Source: Lyngbya sp. HA4199-MV5
GTDB lineage: Bacteria; Cyanobacteriota; Cyanobacteriia; Leptolyngbyales; Leptolyngbyaceae
Assembly: GCA_019359375.1 (NCBI GenBank)
Contig: JAHHHL010000041.1
Coordinates: 1-59,535, forward strand
Reading direction: 5' to 3'
Length of the DNA stretch: 59,535 nt
A program made the translations under genes and the position numbers. Every line of letters starts with the position of its first letter. Position 1 is the first letter of the stretch. The notes beneath the pieces are model-generated. The model was not told the DNA's origin, did no database searches, and saw only the letters and a list, made by a program, of their open reading frames with translations. Of the stretch, positions 1-59,535 are shown in pieces.

Positions 1-52
1 CGAATAACTTTAGCTGGCTCACTCGTTCAGCGATAATGGTTTCTAGTTTCAT
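1..52 (-). CDS. 5' end of an unidentified gene (partial)
   Basis: Only the first 17 codons lie in the window; they read MKLETIIAERVSQLKLF on the minus strand and run off base 1 without a stop. The ATG is preceded, about nine bases upstream, by GAGGG, a plausible ribosome binding site. The product cannot be identified from this stub. It lies upstream of uraH on the same strand, separated by about 210 bases, so a shared operon is possible but not shown. Confidence 0.4.
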   Translation of the reverse strand, partial: MKLETIIAERVSQLKLF

Positions 53-174
53 GGGCGTAGTCCCTCGAATGCTTTTCTATTCTGAAACTACGCCTTTTCT
101 GTCCCCCGCGCTTTTTTTCGTTCACCCACTTCAGTAGCGTACTCTTCGTGTAACCCTGAAGAACCCAGTAGTCG

Positions 175-215
175 CTCACAGCGGTCAGCGATCAGGAGTC
201 AGGAGTTAATAGAAC
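175..215. repeat. Short heptamer repeat tract
   Basis: Units of GCGGTCA and GTCAGGA type lie next to each other here. They belong to the 7-bp repeat families found in most intergenic spaces of this window. No gene is visible between 53 and 266. Confidence 0.45.
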
Positions 216-266
216 CTTCATCCCACCGCAAAGCGGAAGCAAGCTACATCCCTCACTTTTCAGCCT

Positions 267-626
267 TTAGCTCCCCCGATAGGTACTGTACGACCAGGGT
301 GAAGCTAGCAGCGCTACATGATAGTGAGCATCGGGATCAGCAATGCCAAATTGAATCGGAATGTCATTTAAAAAGGGCGGGTTGGGCAAGTCGTGCAGGT
401 GTTGTGCAAAATACGCTCCCGCACTGAAGACCAACTCATACACGCCTGCTTGCAAGGCTCCATCAGCTAATAACGGACTGTCTGTGCGTCCATCGGCATT
501 CGTGGTGACTGTTTTCAACAGCGTTTTTTTGCCAGAGGGCGCGATCGACCAGAGCGCGATCGCCAAACCCGCCGCCGGACAGCCGCGTGCCGTATCAAGA
601 ACATGGGTTGTGAGTTTGCCAGACAT
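267..626 (-). CDS. uraH: 5-hydroxyisourate hydrolase (transthyretin-like)
   Basis: Predicted to hydrolyse 5-hydroxyisourate, the unstable product of urate oxidation, to OHCU in the purine-to-allantoin pathway; probably a cytosolic homotetramer. The 119-residue length is typical. The N-terminal THVLDTARGCPA block carries the conserved histidine, and the protein ends in SYSTYRGS, the C-terminal YRGS signature that separates HIU hydrolases from vertebrate transthyretins. The start ATG at 626 gives the usual N-terminus, although no good Shine-Dalgarno sequence is visible. The next gene, on the opposite strand, is guanine deaminase, which supports a purine-breakdown context. No urate oxidase or OHCU decarboxylase lies in the window. 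Confidence 0.9.
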   Translation of the reverse strand: MSGKLTTHVLDTARGCPAAGLAIALWSIAPSGKKTLLKTVTTNADGRTDSPLLADGALQAGVYELVFSAGAYFAQHLHDLPNPPFLNDIPIQFGIADPDAHYHVALLASPWSYSTYRGS

Positions 627-639
627 GGGAAAGAGGGGT

Positions 640-820
640 GAGGAGTGAGGGGTGAATGAGAAGTTTTGAATTAAGAGTGAGGAGAAAAGGATAGTGAGGA
701 GAAAAGGATAAAGGATGAAGGAGAGAGTATAAAAACTTAGCCTTCAGCCTCCTGCCCTCTGCCTTCTGCCTTTTTTTAGCCTTTATCCTTCTGCCCTCTG
801 CCTTCTACCATTGCTGCTTT
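640..820. repeat. Mixed heptamer repeats between uraH and guaD
   Basis: The 282-base divergent spacer holds several 7-bp-period families in a row: GAGGGGT/GAGGAGT, GGATAAA/GGATGAA, then CTGCCCT/CTGCCTT. No ORF is visible. Promoters for both flanking genes must lie here or in the following 90 bases, but no clear consensus elements stand out. Confidence 0.7.
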
Positions 821-908
821 TGTCATTTTAGATACGCAGTGACTTGAGGGGTATGATTTCATGAGACAAATCGTGATTAATCTGTACTTATCCTCTTGAG
901 CTAGTAAC

Positions 909-2228
909 GTGTCTTTAAAAGCATTTCGTGGTGCCTTGCTCGATTTTGTTGATGATCCATTCTATGCATCTGAGGCAGACAGTGTTCGGTATTTACCAGA
1001 CGGTTTGCTGGTTTTAGAAGATGGCAAAGTGAAAGCACTGGGAACTTACGAAAGCCTTCAGGCAAGCTATGCAAACGTTCCTGTGACAGTGTATCCCGAT
1101 CGGCTGATCATGCCAGGGTTCATTGATACGCATGTGCATTTTCCGCAAACGGAGATGATTGCGGCGTATGGAGAGCAACTGCTGGAGTGGTTAAGCAAGT
1201 ACACGTTTCCAACTGAGGGTAAGTTTAAAGATAAGGCGTATGCTCAGGAAATAGCGTCTTTTTTCCTGGATGAATTACTGAAGCATGGCACAACAACTGC
1301 CCTGGTGTTTACAACAGTTTATCCGCAGTCGGTGGATGCCTTTTTTGAAGAAGCCAACCGTCGCCATCTTCGCATGATTGCAGGCAAGGTGCTGATGGAT
1401 CGTCGTGCGCCAGACTTTTTAACCGATACGCCAGAAACCGCTTATGCCGAAAGCAAGCAACTGATTGAGAAATGGCACGGGCACGATCGCCTCTTGTATG
1501 CCATTACGCCCCGGTTTGCCGTTACCTCCAGCGATGAGCAACTGCGACTGGCAGGCAAGCTACTGGCAGAGTTTCCCGATGTCTACATGCACACGCACCT
1601 GTCCGAAAACGTCAATGAGGTCAGGCTGGTGGCAGAGTTGTTTCCTGATAGCGATGGCTATTTGGATGTGTACGATCGCGCCGGGTTGGTTGGTAGCAAG
1701 TCTGTGTTTGCTCATGGCGTTCAGTTGACCGATGCCGAATTTCAGCGCTTGTCGATCGCACGATCGGCGATCGCGTTCTGCCCGACCTCAAACCTCTTTT
1801 TGGGTAGCGGACTCTTTAACCTGAAGCGAGCAAAGTCTGTAGATGCACCCGTCAAGGTTGGTCTAGGGACGGATGTGGGAGGCGGTACCAGCCTTTCAAT
1901 GCTGAAAACCACTAGCGAAGCTTACAAAGTTACGCAACTGCGAGGTGAAACGCTCTCACCCTTTCAGGCACTCTTTCTTGCCACATTGGGAGGTGCCAGA
2001 GCGCTGTCTTTAGAAGACCGACTGGGCAATTTTGAACCAGAAAAGGAAGCCGATTTTATTGTGTTGAATCCCAGAGCCACACCGTTGATGGCACGACGCA
2101 ATCCAACGGCGATCGCCACATCTCTACCCGAATTGGCAGATCAAGCCTTTGCCACGATGATTTTGGGGGACGATCGGGCGATTCACGCCACTTATGTTAT
2201 GGGTGAGTTGGCATACGAGCAAGGGTAG
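909..2228 (+). CDS. guaD: Guanine deaminase
   Basis: Predicted zinc amidohydrolase converting guanine to xanthine and ammonia in purine salvage or catabolism. The 439 residues match the usual GuaD length. Metal ligands are visible in order: H75 and H77 in THVHFPQTEM, H228/H230 in MHTHLSEN, H269 in FAHGVQ and D322 in GLGTDVGGG. The stretch after HVH (QTEMIAAYGEQLLEWL) is characteristic of guanine deaminases rather than other amidohydrolases. The start is GTG; the reading frame opens directly with MSLKAFRGALLDF, which fits the family. The gene lies 180 bases upstream of a Rieske oxygenase on the same strand and divergent from uraH. Confidence 0.92.
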   Translation: MSLKAFRGALLDFVDDPFYASEADSVRYLPDGLLVLEDGKVKALGTYESLQASYANVPVTVYPDRLIMPGFIDTHVHFPQTEMIAAYGEQLLEWLSKYTFPTEGKFKDKAYAQEIASFFLDELLKHGTTTALVFTTVYPQSVDAFFEEANRRHLRMIAGKVLMDRRAPDFLTDTPETAYAESKQLIEKWHGHDRLLYAITPRFAVTSSDEQLRLAGKLLAEFPDVYMHTHLSENVNEVRLVAELFPDSDGYLDVYDRAGLVGSKSVFAHGVQLTDAEFQRLSIARSAIAFCPTSNLFLGSGLFNLKRAKSVDAPVKVGLGTDVGGGTSLSMLKTTSEAYKVTQLRGETLSPFQALFLATLGGARALSLEDRLGNFEPEKEADFIVLNPRATPLMARRNPTAIATSLPELADQAFATMILGDDRAIHATYVMGELAYEQG

Positions 2229-2395
2229 GAAGGCAGAGGGCAGAGGGAGTTTTTGGTTTTTAGTTTTTAGTGTTTAGAATGAGTCAGAAATAGTTCTTGC
2301 ACTAACAACCAACAACTAACAACCAACAACTAACAACTGGTTCAACTCAAAACTCTCAGGCTGACCGCTGACTGCTGACTGCTGATCGGGGTATT
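2229..2395. repeat. Heptamer repeats between guaD and the Rieske gene
   Basis: Contains GGCAGAG, TTTTTAG, CAACAAC/TAACAAC and GACTGCT-type heptamers, directly after the guaD stop codon. The same families recur at 24279, 33841, 45640 and elsewhere. Confidence 0.75.
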
Positions 2396-2408
2396 AGAGG
2401 AACACAAG

Positions 2409-3386
2409 ATGGTTGATGATCCGGTGGTTCTGAATGATTGGCATCCTGTGGCACGATCGGGGGATGTGCGGGAAGGTTCGCTGCTGCCCATTGGCTTGTT
2501 GGAAGAAGACCTGGTGCTTTGGCGCACGGGCGATCGAGTCTATGCCTGCCAGGATGTATGTGCCCATCGTGGAACGCGCCTGTCTTGCGGTCATGTGAAG
2601 GAAGACACGCTGGTTTGCCCGTATCACGGTTGGGCATATAACGGTGAGGGGCAATGCGTTCACATCCCGGCGCATCCTGAGCAGACCATCCCAAAACGCG
2701 CTCAGGTGCAGACCTATCGTGTGCAAGAGCGGTACAACCTGGTTTGGGTAGCGATCGGTGAACCCACTCACGACATTCCACCCTTTCCTGAATGGGATGA
2801 TCCCACCTATCGCAAGCTGCTATGTGGTCCTTATGGGGCATTTGACCTGTGTGGTTTGCGGGCGATCGAAAACTTTCTCGATGTGGCGCACTTTCCCTTC
2901 ATCCACGAGGGTATTTTGGGCGATGCGGCTTACCCGGAAATTGAGGACTATGGGACGACGATCGAGCCGGATGGTGTCCTCTCGAAAGGGGTTAGCGTCT
3001 ACCAGCCCAACCCCTACGGCACGGGTCAGGGCGGCGTGGTTTCCTACACCTATCGGGCGCTCCGACCCTTCACGGCGTATTTAGCAAAGGAGTCTGAAGG
3101 TGCCCGCTTTTCCATTCTCTTTTGCGTTACGCCCCATGCAGCCGTGAGCAGCACCCTCTGGATGTGGATGGCGCTAAATTATGACCACGAAACGCCTGCG
3201 GACGAGCTGATTGCGTGGCAAGAGAAAATTCTGAACCAGGATATTCCCATCATTCAAGCGCAACGTCCTGCCCTACTGCCGCTGGATGGTCAGACGGATT
3301 TGTTGTTGAATAGCGATCGCACCTTAATTGCCTACCGCAAATGGTTGCAGGCAATGGGTTTGCGCTTTGGTACGGTCGGCAGCTAA
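2409..3386 (+). CDS. Rieske non-haem iron oxygenase, alpha subunit-like
   Basis: A 325-residue terminal oxygenase. The Rieske [2Fe-2S] ligands are C51 and H53 (CAHRG) and C70 and H73 (CPYHGW), 19 residues apart as usual. The mononuclear iron site follows in ENFLDVAHFPFIH: H161 and H166, with D158 as the likely bridging aspartate. Such proteins hydroxylate or N-/O-demethylate ring substrates using electrons from a separate reductase, which is not encoded nearby. The neighbours, guanine deaminase and HIU hydrolase, suggest a purine substrate. In Klebsiella pneumoniae the oxygenase-like HpxDE pair oxidises hypoxanthine, so oxidation of xanthine to urate is possible here. That role is inference; the generic call is firm. 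Confidence 0.85.
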   Translation: MVDDPVVLNDWHPVARSGDVREGSLLPIGLLEEDLVLWRTGDRVYACQDVCAHRGTRLSCGHVKEDTLVCPYHGWAYNGEGQCVHIPAHPEQTIPKRAQVQTYRVQERYNLVWVAIGEPTHDIPPFPEWDDPTYRKLLCGPYGAFDLCGLRAIENFLDVAHFPFIHEGILGDAAYPEIEDYGTTIEPDGVLSKGVSVYQPNPYGTGQGGVVSYTYRALRPFTAYLAKESEGARFSILFCVTPHAAVSSTLWMWMALNYDHETPADELIAWQEKILNQDIPIIQAQRPALLPLDGQTDLLLNSDRTLIAYRKWLQAMGLRFGTVGS

Positions 3387-3656
3387 ACGATGGACGCTGA
3401 CGGCAAGCGATAGACTAGAGATCGATGTCCTGTAGACTTTTTGATGCACTCAGTATCAATCCCCACCGCAGCGTTGGCATGGTGAACGTAATCTTAGCGA
3501 TCGACGCTCTGCATTTCTACAGCCGTTTGCCTTTGCAACACCACACCCTACACCCTACACCCGCCTCGACAAGCCTGTGGCTTACTCAATTAAGAACCGC
3601 TGTAACTATTTCTGCGCCCTTAAACATTCCTTTATCGCTCTCTAGAGACTCTGACT

Positions 3657-6269
3657 ATGCTTGAAGCCTACCGCCAACACATTGTCGATCGCGCCGCTCA
3701 AGGGGTGCCTCCACTGCCGTTGAGTGCTGCCCAAATGTCTGCATTAGGTGAATTACTGAAGCAACCGCCTGTCGGAGAAGCAGAGTTTTTGCTGACGCTC
3801 TTGCGCGATCGCGTCCCGCCCGGTGTGGATCAGGCGGCGTATGTGAAGGCAGGGTTTTTAACGGCGATCGCCAAAGGCGAAACGACCAGTCCCCTGGTGT
3901 CGCCCAAAGATGCGGTTGACCTGTTAGGCACCATGATGGGCGGCTACAACGTCCATTCGCTCATTGATCTGCTGCAAGTTGCTGATGCTGAGATTGCGAC
4001 AGCCGCCACCCAATCGCTGAGCAAAATTCTCCTCGTTTACGATGCTTACCATGATGTGCAAGAACTCGCAGCGAATGGCAACCTCTACGCCAAGCAGGTA
4101 CTCGACTCCTGGGCAAACGCCGATTGGTTCACCAGCCGTCTGGAGCTAGCCGCCGCCATTACGGTTACGGTCTTCAAAGTGCCCGGAGAAACTAACACCG
4201 ACGATCTATCCCCTGCGCCCCACGCTACTACGCGCCCCGATATTCCCCTCCATGCTCAGGTCATGTTGGAGACCCGCCAGCCCGGAAGCCTGGAGACGAT
4301 CGCCGCGCTTAAACAAAAAGGGCATCCCGTTGCCTACGTCGGCGATGTGGTGGGGACAGGTTCTTCCCGCAAATCCGCCATTAACTCGGTGCTATGGCAC
4401 ATTGGCGACGACATTCCCTACGTGCCCAACAAGCGCACAGGTGGCTACATTCTGGGCGGCAAAATCGCGCCAATCTTTTTCAATACGGCAGAAGATTCGG
4501 GAGCATTGCCGATCGAGTGCGATGTCACTCAGCTTGAAACAGGTGATGTAATCACGCTCTATCCATATAAAGGCGAGATCACCAATGAAGCAGGCGAAGT
4601 GATTTCTACCTTTACCCTCAAACCCGATACCATTCTGGATGAAGTCCGGGCAGGTGGTCGCATTCCCCTTCTGATCGGTCGCACACTGACCGACAAAATC
4701 CGTGCCGATATGGGGTTAGGTCATAGTCCCTTATTCCGTCGTCCCCATCAGCCAAGCGATACAGGCAAAGGCTTTACGCTGGCACAAAAGATGGTCGGGA
4801 AGGCTTGCGGTCTCTCTGGTGTGCGTCCCGGCACCTCATGCGAGCCACTGATGACCACTGTGGGCTCCCAAGACACGACCGGACCTATGACCCGCGATGA
4901 GCTGAAAGAACTTGCCTGCCTGGGCTTCAGCGCCGATCTGGTCATGCAAAGCTTCTGCCATACCGCTGCATATCCCAAACCTGTAGATATCAAGACCCAC
5001 AAAGAGCTACCCGATTTCATGCACGAACGGGGTGGGGTGGCGCTACGTCCTGGTGACGGCATCATCCATTCCTGGCTCAACCGCATGTTGCTTCCCGACA
5101 CGGTTGGCACAGGTGGCGACTCTCACACCCGCTTTCCCCTGGGGATCTCCTTCCCGGCAGGGTCAGGTCTCGTAGCCTTCGCTGCTGCCCTCGGTGCCAT
5201 GCCGCTGGATATGCCCGAATCGGTGCTGGTGCGCTTCAAAGGCACCCTGCAACCAGGGGTTACTCTGCGCGATATTGTGAATGCCATTCCTTACGCTGCG
5301 ATGCAACGGGGATTGCTGACGGTTTCCAAAGAGAACAAGCAGAATGTGTTCTCCGGTCGCATTATGGAGATGGAAGGACTGCCCGATCTGAAGTTGGAAC
5401 AGGCGTTTGAACTGACGGACGCAACGGCAGAACGATCGTGCGCGGGGTCCACCATCAAACTCAGTACCGATACGGTGGCAGAGTACCTGCGATCGAACGT
5501 CGCCTTGATGAAAAACATGGTGGCACGGGGCTACGGCGATGCTCGTACCATTTTGCGTCGCGTTGCCAAGATGGAGCAATGGTTAGCCAACCCCAGCCTG
5601 ATGTCTGCCGATGCCGATGCCGAGTACACCGAAATCATTGAGGTAGATCTGGATCAAATCACGGAACCGATCGTCGCGGCTCCCAACGATCCCGACAACG
5701 TGAAGCTGATGTCTGAGTGTGCAGGCGACCCCGTTCATGAGGTGTTCATCGGCTCCTGCATGACCAACATCGGGCACTATCGCGCCGCTGCCAAAATCCT
5801 GGACGGTGCGGGACCCGTGAAAGTCCGTCTCTGGATCTGCCCACCCACTCGCATGGACGAAAAGCAACTCCGCGAAGAAGGGATGTATGGTATCTTCGCC
5901 GCTGCTGGAGCCAGAACCGAAATGCCGGGATGTTCCCTCTGCATGGGCAACCAGGCGCGGGTGGCAGATGGCACCACGGTTTTCTCTACCTCTACACGGA
6001 ACTTCAACAACCGCATGGGCAAGGGCGCTCAGGTCTATCTTGGCTCAGCAGAACTCGCTGCCGTGTGTGCGCTGTTGGGCAAAATTCCCACCGTTGAGGA
6101 ATATATGGCGATCGTCACCAAAAAGATTGATCCCTTCGCCGCTGACCTCTACCGCTACCTCAACTTCGACCAGATCCCCGACTTTGAAGATGAAGGTCGC
6201 GTCATTCCCCTCGACGAAATGCCTCGGATTGAGGACATCCTGGGAATGCCAACTGCCGCCGCGCGTTAG
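3657..6269 (+). CDS. acnB: Aconitate hydratase B (bifunctional aconitase / 2-methylisocitrate dehydratase)
   Basis: TCA-cycle enzyme interconverting citrate and isocitrate through a [4Fe-4S] cluster; AcnB-type enzymes may also hydrate 2-methyl-cis-aconitate. The 870 residues match AcnB (about 865), with the B-type order: N-terminal HEAT-like domain (about 1-160), swivel domain (about 165-370), then the catalytic domains. Cluster cysteines are C701 (GSCMTN), C759 and C762 (GCSLCMGN), the spacing of E. coli AcnB. The ATG at 3657 gives the standard MLEAYRQHI start. It is monocistronic, with a 270-base upstream spacer, and convergent with the RCK gene. AcnB-type enzymes can bind mRNA when the cluster is lost; nothing in the sequence bears on that here. 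Confidence 0.96.
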   Translation: MLEAYRQHIVDRAAQGVPPLPLSAAQMSALGELLKQPPVGEAEFLLTLLRDRVPPGVDQAAYVKAGFLTAIAKGETTSPLVSPKDAVDLLGTMMGGYNVHSLIDLLQVADAEIATAATQSLSKILLVYDAYHDVQELAANGNLYAKQVLDSWANADWFTSRLELAAAITVTVFKVPGETNTDDLSPAPHATTRPDIPLHAQVMLETRQPGSLETIAALKQKGHPVAYVGDVVGTGSSRKSAINSVLWHIGDDIPYVPNKRTGGYILGGKIAPIFFNTAEDSGALPIECDVTQLETGDVITLYPYKGEITNEAGEVISTFTLKPDTILDEVRAGGRIPLLIGRTLTDKIRADMGLGHSPLFRRPHQPSDTGKGFTLAQKMVGKACGLSGVRPGTSCEPLMTTVGSQDTTGPMTRDELKELACLGFSADLVMQSFCHTAAYPKPVDIKTHKELPDFMHERGGVALRPGDGIIHSWLNRMLLPDTVGTGGDSHTRFPLGISFPAGSGLVAFAAALGAMPLDMPESVLVRFKGTLQPGVTLRDIVNAIPYAAMQRGLLTVSKENKQNVFSGRIMEMEGLPDLKLEQAFELTDATAERSCAGSTIKLSTDTVAEYLRSNVALMKNMVARGYGDARTILRRVAKMEQWLANPSLMSADADAEYTEIIEVDLDQITEPIVAAPNDPDNVKLMSECAGDPVHEVFIGSCMTNIGHYRAAAKILDGAGPVKVRLWICPPTRMDEKQLREEGMYGIFAAAGARTEMPGCSLCMGNQARVADGTTVFSTSTRNFNNRMGKGAQVYLGSAELAAVCALLGKIPTVEEYMAIVTKKIDPFAADLYRYLNFDQIPDFEDEGRVIPLDEMPRIEDILGMPTAAAR

Positions 6270-6381
6270 GCAGAAACAACGCAGAACGACTGCCATACAA
6301 GAATTCGCTTTGCCAAGCACGCCTCAGAACATAGGACTTACGCAAACCTCGGAGGTTCTCACCAGGCATCAAGCATTGCAG

Positions 6382-8571
6382 CTAACGTTGTGGCTCTGGC
6401 ACCAAATGAGCAAGCACTTGAGCCTTACGCAGTTGACGGGTGAGGCGTTGTGCCTGGTGTTTATACAGCGGCACGGGTAGAAGGCTGGGGAGTTGGTTGA
6501 TGCAATCACGCGCCATTGTCAGGCTGCAGCCAGAAATACGAGCGATCGTGGTTGCACCATCAAACACGGCATCTTTAGACAGAGCTTGATCAATACAGAT
6601 CTGCCATTGACGCGGTAGCCTTTCACCGCGCTCGATTTGCTGCAAACTGTTGATGGATGCTAAAACCACTAGCCGATCGCCCACTTCTAGCCGGATGTCA
6701 TCGGATGGCATTAAGCGCACAGATGCGTGCGATCGTTGATGCAAGATGGGCACCGCGCCATAGCCGTAAGCCACCTCGGCTAGTAAGCATCCTTGCAAAT
6801 GGTCGTCTGGCGCGATCGTGTATTCCGTGACTAAAACCGTCTGTTCATTCAACCGAATCAAGTTAAGGACTTTTTCACCAAACGCGGCGGCAACAAACGC
6901 TTCTGCGGCGAGTTCATAGGCGCACAGCACTTTGGCATAGGGCAACAGCCGATCGATACTGGCGCTAAAACGCGTATCAAACGTCCGAATGACCAGAGCA
7001 CAGTTGGGGTTAGCAGCATGAGCCATCAAGCCAAGCTCCAGGTTTGCCATTTCATCATCGGTTGCCAGCACCACACTTTTTGCGGTTGCCAGATTGACTT
7101 TTGCTAGCGTACTGGTGAGTTCATTCACCACCAGCGGCATCTGGGGGAGAAAGCTAGATTCGATCGCTTGATTACTCACGCCAACCAACGGGTGCTTAAT
7201 CTGCTGTAGAAAGGTGGCAACGCGTCGTCCCACCCGACCAAGACCAATTAACACGACATGATCGTGCTGAGGCAGCGGCGGACGCTTTTTGGGCAATTGA
7301 AACTTTGCGGCTAAAAGCGTTTCGGTCAACAGGGCATACAGTACGGCGATCGAGGCGGTACCTGCCATCATGTAGCTCAGATTCATGAGCCGCATCCACA
7401 AAGGAAAGGAGTCTTGAGGGCTGAGGCTGCCAAACACCGTGTCATAACTTCCCAACAGCATGACCCCTGAGACATAAAACGCTTGTAGCCAATTCACCTT
7501 GTGCGTCAGCTTAAAAACCACCGTGCCACACACCAGAAGCGAGAGCATAACGCTACCCACAATGAGGGCAACCCGTTTGGTTTGCTGCTGCGCCGTAGAC
7601 TGCCAAAGTTCTCGTAGCGTTCGCTGCAGGTAAGCGCCAGATAGAAGTTGCCGTCGTTTCTGCCACAATCGCTCGCTCCAACGTTTGGAGTGTGAAGACG
7701 GGGCGATCGGCGTTGCCGTCAGCTCGGTCAAATTCCCTGTCACCTCAATGTAGGCAACCAGATCACCGATTCGCACTCTGGCATCTGCCTCCCACTGATG
7801 AAATTCTGTGGGCAACGGCTGCCCCTCTGGGATATGGCTGAGTAAGCGCCGCGTCGCATTGTTCAGCTCATGCAGCACGCGCAAATCACGCCAACGATGT
7901 TCGTCATCAATCGAGACCTTCACGACTCGGAGCAAATGATCTCCCAGGTTGATAAAACCCCGGATTTCACTGGCGAGGGCTGCGATCGCAAAGGCAGGAG
8001 CAGGCAATTGGCTGGCTTCAAAGGCAACAAAATTGCCTAAGTTCTGACCCAGAAGCGCATTCAAATTTTGCTTGGACGATCGCACCACCAGCCGTACATC
8101 AGGATTGAGCAAGCGAATAGCAAACGCCGCCTCAATATTTACCCGCTCATCGCTCGTCACCAGCAGAACCGCTCTACAGGCGTGAATTTTTGCGTTTTCT
8201 AAACATTCTGGCTGACGGCAATCCCCCGTTACCAGGTCATCCAGCAACTCTGGTAAGGCTGCGATTTCCCAGCTTTCAGGCAGCGGTATCGTGATGGCAC
8301 TCACCAACACCCCAAACTCTTTGAGCACCATCGCGCAATATTGCCCTAAGCTTCCCAAACCACAAACCAGAAAGCGGGATGGCGTGGAAGGTTCAGGTTG
8401 GCGATCGTGCGCTGCGATCGTCTGTTCCCCCAATTGGGACTCTGATTCTGGTGGTAGCATGGCGGGCGTTAGATGAATCAGCGATGAATAGCTCACCACT
8501 ACTATGGCTAAGAATGCCCCAAATGCACACAGAATGGTGCGGAGTCCACAGCCGCCGAGCCAGACGAGCAA
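6382..8571 (-). CDS. Double RCK/TrkA-N membrane protein (putative potassium transport or channel)
   Basis: A 729-residue protein with two NAD-binding RCK modules on either side of a membrane block. It has an N-terminal hydrophobic segment (about 10-30), a first Rossmann motif CGLGSLG (70-76) with a TrkA-C-like region to about 270, three hydrophobic segments (about 332-352, 360-376, 397-420), a second Rossmann motif IGLGRVG (about 442) and a second TrkA-C-like region near 580-660. RCK domains gate potassium channels and Trk/Ktr transporters by nucleotide or ion binding. No TVGYG selectivity filter is seen; the likely pore segment reads LLGSYDTVFG. Substrate and direction are unknown. It ends 112 bases from the acnB stop (convergent). 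Confidence 0.75.
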   Translation of the reverse strand: MLVWLGGCGLRTILCAFGAFLAIVVVSYSSLIHLTPAMLPPESESQLGEQTIAAHDRQPEPSTPSRFLVCGLGSLGQYCAMVLKEFGVLVSAITIPLPESWEIAALPELLDDLVTGDCRQPECLENAKIHACRAVLLVTSDERVNIEAAFAIRLLNPDVRLVVRSSKQNLNALLGQNLGNFVAFEASQLPAPAFAIAALASEIRGFINLGDHLLRVVKVSIDDEHRWRDLRVLHELNNATRRLLSHIPEGQPLPTEFHQWEADARVRIGDLVAYIEVTGNLTELTATPIAPSSHSKRWSERLWQKRRQLLSGAYLQRTLRELWQSTAQQQTKRVALIVGSVMLSLLVCGTVVFKLTHKVNWLQAFYVSGVMLLGSYDTVFGSLSPQDSFPLWMRLMNLSYMMAGTASIAVLYALLTETLLAAKFQLPKKRPPLPQHDHVVLIGLGRVGRRVATFLQQIKHPLVGVSNQAIESSFLPQMPLVVNELTSTLAKVNLATAKSVVLATDDEMANLELGLMAHAANPNCALVIRTFDTRFSASIDRLLPYAKVLCAYELAAEAFVAAAFGEKVLNLIRLNEQTVLVTEYTIAPDDHLQGCLLAEVAYGYGAVPILHQRSHASVRLMPSDDIRLEVGDRLVVLASINSLQQIERGERLPRQWQICIDQALSKDAVFDGATTIARISGCSLTMARDCINQLPSLLPVPLYKHQAQRLTRQLRKAQVLAHLVPEPQR

Positions 8572-8613
8572 CGGTACCGACTAAAATAGAAACAGTTGCC
8601 GCCCTTTCTCTGC

Positions 8614-9087
8614 ATGAGTGAAACTGTCTACATTGAAACGAGTATTTTAGGCTATCTCACTGCCCGACCCAGCAGAGATCTCGTTGTAGCTGCCAATGTC
8701 GAGATAACAAGGGAGTGGTGGGATACGCGTCGCAGTGCTTTTCAACTCTACTCCTCCCAGGCAGTCCTAAAAGAAACCTCACAGGGAGATCCCGAAATCG
8801 CATCTCGGCAAATCGAAATCATTTCCAGCCTCGCGTTACTTGATTTGAACCAATCTGCACTTGATTTAGCAGAGCAATTTTTGGAACGCAGTAGCCTTCC
8901 TGCAAAAGCTGATGTTGATGCTATTCATATTGCAGCCGCAACAGTTCATGGTATGGATTATCTGCTCACATGGAATTGCAAACACATCGCTAATGCCCAA
9001 ATTCAAAGAAAATTAGCAGAAATTAGTCTTGATTTGGGGTATGAGTTACCCATTCTTTGTACACCTTATGAACTTCTTGGAGATTAA
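8614..9087 (+). CDS. PIN-domain ribonuclease toxin (VapC-like)
   Basis: A 157-residue PIN protein, probably a metal-dependent RNase toxin. It opens with SETVYIETSILGYLTARPSRD, in which the first acidic residue is Glu in place of the usual Asp. Further acidic positions are in KADVDAIHIAAA, and LLTWNCKHIAN is the conserved late PIN block. The frame is open from a TTG at 8596, but the ATG at 8614 places the catalytic strand right at the N-terminus as in relatives. The stop TAA shares its last base with the next gene's ATG, the coupling expected of a toxin-antitoxin pair. Here the toxin is first, as in several PIN families. Confidence 0.8.
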   Translation: MSETVYIETSILGYLTARPSRDLVVAANVEITREWWDTRRSAFQLYSSQAVLKETSQGDPEIASRQIEIISSLALLDLNQSALDLAEQFLERSSLPAKADVDAIHIAAATVHGMDYLLTWNCKHIANAQIQRKLAEISLDLGYELPILCTPYELLGD

Positions 9088-9317
9088 TGATGTATCAAGA
9101 TGCAATCGTAGAAGAAATTCACAGAATTCGCGAAGAGTATTCACAGTCATTCAATCATGATTTGAAAGCTATCTTTGCCGATTTGCAAAGGCAGCAAGCT
9201 GAAAGTGGTAGACAAGTTGTAAACCTATCGCGAAAGCGCGGTCTAACAACACGTTGGAGTGGACGAGCGAAAGATTTTGGTGGGGAGGCAAAAGACACTA
9301 GCCGCCGCTCACCTTAG
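9087..9317 (+). CDS. Small antitoxin-like partner of the PIN protein
   Basis: A 76-residue protein starting one base inside the toxin's stop codon; a second ATG follows at once. Residues 1-50 (YQDAIVEEIHRIREEYSQSF, then DLKAIFADLQRQQAESG) form charged amphipathic helices like the short antitoxins paired with this PIN family, and VVNLS looks like their usual ending. The last 25 residues (from RGLTTRW) are translated from an attC-like inverted repeat rather than from antitoxin sequence, so the original stop has probably been lost. Antitoxin function is inferred from position and size. Confidence 0.65.
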   Translation: MMYQDAIVEEIHRIREEYSQSFNHDLKAIFADLQRQQAESGRQVVNLSRKRGLTTRWSGRAKDFGGEAKDTSRRSP

Positions 9318-9326
9318 CCGTCAGGC
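9241..9326. repeat. attC-like (integron-type) recombination site
   Basis: An 86-base imperfect inverted repeat bounded by GTCTAAC (9241-9247) and GTCAGGC (9320-9326). These match the RYYYAAC and GTTRRRY core boxes of integron attC sites, the second with one mismatch. The arms (ACGTTGGAGTGGACG against CCGCCGCTCACCTTAGC) pair with a one-base offset, as the bulged attC stem requires. Read on the minus strand the 3' core is a perfect GTTRRRY (GTTAGAC), which would assign the site to the kinase-like gene; read on the plus strand it follows the toxin pair. No integrase gene is in the window. Confidence 0.55.
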
Positions 9327-9866
9327 ATGTGTACGCTCTTCACCGTTAGTCTCATCTTTGATCGATGCGAAAAATTGTGCAATTTGGGCTGTCGATCGAA
9401 GGTGATAAACCCGTTTAGTCGGTAGCACCTGCTCAATATACTCACGATCTTTTGGGGTCAAGTATTTGTGACAGAGATAAAGCGCGCGGTAGCTATTGAG
9501 TGAGCTTTTTAAGATTGGACTCTTTTCTGGTCAGCCTGCTGGTGGTTTGAAATACCCTGTGATCAGTCGCTTTGTCACCCACCAGAAATGCAGATGGATT
9601 GGTAGATCGATATAAACCAAATTATCGGCTTGCTCAAGTCGTAGCCAGATGGTTTCGATCGAGCCAAAGCCGTCAATGATCCAACGATCGGTCGCGAGAA
9701 TGTCTTGATGAAGGCGCTGATACTCTTCTGGCGGAACCTCAGATCCCCCTGGCTGGAATTTAATTTTGTCCAAAATGTAGAGCGGCAATCCAGTCATTTC
9801 CGCTAACTTCTTGCTTAGCGTTGATTTACCACCGCCAGCGTTACCAAAGACAGCTACTTTTTTCAT
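9321..9866 (-). pseudogene. P-loop nucleotide kinase-like protein, broken by an in-frame TGA
   Basis: The first 111 codons encode an adenylate-kinase-like P-loop protein of the 'DNA topology modulation' type: Walker A GNAGGGKST (8-16), the YILDKIKFQPG substrate loop and RWIIDGF. A TGA (9533-9531) follows PPAG, exactly where relatives have Gly-Trp-Pro. After the TGA the same frame continues for 69 more codons (PEKSPILKSSLNSYRALYL, then HKYLTPKDREYIEQV), matching the family's C-terminus, to a stop at 9323-9321 inside the attC-like site. One TGG-to-TGA change explains this; a sequencing error or a truncated but active protein are alternatives. It starts 8 bases from the end of the response-regulator gene. 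Confidence 0.75.
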
Positions 9867-9874
9867 GTCCCGTC

Positions 9875-10531
9875 TCAGCCCGAATTTTCCAGAAGCGGTA
9901 GAAACGAATTGGCATACAGGGCTGCCTGGGTGCGATCGCGCAAATGCAGACGGCTCAGAATATTGGTGACGTAGTTTTTAACCGTGCTTTCGGCAATGTG
10001 GAGCGATTCGGCAATTTCACGATTGCTGGCTCCAGCGGCGATGAGGCAGATCACTTCACGTTCTCTGGGCGTGAGTTCGGCTAACTCTTGAGGCAGGGCG
10101 ATCGGCTCAGAGGCTACGATCGGGGTTGAGAAAGCTTTTTCGAGTAACCCCGGTCCTAGTTGCGTATAGCCCCGATGCACCAAACGAATGGCAAGCGCCA
10201 ACTCTTCGGAGGGCGTATCTTTGAGCAAGTAGCCATTTGCTCCCACGCGCATCGCTTGCGACACGTATTCGTCATCATCAAAGGTGGTCAACACCAGCAC
10301 TTTGGTGTTGGCAAAGGTTTGCGTGATGGTCTGGGTAGCGGCGACTCCATCCATACCGGGCATACGGATGTCCATCAGCACCACATCGGGCTGGAGCATT
10401 TCCACTTGCTGTAGGGCGGTTTGACCATTCTCTGCTTCACCCACAATTTGCAAGTCCGGTTTGGCTTCCAGCAGACTCCGCAAACCCTGGCGAATGATGG
10501 TCTGGTCGTCAACGAGCAAGACTCGAATCAT
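9875..10531 (-). CDS. NarL/FixJ-family response regulator
   Basis: A 218-residue regulator: receiver domain with phosphoacceptor D54 ([12 protein letters not shown]) and acidic pocket VDD (8-9), then a LuxR-type helix-turn-helix ([20 protein letters not shown], then [15 protein letters not shown]). It probably binds DNA when phosphorylated by the adjacent kinase. The frame extends 14 codons further upstream, but the ATG at 10531 gives the standard [10 protein letters not shown] start and overlaps the kinase stop codon as ATGA, so the two are translationally coupled. Target genes are not evident. Confidence 0.92.
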
Positions 10532-11760
10532 AGTGCATGCCTCGACAAAGGAATTACCGCCGCAATCTGACAACCTGTTTGAGGCTGGCTGCTAATAGAA
10601 AACTGCCCACCTAACACAACCGATCGCTCTCGCATACCTTTTAAGCCGAAGCCCGTCGTGTTTTGATCCGGGTTGAAGCCATGCCCATTATCTTCTACCC
10701 GCAAATGAATGCCATCTGGTTTTTCCCAAAGGTGTAAGGAGACCTGGGTTGCCGCCGCGTGTTTGGCAATGTTGGTCAGCGCTTCTTGCAGGATACGGTA
10801 AATCGCCGTGCTCACATCGTTGGATAGCGGCGATCGTAGCTCCGTGATGACTGCTGGTGTGATATCTGTGCTTTGTTGAAAGCTTTTGACCAGGTGCGCG
10901 ATCGCCAGTTCCAGTGGCTTACCTTGTAAGGGATCTGACCGCAGCGTTGCCACCGATTGCCGTACTTCGTGTAAAGCACCAGCCCCTAGCTGTCTCGCTT
11001 CCGTAAGAAACGATCGTGTTTTCTCCCCCTCTGACGGCAAAAAGAGAAGAGCATTTTCAAGCTGAATGCTTTGCGCAGTGAGCAAATGCCCTAACGAGTC
11101 ATGAATTTCGCGGGCAATGCGGTTCCGTTCTTGCAGGGTTGCTTGATTTTCGATGCGGAGGGCGTACTGGCGGAGTTGCTCGTTTGCAGCGGTCAGTTGC
11201 TCCCGACTCTGGCGTTCTGACAACAGCGCATTGACCAGCAGCAGCACAAACACCAGTGTGAGACCAAAGGTGAGTGTGGCATTAAGCTTCAGCGTCCAGA
11301 TCATGTTGCCATCAAATTCTGGCGGCAAAGGTCTTCCGCCGTGTCCCCTTGGTATCACGACTCGGAAAAAAATCGTTAAGACAAAGGAAACAAACGCCAA
11401 ACCAGCAACGACTAGACGACCTTGTGGCTGAAACATGGTGCAACTGCGAATTGCGATAACGAGGTAGAGGAGCGGAAAAAGCCCGACTGCCCCTTTCGCG
11501 AGTGGCAAGAGAAACGCAATCAACCCAAATTCAAGCCCTGTGTAGAGTAGCTTTGCAAGCAGATCTTTTCTGGGAACGCGAAGTCCCATCAGCCCTAGCA
11601 CGACAATAATCGGGAGCGCGATCAGGGGTGCTGGCTCAAACCGATTCATGGGGTTGGGCACAGTTTCTGTCAACATTGCAATGCCCAGTAAGATCCACTC
11701 CAGGTAGAGCAGCAGCCGAAAGAAGTTGCGTTGCGTTGGCACCAACTGTTTCACAGACAT
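10528..11760 (-). CDS. NarL-type sensor histidine kinase
   Basis: A 410-residue membrane sensor. The first 190 residues hold about six hydrophobic segments with only short loops, so sensing is probably within the membrane. A short coiled coil leads to the HisKA_3 dimerisation box [20 protein letters not shown] with phospho-His H220. The ATPase domain has [10 protein letters not shown] (N box), VEDNGHGF (G1) and [10 protein letters not shown] (G2). The layout resembles DesK/LiaS-type kinases that respond to membrane state; the signal here is unknown. It is first in an operon with the response regulator at 9875. Confidence 0.9.
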
Positions 11761-12077
11761 GAGCGATGAGCAGGTTAATCGACTTTCTTGAGCAGGTGAG
11801 ATTTCGCCTGGGCAGGTAGGGGTAGGGTAGAGGGTTTGGCACTATGCACAGAGTGATCATGGCTATACCTCTCCACACTGTATGCCACGATCGATCGCCA
11901 CGACTAGACGCTTACGTCACGCTTAAATCCCGATCGGTATGACTATAGTCCCAAGGCGGAGTAGTACTTCAGGGCGAGGTCGTTCAGGACTTTCGCTTCA
12001 TGTGCGTCTGCTTGCACCTCTCTAAGATGAACTCACAGATTCAATCAGCCCAAGGTTGAATTTGTAGAGGTGCTCAC
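11761..12077. other. Divergent intergenic region, no gene seen
   Basis: 317 bases between the kinase start and the small exported protein. It must hold two divergent promoters. I see no convincing ORF, hairpin terminator or repeat tract. Confidence 0.5.
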
Positions 12078-12479
12078 ATGAAGCTGATCGTTTGCGCGAT
12101 CGGTGTGCTAGTGGTTACGGGGGCTATCTCTTTGGCGATCGCCCCCGTTTTGTCACTTGCCCAACCCGCTGATCCATTTAGCCTCCTTGATCGATCGAAT
12201 CTTACGCCTAGATCAGAGCCAACCGATCACCTGATCCAAATGGATGACCAGGCACAATTGGCTCTGAAAGCCATTCTGACACCAGCGCAACGAAAGCAGC
12301 TTGAGAACGATTTAGAACGCGATGGCATTCGTCCTACGGCGCTCACTGCACTCAACCTTTCTCCAAATCAGCAAACAGAGTTACTGCAAATTTTGATGTC
12401 GGTCGAGCAGCCACCAGCCGATGTGCTAACGCCAGAGCAAATTGAGCAGGTGCGGCGATCGCTGCCCTTTCAGTTTTGA
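12078..12479 (+). CDS. Small exported protein with LTxxQ-like motifs
   Basis: A 133-residue protein with a signal peptide: MKLIVCAIGVLVVTGAIS, then a hydrophobic stretch ending at the likely cleavage site LSLAQP. The mature part is helical and carries three LTxxQ-type motifs (LTPAQRKQL, LSPNQQTEL, LTPEQIEQV), reminiscent of the Spy/CpxP periplasmic chaperone family. That resemblance is weak and based only on motif form, so function stays open. GAGG lies nine bases before the ATG. It is monocistronic and divergent from the two-component operon, which might regulate it. Confidence 0.6.
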   Translation: MKLIVCAIGVLVVTGAISLAIAPVLSLAQPADPFSLLDRSNLTPRSEPTDHLIQMDDQAQLALKAILTPAQRKQLENDLERDGIRPTALTALNLSPNQQTELLQILMSVEQPPADVLTPEQIEQVRRSLPFQF

Positions 12480-12600
12480 GGAAGGGTTAGGGAAGGCAAG
12501 GGAGCAAAGGGAGCGGAGGAAGCAAGGGAGGTGGGGAAAGGCTAAAGGCTAAAGGCTGAAGGCTAAAAACCTATTCCCTGTCCCCTGTCTCTCCTGCCTT
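12480..12600. repeat. Purine-rich and AAGGCTA heptamer tract
   Basis: Begins right after the stop codon with AGGGAGC/GGAAGCA-like units and continues as AAGGCTA/AAGGCTG repeats, then a CCTGTCC pyrimidine tract. No coding potential is seen. Confidence 0.65.
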
Positions 12601-12690
12601 CCATACACGATCGCTCTTTTAGACCCTGCGACAGAATTCTCAAAGGTGTTGTAATGGTTGAGAGAAGACCCTCCCCACACATCACCAGAG

Positions 12691-13038
12691 ATGCCAGACT
12701 GTCCTCTTTGCCACCAGCCTGTCGAGCCACACGCGATCGCCTGTCCCCATTGCCGCACGCCGCTTAAAGCGCATGGTCATCCAGGGATGCCGCTGCATCG
12801 ATCGACGGGAGGGGAGCCGCTCTGCCTGACCTGTACCTATGATGCAGATGATACCTGCACGTTTCCTAAGCGCCCTACCGCGATGGACTGTACGCTGTAT
12901 GACGATGTACGAAAACCGCTTAAAGATGTTCAGTATAAAAGCAGCTTTCACCTGAACACCTGGTTAAGACGGAATGCTGGTTTGCTGGCGCTGATCGGTT
13001 TGGTGCTGCTTAGCCTGATGGTGGTTCTACTTCGGTAA
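12691..13038 (+). CDS. Zinc-ribbon protein with a C-terminal membrane anchor
   Basis: A 115-residue protein opening with a zinc ribbon (CPLCHQP, then CPHCRTP), followed by a second cysteine cluster (CLTCTYDADDTC) and ending in one transmembrane helix (LLALIGLVLLSLMVVLL) with a single terminal Arg. Such proteins are common and uncharacterised in cyanobacteria. The frame is open from a TTG at 12658, but the ATG at 12691 puts the first CxxC at the N-terminus, as in other double-zinc-ribbon proteins. Function unknown; a membrane-tethered metal or nucleic-acid binding role is possible. Confidence 0.65.
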   Translation: MPDCPLCHQPVEPHAIACPHCRTPLKAHGHPGMPLHRSTGGEPLCLTCTYDADDTCTFPKRPTAMDCTLYDDVRKPLKDVQYKSSFHLNTWLRRNAGLLALIGLVLLSLMVVLLR

Positions 13039-13060
13039 GAGTTCTACTTTGGTAAGGAGC

Positions 13061-13157
13061 GCGAACTTAATCAGGTGTAATTCTGTCTGTAGGGACGCTA
13101 CCTGTAACGTCCCTACAGAGGGGAAGTGGTTCAGGTTAATTAGTCCACGATCCTAAG
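13061..13157. repeat. Dispersed repeat A, uninterrupted copy
   Basis: About 97 bases, over 85% identical by eye to the outer parts of 30880-31076. It contains an 11-bp inverted repeat (CTGTAGGGACG / CGTCCCTACAG) around a 10-base loop. This copy lacks the 98-bp insertion present in the other, so it shows the pre-insertion state. Non-coding; probably a MITE-like element. Confidence 0.7.
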
Positions 13158-13213
13158 AGAAACTGACACTCAATGAACTCTGTGCTGAGTGATCTAAACA
13201 ACTCCACCAACGT

Positions 13214-14056
13214 TTAGTAATGAAACGGAATAGTTGCTAAGGGTAAACAGACCAGCAGCAGCCACAGCCAGCCCCACACGGTTGAAGGCTGAAGCTCTTC
13301 CTGTGCAGCAAGCAGCGCATCAATGCGTTCTTCCAATCGATTACGAGGGGTGGCAGTGCTAAAGGCAGCACAGATCCCTTCAGAGTAAAGTTCAGGTGCT
13401 TTCACCATTTGGAGCAGCGACTCGGCGAGCAGGAGTGGATCAGCCGTTTGCGCCGCCCAGCGATCGGCTCGGCGTTCTCGTAGCAACAGCAGTTCTTGCC
13501 ATAGCGACTCGGTTTGCGGCAACCAGTTCGTCAGGCGACGCAGCCAGCCCAGCCAGAAAAACCAGAAGGTGTCGCGGTAGTGAGCATGGGCTTGCTCATG
13601 GGTCAAAACGGCTTCCAGGTGCTCCGTCTCAAAAGAGTCTAACAAGCCTTGACTGACCACCAGCTCAGATTGCCAGAAGCCAACCTGGGCAATAAAGGGA
13701 ATAGGGGTCTCTAACAGACGAGCTTGCTGTCCTTGCACCATTCGCTGTGGGTAGCTGCGTACCTGCTGGAGCGATCGCTGTCCTTCTAGCAGCAGTTTCA
13801 GAGCCAGAGTGACGGCAACTGTAAGGAAACCGATCGCGAGAGTATAGCTAAACCAACCTTCCCACCAGCGCACCATTTGACCTTGTGATCCCATGCACAC
13901 AAGCGCGATCGCCGTTGTCAGCAACAGCAGCGGTGGCAGTAGGAAAAGACCCAGCGATCGCTGCCAGCGCTGTTGACAGGTGCCATCTACACGCAATGAC
14001 AACAGCCGCAGCCCCCATGCGCCAAACAGCCCCAAAAACAACAGGGTTAAATGCAT
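13214..14056 (-). CDS. BlaR1/MecR1-like M56 family membrane metallopeptidase
   Basis: A 280-residue protein with about four hydrophobic segments and a zinc-protease motif HEQAH (H153, E154, H157) in AVLTHEQAHAHYRD. It lacks the extracellular penicillin-binding sensor domain of BlaR1, so beta-lactam sensing is not implied. The ATG shares one base with the stop of the upstream BlaI-like repressor (TAATG), so the pair is co-translated. In the classical system the peptidase triggers loss of the repressor; the same logic is likely here with an unknown signal. Confidence 0.8.
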   Translation of the reverse strand: MHLTLLFLGLFGAWGLRLLSLRVDGTCQQRWQRSLGLFLLPPLLLLTTAIALVCMGSQGQMVRWWEGWFSYTLAIGFLTVAVTLALKLLLEGQRSLQQVRSYPQRMVQGQQARLLETPIPFIAQVGFWQSELVVSQGLLDSFETEHLEAVLTHEQAHAHYRDTFWFFWLGWLRRLTNWLPQTESLWQELLLLRERRADRWAAQTADPLLLAESLLQMVKAPELYSEGICAAFSTATPRNRLEERIDALLAAQEELQPSTVWGWLWLLLVCLPLATIPFHY

Positions 14057-14475
14057 TACTGTTCCTCCCTGGCTTTGCGAACATCGCGGAGTTTCTGAGC
14101 GATCGCTTCAAGTTGATCCACGCTGGACTGATCCAAACTGTCGGCAAAGGCGGCGACCACATCGGGATTGCCAACAGCCAAAAACTGATTGAGCTGCTCA
14201 TACGCTTTGAGCGCCTGGGCGTGTTCTTTTGTCACCAACGCCTTCCAGGTGTAGACTCGGTTTTGTCGATCGCACACCAGCCAGCCTTTCTGCGTGAGCC
14301 GCTGAAGAATCGTCGTGACGGAGGTATACGCCAACTCGCGCTCTGGATCGGACAAGATGCGATCGTGGACATCCTTCACGGCAACGCTGCCGAGTTCCCA
14401 AACAATATGCAAAATTTCACTCTCTAAGGGACCAAGCGAAAGGTGCTTGGGGCGATAGTTGGGTAAAGGAGTCAT
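14056..14475 (-). CDS. BlaI/MecI/CopY-family transcriptional repressor
   Basis: A 139-residue winged-helix repressor: LGPLESEILHIVWELGSVAV, then YTSVTTILQRLTQKGWLV, the recognition-helix and wing region typical of BlaI, followed by a helical dimerisation tail. It is the first gene of a two-gene unit with the M56 peptidase. By family logic it represses its own operon and perhaps others until cleaved or removed; I could not pick out a clear TACA-N-TGTA operator upstream. Start ATG at 14475 gives MTPLPNYRPKHL. Confidence 0.85.
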   Translation of the reverse strand: MTPLPNYRPKHLSLGPLESEILHIVWELGSVAVKDVHDRILSDPERELAYTSVTTILQRLTQKGWLVCDRQNRVYTWKALVTKEHAQALKAYEQLNQFLAVGNPDVVAAFADSLDQSSVDQLEAIAQKLRDVRKAREEQ

Positions 14476-14764
14476 TGAGCGCTATGAAAGCAGAACAAGA
14501 AGCTCACCCTAGTCTACCGCTACTTGGTAACGTTGCAAAAAGCGGTTGGAGTAGCCAGAAGACGTAAAGCAACCGGGGAGTCAGTACCACTGATTGAGTG
14601 GTCGTGCGATCGATCGCTGTCTGTTAAGTAGCGATCGCATTGCTACACGCCAGTAGTGATAAATTAAGCGTCTACGAAACCACTGATCCCAAAGCACTCA
14701 TCTCAAACCCGCGAGCTATTCAACCTTACCGATACCCCAAAACACACCAGGATCCCAAAACACT

Positions 14765-16018
14765 ATGAGCCTATCGACGCTAATTCTGGTAGCGCTGGGA
14801 GCAGGCATTCTGTTTGGCGCTGTGCTCAACGGCTTCTTTGCCGTAGCTATTGAGCCAGTCAACGGGTATCTGCTGGCTCCGATCGGAGAAGCGTTCTTGC
14901 GGCTCATTCAATTTGTGGTCGTGCCGATCGTATTTTCCTCGATGATTTTGGGGCTAACGCGGATTCAAAATGCGGCTCAGGTGGGACGATATGCCATCAA
15001 GCTCATCATGAGCTACGTCGTGACTAGCGCGATCGCGGTTTGCCTGGGCATGCTGTTAGCCATGCTGTTGCAGCCTGGAGTGGGGATGACGGGCTTTATC
15101 GTCGCCAGTGGGGTGCAGCAAGCGCAAAGTCAGTCGCTGGTGGCATGGCTCGTGAGTCTGATTCCGGTAAATCCGCTAGAAGCGTTGAGTAGTGGTAACT
15201 TGCTCCAAACGATCGTCTCCGCCGCGCTCATTGGTGCGGGGATTCAACTGGTCGGGGCAAAAGCAACCCCGTTTGTGGCGTGGATTGAAAGCTGCTACGC
15301 CATTTTTGAGAAGATTCTGGCGCTCATTCTGTATACGGCTCCTTTGGGGGTTTTTGCGCTTATTAGCTCCGTGATTGCCGTTGAAGGGTTGGCGATCGTT
15401 GCGAGGCTGCTTGTCTACGTGTTGGGCTTGATCCTTGGCTCACTCCTGATGATTGGGCTGTATGCCGTGATTTTGTCTGCGCTGAAAGCAAAGCCCGTGC
15501 ATTATTTTCGCAGTTTGCTGCCAGCCTTATCGTTAGCGTTTGGGACGGCCAGTTCTAATGCGGCGCTGCCGATCGCGTTGCAGAATGTGCAAGAAGACTA
15601 TGGCTTAGCCGAAGAGATTGCCAGCTTTGCCATTCCCCTGGGTACGGCGTTGAAGCGCGATGGCTCGGCGATTTTGCAAGGGTTCAATGCGCTGTTTATT
15701 GCTCAGGTGTATCAGGTGCCCATCACGGTACCGCTGGTGCTGGCGATCGCGCTCAGTTCCTTACTCGTCTCGTTCAGCACGCCTGGTGTCCCTGGCTCTG
15801 GCATTATCACGATGACAACGGTGCTGAGTGCCGCAGGCTTGCCGTTAGAAGGCGTTGCGATCGTGGCGGGAGTCGATCGGTTGGTGGATGGCATTAAAAC
15901 TGTTTTGAATGTGGTTGGCAATACGACGAATGCTATTGTCTTAAGCCGTTGGGAACACCATGAATTGCCTCAACCAACGCTATCGAGTGAGGGGGGAGGA
16001 GTGAGGAGTGAGGGGTGA
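14765..16018 (+). CDS. Dicarboxylate/amino acid:cation symporter (SDF/DAACS family)
   Basis: A 417-residue inner-membrane transporter taking up dicarboxylates or acidic amino acids with Na+ or H+. Family landmarks: eight or so hydrophobic segments, the serine-rich re-entrant loop FGTASSNAALPIAL, the KRDGSAILQG segment, and late re-entrant PGVPGSGI. Position and motif variants do not allow glutamate, serine or malate to be chosen. The last dozen residues (SSEGGGVRSEG) are encoded by GGGGAGGAGTGAGGAGTGAG heptamers that continue to the stop, so the natural C-terminus has probably been extended by repeat growth. Confidence 0.9.
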   Translation: MSLSTLILVALGAGILFGAVLNGFFAVAIEPVNGYLLAPIGEAFLRLIQFVVVPIVFSSMILGLTRIQNAAQVGRYAIKLIMSYVVTSAIAVCLGMLLAMLLQPGVGMTGFIVASGVQQAQSQSLVAWLVSLIPVNPLEALSSGNLLQTIVSAALIGAGIQLVGAKATPFVAWIESCYAIFEKILALILYTAPLGVFALISSVIAVEGLAIVARLLVYVLGLILGSLLMIGLYAVILSALKAKPVHYFRSLLPALSLAFGTASSNAALPIALQNVQEDYGLAEEIASFAIPLGTALKRDGSAILQGFNALFIAQVYQVPITVPLVLAIALSSLLVSFSTPGVPGSGIITMTTVLSAAGLPLEGVAIVAGVDRLVDGIKTVLNVVGNTTNAIVLSRWEHHELPQPTLSSEGGGVRSEG

Positions 16019-16188
16019 GCTTGCTTGTAACTTTTCTGGTGTGCTTGTAGGTTTTTACACCTAAAGATCGCGGACTCAATAAGATCGAACCTTTAGTCTT
16101 CTGGAGGGGCGAACGACCGTCCGCCCGTACAAGAAAGTAGCGAAGTTATTTAATTCTCATTCCTAAGAACTCTTGGCTTGTCACCCGC

Positions 16189-16506
16189 TCAAGGTTCGAT
16201 CGCTTGGAGAATGGTGTTGAGCAAACCGGGAAAGCGATCGTCTAAATCGTCACGGCGCAAAGAGTTCATGTGCTGTGTTCCTTCTTTGCGGCTGCACACA
16301 ACACCAGACTCGCGCAGCACTTTGAAATGATGAGACAGTGTAGACTTGGCAATCTGCACTTTGAGCGCATCACAGCAGGTTAGCTCACCCTTTTCAGCCA
16401 GTCGCCTCACAATCTCTAAACGCACCGGATCCCCCAGTGCATACAGAACGCCTGCCAGCGAAAGATCTTTTTTATCAGGATGATATAGCAGCCTCATAGT
16501 TGTCAT
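16189..16506 (-). CDS. ArsR-family transcriptional regulator
   Basis: A 105-residue winged-helix protein: YALGDPVRLEIVRRLAEKGE, then KSTLSHHFKVLRESGVV (recognition helix) and a short wing. Cysteines C44 and C45 (ELTCCDAL) and C72 (GVVCSRKE) could be redox or metal responsive, but the classical ArsR CVCDLC site is absent. It is divergent from thioredoxin with only 70 bases between the start codons, and an inverted repeat in that gap is a likely operator for both. Control of trxA in response to redox state or a reactive ligand is inference. Confidence 0.85.
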   Translation of the reverse strand: MTTMRLLYHPDKKDLSLAGVLYALGDPVRLEIVRRLAEKGELTCCDALKVQIAKSTLSHHFKVLRESGVVCSRKEGTQHMNSLRRDDLDDRFPGLLNTILQAIEP

Positions 16507-16536
16507 TATGGCACAGAACGCGCTATCGTTTAATTA

Positions 16537-16551
16537 TTCGAGTTTCTCGAA
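16537..16551. promoter_or_regulatory. Palindromic operator between arsR and trxA
   Basis: TTCGAG-TTT-CTCGAA is a perfect 6-bp inverted repeat with a 3-base spacer; imperfect symmetry extends outward (AATTATTCGAG against AATAGTTCGAG). It is 26 bases before the thioredoxin start and 31 before the regulator start, well placed for repression of both. Confidence 0.6.
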
Positions 16552-16576
16552 CTATTGAAATACAAGGAGGAAGACC

Positions 16577-16906
16577 ATGTCTTCTATCGCTGCCGTTACC
16601 GATACCACCTTCCAGCAGGAAGTAATCACGAGCGAACTGCCCGTACTGGTCGATTTTTGGGCACCGTGGTGTGGTCCCTGTCGCATGGTGGGACCGATCG
16701 TGGATGAAGTCGCCGCTCAATATGCTGGACAGGTGAAAGTCGTCAAGCTGAATACAGATGACAACCCTGCTATTGCCAGTCACTATGGTATCCGCAGCAT
16801 TCCAACCTTGATCCTGTTCAAAGCTGGTCAGACGATCGAGACCATTGTTGGCGCTGTTCCGAAGGCAACGCTCTCAGAAACGCTAGCGAAGCATCTCCAG
16901 GCATGA
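16577..16906 (+). CDS. trxA: Thioredoxin
   Basis: A 109-residue cytosolic disulfide reductase with the active site WCGPC (C32, C35), cis-proline in RSIPTLILF and the usual [18 protein letters not shown] block. Cyanobacteria have several thioredoxins; this one is close to the m/TrxA type. A strong ribosome site AAGGAGG lies seven bases before the ATG. The divergent ArsR regulator and the shared palindrome suggest it is an inducible rather than the housekeeping copy. Confidence 0.93.
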
Positions 16907-17050
16907 AGGAGCGTGGGGTGATTCTCACTGCCAAACATCGACGGTGAGCCGCTCCGGTTTGAACCGCTGCTTTTCACTACCCCCACGATCGCGCGCTGGC
17001 TGTAAAACATTGCTTAGGATCGTGGGTTAAATAACACCGGAAACTCAAGC

Positions 17051-17122
17051 GTAAGGGTTTAGCAGTCGGCAGGTGCGCCCTTGGTCATCGCAACGAGCGT
17101 TGCCCGCCTGCTAAACCCCTAC
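17051..17122. repeat. Long hairpin between trxA and dnaE
   Basis: GTAAGGGTTTAGCAG (17051-17065) pairs with CTGCTAAACCCCTAC (17108-17122), 14 of 15 positions, around a 42-base interior that is itself partly self-complementary. It lies in the convergent gap after both genes. There is no U-tract, so it looks more like a MITE-type repeat than an intrinsic terminator. Confidence 0.55.
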
Positions 17123-17152
17123 AGATTATCGGTTTTATTTAGTTCTCTCTCC

Positions 17153-20100
17153 TTACGCGCTTGCCAGTGAAGAGACTCTTGCCTGAAAGCCTGCTCTTGC
17201 CAGGGCATTGATGGCGGCTTGATCATCTTGCACCCGAAATTGAGGACCCAGGCGCACAAAGTGGCGTTTGTCTTGCGCGCTGACGATCGCCACCACCGTT
17301 ACTTTTGCCCGTTCATCTTCACCGCGTTGTTGCAGCAACACGTTTCGCAGGCGGTGCTGTTGCTCGATGTCGCTGGCAAGCCTGGGATCCAGTTCCACCA
17401 TCACCATACGAACGGCTTCGATCGGCTCCGCATCGTCGATGATGAACTGCACCTGATCATCGCGGCGATCGACCTTGCCCCACACCATCAAGCGGGCATC
17501 CGCCAGAATATACTGTCCAATGCGTTCATAGGATTTGGGGAAGACGACCGCTTCGGTATGCCCCGTCAAATCTTCAATCTGGATGATTGCCATGCGATCG
17601 CCCTTTTTTGTCACGACAGGTTTAATGCTGGTGAGCATGACGATCGCACTGATACTTGTCCCTTCTTTGTAGTCGGCAAGATCGCTCAAGCTGATGGGTG
17701 CCAACACCTTCGCCGAATCTCGTAGTGCTTTAAGCGGATGATCGGAAATGTAGAAGCCGAGAATTTCTTTCTCCAGCCGCAGCTTTTCTTGCTGAGGAAA
17801 ATCAGGAGTGGGTAGGGCTTTGGGAGCCAGGGCAAAACTGGCAGGCGTTTCTTTAACGGCTGTGCTACCACCAAACAGGTCAAACAGGTTGCCTTGTCCG
17901 CTGGCTCGGTCTTTCGCACGCGACTGTGCCCAATCAATGACTAGATCCAGGTCTTTGATGAGCTGCTGACGGTTGGGTTCAATGGTGTCAAACGCTCCAC
18001 AGTAGATGAGCGCTTCTAAGGCACGGCGGTTGACAGTGCGAGAATCGACCCGATCGCACAAATCTGCCAGCGATTTGAACGGACCATCCTGATCGCGGGT
18101 AGCCAGGAGGGATTCGATCGGTCCCATGCCTACGTTTCGCACACCACCCAAGCCGAACAGAATGCGATCTTCTAAGGGTGTGAAATCGACACCCGATCGG
18201 TTCACGTCTGGCGGCTCCACGCGAATATTCATCGCCATGCAGGAGGCAATGTACCGCTGCACCTTATCTTGATCGCCACTGTTAGTCGTCAAAAGCGCCG
18301 CCATATATTCGATCGGGTAATTTGCCTTGAGATATGCCGTTTGATACGTCACATACCCATAGGCGGTGGAGTGTGATTTGTTGAAGCAATATTCGGCAAA
18401 CATCACCATTTGGTCAAAGAGATCGGACGCAACTTTGGGCTTCACGCCATTCTTTTGGGCACCTGCGACAAACATTTCCTGGTGCTTTTCCATCTCGGCT
18501 TTCTTTTTCTTACCCATCGCACGACGCAACAGGTCTGCTTGACCGAGGGAGTAGCCGCCCATATCCTGCGCGATTTTCATGATCTGCTCCTGGTAGACCA
18601 TGATGCCGTAGGTTTCGTTCAGGATAGAGGTGAGGATTTCGTGGGGATAGTCGATTTGCTCTCGTCCATGTTTGCGGTTGATGAATTTGGGAATCAGTCC
18701 GGCATCCAGTGGACCAGGGCGATAGAGAGCCAGCACCGAGGAAATATCTTCCAGACTGTCGGGCTTGAGATCGCGCACAATCTGACGCATCCCGGATGAT
18801 TCGAGCTGGAACACGCCCTCCAGTTCGCCCCGCGCCAGCAGTTTGTAGACTTCGGGATTATCCAGGGGCAACTCATCCATGTCGATCGTCTCGTGCTTTG
18901 TCTGCTCAATGAGATCGACCGTTTTCTGGATCATGGTCAGGTTTTTGAGTCCCAGGAAGTCCATTTTCAGGAGTCCCAGCGATTCGATGTCTTCCATGAA
19001 GTACTGGGTGAAGACGGCTCCATCTGCATTGCGCTGGAGCGGCACAATTTCATCTAAGCGTTCAGCCGCGATGACGACTCCCGCCGCGTGAATGCCGACG
19101 CTCTTGTTGGTGCCTTCAATGCGAATCGCTGTGTCAATCCACTGGCGCACGATCGGGTCTTTGTCGTAGCGCTCTTTGAATTCGGGTGCAGGCGTTTCTG
19201 CCGAGATCATCACCTTCAGCTTGGTGGGCTTGCCGCGCACGATGGGGATCATTTTTGCCATCTTGTCGGCATCGCCGTAAGGAATGTTTAATACCCGTGC
19301 CGTGTCCTTCAGCACCGCTTTGGAGGTCATGCGGTTGTAGGTAATGATCTGGGCGACCCGCTCAGCGCCATACTTTTCGGTGACGTATTGGATGACTTCT
19401 TCGCGGCGATCGATGCAGAAGTCTGTGTCAATATCGGGCATAGACTTCCGTTCGGGATTCAGAAAGCGCTCAAACAGCAAGCCGTGATGCACCGGGTCAA
19501 TGTTGGTGATGCTCATGGCGTAGGCAACGAGCGACCCTGCTGCCGAGCCGCGCCCCGGACCGACGGGAATGTGATGGTCTCTGGCGTATTTGATGTAGTC
19601 CCACACGACGAGGAAGTAGGTCGCGAACCCCATCTGCTGCATCATCTTGAGTTCGTAGTCCATCCGATCGCGGTAGACTGGCTTGATCTCTTCCCGCGAC
19701 TGGCATTTGAACCGTTCGAGTAAGCCTGTCCAGGCAACGTGCTCAAAATACGCATCGGCTGTGTCGAATCCTTCAGGAATCGGATAGGCAGCGATCCGGG
19801 GTTCGCTCAGAATGTGGTACTCTTCGATTTTGTCGGCAACTTCAAGGGTGGTGGCGATCGCCTCCTCAATCACATCCTCGGTCAAATGATCTTGAAACAA
19901 CGCACGCATTTCGTCAGCGGATTTGAGATATTCCGTACCGCTGTAGCGCAGCCGTTTGTCTTCTGAAATCAGCTTGCCCGTTTGAATGCACAGCAGCGCA
20001 TCGTGTGCCTCTACGTCAAAGCAAGAGATGTAGTGCGAATCATTCGTGGCAATAATTTTGATGTCGAGTTCACGAGCAATGTTGAGAATCTCGACATTCA

Positions 20101-20656
20101 CGATGCGGTCTTCCTGCGACCCGTGATCTTGAATCTCCAAATAATAATCATCGCCCAGTAGGTCTTTGTACCACTGAGCCACCCGTCGCGCAATCTCTGG
20201 CTTGCCTTGCAGAATGGCTTGAGGGACTTCGCCGCCCAAACACGCGCTAGTGACGATCAGCCCTTCGTGGTACTCCGCCAGCATTTCTTTGTTGATGCAG
20301 GGACGGGCAAACATGCCTTTGCCCTGAAAGCCTTTGAGGTGCGACAGCGTGGTGAGCTTGACCAGATTTTTATAGCCCAGGTCGTTTTTCGCCAGCACAA
20401 TCTGGTGGTACTTGGGGCGACGCTCTTGCTTGGTGACATCACTATTCATGATGTACATTTCGTTGCCAATGATGGGCTTCACACCTTTGCCCTTGCACAC
20501 CTTCAGCAGTTCGATCGCCCCGTACATCACCCCATGATCCGTTAGAGCGATCGCGTTCATCCCCAACTCAACGGCGCGATCGACCAGTTCTGGCAACTGA
20601 CTGGCACCGTCTAAGAGGCTGTAATCACTGTGAATATGCAGACCAACAAAGGACAT
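17153..20656 (-). CDS. dnaE: DNA polymerase III alpha subunit, unsplit
   Basis: The replicative polymerase, 1167 residues. It has an N-terminal PHP domain ([15 protein letters not shown]), palm catalytic aspartates in MPDIDTDF (about 405-407), and a C-terminal OB-fold region ([19 protein letters not shown]). In many cyanobacteria dnaE is split into two distant genes joined by trans-splicing inteins at [11 protein letters not shown]. Here that junction is uninterrupted ([16 protein letters not shown], with C757 at the former +1 position), so the gene is contiguous and intein-free. The start [10 protein letters not shown] is standard. No operon partners. Confidence 0.96.
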
Positions 20657-21006
20657 AAGGACTCAAGCATCACGCAACCCAATCAGGTTACTCGATCATT
20701 AGCGCTACGGCTAGATTGTTTTTGAGATTTGACGCTAAATATGGAGAATGGGCGATCGTCCCCTCTGTTCATTCAGGCACGCAGGGGCATAGTATCAATG
20801 TATCATTTTGCTTGCGGTGCGGACATCTCAGGCAATAGACATCTGAGGCAATCATGCTGGGGCAATGAAGAGCAGTGTGATAGGCTTCTTGAGTTGAAAC
20901 TGGCTCATCACCGCTTCATCTTTCGCTAAGCCCTCAAACTGAGAACGCAACCCTTCACCCTGTCTCCTAAAATAAACCAGAAATACCCCTCAATTAGCAG
21001 CGACGC
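20657..21006. other. Divergent spacer dnaE/ictB, no gene seen
   Basis: 350 bases holding the dnaE and ictB promoters. A 66-codon ORF (20729-20929) is present but has no recognisable features and I do not believe it is coding. Confidence 0.5.
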
Positions 21007-22479
21007 ATGAACTCGATCTGGCAACACCTGACGCTCTCTACTCTGTCGCTGCACCAGTGGCGAACCGCTAGCTACCTGAATCGCCTGCTGAGACCGTTAC
21101 GACGCTGGCGGCAAAGTAGCTTTATGCTGCGGTGGAACGATTTGCTGGGCGCGATCTTCGTGGGTCTGGTCTTTGCGATCGCCCCCTTCGTGTCGGACGA
21201 TAAGAATTCGCTGGCAGTGCTGCTGGTTGCCTGTGCAGGGTTTTGGGTGCTGTTAACGGTTTCGGATGGTGCGGTGGATGGTGAGCCAGCGGTGCCAGTT
21301 GAGCCATCCCCACGATCGTCCCGCTGGTGGTGGGAGGGGTTCACGGGGAGCGATCGCCCATCACCGTTGGCAACGCCCATTCACTTTATGGTGCTGCTGT
21401 ATTGGAGCATTTCTGCCGCTGCCACAGCCTTATCTCCCGTCAAACGAGCGGCGTTTACGGGGCTGAGTAAACTGACCCTGTACTTGATCTTGTTTGCGCT
21501 GATGGCACGGGTATTGCGATTGCCTCGCATCCGTGCCTGGATGATTGGCATTTATCTGCATGCGGCGCTGCTGGTCAGTCTTTATGGCATTCAGCAGAAA
21601 ATTATGGGGGTTGAGGCGTTGGCGACCTGGGTTGACCCCACCTCTCCGTCTGCTAAGGAACCTCGTGTTTATAGCTATCTGGGCAATCCGAACTTGTTGG
21701 CAGCGTATCTGTTGCCCGCGATCGCGCTAAGTCTGGTTGCTATTTTTGCATGGCGACGGTGGGGACCGAAGCTCCTTTCCATCACCATGGTTGTCGTCAA
21801 CTCAACCTGTCTGTACTACACGGGGAGTCGAGGCGGCTGGATTGGGTTTGCGGTCATGCTTTTTGTGCTGGCACTCTTGCTGTTTCACTGGTGGAATGTT
21901 TATCTCCCGCGTTTTTGGCGAACCGTGGCTCTGCCGATCGGCTTGAGCACCATTGCTGCTGTCGTGGTATTAGCCTTTTTGGTGGTAGAGCCACTCCGCG
22001 ATCGGGTCAGCAGCATCTTTAGCGGACGCAATGACAGCAGCAACAACTTCCGCCTTAACGTCTGGACAGCCGTGCTGGAGATGATTAAAGACCGACCGAT
22101 TCTGGGCATTGGTCCTGGTAATGTGGCGTTCAATAGTATTTATCCGTACTACCAGCGTCCCCGCTTTAGTGCGCTGAGTGCCTATTCCATCCCCCTGGAA
22201 ATTGCTGTAGAAACGGGCATTATTGGGTTGGCCTGCTTTCTGTGGCTGCTGCTGGTGACGTTTAATCTGGGTTGGCAACAGCTTCAGCGGCTACGAGCCG
22301 TCAGAAATGTCGATGGGTTCTGGCTCATCGGTGCGATCGCCACGGTATTTGGGCTACTGGGGCACGGCTTTGTGGATACGGTTTGGTATCGCCCTCAAGT
22401 GAACACTCTGTGGTGGTTCATGATTGCCCTCATCGCCAGCTACTACAGCCCTCCTCCTGAAACGCAAGAAGATGTGTAG
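21007..22479 (+). CDS. ictB: IctB-like polytopic membrane protein (O-antigen ligase superfamily)
   Basis: A 490-residue protein with about ten transmembrane segments. The N-terminus (SIWQHLTLSTLSLHQWRT, then SYLNRLLRPLRRWRQSS) and the core GSRGGWIGFAVMLF and GIGPGNVAFNSIYPYYQRPR match the cyanobacterial IctB family, first linked to inorganic carbon accumulation and sharing the Wzy/O-antigen ligase fold. Bicarbonate transport by IctB itself is disputed; a polysaccharide ligase role is an alternative. The extra stretch DGEPAVPVEPSPRSSRWW after the third segment is a hydrophilic loop. It is convergent with smpB. Confidence 0.88.
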   Translation: MNSIWQHLTLSTLSLHQWRTASYLNRLLRPLRRWRQSSFMLRWNDLLGAIFVGLVFAIAPFVSDDKNSLAVLLVACAGFWVLLTVSDGAVDGEPAVPVEPSPRSSRWWWEGFTGSDRPSPLATPIHFMVLLYWSISAAATALSPVKRAAFTGLSKLTLYLILFALMARVLRLPRIRAWMIGIYLHAALLVSLYGIQQKIMGVEALATWVDPTSPSAKEPRVYSYLGNPNLLAAYLLPAIALSLVAIFAWRRWGPKLLSITMVVVNSTCLYYTGSRGGWIGFAVMLFVLALLLFHWWNVYLPRFWRTVALPIGLSTIAAVVVLAFLVVEPLRDRVSSIFSGRNDSSNNFRLNVWTAVLEMIKDRPILGIGPGNVAFNSIYPYYQRPRFSALSAYSIPLEIAVETGIIGLACFLWLLLVTFNLGWQQLQRLRAVRNVDGFWLIGAIATVFGLLGHGFVDTVWYRPQVNTLWWFMIALIASYYSPPPETQEDV

Positions 22480-22631
22480 CGTCACCCAATTTGGGGCGAT
22501 CGCTGAATACATTGGGAATAAAATTCTGCTCCTCATTATCCGCTGGAAAATCTTCCGCATCGAGCAATTCAGTGCTGGTCGGTAACTGTTTCAGGTCTGG
22601 CTGAAGCATGGCATGAAGGCTGAACGGGTTC

Positions 22632-23105
22632 CTAAAAGTTCTTCAGGGCACGTTGCATACTGCGCTCGTCTTCGCGTTTTTTGATGGTTTCGCGCTTGTC
22701 GTGCAGCTTCTTACCGCGTACCAGCGCCAGATCGACTTTGACCCAGCCGCGCTTCATGTACATTTTAAGCGGCACCAGCGTTAACCCTTGCTGTTCTACC
22801 TTGCCGATGAGCTTGCGGATTTCTTCGCGGTGCAGCAGCAGCTTACGGGTACGCGTCGGTTCGTGATTAAAGGTTTGGCTCGTGGTTTGGTGGGGCGAAA
22901 TTTGCACATTCATCAGCAAGATTTCGCCATTGCGAATGAGCGCAAAGCCATCTCTCAAGTTAACTTTGCCTGCCCGAATGGATTTGACCTCCGTGCCCAT
23001 CAGTTCGATGCCAGCTTCGTAGGTTTCCAGAATTTCGTATAGAAAGCGAGCCTGACGGTTATCGCTGACGATTTTATAGCTTGTGTTGTCGCCCATACCT
23101 TTCAC
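22632..23105 (-). CDS. smpB: SsrA-binding protein SmpB
   Basis: Binds tmRNA and delivers it to stalled ribosomes for trans-translation. The 157 residues contain NRQARFLYEILETYEAGIEL and the TEVKSIRAGKVNLRDGFA block typical of cyanobacterial SmpB, with the basic C-terminal tail (KKREDERSMQRALKNF) that enters the mRNA channel. ATG at 23105 is used here; a second Met three codons later (MGDNTS) is equally possible. ssrA is not visible in the window. Confidence 0.95.
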   Translation of the reverse strand: MKGMGDNTSYKIVSDNRQARFLYEILETYEAGIELMGTEVKSIRAGKVNLRDGFALIRNGEILLMNVQISPHQTTSQTFNHEPTRTRKLLLHREEIRKLIGKVEQQGLTLVPLKMYMKRGWVKVDLALVRGKKLHDKRETIKKREDERSMQRALKNF

Positions 23106-23236
23106 TCTAGCGCTTTGGGCTACGGTCTGCTATTCGTTTGCGGAACAAAACCTGGGTTTGACGGTCATGAAGTTCACGATCGTCCGTCTCAGGGAATCTT
23201 GATAGGAATGCCAGAGCGTTGTTTGGAGTAGAGGTC

Positions 23237-23446
23237 ATGTCGATGCAGGCATTGCGTTGTCAGCGCTACTCTCTAACCACTTTCAAGCGGGTACGGCGAT
23301 CGTTTACGTTAGGAGTGGGTTTATTTGTCCTGACTGCTACGGTTTCCCGCAGGATCAGCCAAGATCAGCGTTGCTCAACCGTTTTGCGATCCATGTCGTT
23401 CCATTTTCCCTCATTGTCATCATCTAGCCATGTTGAAGCTCTCTGA
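23237..23446 (+). CDS. Possible short ORF before the M48 peptidase (doubtful)
   Basis: The reading frame starts MSMQALRCQRYSLTTFKRV and contains one hydrophobic stretch (SFTLGVGLFVLTATVS), like a signal anchor, then loses protein-like character and overlaps the M48 start by 17 bases. AGAGG is close to the ATG. It could be a small membrane peptide or just the leader of the peptidase gene. No family is recognised. Confidence 0.22.
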   Translation: MSMQALRCQRYSLTTFKRVRRSFTLGVGLFVLTATVSRRISQDQRCSTVLRSMSFHFPSLSSSSHVEAL

Positions 23447-24278
23447 ATCCTTTTTTCGTCGCCCTCGCTGGGTTTATCCGCTCGTGTCGCTGGTTGTCGC
23501 ACTGAGCGTGTGGCTCGGTCAACCGCTCCTAGTGCGCGCGATCTCCCTGGGCGATATCATCCGTGTCATCCCCAGCGGTATCCAAGTGATCCAGCTTGCC
23601 AACCTCTCTGATAAACAGGAAGTCGCGATCGGTAAGCAGATGAATGAGCAAACCATCACGCGCCAATTTCGGCTCTATCGCGGTGCAGAGCTGAATCAAT
23701 ACGTCAACCAGATTGGTCAACGATTAGCGGCTCAGAGCGGACGGACGCAAATTCCTTATACGTATCAAATCGTGGAAGACAAGAGCGTGAATGCCTTTGC
23801 CACGATGGGCGGCTTTGTGTATGTCACCACGGGTTTGATGAAGACCGCCGATAATGAAGCCCAGCTTGCCAGCGTTATTGGGCACGAGACGGGGCACATC
23901 GTAAGGCGGCATCTGGTCAACCAACTGAAGGAGGAAGCCACCTTACAGGGCGTGGCAACGCTTGCAAAGGTCAACAGCAACACGATCGTCAACATTGGCA
24001 CCACCTTAGCGCTGAGCCGTCCCCATAGCCGTAACGCCGAGTATGAAGCCGATCGGGCTGGTATCGATATGCTGGGGAAAGCAGGCTATGCCCAATCTGC
24101 CGCACCCGCTTTCATGAGCAAACTGATGAAGCAGTCCTCAATGCCCACGTTCTTGAGTACCCATCCGGCAACGGCTGATCGGGTAGCGCGATTGAAGCAG
24201 TCTGTGAATCCTGCTACGGAAAATGGTGCTGGGCTGGATGGCGCTGCTTATAAGGCGAAAATCCGCTCATTGGCGTAG
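23430..24278 (+). CDS. M48-family metalloprotease, exported
   Basis: A 282-residue zinc protease with an N-terminal signal/anchor (WVYPLVSLVVALSVWLGQPL) and motif HETGH (H152, E153, H156) in IGHETGHIVRRH; the third ligand is in NAEYEADRAGIDML. The compact form without multiple membrane spans resembles the periplasmic LoiP/YggG-BepA type rather than HtpX, suggesting quality control of envelope proteins. The ATG at 23430 places the basic cluster RRPR just before the hydrophobic core as expected. It is followed by a long repeat tract. Confidence 0.88.
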   Translation: MLKLSESFFRRPRWVYPLVSLVVALSVWLGQPLLVRAISLGDIIRVIPSGIQVIQLANLSDKQEVAIGKQMNEQTITRQFRLYRGAELNQYVNQIGQRLAAQSGRTQIPYTYQIVEDKSVNAFATMGGFVYVTTGLMKTADNEAQLASVIGHETGHIVRRHLVNQLKEEATLQGVATLAKVNSNTIVNIGTTLALSRPHSRNAEYEADRAGIDMLGKAGYAQSAAPAFMSKLMKQSSMPTFLSTHPATADRVARLKQSVNPATENGAGLDGAAYKAKIRSLA

Positions 24279-24535
24279 TGGGTGGGCAGGAGGCAGAGGG
24301 ATGAGGGATGAGGGATGAAGGCAATAGAGTTGTAAAGCCCTATGGGCATACCAGAAAGGTTTTTAGTTGTTAGTTTTTAGAAAGAGTCAGAAGCCGCTCA
24401 TGCGCTAACAACCAACAACCAACAACTAACAACTCTCAAGCTGCCTCCTAACTCCTGCCTCCCGACCCCTCTCTCCTTCTAACAACTAACAACTAACAAC
24501 TAACAACTCCCCTCACTCCCCGTTCCTCACTTTTC
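24279..24535. repeat. Heptamer repeats with embedded hairpin element
   Basis: Holds GGGATGA (x4), TTTTTAG, CAACAAC/TAACAAC (x10 or more) and CTGCCTC units. At 24329-24352 sits GTTGTAAAGCCCTATGGGCA, a short hairpin (GCCC-TAT-GGGC) also present in altered form at 39449 and 53465. The 314-base gap contains no gene. Confidence 0.75.
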
Positions 24536-24592
24536 ACCAGCGAGAGGTGATAGTCTTAATGCCGAGACATCTGTTTTAGGAGCCACGAGGGA

Positions 24593-25318
24593 TTGAGCGA
24601 GCAGCCCCTGCCCGTCATTGGTATCACAACGTATAGCCGCAACGAAGCGGGCGAATTTTATCTTCCGGGAGCGTATATTGATGCTGTGCAGCTTGCAGGT
24701 GGCATACCAGTTTTGCTGCCGCCCAATCAACCTGCACCAGCGCAGCTTTTAGCCATCCTGGATGGTCTTATCTTTTCGGGCGGTGGCGACATTGATCCCC
24801 AGCTTTACAACGAGGCGTATCATCCCAGCGTTTACCTGGTCGATGCCGAGCGGGATGCGTTTGAACTGGCGCTGGCAAAAGCAGCGATCGCGGCTCGTAT
24901 TCCTGTGCTTGGCATCTGTCGCGGGATGCAGCTCCTCAGCGTTGCCAGCGGAGCCAGCCTGATTACCCACGTTCCTGATGTGTATGGCGAAACGGTCAAC
25001 CATCGGCTTGACCACCCGCGTCGTCCAATTACTCACCCTGTGCAAGTACAGCCTCATAGTCGGCTTGCCAGCATTCTCGGCGAAACCGAGCTTACGGTTG
25101 TGTCATGGCACCATCAGGCGGTGAAGGCTGTACCGGATGGTTGGACTGCGATCGCCCAGGCTGAAGACGGCTTAGTGGAAGCGCTCGAACACCAGCACCA
25201 TCCCTGGATGTTAGCCGTTCAGTGGCATCCAGAGCTATCCCCCGAAGATCCTGCCCACCAGCGGTTGTTTCAGGCATTGGTGGAGGCAGCGGGGGAGAAG
25301 GTGAGGGGAGGAGGATGA
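24593..25318 (+). CDS. Class I glutamine amidotransferase-like hydrolase (PuuD/peptidase C26 family)
   Basis: A 241-residue enzyme of the gamma-glutamyl-GABA hydrolase type. The nucleophile is C109 in LGICRGMQLL, and the partner His/Glu are in AVQWHPELSPED. The start is TTG preceded by GAGG; the N-terminal PVIGITTYSRNEAG and DGLIFSGGGDIDPQLY blocks fit PuuD-like proteins. In polyamine breakdown PuuD releases glutamate from gamma-glutamyl-GABA, but no Puu partners are nearby, so the substrate is unknown. The last residues (EKVRGGG) are encoded by GGGGAGG-type heptamers that continue past the stop. Confidence 0.85.
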   Translation: MSEQPLPVIGITTYSRNEAGEFYLPGAYIDAVQLAGGIPVLLPPNQPAPAQLLAILDGLIFSGGGDIDPQLYNEAYHPSVYLVDAERDAFELALAKAAIAARIPVLGICRGMQLLSVASGASLITHVPDVYGETVNHRLDHPRRPITHPVQVQPHSRLASILGETELTVVSWHHQAVKAVPDGWTAIAQAEDGLVEALEHQHHPWMLAVQWHPELSPEDPAHQRLFQALVEAAGEKVRGGG

Positions 25319-25480
25319 AGGATGAGGGATGAGGGATGAAGGATGACAGAGTTTTGAGTTGATTGAGCGGTCAGCTTTTTAGCCTTTAGTCCTACTCCCT
25401 ATTCCCCACTCCCTACTCCCCCTTCTGCCTCCTGCCTCCTGCCTCCTGCCTTCTGCCTTCTGCCTCCGCTTTTTAGATTG
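25319..25480. repeat. Heptamer repeats between the amidotransferase-like and SDR genes
   Basis: GGGATGA units, then CCTACTCCC and at least six CTGCCTC/CTGCCTT units. No gene. Confidence 0.75.
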
Positions 25481-25493
25481 TAAGGAATTATGT

Positions 25494-26267
25494 ATGCGTT
25501 TAGAGAATAAAGTTGCCTTAATTACGGGGGCAGGCAGTGGCATTGGTCGAGAAGCGGCGGTGCTATTTGCTAAAGAGGGTGCTCAGGTTGTTGTGTGTGA
25601 CCTCAACGAAACCGGGGGCAATGAGACGGTGGCGCTGATTGAGGCGATCGACGGCAAAGCAACCTTCGTCCGTGCCGATGTCTCAAAAGCGGTAGATGCC
25701 AAAGCGATGATTGCAGCGGCTGAAACTGCCTATGGCAAGCTGAATGTGCTGTTTAACAATGCCGGAATTTTTCACCCAGCAGACGGTTCCGTTCTAGAGA
25801 CGGAAGAAGACATCTGGGATTTAACGATGAACGTAAATCTCAAAGGCGTTTTTCTGGGCTGCAAGTATGGCATTCCAGCGCTGCAACGGGCTGGCGGTGG
25901 TTCGATTATCAACACAGCATCGTTTGTGGCGATGGTGGGTGCCGCAACCTCTCAATCTGCTTACACGGCGAGTAAAGGCGGAGTGCTGTCGCTCACGCGG
26001 GAAATTGCTGTTGAATTTGCACGTCAAAACATTCGGGTGAATGCACTCTGTCCGGGACCTGTGGAAACACCTTTGTTGGCGGAATTGATGGCTGATCCGG
26101 CGCGTCGTCAACGTCGGTTAGTGCATATCCCACCAGGCAGACTGGCGCAGGCAAAGGAGATTGCCAATGCAGCACTGTTTCTGGCAAGTGATGAGTCGTC
26201 GTTTGTGAATGGTTCGACGTTTCTGGTCGATGGCGGCATCACAGCAGCCTATGTGACGGCGGAGTAA
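25494..26267 (+). CDS. Short-chain dehydrogenase/reductase (FabG-like)
   Basis: A 257-residue NAD(P)-dependent oxidoreductase. TGAGSGIG (11-18) is the cofactor loop, D36 (VVCDLNETG) after the second strand favours NAD(H), NNAG is present, and the catalytic set is S143, Y157 and K161 (SAYTASKGG). Family members act as 3-oxoacyl reductases, glucose or alcohol dehydrogenases; the substrate cannot be read from sequence. AAGGAATT stands just before the ATG. It is flanked by repeats and has no operon partner. Confidence 0.88.
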   Translation: MRLENKVALITGAGSGIGREAAVLFAKEGAQVVVCDLNETGGNETVALIEAIDGKATFVRADVSKAVDAKAMIAAAETAYGKLNVLFNNAGIFHPADGSVLETEEDIWDLTMNVNLKGVFLGCKYGIPALQRAGGGSIINTASFVAMVGAATSQSAYTASKGGVLSLTREIAVEFARQNIRVNALCPGPVETPLLAELMADPARRQRRLVHIPPGRLAQAKEIANAALFLASDESSFVNGSTFLVDGGITAAYVTAE

Positions 26268-26397
26268 ACCGGGCGATCGCCTTCTCTAGCGCTGAACATG
26301 GTTAGCATGAGTGCCACGATCGCTATCAGCAAAGGCATGGAGGCTTGGAAGCAAAAGCTTAAAGCTACGCCGCAGTATTACACCTTTACACCTCGTT

Positions 26398-26730
26398 CTA
26401 GCGCTGCAAGCGTTTTCTTAACGTAGCTTCGGGTCGAAAGACAAGCCAGATAGCGATGCCAAGTGTCGATGTGGTCAAAAGCACGGGAATTAGGAGGTTA
26501 ACCAGACTACCGTTCTGCACTTTCAGATGGGCGTACCCCCAAATAATGCACCAGCTATAGAGCATATGAAGTGTGACAAAAAGCACTCCCCATAAGGGCG
26601 GGAAAGAATCAGCAAAAAGAAAGAAGCAAGCTGCGAGATAAATCAATAAGAGGCTGATGGCAAGCAAACGCTTTGCAATAACCATACGTTTAGGCTGCTC
26701 TAACAAATTCCTGATCGTTTCGAGACGCAC
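26398..26730 (-). CDS. Small hypothetical membrane protein
   Basis: A 110-residue protein with three hydrophobic helices (LLAISLLLIYLAACFFLFA; WGVLFVTLHMLYSWCIIWGY; LVNLLIPVLLTTSTLGIAIW) and basic ends. The frame begins at GTG 26730; an ATG at residue 16 is an alternative that would still keep all helices. It resembles no family I can name. It is downstream of, and on the same strand as, the hybrid kinase but 225 bases away. Confidence 0.55.
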   Translation of the reverse strand: MRLETIRNLLEQPKRMVIAKRLLAISLLLIYLAACFFLFADSFPPLWGVLFVTLHMLYSWCIIWGYAHLKVQNGSLVNLLIPVLLTTSTLGIAIWLVFRPEATLRKRLQR

Positions 26731-26805
26731 TCCATGATCGAACCAGACGTGCGCTTTGATTTATACAGCGAGCTGACTGCTTGAGGATATATCCAGGGTC
26801 TTTTT

Positions 26806-26841
26806 CTTCTGTTTCTCAAACACATGTTTCTCAAACAGAAG
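26806..26841. repeat. Symmetric hairpin downstream of the hybrid kinase
   Basis: CTTCTGTTT (26806-26814) pairs perfectly with AAACAGAAG (26833-26841); inside, AAACA and TGTTT pair again, with a CTC/CTC internal loop. It sits between two minus-strand genes. There is no U-tract on the minus strand, but five T precede it on the plus strand. Could be a transcription barrier, processing site or protein-binding palindrome. Confidence 0.5.
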
Positions 26842-26955
26842 GAACGTCCAGCACAGCCGTAACACATGCTGCTTCCCTCTCTTTTTGAAAGGGTCAGTTG
26901 GAAGGGTGCGAAGTGAGGATGGTTCAGATGCTTTCATCCCAGGGTTCAATCACCT

Positions 26956-28776
26956 TCAATTCAGTGTAATGGGTTTGGGATGCCGATCGGCGCTCTGGGT
27001 CTCGGTGAGAGTGCTACCACTGAGTGGGATTTGTATTGTGAAGGTCGTTTTTCCTTCAGTGCTGGCAACGGTGAGGCAGGCTCCAAGACGTTCTGTGAGC
27101 TTTTTTACCAGCGCCAGCCCTAGCCCGGTGCCGCCTTGCTGCCACGGATCGTGCTTGGGGATGCGATAAAACTTATCGAAAATGCGCGTCTGTTCACCTG
27201 GAGGAATTTCAACGCCGGTGTTGGTAACGCTGATGTGGAAGCAGTCAACAGGTTGCACCCCAGCCTCTTCTACCGCCACCACCATTGCCGTGATGACAAT
27301 CCACTCGCCAACAGGTGTGTACTTGCACGCATTATTGAGCAGTTCGACCAAAATTCGCTCTAGATAGGACTGGTCTGTGAAAAGCGGGGGCAAGTCGGGA
27401 GCGATGTTGAGTTTCAACTGTTGCTGGTGGCTATAGGCGCGATCGACAAAGGGTTTAGTCAAGTTTTGCACCCAGGGTTCCAGTTCAAGCGCGGTCAAAA
27501 GCAACGGCTCCATGTCGCCATCCAAGCGAGTTAAGTCGAGCAAATCGGTAATCAAGTCGATTTCGCGCTGGCACTCGTCTTGCAAGATTTTCAAGTAACG
27601 ATCGACCGTGCTCGATCGCAGTTTGGGTTTTGCCTCTGCTGGCTCCGGCGGCTGGGCTTCTGGTAAGGTCGCTGCGTTTAAAGGTGATGGATTCATCGCT
27701 CTTAGGCTAATGTCGAGCATGTGCAGTGCCATTTTGATATTTGCCATTGGGGTGCGCAATTCGTGAGACACCGTGCTGAGAAAGTCGTCTTTCAGGCGGT
27801 TTAGCTGCTCTAGCTCCGTTACTTGAGTTTGCAGGGTTTGATAAAGACGCGCCTGCCGAAGCGCGATCGCACACTGATTGGCAACCTGTTGCACCAGGCG
27901 GATATCTTGTTCGGTAAACGCATAGTCACTGGGATTGACCAGCCACAGATCACCCAGAACGCGCTGATCATCCACAATGGGGCAAGCCAGCATGACGACT
28001 CGTCCCCGATGCGAGTTTGGCAGAAGCGAGCAAAACTGGAAGTATTGCCCACGCAAGAGTTGATGATAGCCCTCGGTAAAGTTGTTCATGTTGAGCACTC
28101 GCCCCTGAATCGGTGTGAGCGAGGCGGCATATTCATACTGAACGGTGGCCGAATGCTGCTCCAGATCGTATAAAGCGGCGTTGCAACTCCTCACATCGAT
28201 CGCGATCGCAAGCTCCTGCATGGCGACTTGCAAAATTTGGGTTTCGTCCAGGCTATCGCGGACGCGATCGGTAATCCGCTTAAGGGTCGCTTCAAAATCA
28301 AACGCCAGTTGCAATTGAGCCGTGCGCGTTGCCACCTGAGCTTCCAGGTCAAGACTATGCTGGTAAAGCTGCCGTTGGCACGTCTGAATAGCCAATTGAT
28401 GCTCAACGCGAGCGAGCACCTCTTCGACCTGGAACGGTTTGGTAACGTAGTCTACGCCACCGGACTGAAACGCTTTGACCTTATCAGAAACGCCATTCAG
28501 CGCGCTTAAAAAAATGATGGGAATCTCACGTCCATGTGGCATAGCCTTTAGCTGCTGGCACACCTCATAGCCATTCATATCCGGCATGTGAATGTCGAGC
28601 AAAATCAAGTCAGGAGGTGAGGACTGGACGGATGTTAGCGCCGCTTTGCCATTAAGTAGTTTGCGCACTGTATACCCCTGCTGAGTGAGTAGAGCTGACA
28701 AAACGCGCACATTGTCTGGCATGTCATCAACAACTAGGATGGTACCTTTAGTGGCAGACTCACGATGGCTACTCAT
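26956..28776 (-). CDS. Hybrid response regulator / GAF / histidine kinase
   Basis: 606 residues: an N-terminal receiver domain (phosphoacceptor D61 in LILLDIHMPDMNGY), a short coiled coil, a GAF-like sensory region (about 170-320, with DVRSCNAALYDLEQ), then HisKA with phospho-His H338 (LSTVSHELRTPMANI) and an ATPase domain (ELLNNACKYTP; GTGLGLALVKKL). Receiver-first kinases of this type often act as middle members of phosphorelays in cyanobacteria. A Pro/Ala/Glu-rich insert (about 360-385) interrupts HisKA after the first helix. No membrane segment: cytosolic. No partner is adjacent. Confidence 0.9.
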   Translation of the reverse strand: MSSHRESATKGTILVVDDMPDNVRVLSALLTQQGYTVRKLLNGKAALTSVQSSPPDLILLDIHMPDMNGYEVCQQLKAMPHGREIPIIFLSALNGVSDKVKAFQSGGVDYVTKPFQVEEVLARVEHQLAIQTCQRQLYQHSLDLEAQVATRTAQLQLAFDFEATLKRITDRVRDSLDETQILQVAMQELAIAIDVRSCNAALYDLEQHSATVQYEYAASLTPIQGRVLNMNNFTEGYHQLLRGQYFQFCSLLPNSHRGRVVMLACPIVDDQRVLGDLWLVNPSDYAFTEQDIRLVQQVANQCAIALRQARLYQTLQTQVTELEQLNRLKDDFLSTVSHELRTPMANIKMALHMLDISLRAMNPSPLNAATLPEAQPPEPAEAKPKLRSSTVDRYLKILQDECQREIDLITDLLDLTRLDGDMEPLLLTALELEPWVQNLTKPFVDRAYSHQQQLKLNIAPDLPPLFTDQSYLERILVELLNNACKYTPVGEWIVITAMVVAVEEAGVQPVDCFHISVTNTGVEIPPGEQTRIFDKFYRIPKHDPWQQGGTGLGLALVKKLTERLGACLTVASTEGKTTFTIQIPLSGSTLTETQSADRHPKPITLN

Positions 28777-29001
28777 TCAGATTGATCAAAACGATAGGGG
28801 TAGAGAAAAGGCTGAAACTTTTTATCAGCTTAGCGTTAGCTTGCTCAAGAATGCGGTTTTTTTGGGCAGAGATGGTTTACTCACTGCTTCTTGAGCGATC
28901 GCGCCTGCCCTTTGCACTACAGTCAGTTTACGTCGCACGCCCACGTACCACACTCAAACGTTAAAATAAATGGGATTTGTATTGGGAAGGGTTTGTCTCC
29001 T

Positions 29002-29811
29002 GTGCTAACTACCCTCATAGCCGATTTTCGGATTATTTTTGAGCGTGACCCGGCTGCCCGCAACTGGTTGGAGGTTTTATTTTGCTATCCAGGGTTGCAG
29101 GCGCTTGTATTTCATCGCTTTTCCCACCAGCTCTATCGGCTGGGTCTGCCGTTCCTCCCTCGCCTTATCTCACAGTTAGCGCGCTTTTTAACCGGCATTG
29201 AAATCCACCCTGGAGCACAAGTTGGACAGGGGGTTTTTATCGACCACGGCATGGGGGTGGTCATCGGTGAAACGGCGATCGTCGGCAACTATGCGCTGAT
29301 CTATCAGGGCGTGACGCTGGGTGGAACAGGGAAGGAGACAGGCAAACGCCACCCCACTTTGGGTGAAGACGTAGTAGTGGGCGCTGGTGCCAAAGTCTTA
29401 GGCAATATTGAGATTGGCGATCGCGTCCGCATTGGTGCCGGGTCGGTTGTGCTACGTGCAGTGCCGCCCGATTGTACGGTAGTTGGCGTACCCGGTCGCA
29501 TTGTGCATCGATCGGGCGAACGATCTGATCCGCTGGAGCATGGACGATTGCCTGACTCAGAAGCACAGGTGATTCGTGCCCTGGTCGATCGCATTGAGTC
29601 GTTAGAGCAACAGTTGCAGCTTTTACAAACCAAGCAGTCGCTCAATGACTCTTTGTTGCTGGTCTCAGTAGCACCAAAAACATCAGGGCTGAACGGCAGC
29701 GATCCTCAGGCGGATTGCTCTGAAACTCAAGCAGTGGCTGATGCCGTCTCTCGCAGTTGCCGCATCCGAGATAAAGTGATCGAAGAATTTCTAGACGGTG
29801 CTGGCATTTAG
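29002..29811 (+). CDS. cysE: Serine O-acetyltransferase
   Basis: Makes O-acetylserine from serine and acetyl-CoA, the first step of cysteine synthesis. Left-handed beta-helix hexapeptides run from about [13 protein letters not shown] to [12 protein letters not shown], including the catalytic [14 protein letters not shown] block. The frame is open 37 codons upstream, but the GTG at 29002, preceded by GGAAGG, gives the standard N-terminus [20 protein letters not shown]. After the catalytic core comes a helical tail of about 100 residues, longer than in E. coli. A LysR regulator follows on the same strand. Confidence 0.92.
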
Positions 29812-29887
29812 ATGTGTCCTGTAAACCGTCTTAGTAAAGGCGAAGGTGAGGCTGACCTCCAATTTTGGTCATCTACTCATAGCATCA

Positions 29888-29924
29888 ATCATTCCTGGTT
29901 CCAAAAACGATAACCAAAGATGAT
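29888..29924. promoter_or_regulatory. Possible LysR-type operator
   Basis: ATCATTCCTGGTT (29888-29900) and AACCAAAGATGAT (29912-29924) form an imperfect inverted repeat, 10 of 13 positions, around an 11-base spacer, just upstream of the lysR start. The dimension fits autoregulation by a LysR protein. Prediction from symmetry only. Confidence 0.35.
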
Positions 29925-29938
29925 TAAATAAAGAGGCA

Positions 29939-30889
29939 ATGGTGGAGGAGCCTTGGACGGCAGGAATGACCCTCGAACAGTTGCGTATTTTCTTGTCTGT
30001 GGCAACCCACTTGCACTTCACCCGTGCGGCAGAAGCCCTGTACATTACCCAGCCTGCGGTGAGCGCCGCGATTCAAAATTTAGAAGCAGAATATTGCGTC
30101 AAACTCTTTCATCGGATTGGTCGCCGCATTGAAATCACCGAAGCGGGAAGACTACTCCAGGTGGAGGCACAGAAGGTACTGGATCAGGTTTTGCTGACCG
30201 AGCGCGGCTTACGAGAACTCAACAATTTGCAGCGGGGTGAACTCAAGCTAGGGTCGAGTTTGACGATCGGCAACTATTGGCTACCCGAAAAAATCAGTCA
30301 CTTCAAACGCAGCTACCCCGGCATTACGGTAAACTGTACGCTGGCAAATGCCAAAGAGATTTGTGAGGGCACTGCCAGTGGGTTGTTTGATTTGGGGTTG
30401 GTGACGGGCGATGTCGATCCCGACCTCCAAGTGGTGTTGGAACAAGAGGTTGTGGGCAGCGATCGCCTACAAATTGTGGTCGGCACTTCTCATCCCTGGT
30501 TTGAACGTACCAGTGTCACCGTTAAAGAACTGGTTGAAACGCCTTGGGTCATGCGCGAATCGGGATCTGGTTCGCAGCAAATGTTTGAGCAGGCGATCCA
30601 GCGATGGGGCGTTGAACCGACTGAGTTGGACGTGGTTTTAGTCTTAAGCAGCAGTGAAATGGTGAAAGCCGTTGTCGAGAGTGGCGTTGGTGCGGCAGCG
30701 ATCCCTGAACTCATGGTGCAGAAAGAGTTGCAGTTAATGACGTTACGAGCCGTTTCAATTGTCAATAGCCGCAAAGGCTCGGGCATCACACTCGACATTG
30801 TGCAGCCTGTGTGGAAACTCAAGCATCGCCAACGGTTTCAAACCCAACTTGCGATCGCCTTCGAGCAAATCTTAGGAACGCGAATTTAA
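29939..30889 (+). CDS. LysR-family transcriptional regulator
   Basis: A 316-residue regulator: N-terminal HTH (LEQLRIFLSVATHLHFTRAA, then YITQPAVSAAIQNLEAEY) and a periplasmic-binding-like effector domain. The start at 29939 is nominal; an ATG at 29966 (MTLEQLRIF) fits the family N-terminus better but its GGA is very close. Sequence around the HTH resembles the CbbR/CysB-like cyanobacterial group without allowing a target to be named. The last four codons and the stop lie inside dispersed repeat A (from 30880), so the C-terminus has been replaced or trimmed by the repeat. Confidence 0.88.
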   Translation: MVEEPWTAGMTLEQLRIFLSVATHLHFTRAAEALYITQPAVSAAIQNLEAEYCVKLFHRIGRRIEITEAGRLLQVEAQKVLDQVLLTERGLRELNNLQRGELKLGSSLTIGNYWLPEKISHFKRSYPGITVNCTLANAKEICEGTASGLFDLGLVTGDVDPDLQVVLEQEVVGSDRLQIVVGTSHPWFERTSVTVKELVETPWVMRESGSGSQQMFEQAIQRWGVEPTELDVVLVLSSSEMVKAVVESGVGAAAIPELMVQKELQLMTLRAVSIVNSRKGSGITLDIVQPVWKLKHRQRFQTQLAIAFEQILGTRI

Positions 30890-31076
30890 TCAGGTGTAAT
30901 TCTTTCTGTAGGGACGTTACATGTAATACCAGTTTCAAAAGATGGCACTACAGATGATCGTCGGTAGGGGCTTACGGCCGTAAGCCCCTACGAGGATGTG
31001 TAAACGGAATTTAGAGAATTGGTATAACGCCCCTACAGACGGAAAGTGGTTCAGGTTCATTAATCCACGATCCTTA
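30880..31076. repeat. Dispersed repeat A, copy interrupted by a second element
   Basis: Outer parts (30880-30926 and 31028-31076) match 13061-13157 almost base for base; the 98-bp element at 30927-31024 plus a duplicated TAA is inserted in the hairpin loop. The left end supplies the lysR stop codon. The right end abuts MITE C. Confidence 0.75.
30927..31024. mobile_element. 98-bp MITE (element B) with TAA target duplication
   Basis: Ends are TACCAGTTTC and GAATTGGTA (inverted: TACCAATTC). It is flanked by TAA on both sides, and the uninterrupted copy of repeat A has a single TAA at the same place. The centre (30964-30991) is a perfect 28-bp palindrome around TTACGGCCGTAA. No coding capacity: it would need a transposase in trans. 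Confidence 0.7.
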
Positions 31077-31201
31077 GGGCGTGTCATCAATTAGCGCCGA
31101 AACCTTGCAATATTAGCAGTGTCACGCCCGTCTCAACACACCAGGCTAGGGGCTGGAATCCTTGCTGCAAGCAATGTGTAGTAGTAATTGATGACAGCCC
31201 C
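31077..31201. mobile_element. 125-bp MITE (element C), copy 1
   Basis: Terminal inverted repeats GGGCGTGTCATCAATT and AATTGATGACAGCCCC, flanked by TA on each side. Two further 125-bp copies occur at 49440-49564 (inverted) and 59110-59234. TA flanks and end type suggest mobilisation by a Tc1/IS630-like transposase, none of which is in the window. Confidence 0.75.
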
Positions 31202-31337
31202 TAGCATCACCCTTACGAGCGAGCAGTCCTGCTCCTTTGCAAGTTTCTGCATCAGATCCACTATCGCTGCTACTTTTCTGGCTCATATTGTGCAAACCTT
31301 CCCAACCCTCAAGCCGTTTTGAGATTACCTCCAACAC
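31146..31337 (-). pseudogene. Small ORF cut by MITE C (doubtful)
   Basis: A minus-strand frame reads MLEVISKRLEGWEGLHNMSQ, then KSSSDSGSDAETCKGAGLLA, and enters MITE C after RKGDA, so its last residues come from the element. The part before the insertion has normal composition. I do not recognise it. It is divergent from the arsS-like gene. Confidence 0.25.
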
Positions 31338-31446
31338 GATCGTGCTGCCCTGAATCGACGCACTTTTTAGGACTGGGATAGGCAGAACAAAACCACAGCG
31401 CTAAGCTTTAACTGGAGACTACAGGCAAACGGCAAAGGATTTGTTC

Positions 31447-32580
31447 ATGTCCGAAACGATGCAAGCCTCAGCATTGAAGAGTGAGAGTTCGCTTGATCAG
31501 GGTCAGATACCTGCAACGTCTAAAACAACTGTGTTATACGGTCGATCGCGGCTGGCTGACCCACACCAGCAGCTTGCCGATCTAGCCGCCGTAGATTTGT
31601 CCCACACACCGCAGCACGGCAACTTTGCTGAAACGCTGGCGGCACGTCAATGGCAACCATTACAGCCCACCAAACTGGAGATTTTTCAAATCAATCTCGG
31701 CAAGCTGTGCAACATGACGTGCAGCCATTGCCATGTGGATGCGGGTCCCACACGCACGGCAGAAAATATGGATCGCGCCACGATCGATGCCTGCCTGCAC
31801 GCGTTAGATCAAACCGACGCGCATACGGTGGATATCACAGGCGGCGCACCAGAAATGAATCCCCATTTTCGCTATCTGGTGGATCAGTGTGTGGCGCGTG
31901 GGAAGCATGTGATCGATCGCTGCAATCTAACGGTTCTCTTGCTCCCACGTATGCAGGATTTGCCTGAATGGTTGGCAGCACGCGGCGTTGAGATTGTCTG
32001 TTCGCTACCCCACTACCAGCAAGAAAACACCGACACTCAACGCGGCAACGGCACCTTTGAGAAATCCATTACAGCCTTACAACGGTTGAATACAGCAGGC
32101 TATGGCAAGGGCGATCCCCAGCGCCCATTAGTTTTGGTCACAAATCCCGTCGGCACCTGTCTTGCGAAATATAACCCCTGCATTGAAAAAGAATGGAAGA
32201 ACGGCTTGCAGGAGAACTATGGGATTACCTTCGATCGCCTCATTGCCCTCAACAACATGCCGATCTCGCGCTACCTGGAATGGTTAGAAACCTCAGGCAA
32301 CCTGCAAGCCTACATGGAACGGCTCGTGAATGCCTTTAACCCCGGTACGATCGCGGGCTTGATGTGCCGCAATACACTCTCCATTGCCTGGGATGGTCGC
32401 CTCTTCGACTGCGATTTCAATCAAATGCTGGATCTGGAAGCACAGCAACCCAATGGACAACATCCACACATCCGCGATTTCAATCCAGAGATGTTGGCTC
32501 AACGTGAAATTGTCACCGGACACCATTGCTTTGGCTGTACAGCGGGTGCAGGAAGTTCGTGTAGTGGGGCTATCGTTTAG
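31447..32580 (+). CDS. arsS: Arsenosugar biosynthesis radical SAM protein (ArsS-like)
   Basis: A 377-residue radical SAM enzyme. The [4Fe-4S] motif is C88-x3-C92-x2-C95 in CNMTCSHCHVDAGP, a form typical of the ArsS / 'rSAM-selenodomain' family thought to build the 5-deoxyribose-arsenic bond of arsenosugars from SAM. The C-terminal cysteines (HHCFGCTAGAGSSCSG) could hold an auxiliary cluster; the selenocysteine seen in some relatives is plain cysteine here. ATG at 31447 (after AAAGGA) is preferred over the TTG two codons earlier. The partner methyltransferase ArsM is not in the window; the family GT2 lies 516 bases downstream. Confidence 0.85.
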   Translation: MSETMQASALKSESSLDQGQIPATSKTTVLYGRSRLADPHQQLADLAAVDLSHTPQHGNFAETLAARQWQPLQPTKLEIFQINLGKLCNMTCSHCHVDAGPTRTAENMDRATIDACLHALDQTDAHTVDITGGAPEMNPHFRYLVDQCVARGKHVIDRCNLTVLLLPRMQDLPEWLAARGVEIVCSLPHYQQENTDTQRGNGTFEKSITALQRLNTAGYGKGDPQRPLVLVTNPVGTCLAKYNPCIEKEWKNGLQENYGITFDRLIALNNMPISRYLEWLETSGNLQAYMERLVNAFNPGTIAGLMCRNTLSIAWDGRLFDCDFNQMLDLEAQQPNGQHPHIRDFNPEMLAQREIVTGHHCFGCTAGAGSSCSGAIV

Positions 32581-32615
32581 GGAAGGCAGGAGGCAGAGGG
32601 CAGAGGGCAGAAGGT
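32581..32615. repeat. GGCAGAG heptamers after arsS
   Basis: AGGCAGGAGGCAGAGGGCAG and a few further units begin immediately after the stop codon, the complement of the CTGCCTC family. Confidence 0.6.
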
Positions 32616-32754
32616 AAGAAGGTGATTGCCAAACGCTGTGCAATGACTGAGCAGAAACCAGCCTTTAGACCTTCGATTCCTCAAAGAAATTGGAGGTCTG
32701 GAATCCATAGCTTACCTTCTAAAGTGTGTACAGCTTTTTAGAAATAGAGATTCT

Positions 32755-33093
32755 ATGTGCTCAAACCTGATCGGTTTAAGGGTCTTTTTAGCCTCCTTGA
32801 TCTGCTGTATATTCAGCTCGGCAATGATTCATTTTTTAGTCTTCTGGGTAGTGAAAGCTAACTTCTCTTTGTCACAGGTTGATTCTTCAGTTGAGACGGT
32901 AGTACTTGTCTTATCAATAGGCGGGGTTGTTGGGCTATTTAAATCCCTTTTTGTGAGTGCCTTTGCCTTTTTCGCCCCACCACGTTCACGTTGGTGGCTG
33001 ATTATAGGAAGTACAGTAGTTTTATCCCTACCAGAAGCATGGTTCTACTACAGGTTTTACATATTTATGGCATCGCCGCTTCCTTTTGGTTAA
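32755..33093 (+). CDS. Small hypothetical membrane protein in the arsS-GT2 group
   Basis: A 112-residue protein with four hydrophobic stretches (FLASLICCIFSSAMIHFLVF; ETVVLVLSIGGVVGLF; SLFVSAFAFFA; WWLIIGSTVVLSLP). The base composition is more AT-rich than its neighbours, which may point to recent acquisition. Its stop codon is three bases before the GT2 start, so the two are co-translated. No known family; it could anchor or assist the glycosyltransferase. Confidence 0.55.
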   Translation: MCSNLIGLRVFLASLICCIFSSAMIHFLVFWVVKANFSLSQVDSSVETVVLVLSIGGVVGLFKSLFVSAFAFFAPPRSRWWLIIGSTVVLSLPEAWFYYRFYIFMASPLPFG

Positions 33094-33096
33094 CTT

Positions 33097-33840
33097 GTGT
33101 CTTCTGTGCCCCGCGTTTCTATCATCATTCCAACTTTAAATGAAGCGGCGACGTTAGGACGAACTCTCCGCTGCTTGAGCGTGCTTGACCCGCCTGCGTG
33201 GGAAATTTTGGTGGTGGATGGTGGCAGTCAAGATGGAACAGTGGCGATCGCTCAAACGACCTCTGTAACCGTCATTCACTCCGAACAGGCAGGGCGATCG
33301 ATTCAAATGAACCAGGGTGCGGAGGCGGCTACAGGAGACATTCTCTGCTTTCTCCATGCCGATACCTTGTTGCCCGATGACGTGATCGCGGTCATGACAA
33401 GGACTCTTGGAAATCCCGCGATCGCCTGCGGTGGCTTCATTTCGCTCATGACGGACACCGAAACCACGCGCTGGAGCATGTCATTACACAACTATCTGAA
33501 AACCTACTATGCACCCCTGCTGTTTCGTCCCTATCTCTTTCTCTTCAAGGGATTACGGCTGCTATTTGGCGATCAGGTCATGTTTTGTCGTCGCGGTGAT
33601 TTTTGGGCGTGTGGTGGCTTTGATCCCGCACTCCCCATTATGGAAGAGGCAGACCTGTGCCTGAAACTGCTACCCTACGGACGTATTCGCCAGGTGAATC
33701 GAGTCGTTCAATCCTCTGATCGGCGCGTCGCCAAATGGGGGACACTCAAAGCCACCGCCATTTACCTGTATATCGGCTTTCTCTGGGGCATGGGCGCATC
33801 TGCTGCCACACTCAAGCGGTTTTATGAAGATATTCGATAA
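33097..33840 (+). CDS. Family 2 glycosyltransferase of the rSAM/selenodomain-associated (arsenosugar) type
   Basis: A 247-residue GT-A enzyme: RVSIIIPTLNEAATLGRTL, EILVVDGGSQDGT, and the metal-binding FLHADTLLP (HAD in place of DxD). It matches the subfamily that accompanies ArsS-like radical SAM proteins, now thought to act in arsenosugar formation. GTG start at 33097 follows the membrane-protein stop by three bases. A C-terminal hydrophobic helix (IYLYIGFLWGMGASAATL) may attach it to the membrane. The acceptor is unproven. Confidence 0.85.
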   Translation: MSSVPRVSIIIPTLNEAATLGRTLRCLSVLDPPAWEILVVDGGSQDGTVAIAQTTSVTVIHSEQAGRSIQMNQGAEAATGDILCFLHADTLLPDDVIAVMTRTLGNPAIACGGFISLMTDTETTRWSMSLHNYLKTYYAPLLFRPYLFLFKGLRLLFGDQVMFCRRGDFWACGGFDPALPIMEEADLCLKLLPYGRIRQVNRVVQSSDRRVAKWGTLKATAIYLYIGFLWGMGASAATLKRFYEDIR

Positions 33841-33998
33841 GACGGGGGAGTTGTTAGTTTTTGGTTGTTAGTTTTTAGAGGGAGTCAGGAGTCAGGAGAC
33901 AGAACTCAATACGCTTCTCACTCCCTACTCCCTACTCACCTCTTCATCTAACAACTAACAACTAATAACCAACAACTGGTTCAACTCAAAACTCATAA
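33841..33998. repeat. Heptamer repeats before the MerA-like gene
   Basis: GTTGTTAG/TTTTTAG, GTCAGGA, CCCTACT and CTAACAA/CCAACAA units in succession. No gene. Confidence 0.75.
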
Positions 33999-34009
33999 CT
34001 TTCCTCTCC

Positions 34010-35560
34010 ATGCCCCACTCCATTCTGAACGAACCCTTCGTGCAACCGCTGGATGATTACAACCAGGCGTTGGTGGCTCAGGTACATCCGATCGACTGGG
34101 TGAATCCCGAACCTGCACCGCTATACGATCTGGTCGTCATTGGGGCTGGCACGGCAGGGCTGGTGGTAGCGGCTGGAGCGGCAGGTTTAAAGCTGGGCTT
34201 AAAGATTGCCTTGATTGAGAAAGACTTGATGGGGGGCGATTGCCTCAATCTGGGCTGTGTGCCGTCTAAAACGGTCATTCAGTCTTCGCGGGTTGCGGCA
34301 ATGATGCGAGAATCAGCACCCTTTGGCATTCAGCCGCCGGAGACGGTAAACGTGGACTTTGCGGCGGTGATGCAACGAATGCGGCGAGTGCGAGCCGAGA
34401 TTAGCCATCATGATTCGGCGCAAACCTTTAGCGCTCAGGGCATTGATGTTTTTTTAGGGAGCGCTCGGTTTGTGGATAAGCAGACGATCGCCGTGGACGA
34501 TCGCGCCTTGCGCTTCAAAAAAGCCGTCATTGCTACAGGTGCCCGCGCCACCCATCCCAAAGTTTCTGGACTGGCAGACGCAGGCTTTCTCACGAACGAA
34601 ACCGTTTTTTCGCTGATCGATCGTCCCTCTCGCTTAGCCGTCATTGGCGGTGGTCCCATTGGGTGCGAACTGGCACAGGCATTCCAGCGGTTGGGCAGTG
34701 AAGTCACGTTATTGCATAAAAACGGTCATCTGCTCGATCGGGAAGATGGCGATGCGGCTGAAATCGTCCAACAGCGCTTTTTGCAGGAAGGGTTGAAACT
34801 CCTGCTGAATTGCACGATTGAGCGAGTCGAAAAGACTGAGGCGGGAAACGTCATCCACTACCAGCAGCACGGCGAAACGAGAACGATCATGGTCGATGAA
34901 ATTCTGATTGGCGTGGGACGATCGCCCAACGTGGAAGGACTCAATTTAGAAGCTGTTGGGGTCAAATACGATGCCAAGAAGGGCGTGGAGGTGAATGATT
35001 ACCTGCAAACCACGAACCCTCGTATCTACGCCGCAGGCGACATCTGTATGCAGTGGAAATTTACCCATGCCGCCGATGCTGCCGCCCGTCTGGTCATCAA
35101 AAATGCGTTGTTCGCTCCTTTTGGCATTGGACGCAGCAAGCTCAGTAGCCTGGTCATGCCCTGGGTGACCTACACCGATCCCGAAATTGCCCATGTGGGA
35201 CTGTATGAAACCGAAGCGCACGCGAAGGGCATCAAAACGCAGACGATCGTCATTCCCTTCTCGGATGTCGATCGCGCCCTGACCGATGGCGAACCCGAAG
35301 GCTTGCTCAAAGCCTTGGTAAAACAGGGGTCAGACAAAATTCTGGGAGCGACGATCGTGGCGAAACACGCAGGAGAAATGATCAGCGAAATCACCCTGGC
35401 AATGGTGACCAAGCAGGGACTCAACGCCATCGCCGGGGTCATTCATCCCTACCCCACCCAGGCAGAAGCCATCAAGAAAGCAGCCGATACTTACTACCGC
35501 AACGCCTTTCTCAACCCCACCATCCAATTTCTGCTTAAAGTTGTCAACAAGCTTAGTTAG
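34010..35560 (+). CDS. MerA-like FAD-dependent pyridine nucleotide-disulfide oxidoreductase
   Basis: A 516-residue flavoprotein: FAD loop VIGAGTAGLV, redox disulfide C78-x4-C83 in GGDCLNLGCVPSKT, NAD(P)H loop IGGGPIGCELAQAF, and the C-terminal dimerisation domain (THAADAAARL, HPYPTQAEAIKKAADTYYR). It is closest in layout to 'mercuric reductases' of cyanobacteria, but has no N-terminal HMA domain and no cysteine pair at the C-terminus (ends FLLKVVNKLS). Mercury reduction is therefore unlikely; quinone, thiol or other disulfide substrates are possible. Such genes often stand near arsS/GT2 genes. Confidence 0.87.
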   Translation: MPHSILNEPFVQPLDDYNQALVAQVHPIDWVNPEPAPLYDLVVIGAGTAGLVVAAGAAGLKLGLKIALIEKDLMGGDCLNLGCVPSKTVIQSSRVAAMMRESAPFGIQPPETVNVDFAAVMQRMRRVRAEISHHDSAQTFSAQGIDVFLGSARFVDKQTIAVDDRALRFKKAVIATGARATHPKVSGLADAGFLTNETVFSLIDRPSRLAVIGGGPIGCELAQAFQRLGSEVTLLHKNGHLLDREDGDAAEIVQQRFLQEGLKLLLNCTIERVEKTEAGNVIHYQQHGETRTIMVDEILIGVGRSPNVEGLNLEAVGVKYDAKKGVEVNDYLQTTNPRIYAAGDICMQWKFTHAADAAARLVIKNALFAPFGIGRSKLSSLVMPWVTYTDPEIAHVGLYETEAHAKGIKTQTIVIPFSDVDRALTDGEPEGLLKALVKQGSDKILGATIVAKHAGEMISEITLAMVTKQGLNAIAGVIHPYPTQAEAIKKAADTYYRNAFLNPTIQFLLKVVNKLS

Positions 35561-35582
35561 TGTGACCGATCGCTTAGAGAAC

Positions 35583-35616
35583 GAAACCTAACAAAGTCAA
35601 TTGCTTGTTGGGTTTC
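35583..35616. repeat. Hairpin repeat after the MerA-like gene
   Basis: GAAACCTAACAA and TTGTTGGGTTTC pair at 11 of 12 positions across a 10-base loop, followed by CCCAACCTAC. This is a hairpin repeat form I associate with cyanobacterial intergenic DNA and it may serve as a terminator-like barrier. A possible remnant end of element B (GAATTGGTA) lies at 35661-35669. Confidence 0.5.
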
Positions 35617-35791
35617 ACGCTGTTCTACCCAACCTACTTTTTGTGCATCTTTAAAGAGAATTGGTATTAAATAGCGAAGCAATGAGTGTTGCCATTTCTT
35701 TGAGTTTGCAAACGGTATTCCAGTTGCGATCGGTCATGGGGACACCCAATAGCTTCTCGCTACTGACAGCAAGCTTAGATCTACCGACACC

Positions 35792-37080
35792 CCTGGTTGA
35801 CTGACAAAACTCATTGAACAAAGCAGTAGGAAGTGACTGTAAACTCCCGTTTCAAGCGTTTCTTCTCCTGCTTTTTCGATGCCGCGGCAGGTTGTGGATC
35901 TGCCTTTCCACTGAGGGCGATCGTCACAAACAATCGCCAACCCTGATACAGCACACCCTTGAGCCAATTCCAGCCAATCCTGAAGTAGCTGTTACTACGT
36001 TGCCAGTGCGGGTCTACCCACCGCCGCTTGCCCGTGGCTACGACTTGCTGTCCTTGTATCGTCAGCAGGAGTGTGGCGACCGCCATCACCAGGCACAATC
36101 GCGAGAGGGCAGGAACCGAACGAATTTCAGAACGCTCCAGTTGGAACCCGTTGGATTTCTCGTCTAGCAATGCTTCCTCAACCTGAAACCGCTCAGCGTA
36201 TTGGCGAAACGTTTGTAGGGTTGTGGGTTCATCAGAAACCACCATCCACACCTGACGGCTCTGTGCATCCCGCGCTAACGCCAGGTTCACGCCGTCCAAC
36301 CTCTGAGTTTTGGTCAACCCCACCCCTTGCAGCAGCACCGCCTCCCCCAACTCCAGGTGATACTGGTTGAGTTGCATCCAGCCTTTGCTAGGACGGTGAA
36401 TCCAACTGTTGCTTTTGACCCGAATCCGAAAATGCCAGCCTAATGCATCCCGCAGGTAGCGCATCAGGTCAGTATCTGCAAAGCCTCGGTCTGCCAGAAA
36501 ACACGCTGAAGTTCCCGCAGGCAGGAGCCGTGCGGCTCGCTTCAGCATCGATTGGTAGACCTCAAACTTGATGCTACTGCTGTTGTGCCGCAGCACCCGC
36601 CAGACCAACGGAATCGCTCGTCCCCGATACTGCACTGACACCCGCACCAGGCAGTACTCATCCCACAGCATCGCAGTGTCTTCAATCACGTTGATGGACA
36701 CCTCTCCCCAAATCCCTAGGGCTTGGGCGATTAAGCTGCTGTAGAGCCTTTGGACATTGATGCGAGGATTGTGCAGCCAACGGCTAAAGCGTCGTTGATA
36801 GCTTTGAGCAAACTTGGCTCGACTTTTGACATAGACTCGCCATTTGCTCAAGTTGATGCACTCACTGCAAAGCAGTCCGATCACCATCCAAAGCATCGTC
36901 TGTAAATGGCGTTGGTCTGCCCAGGGAGTTGATTGACGCAATAGAATTTGCCTTTGATCATAGATACGGGAGGTTCGCATCGTTTATCTGTAGAGTGTGG
37001 TAACTGTTACAGTAAACCGAAAACGCCCGATTACTAAGGGCTGAGCGTCCCTTCCCTCCCACGTTTGTCAGTCAATCAGG
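35792..37080 (-). mobile_element. IS4-family insertion sequence
   Basis: About 1289 bp bounded by CCTGGTTGACTGACAAA (left) and TTTGTCAGTCAATCAGG (right), inverted repeats identical at 16 of 17 positions, with one transposase gene inside. A further ACACC/GGTGT pair lies just outside, so the true ends might be a few bases wider. I found no convincing 9-12 bp target duplication, so the insertion may be old or its ends rearranged. Confidence 0.8.
35811..36980 (-). CDS. IS4-family transposase
   Basis: A 389-residue DDE transposase, intact. Catalytic candidates: first Asp in VIEDTAMLWD, second Asp in FLADRGFADTD, and the E in the IS4 signature R-x3-E-x6-K (RFQVEEALLDEKSNGFQLE). The C-terminus (ASKKQEKKRLKREFTV) is basic. 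The start ATG at 36980 gives MRTSRIYDQRQILLRQ. The gene fills its element almost end to end, leaving about 20 and 100 bases to the inverted repeats. Confidence 0.9.
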   Translation of the reverse strand: MRTSRIYDQRQILLRQSTPWADQRHLQTMLWMVIGLLCSECINLSKWRVYVKSRAKFAQSYQRRFSRWLHNPRINVQRLYSSLIAQALGIWGEVSINVIEDTAMLWDEYCLVRVSVQYRGRAIPLVWRVLRHNSSSIKFEVYQSMLKRAARLLPAGTSACFLADRGFADTDLMRYLRDALGWHFRIRVKSNSWIHRPSKGWMQLNQYHLELGEAVLLQGVGLTKTQRLDGVNLALARDAQSRQVWMVVSDEPTTLQTFRQYAERFQVEEALLDEKSNGFQLERSEIRSVPALSRLCLVMAVATLLLTIQGQQVVATGKRRWVDPHWQRSNSYFRIGWNWLKGVLYQGWRLFVTIALSGKADPQPAAASKKQEKKRLKREFTVTSYCFVQ

Positions 37081-37125
37081 TACAGGTGTTAGCCCATGCT
37101 GGAAACCGAGTGATGCAACAGTCGA

Positions 37126-38085
37126 TCAAACGGCTTCTTGATTGATCTGTTCTACCCGCTTCAGCAGGTTGTCTCGATTCTTGCGTGCCTCGGCATTGTT
37201 GGGGTTGATTTTGAGCGTTGTGTTGAAGGCGGCGATCGCTTCCTGGTAGCGCTTCAGGTTTGCCAGGGCGACCCCACGGTTGAACCAGGCATCCTCGCTG
37301 TTTGGCTCAACCGTAATGGCGCGATCGTAGGACTTGATGGCTTCTGGGTACCGCTTCAGGTCAAAGAGCACATTGCCGCGATTGATCCAGGCATTGGTGC
37401 GACTGGGTTCAAGCTTCACGGCTTGCTCGTAAGATGCCAGCGCTTCGGTGGATCGCTCTAGCTTGCTCAACACAATGCCCCGGTTGTACCAGGCGCTGCC
37501 GTAAGTGGGCCGCAGGCGCACGGCTTTATCGTAAGCAGCCACCTCTTCTTGATAGCGCTGTAGCCGTCCGAGCGTGACTCCCCGGTTGTACCAGACGTTG
37601 GCATCGTTAGCGTCGATCGCCAGCGCTTTGTCATAAGCCTTCAGAGCGGGTTCTGGTTGCTTAGAATCATCCAGGGCGTTACCCAACCCGACCCAACCCG
37701 CGACTGATCGTGGGTCTAGGGTTGTAGCTTGCTTGTAGGCTGCGATCGCGGCTTTATATTGCTCCAGATAATAAAAAGCCGTCCCTTGCCCAATTAGCGC
37801 TTCGACATTATTGGCATCAATGGCTAACGCTTGCTTGAACACATCTAGAGCCTGTTCCGGCTTGTTGTCATCCAGCAGCGCGTTGCCCTGTTTTAGCAAG
37901 GCACCCACATTGTCGGTTTGCGCTTGTGTGGCTGGGCGTGCAGCCAGACGGCTACTTTCTGCGGCTTGTTGCACCCTCGCGGTTTGTTGCACACTCACTG
38001 CTTGAGCCGTTGGCATACCAGCAGGAATGGCAATACTAACCAGTAGTGCGAGCAGGGCAGAGAGTTTGGTTGGCTGGAGCGGCAT
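37126..38085 (-). CDS. Exported TPR-repeat protein
   Basis: 319 residues: a signal peptide (TKLSALLALLVSIAIPAGMP, then TAQA), a Gln/Ala-rich linker, and about seven tetratricopeptide repeats from residue 70 (ALDVFKQALAIDANNVEALI, then AIAAYKQATTLDPRSVAGWV and so on) ending in KRVEQINQEAV. TPRs form a scaffold for protein partners; the signal peptide places it outside the cytoplasm. The frame is open for 37 more codons, but the ATG at 38085 has GAGGAA nine bases upstream and gives a clean signal peptide. The IS element lies 45 bases past its stop and leaves the gene intact. Confidence 0.8.
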   Translation of the reverse strand: MPLQPTKLSALLALLVSIAIPAGMPTAQAVSVQQTARVQQAAESSRLAARPATQAQTDNVGALLKQGNALLDDNKPEQALDVFKQALAIDANNVEALIGQGTAFYYLEQYKAAIAAYKQATTLDPRSVAGWVGLGNALDDSKQPEPALKAYDKALAIDANDANVWYNRGVTLGRLQRYQEEVAAYDKAVRLRPTYGSAWYNRGIVLSKLERSTEALASYEQAVKLEPSRTNAWINRGNVLFDLKRYPEAIKSYDRAITVEPNSEDAWFNRGVALANLKRYQEAIAAFNTTLKINPNNAEARKNRDNLLKRVEQINQEAV

Positions 38086-38282
38086 AGAGGGGTTCCTCAA
38101 GGAATGCATTGGGTAAGTAATGGTTTGAGCATGGTTTTGACGGTACGGCATGGAGGCATTGCGAACTGCCTGTAAACCGTAAGGGTGGGCACCCAAAAAC
38201 TGTCTGGCGATCGCCGATGACTCAGAGCACGATTGACGGTGGGCTCGCGTCCACGGTCTATGCTTCCCATTTTCTGTCTTTG

Positions 38283-41063
38283 CTAGAGCATCGTCAGCGG
38301 ATCAACATCAATTGTTAAGCTGACGTTGCTAGTACACCACGATCGCAGCGTTGCAAGGTCTGGTAGCGGCACCGAATCCGCCAACGGCAATTTGAGCAAT
38401 AGCTGCCAGTGGTAGCGGCGGGCAACGCGCAAAATCGTCGCGGGGGCAGGACCTAAGCGCTCAACACCCTGTTCTTCCAGGTAAGCCAGTGCCAGTGCGA
38501 TCCGTTCAGCGGCTTGTTGCACGGCGATCGGGCTGGTGCTGCTAAATCGAAGCAAGACCAGACGGCTGTAGGGAGGATAGTGAAGCTGCGATCGATGCTG
38601 CAACTCGTCCGTAACAAACCGCTCGTAGGCATGGTGCTGCACCGCCTGAATCACCGGATGTTCGGGTGAGTAGGTTTGCAGAATCACCCGACCCGGCTCT
38701 TCTCCACGCCCGCAGCGTCCTGCCACCTGCGTCAGAGTCTGAAACGCCCGTTCATTCGCGCGGTAATCTGCCATGTGCAGCAGCCCATCCGCCGAGACAA
38801 TGCCTACGAGCGTCACCTGAGGCAAATCAATGCCTTTTGCCAACATTTGGGTGCCCACCAGCAAATCTGCTTCCCCGTCTGCAAACTGAGTGAGGAGCGC
38901 CCGATGTGCCCCCTTTGTTCGCGTCGTATCGCTGTCAAACCGAATCAGCCGGAAGTCTGGGAACTCGTGGGCGATCGCCTGAGCAATGCGCTGCGTGCCG
39001 CTACCAAAATACTTAAAGTAGGTCGAACGACACGTCGGGCAGTCTTTGGGTAAAAGCTGTGTATGGTTGCAATAGTGGCAGCGCAACAGCGGAGTCGCTT
39101 CGCTATGGACGTGATGATACGCCAGCGACACATCGCAGTTGGGACACGTCACCACATAGCCACAGCTTCGACAGGAGACAAAGGTGCTGTGTCCCCGACG
39201 GTGAATAAACAAAATGCCCTGCTGGTGGTGTTCTTTCAAATCCAGCAACGCCGATCGCAGCGATCGACTAAAGATGGAATGATTGCCGCCATGCAATTCC
39301 TGCCGCATATCCACCACCTCGATCGGCGGCAACGGGCGATCGTAGATCCGCGTGGGAAGGGAGAGGTAGAGGTGAGGAGTAAGGGGAGAGGAGAGAGGGG
39401 AGAGGGGGAGAGTTTTGAGTTTTGAGTTTTGAGTTGGGGAAGTTGTTAGTTGTAAAGCCTCTGGCATGGCTACGCTAGGGTTGTTAGTTGTTAGTTGTTG
39501 ATCTTCCTGCCTTCTGCCTCCTGCCTCCTGCCCTCTGCCTCCTACCTCCTGCCTCCTGCCCTCTGCCCCCTGCCCCCTGCCTTCTATCTCCCCACCCCCA
39601 CACGCCACCCAACTCTCCAGCGACGGCGTTGCCGATCCTAGCAGCAGTGGACAGTTCTCTAACTCGGCTCGCCAGCTTGCAACCGTCCGGGCGTGATAGC
39701 AAGGAGCAGGCTGGTCTTGCTTAAAGCTGGCATCGTGTTCTTCGTCCAGCACAATGAGTCCGAGATGGGGCAATGGGGCAAAGACGGCAGAGCGAGTGCC
39801 AATCACAACCTGAGCTTCACCGTTGAGCATTTGCCGCCAGGTGTCATACCGTTCGCCATCGGATAAGGCGCTGTGATACACGCAAACGCGGTTGCCGAAG
39901 CGGGCACGGAAGCGATCGGTCAACTGCGGGGTCAGCCCAATTTCAGGTACCAGCACGAGCGCCGAGCGCCCTTGCTGAAGGATGGGCGCGATCGCCTGCA
40001 AATAGACTTCGGTTTTGCCGGAGCCTGTCACCCCATGTAGCAAGACCTGAGCAAAGCCAGAGAGCGCCTGAATGGTGTCCAGTGCAACGGACTGATCGGG
40101 CGTGAGCCGTTTTGTCTCGTCGGCTGCGATCGCCAAGCCGCCCTCCCGCCGGAGCACCTCACGCGGCTGCATCACCACCTGACCCTTCTGCGCCAAGCCT
40201 TTCAAGGTGGTTGAACTGGTCTGGCACAGTTGCAATAGCTCGGTCACCCACACTTCGCCCCCCTGTCGCCGCAGCACGGAGAGAATTTCTTGCTGTCTCG
40301 GTGTCAGGTCAGCCGGGGACGGTGAGGACACAAGGGTAACTGCCAGCTTTTGTTTCGGGCGCACGGGGGTAGGCGTTTCCAGATATTGCTCTACCACGCC
40401 CTGTTGCACGAGTTCTTGCAAGCCTCGACGCGCACCTGGACTCTGCCGCTGCAAGAACTGCCAGCTATAGTCTCCGGTTTTGCTGGCGCGAAGGAGGGTG
40501 AGGATTTGTTGGGCGGTGGGAGAGAGGAGGGTGTGGGGTGTGGGGTGTGGGGTATGGGGTGAAGAAAAATCAGTTACGTGTCCCGTTGCCTCTTTGTCGT
40601 AATCGGTTTTGTCTAAAAGCCGCACACGGCGTTGCGATCGTGCCAGTAGACCCGGTGGTAAAGCAACTCGCACTACCTGCATGAGCGACGTGCAGTAATA
40701 GCCTGCCACGCGATTTAACATCTGCCAGTAGGTGGCGGAGAAAAAGCCTGACTGCACCCGATCGTCTACATCCCGCATTTGGGAGGGTTCTAGCCCAATG
40801 GGAGGGCGATCCAGGCGGCGAATGGCGATCGCTCCTACCTGCTGCATCCCAAACGGCACGCTCAGAATATCTCCAGGCTGAGCCTCCAGGTGGGGCGGCA
40901 ACCGATAGGTAAAAAGCCCTTGCGCCCCCGGACAATCGACCAGGACTTCGACCCAGGTGGTGGGCGTGTTGATTTGATAGGGGGTGTCAGGCTCAGCCAA
41001 AACAGACATACGAGAAAGCAGTTCGCTGGGTGAACAGATCGCCATCCTACTTGATGGATGCAC
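38283..41063 (-). CDS. priA: Primosomal protein N' (PriA helicase) with in-frame repeat insertions
   Basis: Replication-restart helicase, 926 residues, longer than usual. DNA-binding domain near WVEVLVDCPGAQGLFTYRLP; Walker A GVTGSGKTEVYL; DEEH in VLDEEHDASFKQ; zinc-binding cysteines in CRSCGYVVTCPNCD and CHYCNHTQLLPKDCPTC; motif SATPSLESW. Two stretches look foreign: about 80 residues after SATPSLESWVA, rich in EGRRQEAGG, and SSPHTPHPTPHT near residue 170; both are encoded by 7-bp tandem repeats. The N-terminus is uncertain (ATGs at 41063, 41045 and 41009). Confidence 0.9.
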   Translation of the reverse strand: MHPSSRMAICSPSELLSRMSVLAEPDTPYQINTPTTWVEVLVDCPGAQGLFTYRLPPHLEAQPGDILSVPFGMQQVGAIAIRRLDRPPIGLEPSQMRDVDDRVQSGFFSATYWQMLNRVAGYYCTSLMQVVRVALPPGLLARSQRRVRLLDKTDYDKEATGHVTDFSSPHTPHPTPHTLLSPTAQQILTLLRASKTGDYSWQFLQRQSPGARRGLQELVQQGVVEQYLETPTPVRPKQKLAVTLVSSPSPADLTPRQQEILSVLRRQGGEVWVTELLQLCQTSSTTLKGLAQKGQVVMQPREVLRREGGLAIAADETKRLTPDQSVALDTIQALSGFAQVLLHGVTGSGKTEVYLQAIAPILQQGRSALVLVPEIGLTPQLTDRFRARFGNRVCVYHSALSDGERYDTWRQMLNGEAQVVIGTRSAVFAPLPHLGLIVLDEEHDASFKQDQPAPCYHARTVASWRAELENCPLLLGSATPSLESWVACGGGEIEGRGQGAEGRRQEVGGRGQEAGGRRQEDQQLTTNNPSVAMPEALQLTTSPTQNSKLKTLPLSPLSSPLTPHLYLSLPTRIYDRPLPPIEVVDMRQELHGGNHSIFSRSLRSALLDLKEHHQQGILFIHRRGHSTFVSCRSCGYVVTCPNCDVSLAYHHVHSEATPLLRCHYCNHTQLLPKDCPTCRSTYFKYFGSGTQRIAQAIAHEFPDFRLIRFDSDTTRTKGAHRALLTQFADGEADLLVGTQMLAKGIDLPQVTLVGIVSADGLLHMADYRANERAFQTLTQVAGRCGRGEEPGRVILQTYSPEHPVIQAVQHHAYERFVTDELQHRSQLHYPPYSRLVLLRFSSTSPIAVQQAAERIALALAYLEEQGVERLGPAPATILRVARRYHWQLLLKLPLADSVPLPDLATLRSWCTSNVSLTIDVDPLTML
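39361..39600. repeat. Heptamer block inside priA
   Basis: Within the coding frame are, in order, GGGGAGA-like, AGTTTTG (x3), GTTGTTAG with the hairpin GTTGTAAAGCCTCTGGCA at 39449, TAGTTGT, and a dozen CTGCCTC/CTGCCCT units. The same families occupy the intergenic spaces, so this is a true insertion that kept the frame. Confidence 0.8.
40526..40565. repeat. GGGTGTG heptamers inside priA
   Basis: Five GTGTGGG-type units in frame encode the PHTPHPTPHT stretch. A second, independent repeat expansion in the same gene. Confidence 0.7.
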
Positions 41064-41999
41064 GGTATGCGGGGTCAGCCTTCAGCCTTTGGCTTTCAGG
41101 TCGCAGTCTTCTCGCAGTTTCAAGTTGCCATGATTTTACGCTACGACCGCCTGACCCGTGATCGCTGACCGTGATTCATTCCCCACACTCTAGCTTGTGG
41201 CAGAGGGCTTTTCACCCTACCGATAGAGAGGATTACCCCAGTTGTTATGGGAGGCTTTTAGAGGTAGCCATCACGCTTGATGTATAGCCACAGATCTGAA
41301 GTCTCAGGAGTGAATTGGGGGACGTGAGAAGTCAGGTGACGAAGGCTATTTTGCCTACTGACTTCTGGATTCTGCCCAGTCTTTCACCGTATCGGGCAGT
41401 CGCACCAACCTCATTGAGCCATTAGCAGCAAGAGAACGAGCAATCTTCCTGCCTGATGTTCATCTATCAATCATCACTCACAACCTTGCAAGCAAGCTTG
41501 TGGCTGGTCAATACGTCAATGATGGAGGAAGCAGCGGTGAGAAAAATGGTTATTTATCAGTCAAAACTGTATCTTTGAAGGCGTTGTAGCGATCGTATTC
41601 ATTCAGGTTTAGTTCATCAACGAACGCGTTTTCAGGCAATGCACTTCTGACTTTGGTGCGGCTGCATTTCCGCAGATTGCTATTCCAATAAGACGTTTTG
41701 TAGTTGATCGAACAACCTAAAAATGTACTTCAAGTAGCTTAACAGAATGCAATTATCCCATAGTGTCGTAGCTTGAGTGAGTTAATGCCAGAGGATGTCA
41801 GATACCCTACCCCAAATTGATAGTCAAACCGTTAAGATCAGCAAATCAAAGATGGTTAAAATGAGCAAATTTACTCAGTCTGAGCATTGCTCATCTAGAA
41901 AAGCCTGTGTTTAAGCAACCCTGTGTTGAGACAGTGACCAGGCAACTGTATATAACATCACGTTTGAGCTTTCAGCCCCTTCACACTCAAATGATTCAT
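41064..41999. other. Long spacer upstream of the sigma factor gene
   Basis: Over 800 bases between the divergent priA and sigma genes. It contains a few degenerate TTCAGCC and GACTTCT heptamers (41080-41130, 41320-41380) but no ORF, tRNA or clear hairpin that I can support. A long 5' leader, a small RNA or several promoters for the sigma gene are all possible. Confidence 0.45.
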
Positions 42000-43277
42000 A
42001 TGTCCCAAAATTTAGCACCAACCCAAGTGATAGAAACGTTACAGCCTGATGTTACGCCTCCGCCTGCGAATCATCTTGACTCACTCGAATCCCTTCAATT
42101 GGTAGCAGATGGCGATTTGCCTGCTGGCTTGAGCGATGAAGATCTTGCAGTCGAACCAAATTTTGATGACATTGATGCGGTTGAAGCTGAACTTTTCCAG
42201 GGCGAGGTCGCGGGTGATGACGTGATGAATGCAGGTGATGCTGTTCATGCTGAAGATGAAGCGATCAGTGCCGATGAGGATGTGGATCAAATCGCCAGCG
42301 CTCGCCCGTCTGGTTACAGTAAAACCAGCACAGACGATGCCGTGGGTGCGTTTTTTAAAGAAATGGCGCGCTATCCGTTGCTGAAGCCAAACGAAGAAGT
42401 CGAACTGGCACGACGCATTCGGTATCTGGTTGATATAGATGGAGTGCAAACCCGGCTCATTGAAGAACTGGGACGGCTTCCTAGTCGAGAGGAACTGGCG
42501 ACAGCAGTGGGGTTGACCGAGCGCCAGTTAGAGCATCGTCTCTATCGCAGCCGGGTGGCAAAACGTAAGATGATTCGATCGAACCTGCGGCTTGTGGTGT
42601 CGATCGCCAAGCGCTATCTCAACCGGGGCGTGCCCTTTTTAGATCTCATTCAAGAAGGTGCTTTAGGCTTAAACCGCGCCACTGAGAAATTTGACCCCGA
42701 CAAGGGCTACAAGTTTTCGACCTACGCCTACTGGTGGATTCGGCAGGGCATTACGCGCACGATCGCCAACGATGCCCGCACCATTCGGTTGCCAATTCAC
42801 ATTGTCGAAAAGCTGAACAAGCTAAAGAAAGCTCACCGCGATTTACGCAAGGAGTTGCACCGCAACCCGACCGAAACGGAGCTGGCAGCCGCGTTAGAAG
42901 TCACCCCCGAGCAACTCCGCAATCTCCAGCAGGTACGCCGAAAGTCACTGTCGCTTAACCATCGCGTGGGTAAAGGCGAAGACACCGAGTTGATGGATTT
43001 ACTGGAAGATGGCGATACCCAATCTCCCGAAGCTCAAATGAGCGAAACTATGCTGCGGCAAGAAATCTGGGATGTGCTGGGCGATGTGCTCACTCAGCGC
43101 GAGAAGGACATCATTTCGCTGCGTTATGGCTTAACGTCAAGCAAGCCCTGCACGTTGGAAGAAGTGGGGGGGCTCTTCAATCTCTCACGAGAACGCGTCC
43201 GCCAAATTCAAAGTAAGGCGATGCGGAAGCTCCGTCGTCCCCAAATTGCAGAACGTCTGAAAAGCTGGCTAGGGTAG
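42000..43277 (+). CDS. sigC: Group 2 sigma-70 factor (SigC-like)
   Basis: RNA polymerase sigma factor, about 425 residues from this start. An acidic, disordered N-terminus (residues 30-100) precedes region 1.2 (AVGAFFKEMARYPLLKPNEE), the core binding region 2 (NLRLVVSIAKRYLNRGVPFL; KFSTYAYWWIRQGITR), region 3 (IHIVEKLNKLKK) and region 4 (LTQREKDIISLRYGL; LEEVGGLFNLSRERVRQIQS). The AFFKEMARYPLL form differs from SigA and fits the SigC-type group 2 factors used under stress or in stationary phase. The frame is open from GTG 41907; ATGs at 41991 and 42000 are more likely starts, though none has a clear ribosome site. Confidence 0.85.
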   Translation: MSQNLAPTQVIETLQPDVTPPPANHLDSLESLQLVADGDLPAGLSDEDLAVEPNFDDIDAVEAELFQGEVAGDDVMNAGDAVHAEDEAISADEDVDQIASARPSGYSKTSTDDAVGAFFKEMARYPLLKPNEEVELARRIRYLVDIDGVQTRLIEELGRLPSREELATAVGLTERQLEHRLYRSRVAKRKMIRSNLRLVVSIAKRYLNRGVPFLDLIQEGALGLNRATEKFDPDKGYKFSTYAYWWIRQGITRTIANDARTIRLPIHIVEKLNKLKKAHRDLRKELHRNPTETELAAALEVTPEQLRNLQQVRRKSLSLNHRVGKGEDTELMDLLEDGDTQSPEAQMSETMLRQEIWDVLGDVLTQREKDIISLRYGLTSSKPCTLEEVGGLFNLSRERVRQIQSKAMRKLRRPQIAERLKSWLG

Positions 43278-43402
43278 TTTAGAGCAGGTTTATGAGACTG
43301 AGTTTAAGCTGATCGAAAAAAAAGCACCAAAGAAAGTATCCTGCATTAGTCTTGTAGGGCAGATTATTGTCAGACCAATCTGTCTAAAGGTGTCAGGATT
43401 CT

Positions 43403-44998
43403 ATGAGGCTTGTGCAGTTTTTCGGCGCGCGCGATCGTGTACATGCAGGTTGCTCCCCTGCTCGGTCAACTCAGGGCAAAACCCATCAGCGTTCACTCAA
43501 TCAACGTTCACCCAGGCAAACGGTCACAGCAGCGCTGGTATTGAGCATCGTTGGTTCGTCCTTGATACCAGGCAACCTTCATGCCCAGACCGTCCCCTAT
43601 TGCCAGCAGTCTCAGACAGCGATTAACCAAAAAGAAATGCTCAGGCAGGTGGCGGCTAAAGGCAATCGGGATGCCCAAAAGCGCTATGCCAACCTGATTA
43701 AGCAACATGCAGCAGGATTGCGTGCCTGCCGCCGTCAAACCTGGACGCAAACGCAAGCCATCTGGATCAGGCTTTATCCATGCGACGTGAAATCAGGCGC
43801 ATTAGAAGCGGTGCTCGATCGCATTGTCGATCGGGGCTACAACCAGGTCAATGTGGAAGTTTTCTACAACGGCAAGGTGCTGCTGCCTGCTAATGACAAC
43901 CCAACTCCCTGGATTCCGGTACTGGCTGGCACAAGAGCAGAAAAGACCGATCTTCTGGCAGATGTCATTCGCAAAGGGCACTATCGCGGCCTCAAAGTGT
44001 ACGCGTGGCTGTTTGGTCTAAACTTTGGTGCTAGCTATGTGCGTCGTGCCGATAAGCAGCAAACCCTTGCCCGCAATGGGTTAGGTCAAACCAGCTTAAC
44101 GGCGAACACGATCCCCGGACTGAGTGTAGAGCTAGGGGTTGGCAACCCGGACGAAGCATTTATTGACCCCTACAGTCCGCAAGCGCGGCAAGATTATCTG
44201 CAAATGGTGCAGGCAGTCGCCAAACGTCAACCCGACGGTGTACTGTTCGATTACGTGCGCTATCCCCGTGGCTATGGCGCTGCCTCTGTTGCCAGCAAAA
44301 TTCAGGACTTGTGGGTATACGGTGAAGCCTCACAGCAAACGCTGCTGCAACGAGCGGTGAATTATCGGGGTATGGAGCTGATTCGGCGGTTTTTAGGACG
44401 GGGCTTTATCTCTGGCGATGACCTTAAAGATCTGAATGTACTCTACCCCAACGAGCGAGAACCCCTCTGGCAAGGCATAAACCCAACACGTCTGACCACA
44501 TCTCTGCCCTTAGGTCGTCGGGTATCTCTCTTGCAGTCTGACCTCTGGCAGCTATCCGTAGCCCATGCAACTCAGGGCGTACTGGATTTCGTGAATGCAG
44601 CCGTTGCACCCGTCAAGCGATGGGGCATTCCAGCGGGAGTCGTTTTCTTCTCGGATGGCAATCTCAGCGTGGGTCGGAGCGGGTTTGACTCCCGCCTTCA
44701 GCCGTGGGATCGCTTTCCCAGTTCAGTAGAGTGGCATCCAATGGCGTATGCTACCTGCGGCAAAGCAAACTGCATCACCGCACAAGTCCGACGAGTGCTG
44801 CAATTTGCGCCTCGTGGCACACAGGTCAAGCCTGTACTGGCTGGTATCTGGCAGCAATCGGTGAGCAACCGTCCACCGCTAGAGGTGCAAATGCAGGCAC
44901 TTCAGCAGATGGCACCCCAAATTCGCTCGATCAGCCATTTTGCCTACTCCTGGCAAGAACCAGGCTCCGATCGCGATCGCAAATACTGCCAGCCCTAA
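43403..44998 (+). CDS. Exported GH10-like (family 10 glycosylhydrolase-like) protein
   Basis: 531 residues with a long N-terminal signal region (VTAALVLSIVGSSLIPGNLH, then AQTVP). The barrel carries AIWIRLYPCDVKSG, YNQVNVEVFYNGKVLLP, GLKVYAWLFGLNFG, AFIDPYSPQARQDYLQM and DGVLFDYVRYPRG, hallmarks of the glycosyl-hydrolase-like 10 / DUF187 proteins thought to cleave cell-wall or exopolysaccharide. The acidic residues in LFDYVRYP are candidate catalytic residues; activity is unproven for most relatives. It follows the sigma gene by 125 bases on the same strand. Confidence 0.75.
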   Translation: MRLVQFFGARDRVHAGCSPARSTQGKTHQRSLNQRSPRQTVTAALVLSIVGSSLIPGNLHAQTVPYCQQSQTAINQKEMLRQVAAKGNRDAQKRYANLIKQHAAGLRACRRQTWTQTQAIWIRLYPCDVKSGALEAVLDRIVDRGYNQVNVEVFYNGKVLLPANDNPTPWIPVLAGTRAEKTDLLADVIRKGHYRGLKVYAWLFGLNFGASYVRRADKQQTLARNGLGQTSLTANTIPGLSVELGVGNPDEAFIDPYSPQARQDYLQMVQAVAKRQPDGVLFDYVRYPRGYGAASVASKIQDLWVYGEASQQTLLQRAVNYRGMELIRRFLGRGFISGDDLKDLNVLYPNEREPLWQGINPTRLTTSLPLGRRVSLLQSDLWQLSVAHATQGVLDFVNAAVAPVKRWGIPAGVVFFSDGNLSVGRSGFDSRLQPWDRFPSSVEWHPMAYATCGKANCITAQVRRVLQFAPRGTQVKPVLAGIWQQSVSNRPPLEVQMQALQQMAPQIRSISHFAYSWQEPGSDRDRKYCQP

Positions 44999-45006
44999 AG
45001 CACTTA

Positions 45007-45555
45007 TCACTTACTCGCTAAAGGCGTTGGCAGACCATCAATGCTGCTGGTATTTTTCTGCTGCTGATACGCATGCAAGCCCTCTGCGCCTTTCTTTTCT
45101 GCCCACTTGAGTAGCGAGTCTCGCTGACCCACTGGTTCATACAGCGGTACGCCCATGCCACAAGAGGTTTGCACTCGATCGATCGTCGCCACAATCATCT
45201 GACGCGCTCCAGGCAGGGGCGAAAACAGTGGGTACAGGTCATGCCACTCTGTCGTAGCAGGCAAAATGGTCTGCCCAGTGCCATACAGTCGCAAAATCAG
45301 CGGTGGCTCTTGAAAGGCACAAAACATGAAGGTGATGCGCCCATTTTCCTGAAGATGAGCGGATGTTTCATTACCACTGCCCGTCACGTCTAAATAGGCA
45401 ACCCGGTTTGCAGAGAGAATCCGAAAACTGTTCAACCCTTTGGGCGACAGATTCACATGCCCTGCTGTAAGGGGTGCCGTCGCAACAAAAAAGATGTGTT
45501 GCGTCTCAATAAAGCGCTGAAGGTCATCGGTGATGGAAGCAAAAACTTTAGCCAT
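45007..45555 (-). CDS. Pyridoxamine 5'-phosphate oxidase-family flavoprotein
   Basis: A 182-residue split-barrel protein: HIFFVATAPLTAGHVNLSPK, then SANRVAYLDVTGSGNETSAH and RITFMFCAFQEPPLILRLYG. These stretches form the FMN-binding barrel of the PNPOx-like superfamily, but the B6-specific residues of true PdxH are not evident, and many relatives bind F420, haem or FMN for other reductions. Substrate unknown; cytosolic. It is convergent with the GH10-like gene, the stops being eight bases apart. Confidence 0.82.
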   Translation of the reverse strand: MAKVFASITDDLQRFIETQHIFFVATAPLTAGHVNLSPKGLNSFRILSANRVAYLDVTGSGNETSAHLQENGRITFMFCAFQEPPLILRLYGTGQTILPATTEWHDLYPLFSPLPGARQMIVATIDRVQTSCGMGVPLYEPVGQRDSLLKWAEKKGAEGLHAYQQQKNTSSIDGLPTPLASK

Positions 45556-45639
45556 GGGTCTAAATCACGAATTTTGAGCAGTGCATCGGCATTGATTCGG
45601 TAGCGATCGCCGTCACAAAGCACTCATGTACCCATGATC

Positions 45640-45789
45640 ATAACCCCTTGTTTCCTCCCTTCTGCCTCCTGCCTTCTGCCCTCTGCCTTCTTGCCTCTTA
45701 CCTTCTAACAACCAACAACCAACAACTAAAAACTCTCTTGCCTTCCGCCTCCTGCCCTCTGCCTCCTGCCTTTCCCCCTCTGCCCTCGT
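45640..45789. repeat. Heptamer repeats downstream of the MFS gene
   Basis: CTGCCTC/CTGCCCT (x10 or so) flanking CAACAAC units, up to the stop codon of the minus-strand MFS gene. Confidence 0.75.
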
Positions 45790-47034
45790 TCAAATCACAT
45801 CCTGCAAAACGCGCCGTGTGCTCCGCCATGCCCAAATGCCAACCAGACTGACGATCGCGCCCATGCCTAGCAGCACAATGCGAAGACCAATGGCATCGGT
45901 GAGTGGACCCGCGATCGCCAGCGGCACACTCAGGGCAATATTCACCACATTATTTTGAAAGCCAAACACCTTGCCGCGCATCGATTCTGGCGTTTGTCGC
46001 TGAATGAGCGTCTGCATGGGAACCCCCACCATCGAAGCCCCAACGCCCAGCATGGCACTCAGACCTAAACCCAGCCAGAGGTGACTGGTAAACGTAAATG
46101 CCGTTAGCCCTGCTGCCATGATGAGAAAGCCGATTAGGGGCAGTGGCTTGTGGTGAAAACGATCGCCCCAGTGCCCCAGCGCTGCCGCGCCAAACACCAT
46201 ACCAATGCCCGCCGCCGCCAGCAAAAAGCCAAACTGCGTCGATGCCAGCCCAATTTCTTCGACCAGATTGATCGCCAGCACCGTTAATGCCGCAAAAACG
46301 GAATACAGAATGGTCAACTGCACCATCGCGCTACTGACTAAGCGATCTTGCCTCAGATAAGCCAACCCTGCTTTAAAGTCACTCCAGGGATGGGCTTGCA
46401 CAATCTGAGGGTCAGCACCACTTTTGCGAATCGGCAGGCAGTATAAAATCGCCGCACCAATCAGGTAAAGCCCACCGATCAAAAACGCTTGCCCAAACTC
46501 CCCCCCCACCTTTGCCAGGGTAAGCAACGGTTCCCCGATCGCAAACCCCACAATGAGCGATCCCATCAGCGTGGTGGTAAACAGCGCATTGGCACTCATC
46601 AGCCCCTGACGAGGCACTAACAGCGGAATAGCCGCCTGTTCTGCGGGGGCAAAAAACTGGGTCAGCGTGGATTCAACAAAGCCGATAACTAAGAGCACGA
46701 CGAAGGCTTTGGGCAACAGAGGCATCGCGAGAATGAGCACCCCGCGCAGCAGATTACAGGCGACGAGAATTTGTCGTTTATCGAAGCGATCGACAAAAAT
46801 ACCCGCTGCCGAACCAAACATAATGGCAGGCAACGTGATGGCAAACAGCAGTGCTGAACGGGCAGAGTTTTCCAGTCCGGTTGCGGGCTGATAGTTGACC
46901 AGGAGCGCAATCAAAAACACAAAAAAGATCTTATCGGCAACCTGCGACAAGACCTGCGCCGTCCACAGCGCCAGAAAGGGTCGATTCTTGAGGAGTGTAC
47001 CAAACCCACCATCCGAAGGACTGGTTGGAAGCAT
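45790..47034 (-). CDS. MFS transporter (EntS/MFS_3-like)
   Basis: A 414-residue, 12-segment major facilitator. Landmarks are NRPFLALWTAQVLSQVADKI at the first helix and the loop GIFVDRFDKRQILVACNLLR after helix 2. This group exports siderophores, drugs or metabolites, and the direction is likely outward; the substrate is unknown. The frame is open to 47175, but the upstream part (LEWLRWLHIALLHHCTS) does not look like an MFS N-terminus, so the ATG at 47034 (MLPTSPSDGGFG) is preferred. No partner gene is adjacent. Confidence 0.85.
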   Translation of the reverse strand: MLPTSPSDGGFGTLLKNRPFLALWTAQVLSQVADKIFFVFLIALLVNYQPATGLENSARSALLFAITLPAIMFGSAAGIFVDRFDKRQILVACNLLRGVLILAMPLLPKAFVVLLVIGFVESTLTQFFAPAEQAAIPLLVPRQGLMSANALFTTTLMGSLIVGFAIGEPLLTLAKVGGEFGQAFLIGGLYLIGAAILYCLPIRKSGADPQIVQAHPWSDFKAGLAYLRQDRLVSSAMVQLTILYSVFAALTVLAINLVEEIGLASTQFGFLLAAAGIGMVFGAAALGHWGDRFHHKPLPLIGFLIMAAGLTAFTFTSHLWLGLGLSAMLGVGASMVGVPMQTLIQRQTPESMRGKVFGFQNNVVNIALSVPLAIAGPLTDAIGLRIVLLGMGAIVSLVGIWAWRSTRRVLQDVI

Positions 47035-47218
47035 AGCGTTTTGTCTAGAAAAGCGTTTGGGAACCAGGTGACTATCCTCCCTTGAGGTGCAATGGTGTAG
47101 CAGGGCGATGTGCAGCCATCGCAACCATTCCAGAGCGGCAAGCTGAGCTATTTTAGTGTTCCCGCATGAAAGCAAACCAGAAAATAAACAAGCTTATTTT
47201 CTCCTTTTACGTTACTTC

Positions 47219-47794
47219 TCACCGTTCATCGTAACGGTGCAACAGGGCAGTTATAAAATTGACCGCTGACAGCGCCACTGGAGGTTTAGCTGCATGGGGT
47301 GTCAGCCACCAGCCATGCGCCGTTTGGGGCGATCGCCAAAGCTCAAGATGCGCCACACCAGGGTCAGCGTAGAAACTGTCCTCGCCTCCCCCCAGCAAGG
47401 CTGAACTCCAATGGGTAAACCAGTCGTGACTGAGACGATACACTGGGAAGCTGCCTATAAGCGGTACGCCCCAACCATCGATCGTCAGCACAGCCTTAAC
47501 ACTTCCCCCCAGGTATTCCCAGGCAACGGCTGCACTTATGGCACCCACAACACCTGCACTGAACCCAATGAATACTAACGGAGGCACCGCCCTTAGATCC
47601 GGATCATCGCGGCTGGTTTGCTCATGAAGAAACCGCAGCACATGCCATCCCGCATAGGCAGGATAGCGCTCAGCCGGAAACACCAGCAAAGACTCTGGCT
47701 GTAACGCCACCCCCCCGGATGCGTCCCGCACACTCTGAATAAACTGCTGCGTTAATTGGCGATCGTGCATACCAGGACAAATGACAATCCTCAT
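47219..47794 (-). CDS. Small alpha/beta-hydrolase-like protein
   Basis: 191 residues. MRIVICPGMHD forms a first strand and loop, and FIGFSAGVVGA is a nucleophile elbow (GxSxG with S about 96); AHGWWLTPHA could supply the catalytic histidine. It is shorter than typical hydrolases and lacks an obvious lid. Cyanobacteria have similar unassigned proteins. An esterase or thioesterase role is possible but unproved. It lies upstream of the MFS gene on the same strand with 185 bases between. Confidence 0.6.
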   Translation of the reverse strand: MRIVICPGMHDRQLTQQFIQSVRDASGGVALQPESLLVFPAERYPAYAGWHVLRFLHEQTSRDDPDLRAVPPLVFIGFSAGVVGAISAAVAWEYLGGSVKAVLTIDGWGVPLIGSFPVYRLSHDWFTHWSSALLGGGEDSFYADPGVAHLELWRSPQTAHGWWLTPHAAKPPVALSAVNFITALLHRYDER

Positions 47795-48114
47795 CCGTTT
47801 AGCTTTTAGCCTTCAGTTCAGCAATTGGCGGTCAGCGGTCAGCGGTCAGCTTGTTAGCCTTTAGCCTTCTGCCTGCTTCTAAAAACTAACAACCAACAAC
47901 TAACAACTTTCCTAGCCTTCATCCTTCACTCCTCACCCCTCAAGCATCTTAAGCATTTTCAAACACATTTCTGCCCTATCCCCCTGGATAGGATGTTACC
48001 CTAGACGCTAATGGGTAATGCTTCTGAGCCGTATCCTTGTCGTAACAGGCGATCGAGATGGCTTGAGTGAGCGATCGTTTCCCAGCTTAGTCCATTCATG
48101 TTGAGGCAGTATCA
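47795..48114. other. Repeat tract and regulatory region upstream of the chelatase gene
   Basis: Begins with GCGGTCA heptamers (x4), then TAGCCTT, CAACAAC/TAACAAC and CTCACCC units to about 47945. The remaining 170 bases contain an inverted repeat (47975-47992) and the promoter and leader of the His-tailed chelatase gene. No ORF. Confidence 0.65.
47975..47992. promoter_or_regulatory. C-tract inverted repeat, possible Ni/Co/Cu-sensor operator
   Basis: CCTATCC-CCCT-GGATAGG: a perfect 7-bp inverted repeat whose C-run between TAT and ATA resembles operators of CsoR/RcnR/InrS-type metal sensors. It is 123 bases upstream of the gene encoding a chelatase with a His-rich tail. Assignment rests on form and context only. 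Confidence 0.4.
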
Positions 48115-49305
48115 GTGGTCGCTACTCCTGAAAAACTCCAGCCCTTAGTTAACGAGTCTAACAACGAGTCCAACGCCCAGGATCGGGTAGCCGTTCTCTT
48201 AATGGGCTACGGCGAAGTAGAAAGCTATGAAGACTTTGCCAACTACAACGAGCAAGCGCTGAATCTTCTAACGGCAAAGTTTGCGCCTGTCCCGACCTGG
48301 GTGTATCCGCCGCTGGCAAAGCTGTTAGCCGCGTTTGACCTGCACGAATGGAGTCATCAGCACGACCATTTCATTTCGCCCCATAATGCGATTTTTGAGC
48401 GTCAGCGGGCTGGCGTAGAGCAGTCTTTACAAGAGCGCTGGGGCGATCGTGTGAAGGTCTTCAAAGCCTTCAACTTTTGTGCTCCCTTCTTGCCAGAACA
48501 GGTTTTAGAGGACGTTAAAGCGCGAGGGTTTGACAAGATTCTGATTTATCCGCTTCTGGTGGTCGATTCCATTTTCACCAGCGGCATTGCGGTGGAGCAG
48601 GTCAACAAAGCGCTGACGAAGCTGGCGGATGGCACCGAGCACTGGGTCAAAGGCACGCGCTACATCCCATCGTTTTACAACGAGCCTGAGTATATCGATC
48701 TGCTTGCCGACCTGGTAGAAGATAAGATCAAAACTGACCTGGCTGTGGCGCATCTTCCCTCCCAAACGGGCATTGTGCTGATGAATCATGGCTGCCCCCA
48801 CAAAGCGAAAGGCTTTACGTCTGGAATTGATGAGAGTCAGGCATTGTACGATCGCGTCCGCGAGAAGTTGATCTACCGCTATCCCCTGACCTCGGTGGGT
48901 TGGCTGAATCACCAAACGCCGCTCATCGAATGGACGCAACCAAATGCTGAACTCGCTGCCAGGAACTTGATTGATCTGGGTGCGACGGCTCTCATCTTCA
49001 TGCCGATCGGTTTTGCCACCGAAAACCACGAAACCTTGCTAGATGTAGACCACATCATCCATACCCTGCGTCGCAAGCATCCTGAAGTAACTTATGTGCA
49101 GATGGAATGCGTTAACGATCGACCAGACTTCCTCAAAATGGTTGCAGAATGGGCGCATCCACAAATCGAGGCGCTGCTGGCAGAGCAGGCGCTAACGGTG
49201 AATCCCAGCCTTGCCCCCCACAGCCATGAGCATCACAACGGTCACTCACACGGAGATTCGCACGGGCATGGGCACTCGCACGGGCATGGGCACCATCATC
49301 ATTAG
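48115..49305 (+). CDS. Ferrochelatase-like protein with a C-terminal histidine-rich tail
   Basis: 396 residues of the ferrochelatase/CbiX chelatase fold. AVLLMGYGEVESYEDFANY is the N-terminal strand; NHGCPHKAKG (H225) stands at the first active-site His, and ENHETLLDVD (E303-D312) at the second-domain His/Glu site, close to the ferrochelatase HxETL motif. The last 28 residues (369-396) hold 15 histidines alternating with Gly and Ser, a metal-binding tail seen in Ni or Co chaperones. It is more divergent than housekeeping HemH and may insert Ni or Co, or supply Fe. GTG start at 48115; an upstream C-tract operator and a downstream terminator frame a single-gene unit. Confidence 0.75.
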   Translation: MVATPEKLQPLVNESNNESNAQDRVAVLLMGYGEVESYEDFANYNEQALNLLTAKFAPVPTWVYPPLAKLLAAFDLHEWSHQHDHFISPHNAIFERQRAGVEQSLQERWGDRVKVFKAFNFCAPFLPEQVLEDVKARGFDKILIYPLLVVDSIFTSGIAVEQVNKALTKLADGTEHWVKGTRYIPSFYNEPEYIDLLADLVEDKIKTDLAVAHLPSQTGIVLMNHGCPHKAKGFTSGIDESQALYDRVREKLIYRYPLTSVGWLNHQTPLIEWTQPNAELAARNLIDLGATALIFMPIGFATENHETLLDVDHIIHTLRRKHPEVTYVQMECVNDRPDFLKMVAEWAHPQIEALLAEQALTVNPSLAPHSHEHHNGHSHGDSHGHGHSHGHGHHHH

Positions 49306-49342
49306 ATAAGCTCGAAAACCATCCTTGAGCTAATCACATCGT

Positions 49343-49384
49343 TGTGTTGCTGGATGCGATCGCGCCCAGCAACACATTGTTTTT
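49343..49384 (+). terminator. Rho-independent terminator of the chelatase gene
   Basis: TGTGTTGCTGG (49343-49353) and CCAGCAACACA (49366-49376) form a perfect 11-bp stem around a loop containing GCGATCGC, followed by TTGTTTTT. It lies 38 bases after the stop codon. Confidence 0.85.
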
Positions 49385-49439
49385 GCATTCCGTTCACCGT
49401 TCAGTACCATAGAAATACCTGCTGCGAGCCACCTTGCTA

Positions 49440-49564
49440 GGGGCTGTCATCAATTACTACTACACATTACTTTTAGCAAGGGTTCCAGCCCCTAGCTTCA
49501 TGTCTTGGACGGGCGCGATCATGCTGATACCGAAAGGTTTCGGAGCTGAATTGATGACGCGCCC
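49440..49564. mobile_element. 125-bp MITE (element C), copy 2, inverted
   Basis: Ends GGGGCTGTCATCAATT and AATTGATGACGCGCCC, flanked by TA. Same length as copies at 31077 and 59110, in the opposite orientation. It sits between the chelatase terminator and Uma2, and a spurious ORF (49434-49691) runs through it. Confidence 0.75.
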
Positions 49565-49591
49565 TAGTGAAACCTCTATTGGTGAAAAGCG

Positions 49592-50308
49592 ATGTCCCTA
49601 CTTGAACTTCCACCCACCCAGGCGGAACTTCCCTACGACGATGGTGTCCCGATGGAAAGTGCGCGACACAAAACCCAGATGGACTTGCTGATCGACGCGC
49701 TCATCCCCTGGTTGGCTCAGCGAGACGATGGCTTTGTCGGGGGCAGTATGTTTGTCTATTACAGTCTGGCGCAGGTACGCAACCAGGACTTTAAAGGACC
49801 AGACTTTTTTGCCGTGTTGGGAGTCCCTAAAGAGAAACGCAAAAGTTGGGTCGTGTGGGAAGAAGGGAAAGCACCCGATGTCGTGATTGAGTTGCTGTCA
49901 GACAGTACCGCTGCCGCCGACAAAACGAAGAAAAAGCTCATCTATCAAGAGCAAATGCGAGTGCCAGAATACTTCTGGTACGACCCCTTTAACCCGAGTG
50001 ACTGGGCTGGTTTTGCGATGCAGCAAAATGGGTATCAACCCCTTGTTCTCAATGATCGCGATCAGTTGCTGAGTGTCTCCTTGGGCTTAGCCCTACAGCG
50101 TTGGCAGGGAACATACAAAGGCATTGATGCGACCTGGTTGCGCTGGGCAACGGTAGAAGGAGACCTGTTGCCAACGCCTGAAGAACAGGAACATCAACGA
50201 GCCGAACAGGAACATCAACAAGCAGAGCTGGAACGTCAACGAGCCGAACAGGAACGCCAACGAGCCGAACAGGAACGTCAACGAGCGGATGGTGCAGAGG
50301 AGCAGTGA
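49592..50308 (+). CDS. Uma2-family endonuclease-like protein, ends at an in-frame TGA
   Basis: 238 residues of the PD-(D/E)xK-like Uma2 (DUF820) family, very abundant in cyanobacteria and of unknown biological role. DFFAVLGVPKEKRKSWVVWE and APDVVIELLSDST carry the nuclease core; a coiled tail of EQERQRA heptads (50173-50290) follows, coded by a 21-bp tandem repeat. After the TGA (50306-50308) the same frame continues 37 codons (LQTARNLLVEGMTMEQVARL, then TGLNAEAIAPLL) to a stop at 50420-50422. That looks like the normal Uma2 C-terminus (an EQVARLTGL-type helix), so the TGA probably truncates the protein. Confidence 0.82.
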   Translation: MSLLELPPTQAELPYDDGVPMESARHKTQMDLLIDALIPWLAQRDDGFVGGSMFVYYSLAQVRNQDFKGPDFFAVLGVPKEKRKSWVVWEEGKAPDVVIELLSDSTAAADKTKKKLIYQEQMRVPEYFWYDPFNPSDWAGFAMQQNGYQPLVLNDRDQLLSVSLGLALQRWQGTYKGIDATWLRWATVEGDLLPTPEEQEHQRAEQEHQQAELERQRAEQERQRAEQERQRADGAEEQ

Positions 50309-50436
50309 CTACAAACAGCGCGCAACCTACTGGTAGAAGGGATGACGATGGAACAGGTTGCCAGACTCACAGGGCTGAATGCAGAGGCGATCGCGCCCTT
50401 GCTTTTGTCATCTGAGCCGTGAGATGTCGTCTGGGC

Positions 50437-50550
50437 ATGAATGCGATCGTGTTTGGTAACATGACGCTGGTCTTTAGTGCGATCGCGATGAAACTAAAAA
50501 ACCTGCGTTCGGGAGAAGAATTGAGACAAGAAAGAGGCAAATTCAAATAG
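50437..50550 (+). CDS. Tiny ORF or gene remnant (doubtful)
   Basis: 37 codons: MNAIVFGNMTLVFSAIAMKL, then KNLRSGEELRQERGKFK. It has one hydrophobic stretch and a charged tail. No ribosome site or family was recognised; it may be the leftover end of another gene. The rest of the 264-base gap shows nothing else. Confidence 0.2.
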   Translation: MNAIVFGNMTLVFSAIAMKLKNLRSGEELRQERGKFK

Positions 50551-50686
50551 TCTGAAAAGGCTAAACTCTTGCGCCTGGTTTGCCCTCATGTTTAGTCTAG
50601 AAGAACTCTTTTGCTCCGTGGATGATTTTTGCCAATTCTTTGCGACTGCCTTGTAACATGAGGAATAACCCACTTGCCTCGATCAC

Positions 50687-51505
50687 ATGAGTGACTTTGA
50701 TCGTTACTACCGAGTGTTAGGACTAAGACCTGGAGCGTCCCTTGAGGCGGTTAATCAGGCATATCGCCAATTGGCGTTCCAGTGGCATCCTGATCGTTTG
50801 CCCAAAGACGATCTAACGCTACAAGCGGAAGCACAAGAAAAGCTCAAAGCACTAAACCAGGCACGGGATCAATTACGATCGCGTCCGCTTCACTACCAAG
50901 CCCGTGCTGAGCGTTATGCAGACAGAGACCGGGGTTACGCTGATCGAGGCTCTGCTCGTGATGACTATAACCAGCCGTCGCGCCCGAAGCCACCGCAAGC
51001 TAAAGCTTCTTCTCAAGCCGATCGGGATGCAGCGGCTCAGTCTACTTCTTCTGCCTCGCGATCGGCTGCTCGCCAACCCTCCAATTTCGCCTCTTGGCAG
51101 CAACAGCCTCCTCCGCCCGCTTCAGCTAGCCGTCGGTCTACGACTGATTTAAGCGGTACTGATTGGCAAGGAGCAGATTTGCGAGAGCAGGATTTCTCCG
51201 GTCGAAACCTGAGTCAAGCAAACCTGAGTCACGCGAATCTTAGCGATGCTTTTTTGCATAGGGTGAATCTCTCCCATGCCAACTTAGCGAGTGCCAATTT
51301 ATTTCGGGCAAATTTGCTGCAAGCGGATCTCCGCCATGCCAATCTTCGGGACGCAAATTTGATTGGGGCTGATTTAAGTGGGGCTGACTTAAGTGGGGCT
51401 GACCTTCAAGGAGCCAAAATTGGCTTTTCCGATCGGATCATGGTCAAATTGACGGGCGCAATCCTCACGGGCGTGATTATGCCCGATGGCAGTGTTCATT
51501 CTTAG
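50687..51505 (+). CDS. DnaJ-domain pentapeptide-repeat protein
   Basis: 272 residues: a J-domain (1-67; YYRVLGLRPGASLEAVNQAY, with HPD at 35-37) that would stimulate an Hsp70, an Arg/Ala/Ser-rich low-complexity linker (68-155) and a pentapeptide-repeat domain of about 20 A(D/N)Lxx units (LSQANLSHANLSDAFLHRVN and on), which forms a right-handed quadrilateral helix. The combination suggests DnaK is directed to a particular partner or membrane. It is 40 bases, convergent, from a large pentapeptide protein. Confidence 0.88.
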   Translation: MSDFDRYYRVLGLRPGASLEAVNQAYRQLAFQWHPDRLPKDDLTLQAEAQEKLKALNQARDQLRSRPLHYQARAERYADRDRGYADRGSARDDYNQPSRPKPPQAKASSQADRDAAAQSTSSASRSAARQPSNFASWQQQPPPPASASRRSTTDLSGTDWQGADLREQDFSGRNLSQANLSHANLSDAFLHRVNLSHANLASANLFRANLLQADLRHANLRDANLIGADLSGADLSGADLQGAKIGFSDRIMVKLTGAILTGVIMPDGSVHS

Positions 51506-51544
51506 GCAGCGCCATTAATCTCCTGCCCCTCGACTCCCTTTTCT

Positions 51545-53296
51545 TCACGGCTGCTTTGTCTCTGTCCACATCAGCGCGATCGCCAATCGCATAGCTTGCC
51601 CCACGGTGGATAAGCGAGCGGCTTCGGGTGCCGTTTTTTCCCAACGCTGCATGTGAGCGCGAAAGCTTGTGTCTTGTTTGGCGCGTTGAGTGATGACCTG
51701 GCTAACTACTTTCTTTTGAATGTCTTCGGTGGCAATGCCTTGGCGCGTGAGATAGTTCAATAATTGCTGGACGCTTTGCACAAATTGTTCAGGTGCCTGA
51801 GACATCATGATGTGCTGCATTTGTCGTACCACTTCCTGGTATAACCGTATGCGTCGATCGGGTGATGGCAAAAGCTTTGGTTCTGCTGGTGCTGGTTGAG
51901 GAGGGCAATCTAGGGTCAGGTTCGGCTCGCAATCCTGAGGGGCGATCGTCAACAGGTTTGCAATCTCAGCCTGATGCGTTATCAGCCGCTGCAACACCTC
52001 TGGATAAAGCTGAAAAATGCGCCGCGATAAAATTTTGGCATTCACGGTGCGGCTTGCTTTTAACCGTACCAGGTAGTGATCATCTGAGGATTCATAGGCT
52101 TTTACGGTCAGCGCCAACCCGTTTCCTTCTCGACCGATTTGTGCCAACGTAAAAGCAAGTGCTTCCCAGTTGGGTGCTTCTGTCAGATGCACTTCGATTA
52201 CGGCATTGTCTTCGTCATATTGCCGCCCTAGTTCGCCGGGTTCCAGTTCACGCCCTGTGGGGTAGCGATCGGTGGGGCTTTTGGTTGTGTAATTAAACTG
52301 GGTAAAGACATAGCGGCAATTGGTTTTGGAAAAATCTGTGTCTTCTAGATGCCAGTTGGCGATGCAGCAGCCCGTCAGCTGAGCGCCGTCCAGGTTGGTG
52401 CGGATGAGGTGGCTTTCTAGCAGGTACGCATCGCTCAGGTCGGCTTCGTTTAAGGAGGTATCGCTCAAATACGCGCCGCTGAGGTCTGCCCGCTGCAACG
52501 AGGCTCCCCGCAGATTGGCATCTTTGAGATCGGCTCTGAGCAAGTAAACATCTTCCAAATTTGCCCGCAACAAATGCGCTTTGCTGAGGCTTGCTTTCAG
52601 CAAATACGCTCCGGCTAAATTGGCTCGACTCAAATCGGCGTTGCTGAGGATTGCCTCACTTAGATCTGCCCCGGTTAAAATGACTCGGTGTAAATCGGCT
52701 CCTGTGAGGTTTGCCTGCCGTAAATAAACACCGCTCAGATTTGCTTCAATTAAATTCGTGCTGATGAGTGATGCTTCTCGCAAGTTTGCTTCTTCTAAGT
52801 GTGCCTCTCGCAAGTTAGCCCGATCGAGATTGGCGCTGGCAAGATTCGCACGGCGCAGGTTGGCTTCCATGAGTTCTGCCCCGGTTAGCAAACTGCTGCC
52901 AAGTTTCGCCCGTTCTAGATTGACCTGATCTAATTTTGCTTCTTGAAGGTTCGCGCTACTCAGATCGGCTTCTTGAAGCACAGCCCAGTTCAAATCAGCG
53001 CTTTGCAATTGCGCTAATCGAAGGTCGGCTTTACTCAGATTGGCACCGCTGAGAATCGCCTGGTTCAGAATAGCGTTGTTGAGAGAGGCACTACGAAGGT
53101 CTGCTCGTCGCAAGCAAGTGGCTGTCAGGTTAGCGCGACTCAAAAACGCCCAACTCAGGTTCGCTCCTGTCAAATTTGCTCCAGTGAGATCGGCATCTCT
53201 CAAGTTAACGCCGCTCAGGCTGGCTCCACTCAGGTCAACATGGGAAAAGTCTCGCTCGCCTTTCTGGTATCGCTCCAGTAGATCCTGTACTTGCAT
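51545..53296 (-). CDS. Large pentapeptide-repeat protein with a C-terminal domain of unknown function
   Basis: 583 residues. Residues 15-330 are about 60 consecutive pentapeptides (ANLTGANLSWAFLSRANLTA and on), a rigid beta-helix. The C-terminal 250 residues contain GRELEPGELGRQYDEDNAVI, a mixed alpha/beta stretch (EAPNWEALAFTLAQIGREGN) and a helical end (VVRQMQHIMMSQAPEQFVQS) that I cannot assign. No signal peptide. Pentapeptide proteins may mimic DNA, act as effectors or organise complexes; role unknown. Confidence 0.85.
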   Translation of the reverse strand: MQVQDLLERYQKGERDFSHVDLSGASLSGVNLRDADLTGANLTGANLSWAFLSRANLTATCLRRADLRSASLNNAILNQAILSGANLSKADLRLAQLQSADLNWAVLQEADLSSANLQEAKLDQVNLERAKLGSSLLTGAELMEANLRRANLASANLDRANLREAHLEEANLREASLISTNLIEANLSGVYLRQANLTGADLHRVILTGADLSEAILSNADLSRANLAGAYLLKASLSKAHLLRANLEDVYLLRADLKDANLRGASLQRADLSGAYLSDTSLNEADLSDAYLLESHLIRTNLDGAQLTGCCIANWHLEDTDFSKTNCRYVFTQFNYTTKSPTDRYPTGRELEPGELGRQYDEDNAVIEVHLTEAPNWEALAFTLAQIGREGNGLALTVKAYESSDDHYLVRLKASRTVNAKILSRRIFQLYPEVLQRLITHQAEIANLLTIAPQDCEPNLTLDCPPQPAPAEPKLLPSPDRRIRLYQEVVRQMQHIMMSQAPEQFVQSVQQLLNYLTRQGIATEDIQKKVVSQVITQRAKQDTSFRAHMQRWEKTAPEAARLSTVGQAMRLAIALMWTETKQP

Positions 53297-53598
53297 ATTG
53301 ACCTTTTGAGCAGAATGCCGATCGTGTCAGGTGCAAAGGCTGACTATGAAGTATCTTTCTTGTGCTTAAGTCTGACGCAGATTCAGGATTGCTACAGAGT
53401 AAATCGATTTGATGGGATAGTCGAGAGCCATCAGCGAACCAGTTTAGGGTTTGTAGAGCAATTAGTTGTAAAGCCCTAAAGCCTTCGGCATACCAGAAAG
53501 GGTTTTTCGTTGTTAGACTAAGCGCTCAATGGGTACAGCTGACTAAAAACTTTTCTTGAATGCGCTTCGCGCTATACAACTAAAAACTTAACAACTAC
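53297..53598. repeat. Spacer with a pair of hairpin elements and short heptamers
   Basis: GTTGTAAAGCC with a GCCTTCGGC hairpin starts at 53465, and an inverted counterpart (GCGCTTCGCGC then TATACAAC) lies at 53561-53580; TTTTTCG/GTTGTTAG heptamer remnants lie between and after them. No gene in the 302-base gap; 53297-53460 shows nothing clear. Confidence 0.55.
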
Positions 53599-55119
53599 TT
53601 AGGGTAGCCATTGGGGACGAAGCCCCGGTAACGGCAATGATTCTGGCTGAAGTTTAGCAGCGGGATTGCTGGGATCGAGGGGCAGTAGCCAGAGGCGACT
53701 ATCGGCAATGACTTTGCCTGTGCTGTCTTGCAACTGCCCACCAACGGGTGCACGAGACGGCGCTGCTTCTAGCGTTTGGTCAAACAAAAGCGCTAGCCCG
53801 TCGGGTGATAAACTCACCTGTACATCGCGCTGATCGGGCAGAGAAACCAGAGGGCGGAGTTGGCTGGTCTTAAGATTAATGGCTGCCAGATACGGCTTTT
53901 CACGGTAGATATTGCCTCCAGTCAAAAGGTCGGTGAGTAAGCAGTAAAGGGTTTGTTTCGCAGGATCAAAACGTGCGCTCAAAATGGAGCCTGTGGTACG
54001 GAGCAGCTCTTTCTGCGTGCCTTGATTGCTCACTAGAAAGAGCGATCGTGTATTGTCCGTATTAAACTTTACCATCGTTGCCAGGGAACCATCTTTGGCA
54101 AAGCTCAGCACCATCCCAAACTTGGGTAAAAAGTCGAGCGGCTTGGCTCCTGGCTGTAAGGGCAAAATCGCCAGTCCTTGCCCCTGGGCGATCGCCAACG
54201 ATTGGCTATCGGGCGTAATGAGAAAATCGCCTCCCGGATCTCCTTTAAGCGGCTGAGGTGGGGTATCTGCTTGAATCAGCCAGGGACCAAAATCGTTCGG
54301 GTTACTCCGATTCACCCGCTGCGCCACAATCTTGCTGCCATCGGGTGAAAGATCAAACTTCAGGTTTTGATAGTCTTTGTTATCCAGGACTAAATCAACT
54401 TTGCCCGGTGCATCAGCGACAGAGCTTGTCTGGGTTGGTAGCGCTTGGGCATTTGGCTGTGTTGGTGACTCTACATGAATGCCAGTCGTCACCACAAAAA
54501 GCTGCTGATCCGTCACTGCCGCAGGTTGCGTGGTGCGGGGGGTTGCCGCAAAGAGCAGGCGATCGCTCAGGGGGTACGGCTTAAATTCCAGCACCACCAT
54601 ATCTTGCGGCGAGAGGATTTGCTTTTGCTGCTGGTTCAGGTTAAAAAGCACCAAGCGCCCCGCTTCCTCCCCATTCACGCCAATGTAGGCAAACACCCGA
54701 TCGTGGGTTTGAAACCGTCCGGTAAAGGGCTGCATGGACGATCGTGTGCCCGCAAAGCGATCGCGCGCTTTCTGCAACTGCACCTGAAAGGACGTACCGT
54801 AGGGCGCTGGAGTGTTGAGGGTATATGCCATCCGTCGTCCAGCCCAACTTACTTTTCCAGGTAAGGGCGGCTCCAAGCGCAAATTTGACTCCACGCTGGC
54901 ATGATCCATCGGGCGACTGAAGGTGAGCGTAAAGGCGGTGTCATCCGCACCGATTTGTTTGTCCTGCCAGCTAAAATCGCGGACACGAGCCGAGGCATGT
55001 TCACCGCTCAGCAGCAGCAGACCAATCAGCAAACTCAGCGTTACGATGAGAACGATCGCAACCCGATCGATCGGTTGCGTCCGCGAACGTAAGGTGGCAG
55101 TAAAATTTGAGCGAGTCAA
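53599..55119 (-). CDS. Membrane-anchored protein with Ig-like and TolB-like propeller regions
   Basis: 506 residues. One N-terminal transmembrane helix (VAIVLIVTLSLLIGLLLLSG) is followed by a Big_5-type Ig-like domain (DTAFTLTFSRPMDHASVESN, to about 115) and then repeated beta segments of PD40/WD40 form (DLSPDGSKIVAQ; LSPDGLALLF), likely a six- or seven-bladed propeller facing the periplasm. Such proteins bind partners or polysaccharide; no catalytic residues seen. It is divergent from the oxygenase gene at 55269. Confidence 0.72.
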   Translation of the reverse strand: MTRSNFTATLRSRTQPIDRVAIVLIVTLSLLIGLLLLSGEHASARVRDFSWQDKQIGADDTAFTLTFSRPMDHASVESNLRLEPPLPGKVSWAGRRMAYTLNTPAPYGTSFQVQLQKARDRFAGTRSSMQPFTGRFQTHDRVFAYIGVNGEEAGRLVLFNLNQQQKQILSPQDMVVLEFKPYPLSDRLLFAATPRTTQPAAVTDQQLFVVTTGIHVESPTQPNAQALPTQTSSVADAPGKVDLVLDNKDYQNLKFDLSPDGSKIVAQRVNRSNPNDFGPWLIQADTPPQPLKGDPGGDFLITPDSQSLAIAQGQGLAILPLQPGAKPLDFLPKFGMVLSFAKDGSLATMVKFNTDNTRSLFLVSNQGTQKELLRTTGSILSARFDPAKQTLYCLLTDLLTGGNIYREKPYLAAINLKTSQLRPLVSLPDQRDVQVSLSPDGLALLFDQTLEAAPSRAPVGGQLQDSTGKVIADSRLWLLPLDPSNPAAKLQPESLPLPGLRPQWLP

Positions 55120-55268
55120 TGGGGCACTCTACCGTAAAGACATCAAACCAGCCAATCAAAGACTAGCAAATCAAAGACCGATCGTTGCGTGACCTGATGC
55201 TCTCGTCAAATCATCGCCATCAATGGCACGGTTAACTGCACAACAGTCAATTGGATTAAGGATAACCT

Positions 55269-55856
55269 GTGGGACACTCGTTCAAAGATCTAGGTTCAGA
55301 TATTCTACTCATCGAGCATCTGCTGGAACCAGCGCTCTGTAACCATGTGATGCAGATTGCCGAATGCTGTCAATTTAAACCTTCCAGCATTCTCGTAAAT
55401 GTGGTCGATACAGACGTTCGCAGCAGCGACATGCTGCCGTTGGGGAATACCGGGCAGCAGCTCCAGGAATCGACCAACCAGATCTTACTCACAAAAGTGC
55501 AGATCATTCAGGATTTACTCTTTAAGCACTACGGCATCAAATTTTCCCAGGCGGAGATGTGCTCCATCTTGCGCTACAAGCCAGGGCAACGCTACAAGCG
55601 CCATGTCGATAACCTGCTTCTGGCGAGCCGCTTTCAAGAAATTGCCAATAATATTCCCACCCGCGACATCAGCATCGTCGGTTACCTGAACGATGATTTT
55701 GAGGGCGGTGAGACGCTTTTCGATCGCCAAAACATCAAAGTCAAACCCCAAGCAGGCAGCGCGATCATCTTTCCCTCCTACTACACCCATCCTCACCAAT
55801 CCCTACCCGTTATCCGAGGACGCAAATATTCCTTCACCAGTTGGTTATTCTATTAG
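55269..55856 (+). CDS. 2-oxoglutarate/Fe(II)-dependent oxygenase (prolyl 4-hydroxylase-like)
   Basis: 195 residues with the double-stranded beta-helix core: iron ligands H112 and D114 (YKRHVDN) and H174 (YYTHPHQS), and Arg (about 186, RGRKYSF) for 2-oxoglutarate. YLNDDFEGGETLF is the strand typical of P4H-like enzymes. Start is GTG at 55269, in the context AACCTGTGGGAC. The substrate is unknown: a protein side chain or a small molecule is possible. No biosynthetic partner is adjacent. Confidence 0.87.
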   Translation: MGHSFKDLGSDILLIEHLLEPALCNHVMQIAECCQFKPSSILVNVVDTDVRSSDMLPLGNTGQQLQESTNQILLTKVQIIQDLLFKHYGIKFSQAEMCSILRYKPGQRYKRHVDNLLLASRFQEIANNIPTRDISIVGYLNDDFEGGETLFDRQNIKVKPQAGSAIIFPSYYTHPHQSLPVIRGRKYSFTSWLFY

Positions 55857-55999
55857 TGGTGCAAGTTGATTGCAGCCTTCTCTCCTCCTGATATCGCCGC
55901 AAATACCCAGTAGAAAGTTGTTGGCGCTGACATAGTTACATCCATCAAATTCCAGGGAATTCTAGCTAGTGCGGTTGCTATGAAAAAGACTATCAGGGC

Positions 56000-56344
56000 A
56001 TGGACGATTTAATCAGTAAATTAGCAGGTTTGGGAGTACCAGGTTTAGTTTTAATTTTCGTGATGGGTGCAACTGGATTTGCAGGAGCAGCGGCACTAAC
56101 AACAGCATTGGCAGCTTTAGGCGGACCTTTTGGAATGCTTGGAGGTCTCGCTGTTCTAGGAATTTTAGCCACCCTTTCGACTGCTGTTGCCACGTATGGT
56201 GTAGACACAATTGCTAAAAATGTTGTCTCCGAAATGATTAAGTCAGGGAGATCAAAACCTAATATCATCACGGAAATCAACAATTTTCCTTTAATCTCTA
56301 ATGATCTGCGAGCAAGACTGAGAGATTTCGTTCAAAATGCTTAG
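56000..56344 (+). CDS. Small Gly/Ala-rich membrane protein, unknown
   Basis: 114 residues. After MDDLISKLAGLGVPG come two long apolar stretches with Gly/Ala spacing (LVLIFVMGATGFAGAAALTT; GPFGMLGGLAVLGILATLST), like Gly-zipper helices of pore-forming or holin-like peptides, then a hydrophilic helical tail (NVVSEMIKSGRSKPNIITEI, then NNFPLISNDLRARLRDFV). The gene is more AT-rich than its neighbours, suggesting later arrival. CAGGG is the only ribosome-site hint. I do not recognise a family. Confidence 0.6.
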   Translation: MDDLISKLAGLGVPGLVLIFVMGATGFAGAAALTTALAALGGPFGMLGGLAVLGILATLSTAVATYGVDTIAKNVVSEMIKSGRSKPNIITEINNFPLISNDLRARLRDFVQNA

Positions 56345-56535
56345 ATACTAGAGTGAAAGCAACCTACAAATTGAATTTTTTACTGGTGGTCGTTCTTCAT
56401 CTAAATACAGCGATTTGCAGCTAGATGAGGTACAGTCCTCAGCCCGAAAACTAGATTGGTAGCTCTTTTCACTGCTGACTTCTGGCTTCTGACTTCTGCT
56501 GTTTCTTCTTTGGCGTAATTGTCTCGCAGCGTAAA

Positions 56536-57423
56536 TTATGCTGCCTCCAGTTTCTTATCCTGCAACAACGGAAACCCTAAAGCTTCGCGCTGTTTCAAAT
56601 AGCTCTGTGCCACCTGCCGCGCTAGATTGCGAATCCTGCCGATATAGCGCGTCCGTTCCGTTACCGAAATCACACCCCGCGCATCCAGCAAGTTAAACGT
56701 GTGTGAACACTTCAGCACATAGTCAAACGCAGGTAAAACAAGCTCTAGCTCCATCAAACGCTTTGCTTCCTGTTCGTAGAGCTTAAAGAACGTAAACAGC
56801 AACTCCGGATCGGAAGCTTCAAAGTTGTACTTAGAGCCTTCAATTTCCCCCTGCAAATGGACATCGCCGTAAGTCAGCGTGTCGTTCCACTGAATGTCGA
56901 AAATCGAGTCTACGCTCTGGAGATACATGGTTAGTCGCTCCAGCCCGTAGGTGATTTCGATCGACACCGGATGACAATCAATCCCGCCACACTGCTGGAA
57001 GTAGGTAAACTGCGTCACCTCCATCCCATCTAGCCACACTTCCCAGCCTACGCCCCACGCACCCACCGCCGCATCTTCCCAGTTATCTTCCACAAACCGC
57101 ACATCATGGTCCTCTGGCTGAATGCCCAGCGCCCTCAGCGAATCCAAATACACGTCTTGAATATTATTTAGAGACGGCTTGATCAATACCTGATACTGGT
57201 AGTAGTGCTGCACCCGATTGGGGTTCTCTCCATACCGTCCATCCCCCGGTCGCCGACAGGGTTCCACATACGCCACCGACCACGGCTCCGGACCGATCGC
57301 CCGCAAAAAGGTATGAGGACTTTTCGTACCCGCCCCTTTCTCCGTGTCATAGGGTTGCACAATCAAACAACCCCGATCGCTCCAAAACCGGTGTAAAGCC
57401 GCAATGACAGACTGAAAGTTCAA
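56536..57423 (-). CDS. glyQ: Glycyl-tRNA synthetase alpha subunit
   Basis: Charges tRNA-Gly as part of the alpha2beta2 bacterial-type enzyme. 295 residues with class II motifs in [40 protein letters not shown] and [15 protein letters not shown]. Start is TTG at 57423, six bases after AGGAGA; no ATG offers the same N-terminus. The beta-subunit gene glyS is elsewhere, as is common in cyanobacteria. A glycosyltransferase gene lies 91 bases upstream on the same strand. Confidence 0.96.
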
Positions 57424-57514
57424 GGACGTTCTCCTGAGACCAAATAAACGCTTTGTGCCTTTTCATTGTGCCGCAAAGTGTTCCACCGTCAGCGCTCTCA
57501 AATGGTGCCGATAG

Positions 57515-58993
57515 TCAAAAATTTTCCGCTAACGACTGCAAACAGCTTTCAAGATGCTCCGCTGCTACCAAGTTGCCAAGCCTCTGCTGGCGCTCATACT
57601 CACGGTGCAAAAGGCTATTCAGCTCCAGCAAGCGATCGTCCAACGACTCCCCACTCGCCATCAGTGCCGTCATCCAAACCGTTTGAGCCTCATCCACCTC
57701 CCCCTGTAGCAGCAGGCTCAAGCCCAAAGACCAATAGTGCGACACGCGATCGGGTGCCTCTTCCACCAGTTGACGATACCGCACCGTCGCCTGAACATAG
57801 TCTTGCTGCTCAAACAAAGCCATTGCCTGCTGTTGTAAAGCATCGCTTGGCGGCTGATCCCGCGATCGTCCACCTTCAGCAACCAACCCCTCTAACCAGG
57901 TAATCCACTCCTGCGCCCGCACTGACCACCGATACGTCTGATTCACATAGCTAACCTGTTGCTGCAAGCGCCGCTCCGTTTCTGCCGGATTCGCTAAGCC
58001 CTGCTGAAGAACCGCAACGACGGCATCAATAAACTGCTGCTGATAAACGGAGCGATCGTCACCCATCGGAATTAAGCGTGCAAACCCAGCCGTGGTCTCT
58101 GGCAGCGCCCCCAAATCACTCGTCACCACCCAACACCCACTTGCCATCGCCTCCATCACCGCAATGCAAGACGTTTCAGCAAACGTATTCGGATACGCCA
58201 ACATCGATACGGCTTGAAGTTCCTTGGCTAAAACGGGCTGAGCCACTGATCCCACATATTCAACGCCCTCGGTTTCCTGGCACTGCTGATACAGCGCTTC
58301 ATACTGCGTTTCAGGCAAGTTGTATACCTTCATGCTCGAAAACACCTTCAGCGTCGTTCCCGGAATCGCGCGCTGAATCGCTGGAAACGCATCCAACAAA
58401 CGATCTAGCCCCCGAAAGGGCGTGCTTGTATACGCCAAAATGGGCGGGTGGGGTTTGTGCGTGAGGGCGATCGCAAGACCACCCTCATCACGCTGAAAAA
58501 CGGGGCTAATCCCATTCCTTAAAACTTGGATACGCTGAGGCTCAACAGCAAAATGCTGCTGATACTGCCCAGACTGCCATTCACTAACTAAAGCAAACCC
58601 ATCATAAACAGCACACTCATCCACCTCTTTCAAAGCTTGAATCGCTGGTTGGTCATGCGCGTGTTGTGTCCATAAAACCAACCGTGTCCATTCTGGCAAA
58701 ACAGCCCGTAACTGCCGACCATGCTCAGCTACATTCACAACGACTAACACATCCAGCGTTTGCCGTAGCTCGATCGACATCTCTGCAAACGGTAAACACG
58801 TCACCCCAAGAAACACCCCAGGAGTCGTCGTCTTGTTCAACAAAAAGACCTCCTGCCCCTGCCTCACCAACTCTTCAGCCAGGTAGCAGATGGCAGAACT
58901 TGAGCCGCCCAACGGTTGGCGATAAGCCGTCTCAGCCGTGTAATCGTAATCAGCAACATCCAAAAAGGCTATCCGCATCTTGGCTTCTCTCAT
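57515..58993 (-). CDS. GT-B glycosyltransferase with C-terminal TPR-like repeats
   Basis: 492 residues. The N-terminal half is a GT4-like glycosyltransferase: PLGGSSSAICYLAEELVRQG, VLRNGISPVFQ, AYTSTPFRGLDRLLDAFPAI, and the nucleotide-sugar E-x7-E-like site in ETSCIAVMEAMASGCWVVTS. The last 120 residues contain two TPR-like units (AMALFEQQDYVQATVRYRQL; WSLGLSLLLQGEVDEAQTVW). The TPR part may hold the enzyme in a complex, as in O-GlcNAc-type and exopolysaccharide enzymes. The ATG at 58993 has GAGG eight bases upstream. Acceptor unknown. Confidence 0.85.
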   Translation of the reverse strand: MREAKMRIAFLDVADYDYTAETAYRQPLGGSSSAICYLAEELVRQGQEVFLLNKTTTPGVFLGVTCLPFAEMSIELRQTLDVLVVVNVAEHGRQLRAVLPEWTRLVLWTQHAHDQPAIQALKEVDECAVYDGFALVSEWQSGQYQQHFAVEPQRIQVLRNGISPVFQRDEGGLAIALTHKPHPPILAYTSTPFRGLDRLLDAFPAIQRAIPGTTLKVFSSMKVYNLPETQYEALYQQCQETEGVEYVGSVAQPVLAKELQAVSMLAYPNTFAETSCIAVMEAMASGCWVVTSDLGALPETTAGFARLIPMGDDRSVYQQQFIDAVVAVLQQGLANPAETERRLQQQVSYVNQTYRWSVRAQEWITWLEGLVAEGGRSRDQPPSDALQQQAMALFEQQDYVQATVRYRQLVEEAPDRVSHYWSLGLSLLLQGEVDEAQTVWMTALMASGESLDDRLLELNSLLHREYERQQRLGNLVAAEHLESCLQSLAENF

Positions 58994-59109
58994 GGCAAAT
59001 CCTCACCATAAAACCATCTGATGCCTCCGAGACATACTTTGCTGCTTCAAGCGATCAATTCTGTGTAGTGATCCCCAGTACAACTACTGTTAAGTTGTCA
59101 TTCTCCCTA

Positions 59110-59234
59110 GGGCGTGTCATCAATTCGCTCCGAAACCTTGCAGTATCAGCAGCATCACGCCCGTCCCAACACATCAGGCTAGGGGCTGGAACCCTCGCTG
59201 CAAGCAATGTGTGGTCGGCATTGCTTGCAGCCTC
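59110..59234. mobile_element. 125-bp MITE (element C), copy 3, with degenerate right end
   Basis: The left end GGGCGTGTCATCAATT is intact and flanked by TA; the right end (GGCATTGCTTGCAGCCTC, then TA) keeps the length but differs at many positions from AATTGATGACAGCCCC. It is probably an older, no longer mobile copy. Confidence 0.7.
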
Positions 59235-59415
59235 TAGAGTCGATCGCCCTTTCTCCAGCCGAAAGATGCTATCACCCATCGCTTAACTCGCTTTGACTAG
59301 AGCGACCACTTTCAAGCAACGCTTAGTAAGACATCTAACTGAAAAGCTCCCAGTTCATTAAAACTTCCACCAGCAGCAGCTTTCGGTCTTACTCAGCTTT
59401 CTTTTCTTAATCTTC
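59235..59415. other. Spacer before the terminal promoter, no gene seen
   Basis: No ORF with coding character and no repeat family are visible. Taken with MITE copy 3, the 542 bases after the glycosyltransferase start contain no gene. Confidence 0.45.
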
Positions 59416-59445
59416 TTGACACCCCCGCTATTCTTCCGTTATATT
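59416..59445 (+). promoter_or_regulatory. Strong sigma-70-type promoter, probably of an rRNA operon beyond the window
   Basis: TTGACA (59416-59421) and TATATT (59440-59445) are 18 bases apart (17 to the overlapping TTATAT). The following 85 bases have no ORF and read like a structured leader (GCGAGCGACACCCTTGC, then GAACCTAGAGAATTGAATAG), similar to what precedes 16S rRNA genes in cyanobacteria. The RNA gene itself lies outside, so the rRNA assignment is inference. Confidence 0.5.
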
Positions 59446-59535
59446 GGCTAAGCGGTCGAGAGGAAGTGAAGCGCGAGCGACACCCTTGCGGTCAGCCCGA
59501 ACCTAGAGAATTGAATAGTTTGGAAGCCAGAATAG

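Follow-up and report, generated by a model that had tools for sequence, protein, structure and literature searches.

The DNA analyzed here, called the window below, is a stretch of 59,535 nucleotides from the cyanobacterium Lyngbya sp. HA4199-MV5. ORF reading and Pfam placed a ferrochelatase-like gene at positions 48115–49305 of its forward strand, with a GTG start, encoding a protein of 396 aa with a His-rich C-terminus. A likely ribosome-binding site, GAGG (forward strand, 48103–48106), was read directly and was kept in a six-sequence alignment. Folding energy indicated a rho-independent-type terminator with a T-rich tail behind the gene (forward strand, 49343–49384), in which a hairpin at 49343–49376, followed by TTGTTTTT, reached −22.9 kcal/mol (z −3.8); this hairpin was not among the matches of a simple consensus terminator scan. 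The locus is therefore a single gene with its own terminator, the self-contained unit that the original prediction, made from the letters alone, had described. A divergent upstream gene (reverse strand, 47219–47794) encodes a protein of 190 aa with no Pfam match. When the loci of the best 80 of 450 relatives were compared, proteins resembling this neighbor by eye were the commonest, lying upstream and divergent in 37 of the 80, and the gene neighborhoods of these relatives pointed to no pathway. The intergenic DNA preceding the chelatase-like gene contains a 16-base TTAGCCTTTAGCCTTC-type repeat in three copies (47799–47927).

The encoded protein matched the Pfam ferrochelatase profile (PF00762) with 137.6 bits against a cut-off of 27, over profile positions 2–314 of 317, and scored 89 bits with the NCBIfam hemH model (TIGR00109), below the equivalog cut-off of 124.6. 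Because of this low hemH score, it is a divergent ferrochelatase, as had been claimed. It also gave a weak match to the CbiX profile of Pfam. Alignment to ferrochelatases identified a catalytic-type histidine, His225, in an NHGCP motif (forward strand, 48787–48789), and a catalytic-type glutamate, Glu306, in an ENHE motif (forward strand, 49030–49032), at the positions that we take to be the catalytic residues of ferrochelatases. Both motifs were present in 77/77 full-length orthologs from a 291-genome draw of the phylum, and Cys227, beside the catalytic histidine, was a cysteine in all 77 of them. Across 42 aligned sequences, much of the core was invariant, including H225, E306, Y32, C122, C227, and C332. 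In an AlphaFold2 model (pLDDT 73.1, pTM 0.72), the product has the ferrochelatase (type II chelatase) fold; a Foldseek search with that model returned ferrochelatases at ranks 1–44, followed by CbiK and SirB, with a top match at an E-value of 1.6e−13 and a TM score of 0.75 by target length. The C-terminal tail (residues 369–396; forward strand, 49219–49302) has 15 histidines in 28 residues, exactly the count first given, and is predicted to be disordered, with a pLDDT below 50 at residues 366–396.

The genome collection offered 456 candidate stretches, 450 of which encode relatives of this protein; the best 80 of the 450 were analyzed in detail, and all 80 are cyanobacterial by title or genus name. 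At least five histidines occurred in the last 30 residues of 79/79 full-length proteins among these best 80, the remaining relative (L082) being truncated and dropped from the tail count. In the 291-genome draw, 77 genomes, including that of the window, carried a full-length ortholog, and the same tail measure held for 77/77. This set was obtained from 82 rows by removing two fragments (G278 and G194), a split gene (G079), and the divergent paralogs in G104 and as a second copy in G179. The latter two are 47–49% identical and have neither the His tail nor the operator described below. A place of equal length and identity was located on a Nostoc sp. UHCC 0926 plasmid. Divergent paralogs of this kind, in Nostoc-type genomes and once on a plasmid, are those of L222, L223, and L344:8001–9065. 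In one further genome, G306, the chelatase-like reading frame is split into two ORFs, and a CbiM gene lies near and upstream of it on the opposite strand (L283:1–1241 and 1557–2966). Many cyanobacteria have, in sum, a second ferrochelatase-like enzyme with a His tail, which would be expected to bind metal.

Upstream of the gene, the inverted repeat CCTATCC-CCCT-GGATAGG named in the original prediction is present on the forward strand at 47975–47992, and this was the single exact match to CCTATCC-N2to6-GGATAGG in the 6.9-Mb genome. As an inverted repeat alone, it does not go beyond chance, because the window contains 14 perfect 7-bp repeats with spacers of 2–8 (two with a spacer of 4, versus about 3.6 expected). 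In another register, it overlaps a predicted InrS operator, ATCCCC-CTGGA-TAGGAT (ATCCCCCTGGATAGGAT; forward strand, 47978–47994), an imperfect copy that matches ATCCCC-N5-GGGGAT at only 10 of 12 positions. This 17-bp operator, with the consensus derived from the same ortholog loci as were counted, occurred at 10/12 or better within 260 bp upstream of 68 of the best 80 of 450 relatives versus 23 of 2293 control windows, and in its perfect form upstream of 41 of the 80 versus none of the 2293 equally sized control windows. With a position weight matrix (PWM) covering the operator plus the −10 element and trained on 54 sites of other loci, the window operator scored 32.0 versus a control maximum of 11.3 (1356 windows), and it was the top site of the window, the next scoring 11.2. 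When the region was aligned with that of five close relatives, the stretch spanning the operator and the −10 element proved conserved, while its flanks diverged. A chance palindrome was ruled out by this alignment and by the conservation upstream of orthologs; conservation, in a register shifted from that of the inverted repeat, is what marks the site at 47978–47994 as real. The suggestion of a metal-sensor operator accordingly stands insofar as the region matches a conserved, InrS-linked site, but the conserved form is ATCCCC-N5-GGGGAT rather than the repeat with 7-bp arms; lack of conservation, which had been named as an argument against the idea, was not what the 68 of 80 loci revealed.

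An exact search for the operator in 20 relatives found 15 sites in nine genomes versus two for the reversed pattern; six lay by the chelatase-like gene, one lay by a DUF3120 gene, and eight lay elsewhere with no clear link, some of them inside ORFs. With two mismatches allowed, the genome of the window gave at least 233 forward matches, and the reversed pattern used as a control gave at least 296. By eye, the site of genus g27 is shifted far upstream or lies in the register of CCTATCC-CCCT-GGATAGG.

The operator is joined to a predicted extended −10 element, TG-T-TACCCT (forward strand, 47994–48002), recognized as TAnnnT at a fixed offset and having the last T of the operator in common with it. 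Promoters were compared in a set of 157 from both ortholog sets, 135 of which had a site of at least 10/12, leaving 128 that were non-redundant by a 40-base string. In 91/128 promoters, TAnnnT followed the site at one fixed offset, whereas no other offset between 17 and 44 had it in more than 17 promoters. An extended −10 element, TGnTAnnnT, was joined to the operator in 75/128. No −35 consensus was recognized, TTG never exceeding 9/128 across offsets −12 to 2, and a consensus promoter scan of positions 47790–49600 gave no sigma-70 match. Because the operator abuts the extended −10 element, a protein bound there would be expected to repress, and this placement at the chelatase-like gene therefore predicts repression and induction by nickel.

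A profile search found a single protein of the CsoR/RcnR family (PF02583) in the genome. Its closest solved relative is InrS of Synechocystis (5FMN, E-value 5.7e−45), and it retains the His-Cys-His-Cys fingerprint, the InrS pattern described in passages of PMC7055735 and PMC4235346. According to passages of the same two papers, InrS represses nrsD and leaves the DNA upon binding nickel. The surveys of the chelatase-like gene and of PF02583 were taken to cover the same 291-genome draw, as judged from shared genome handles. A PF02583 match was present in 70 of the 77 genomes that carry the gene (the copy in G247 being broken) and absent from the other seven. A site above the 99% PWM control level was found in 59/70 genomes with PF02583 versus 1/7 without (Fisher p = 3e−4, kinship ignored), and a site of at least 10/12 in 64/70 versus 3/7 (p = 0.004, kinship ignored); the seven genomes represent only three families and hence few independent losses. 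In three of these seven, all of genus g42, the site was decayed and still matched at 10/12. The correspondence is incomplete in other respects as well: 11 of the 70 genomes with a PF02583 match had no site above the PWM threshold, and some genomes have an InrS-type protein without the chelatase-like gene. Autoregulation of InrS was ruled out at the inrS locus of the window's own genome, where no site exceeded 9/12. Among 31 CsoR-family loci scanned, one had a 12/12 site, 51 bp before the start of a csoR-family gene in the distant relative G244.

The same operator was also found at NrsD-like and CbiM/NikM genes. In G257, a cyanobacterium with a small genome, the perfect site ATCCCCCTAGGGGGGAT (1398–1414) lies directly upstream of a gene for an NrsD-like exporter whose end is His-rich (L343:1398–2781, operator included); 11 bp separate the site from the first possible GTG (1426) and 32 bp from the first ATG (1447). 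G257 has an InrS-like protein, with no match to the chelatase-like gene among the matches listed. NrsD-like genes were found in only two of the 14 genomes searched, G257 and G089; the G089 copy is broken, had no site above 9/12, and is preceded by DNA that looked transposase-like by eye. A survey of CbiM covered 50 loci, 37 of them with a recognizable start, and found a site of at least 10/12 at 15 CbiM/NikM loci (14 distinct genes), all of the HIPDG type, one of which reads HLPDG. Such a site was present at 15 of 28 HIPDG-type loci and absent from 13, and it was found at 0/9 loci of the MHI(M/A)EG type. In 11 of the 14 NikM-type genes (L290, L293, L296, L303, L304, L308, L309, L313, L318, and L321–L325), the operator was followed, by eye, by TTGNNN; the difference from the chelatase-like gene, where it is joined to the −10 element, fits activation at NikM-type genes and repression at the chelatase-like gene. 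Passages of PMC7055735 report that InrS enhances the nik operon of Synechocystis. Together with the operator that NikM-type genes have in common with the chelatase-like gene, this report could suggest that InrS acts as an activator here too and that the protein is made when nickel is scarce. We regard this as very unlikely, given an operator joined to the −10 element in more than half of the promoters and the different arrangement at NikM-type genes.

Genes for DUF3120 membrane proteins carry the operator as well: that of the window's own genome (contig G000:C84; L109:1577–2329) at 11/12, that of G004 (L096) at 12/12, and those of L269–L272 (g168) at 11/12, two of the last four being confirmed as DUF3120 by Pfam and two being alike by eye. 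In L109 and L096, the operator lies in the divergent intergenic region between DUF3120 and uppP/BacA, and in L281, a DUF3120 gene is divergent to the ferrochelatase-like gene. With the operator part of the PWM, the site at DUF3120 in the window's genome scored 9.9 versus 23.0–25.5 at G257, G244, and G027. DUF3120 is a candidate nickel-induced transporter. In G016, a perfect site (L093:1501–1517) was seen just upstream of an ORF resembling by eye the alpha subunit of urease, a nickel enzyme; this may be chance.

InrS control of the chelatase-like gene is predicted because the site is conserved, the sole PF02583 protein of the genome is an InrS ortholog, the site and a PF02583 protein tend to occur together, and the same operator stands before NrsD-like and NikM genes. 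From this sequence evidence, we are confident in predicting that the gene is under InrS control, and it is very probably repressed by InrS and induced by nickel. In the proposed mechanism, apo-InrS would bind ATCCCC-N5-GGGGAT, which takes the place of the −35/−10 spacer, against the extended −10 element, and would exclude RNA polymerase. When cytosolic Ni(II) rises, InrS would take up nickel and leave the DNA, and the enzyme would be made. The product, a HemH paralog with a modeled ferrochelatase fold, would carry a tail expected to bind nickel; it may keep tetrapyrrole metallation correct at high nickel, with the tail serving as a nickel buffer. As a whole, this explanation, a nickel-excess response gene for an InrS-repressed chelatase with a nickel-binding tail, appears reasonably probable. 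Nickel binding by the protein is suggested by the His tail, and its nickel role rests only on that tail and the predicted regulator.

The role of the protein can be considered against the other chelatases of the genome. A profile search found two PF00762 genes, so that the possibility of this being the only ferrochelatase, which had been named as a potential counterargument along with a recommended search for a second hemH, was ruled out: the other gene encodes a canonical HemH (410.7 bits, 387 aa) with a CAB-like C-terminal segment containing EVWNGR, an instance of the ExxNxR motif named in passages of PMC8529089. The genome also encodes a separate CbiX, with two matches within one open frame, which rules out the His-tailed protein as a substitute for an absent CbiX/SirB. 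No ATCCCC-N5-GGGGAT-type site was found at the canonical hemH, so the two paralogs are probably regulated apart. This separate regulation, along with membership of the HemH family and shared catalytic residues, is what might be expected of a stand-by heme ferrochelatase that resists nickel and takes over iron insertion once nickel inhibits HemH. The His-tailed protein is only 28% identical to the HemH of the same genome and falls under the hemH equivalog cut-off, and we consider a stand-by role possible but rather doubtful. The annotation of these His-tailed paralogs as hemH is probably misleading.

A different role would be that of a nickel store or chaperone, in which the ferrochelatase domain would serve only as a scaffold, or persist as an inactive relic, while nickel is soaked up by the induced tail. 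The tail is found in every full-length ortholog of both sets (79/79 and 77/77), nickel-sensor control is predicted, and NrsD-like exporters likewise have a His-rich end. A scaffold would not need the catalytic motifs that all 77 orthologs retain or a largely invariant core, and the divergent paralog keeps the catalytic histidine and glutamate without any His tail; this role is therefore unlikely. The retention of the catalytic residues favors a working enzyme, and our tentative suggestion is that the protein may act as a type II chelatase protecting metal–tetrapyrrole chemistry in nickel excess, while its tail buffers nickel.

Such an enzyme could also be dedicated to nickel or to cobalt. Turned on by the nickel sensor and supplied by its His tail, it would place surplus nickel in a tetrapyrrole that serves as a sink or signal, or would strip wrongly inserted nickel from porphyrins or chlorophyll precursors. 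The type II fold, the invariant cysteine by the catalytic histidine, the predicted nickel-sensor control, and the weak CbiX match are in line with this idea. Against it, the neighboring genes indicate no pathway, and we know of no cyanobacterial nickel tetrapyrrole. Ferrochelatases also accept nickel in vitro, so no special nickel enzyme is needed, and we judge a dedicated nickel chelatase or dechelatase improbable.

Compared with known systems, the protein shares its fold, core length, and catalytic histidine and glutamate with HemH/CpfC, the class II chelatases of PF00762, but it differs in having no CAB tail and in having a His tail, an invariant cysteine by the catalytic histidine, and an operator of the nickel-sensor type. 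The CbiK, CbiX, SirB, and CfbA chelatases belong to the same superfamily, and CbiK and SirB came next after ferrochelatases in Foldseek; the protein is nearer to HemH, and the genome has its own CbiX. Some CbiX proteins have His-rich stretches. The cyanobacterial ferrochelatases without a CAB segment and with His-rich C-termini described in 2021 (PMC8529089) are very probably the same proteins; passages of that paper describe them as proteins that had been neither identified nor studied before, and the word "nickel" is absent from its main text. Among the titles, abstract openings, and passages covered in searches of the open-licence literature, none linked a His-tailed ferrochelatase to nickel or InrS. 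In Nostoc, alr4616, called hemH, rose 8.6-fold at low CO2, like metal-efflux clusters (passages of PMC7699953), and its level increases when a pkn22 mutant is exposed to peroxide (passages of PMC4518582); this gene may or may not be an ortholog.

The InrS regulon of Synechocystis includes nrsD and nik; the sensor has an ortholog here, and the operator stands before NrsD-like and NikM-like genes elsewhere, but searches of the open-licence literature found no report of a ferrochelatase among InrS targets. Passages of PMC4182526 (see also PMC4284471) describe a Synechocystis strain mutated in both inrS and nrsD as sensitive to all metals tested, and in those of PMC4182526, the authors infer InrS targets beyond nrsD, which they do not name. 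In genus g20 (G033, G089, G093, and G106), no match to the chelatase-like gene was found at an E-value of 1e−20. By eye, the InrS sequences of G089 and G106 are nearly the same as 5FMN, and from these two genomes, g20 looks like Synechocystis. Absence of the gene from these Synechocystis-like genomes may explain why it went unseen.

To our knowledge, a tetrapyrrole chelatase tied to a nickel sensor has not been proposed before. The predicted link would give a testable starting point for work on a conserved protein of cyanobacteria that has until now been treated as a spare ferrochelatase, and it brings with it a candidate InrS operator, ATCCCC-N5-GGGGAT, whose further predicted targets are NrsD-like, NikM-like, and DUF3120 genes.
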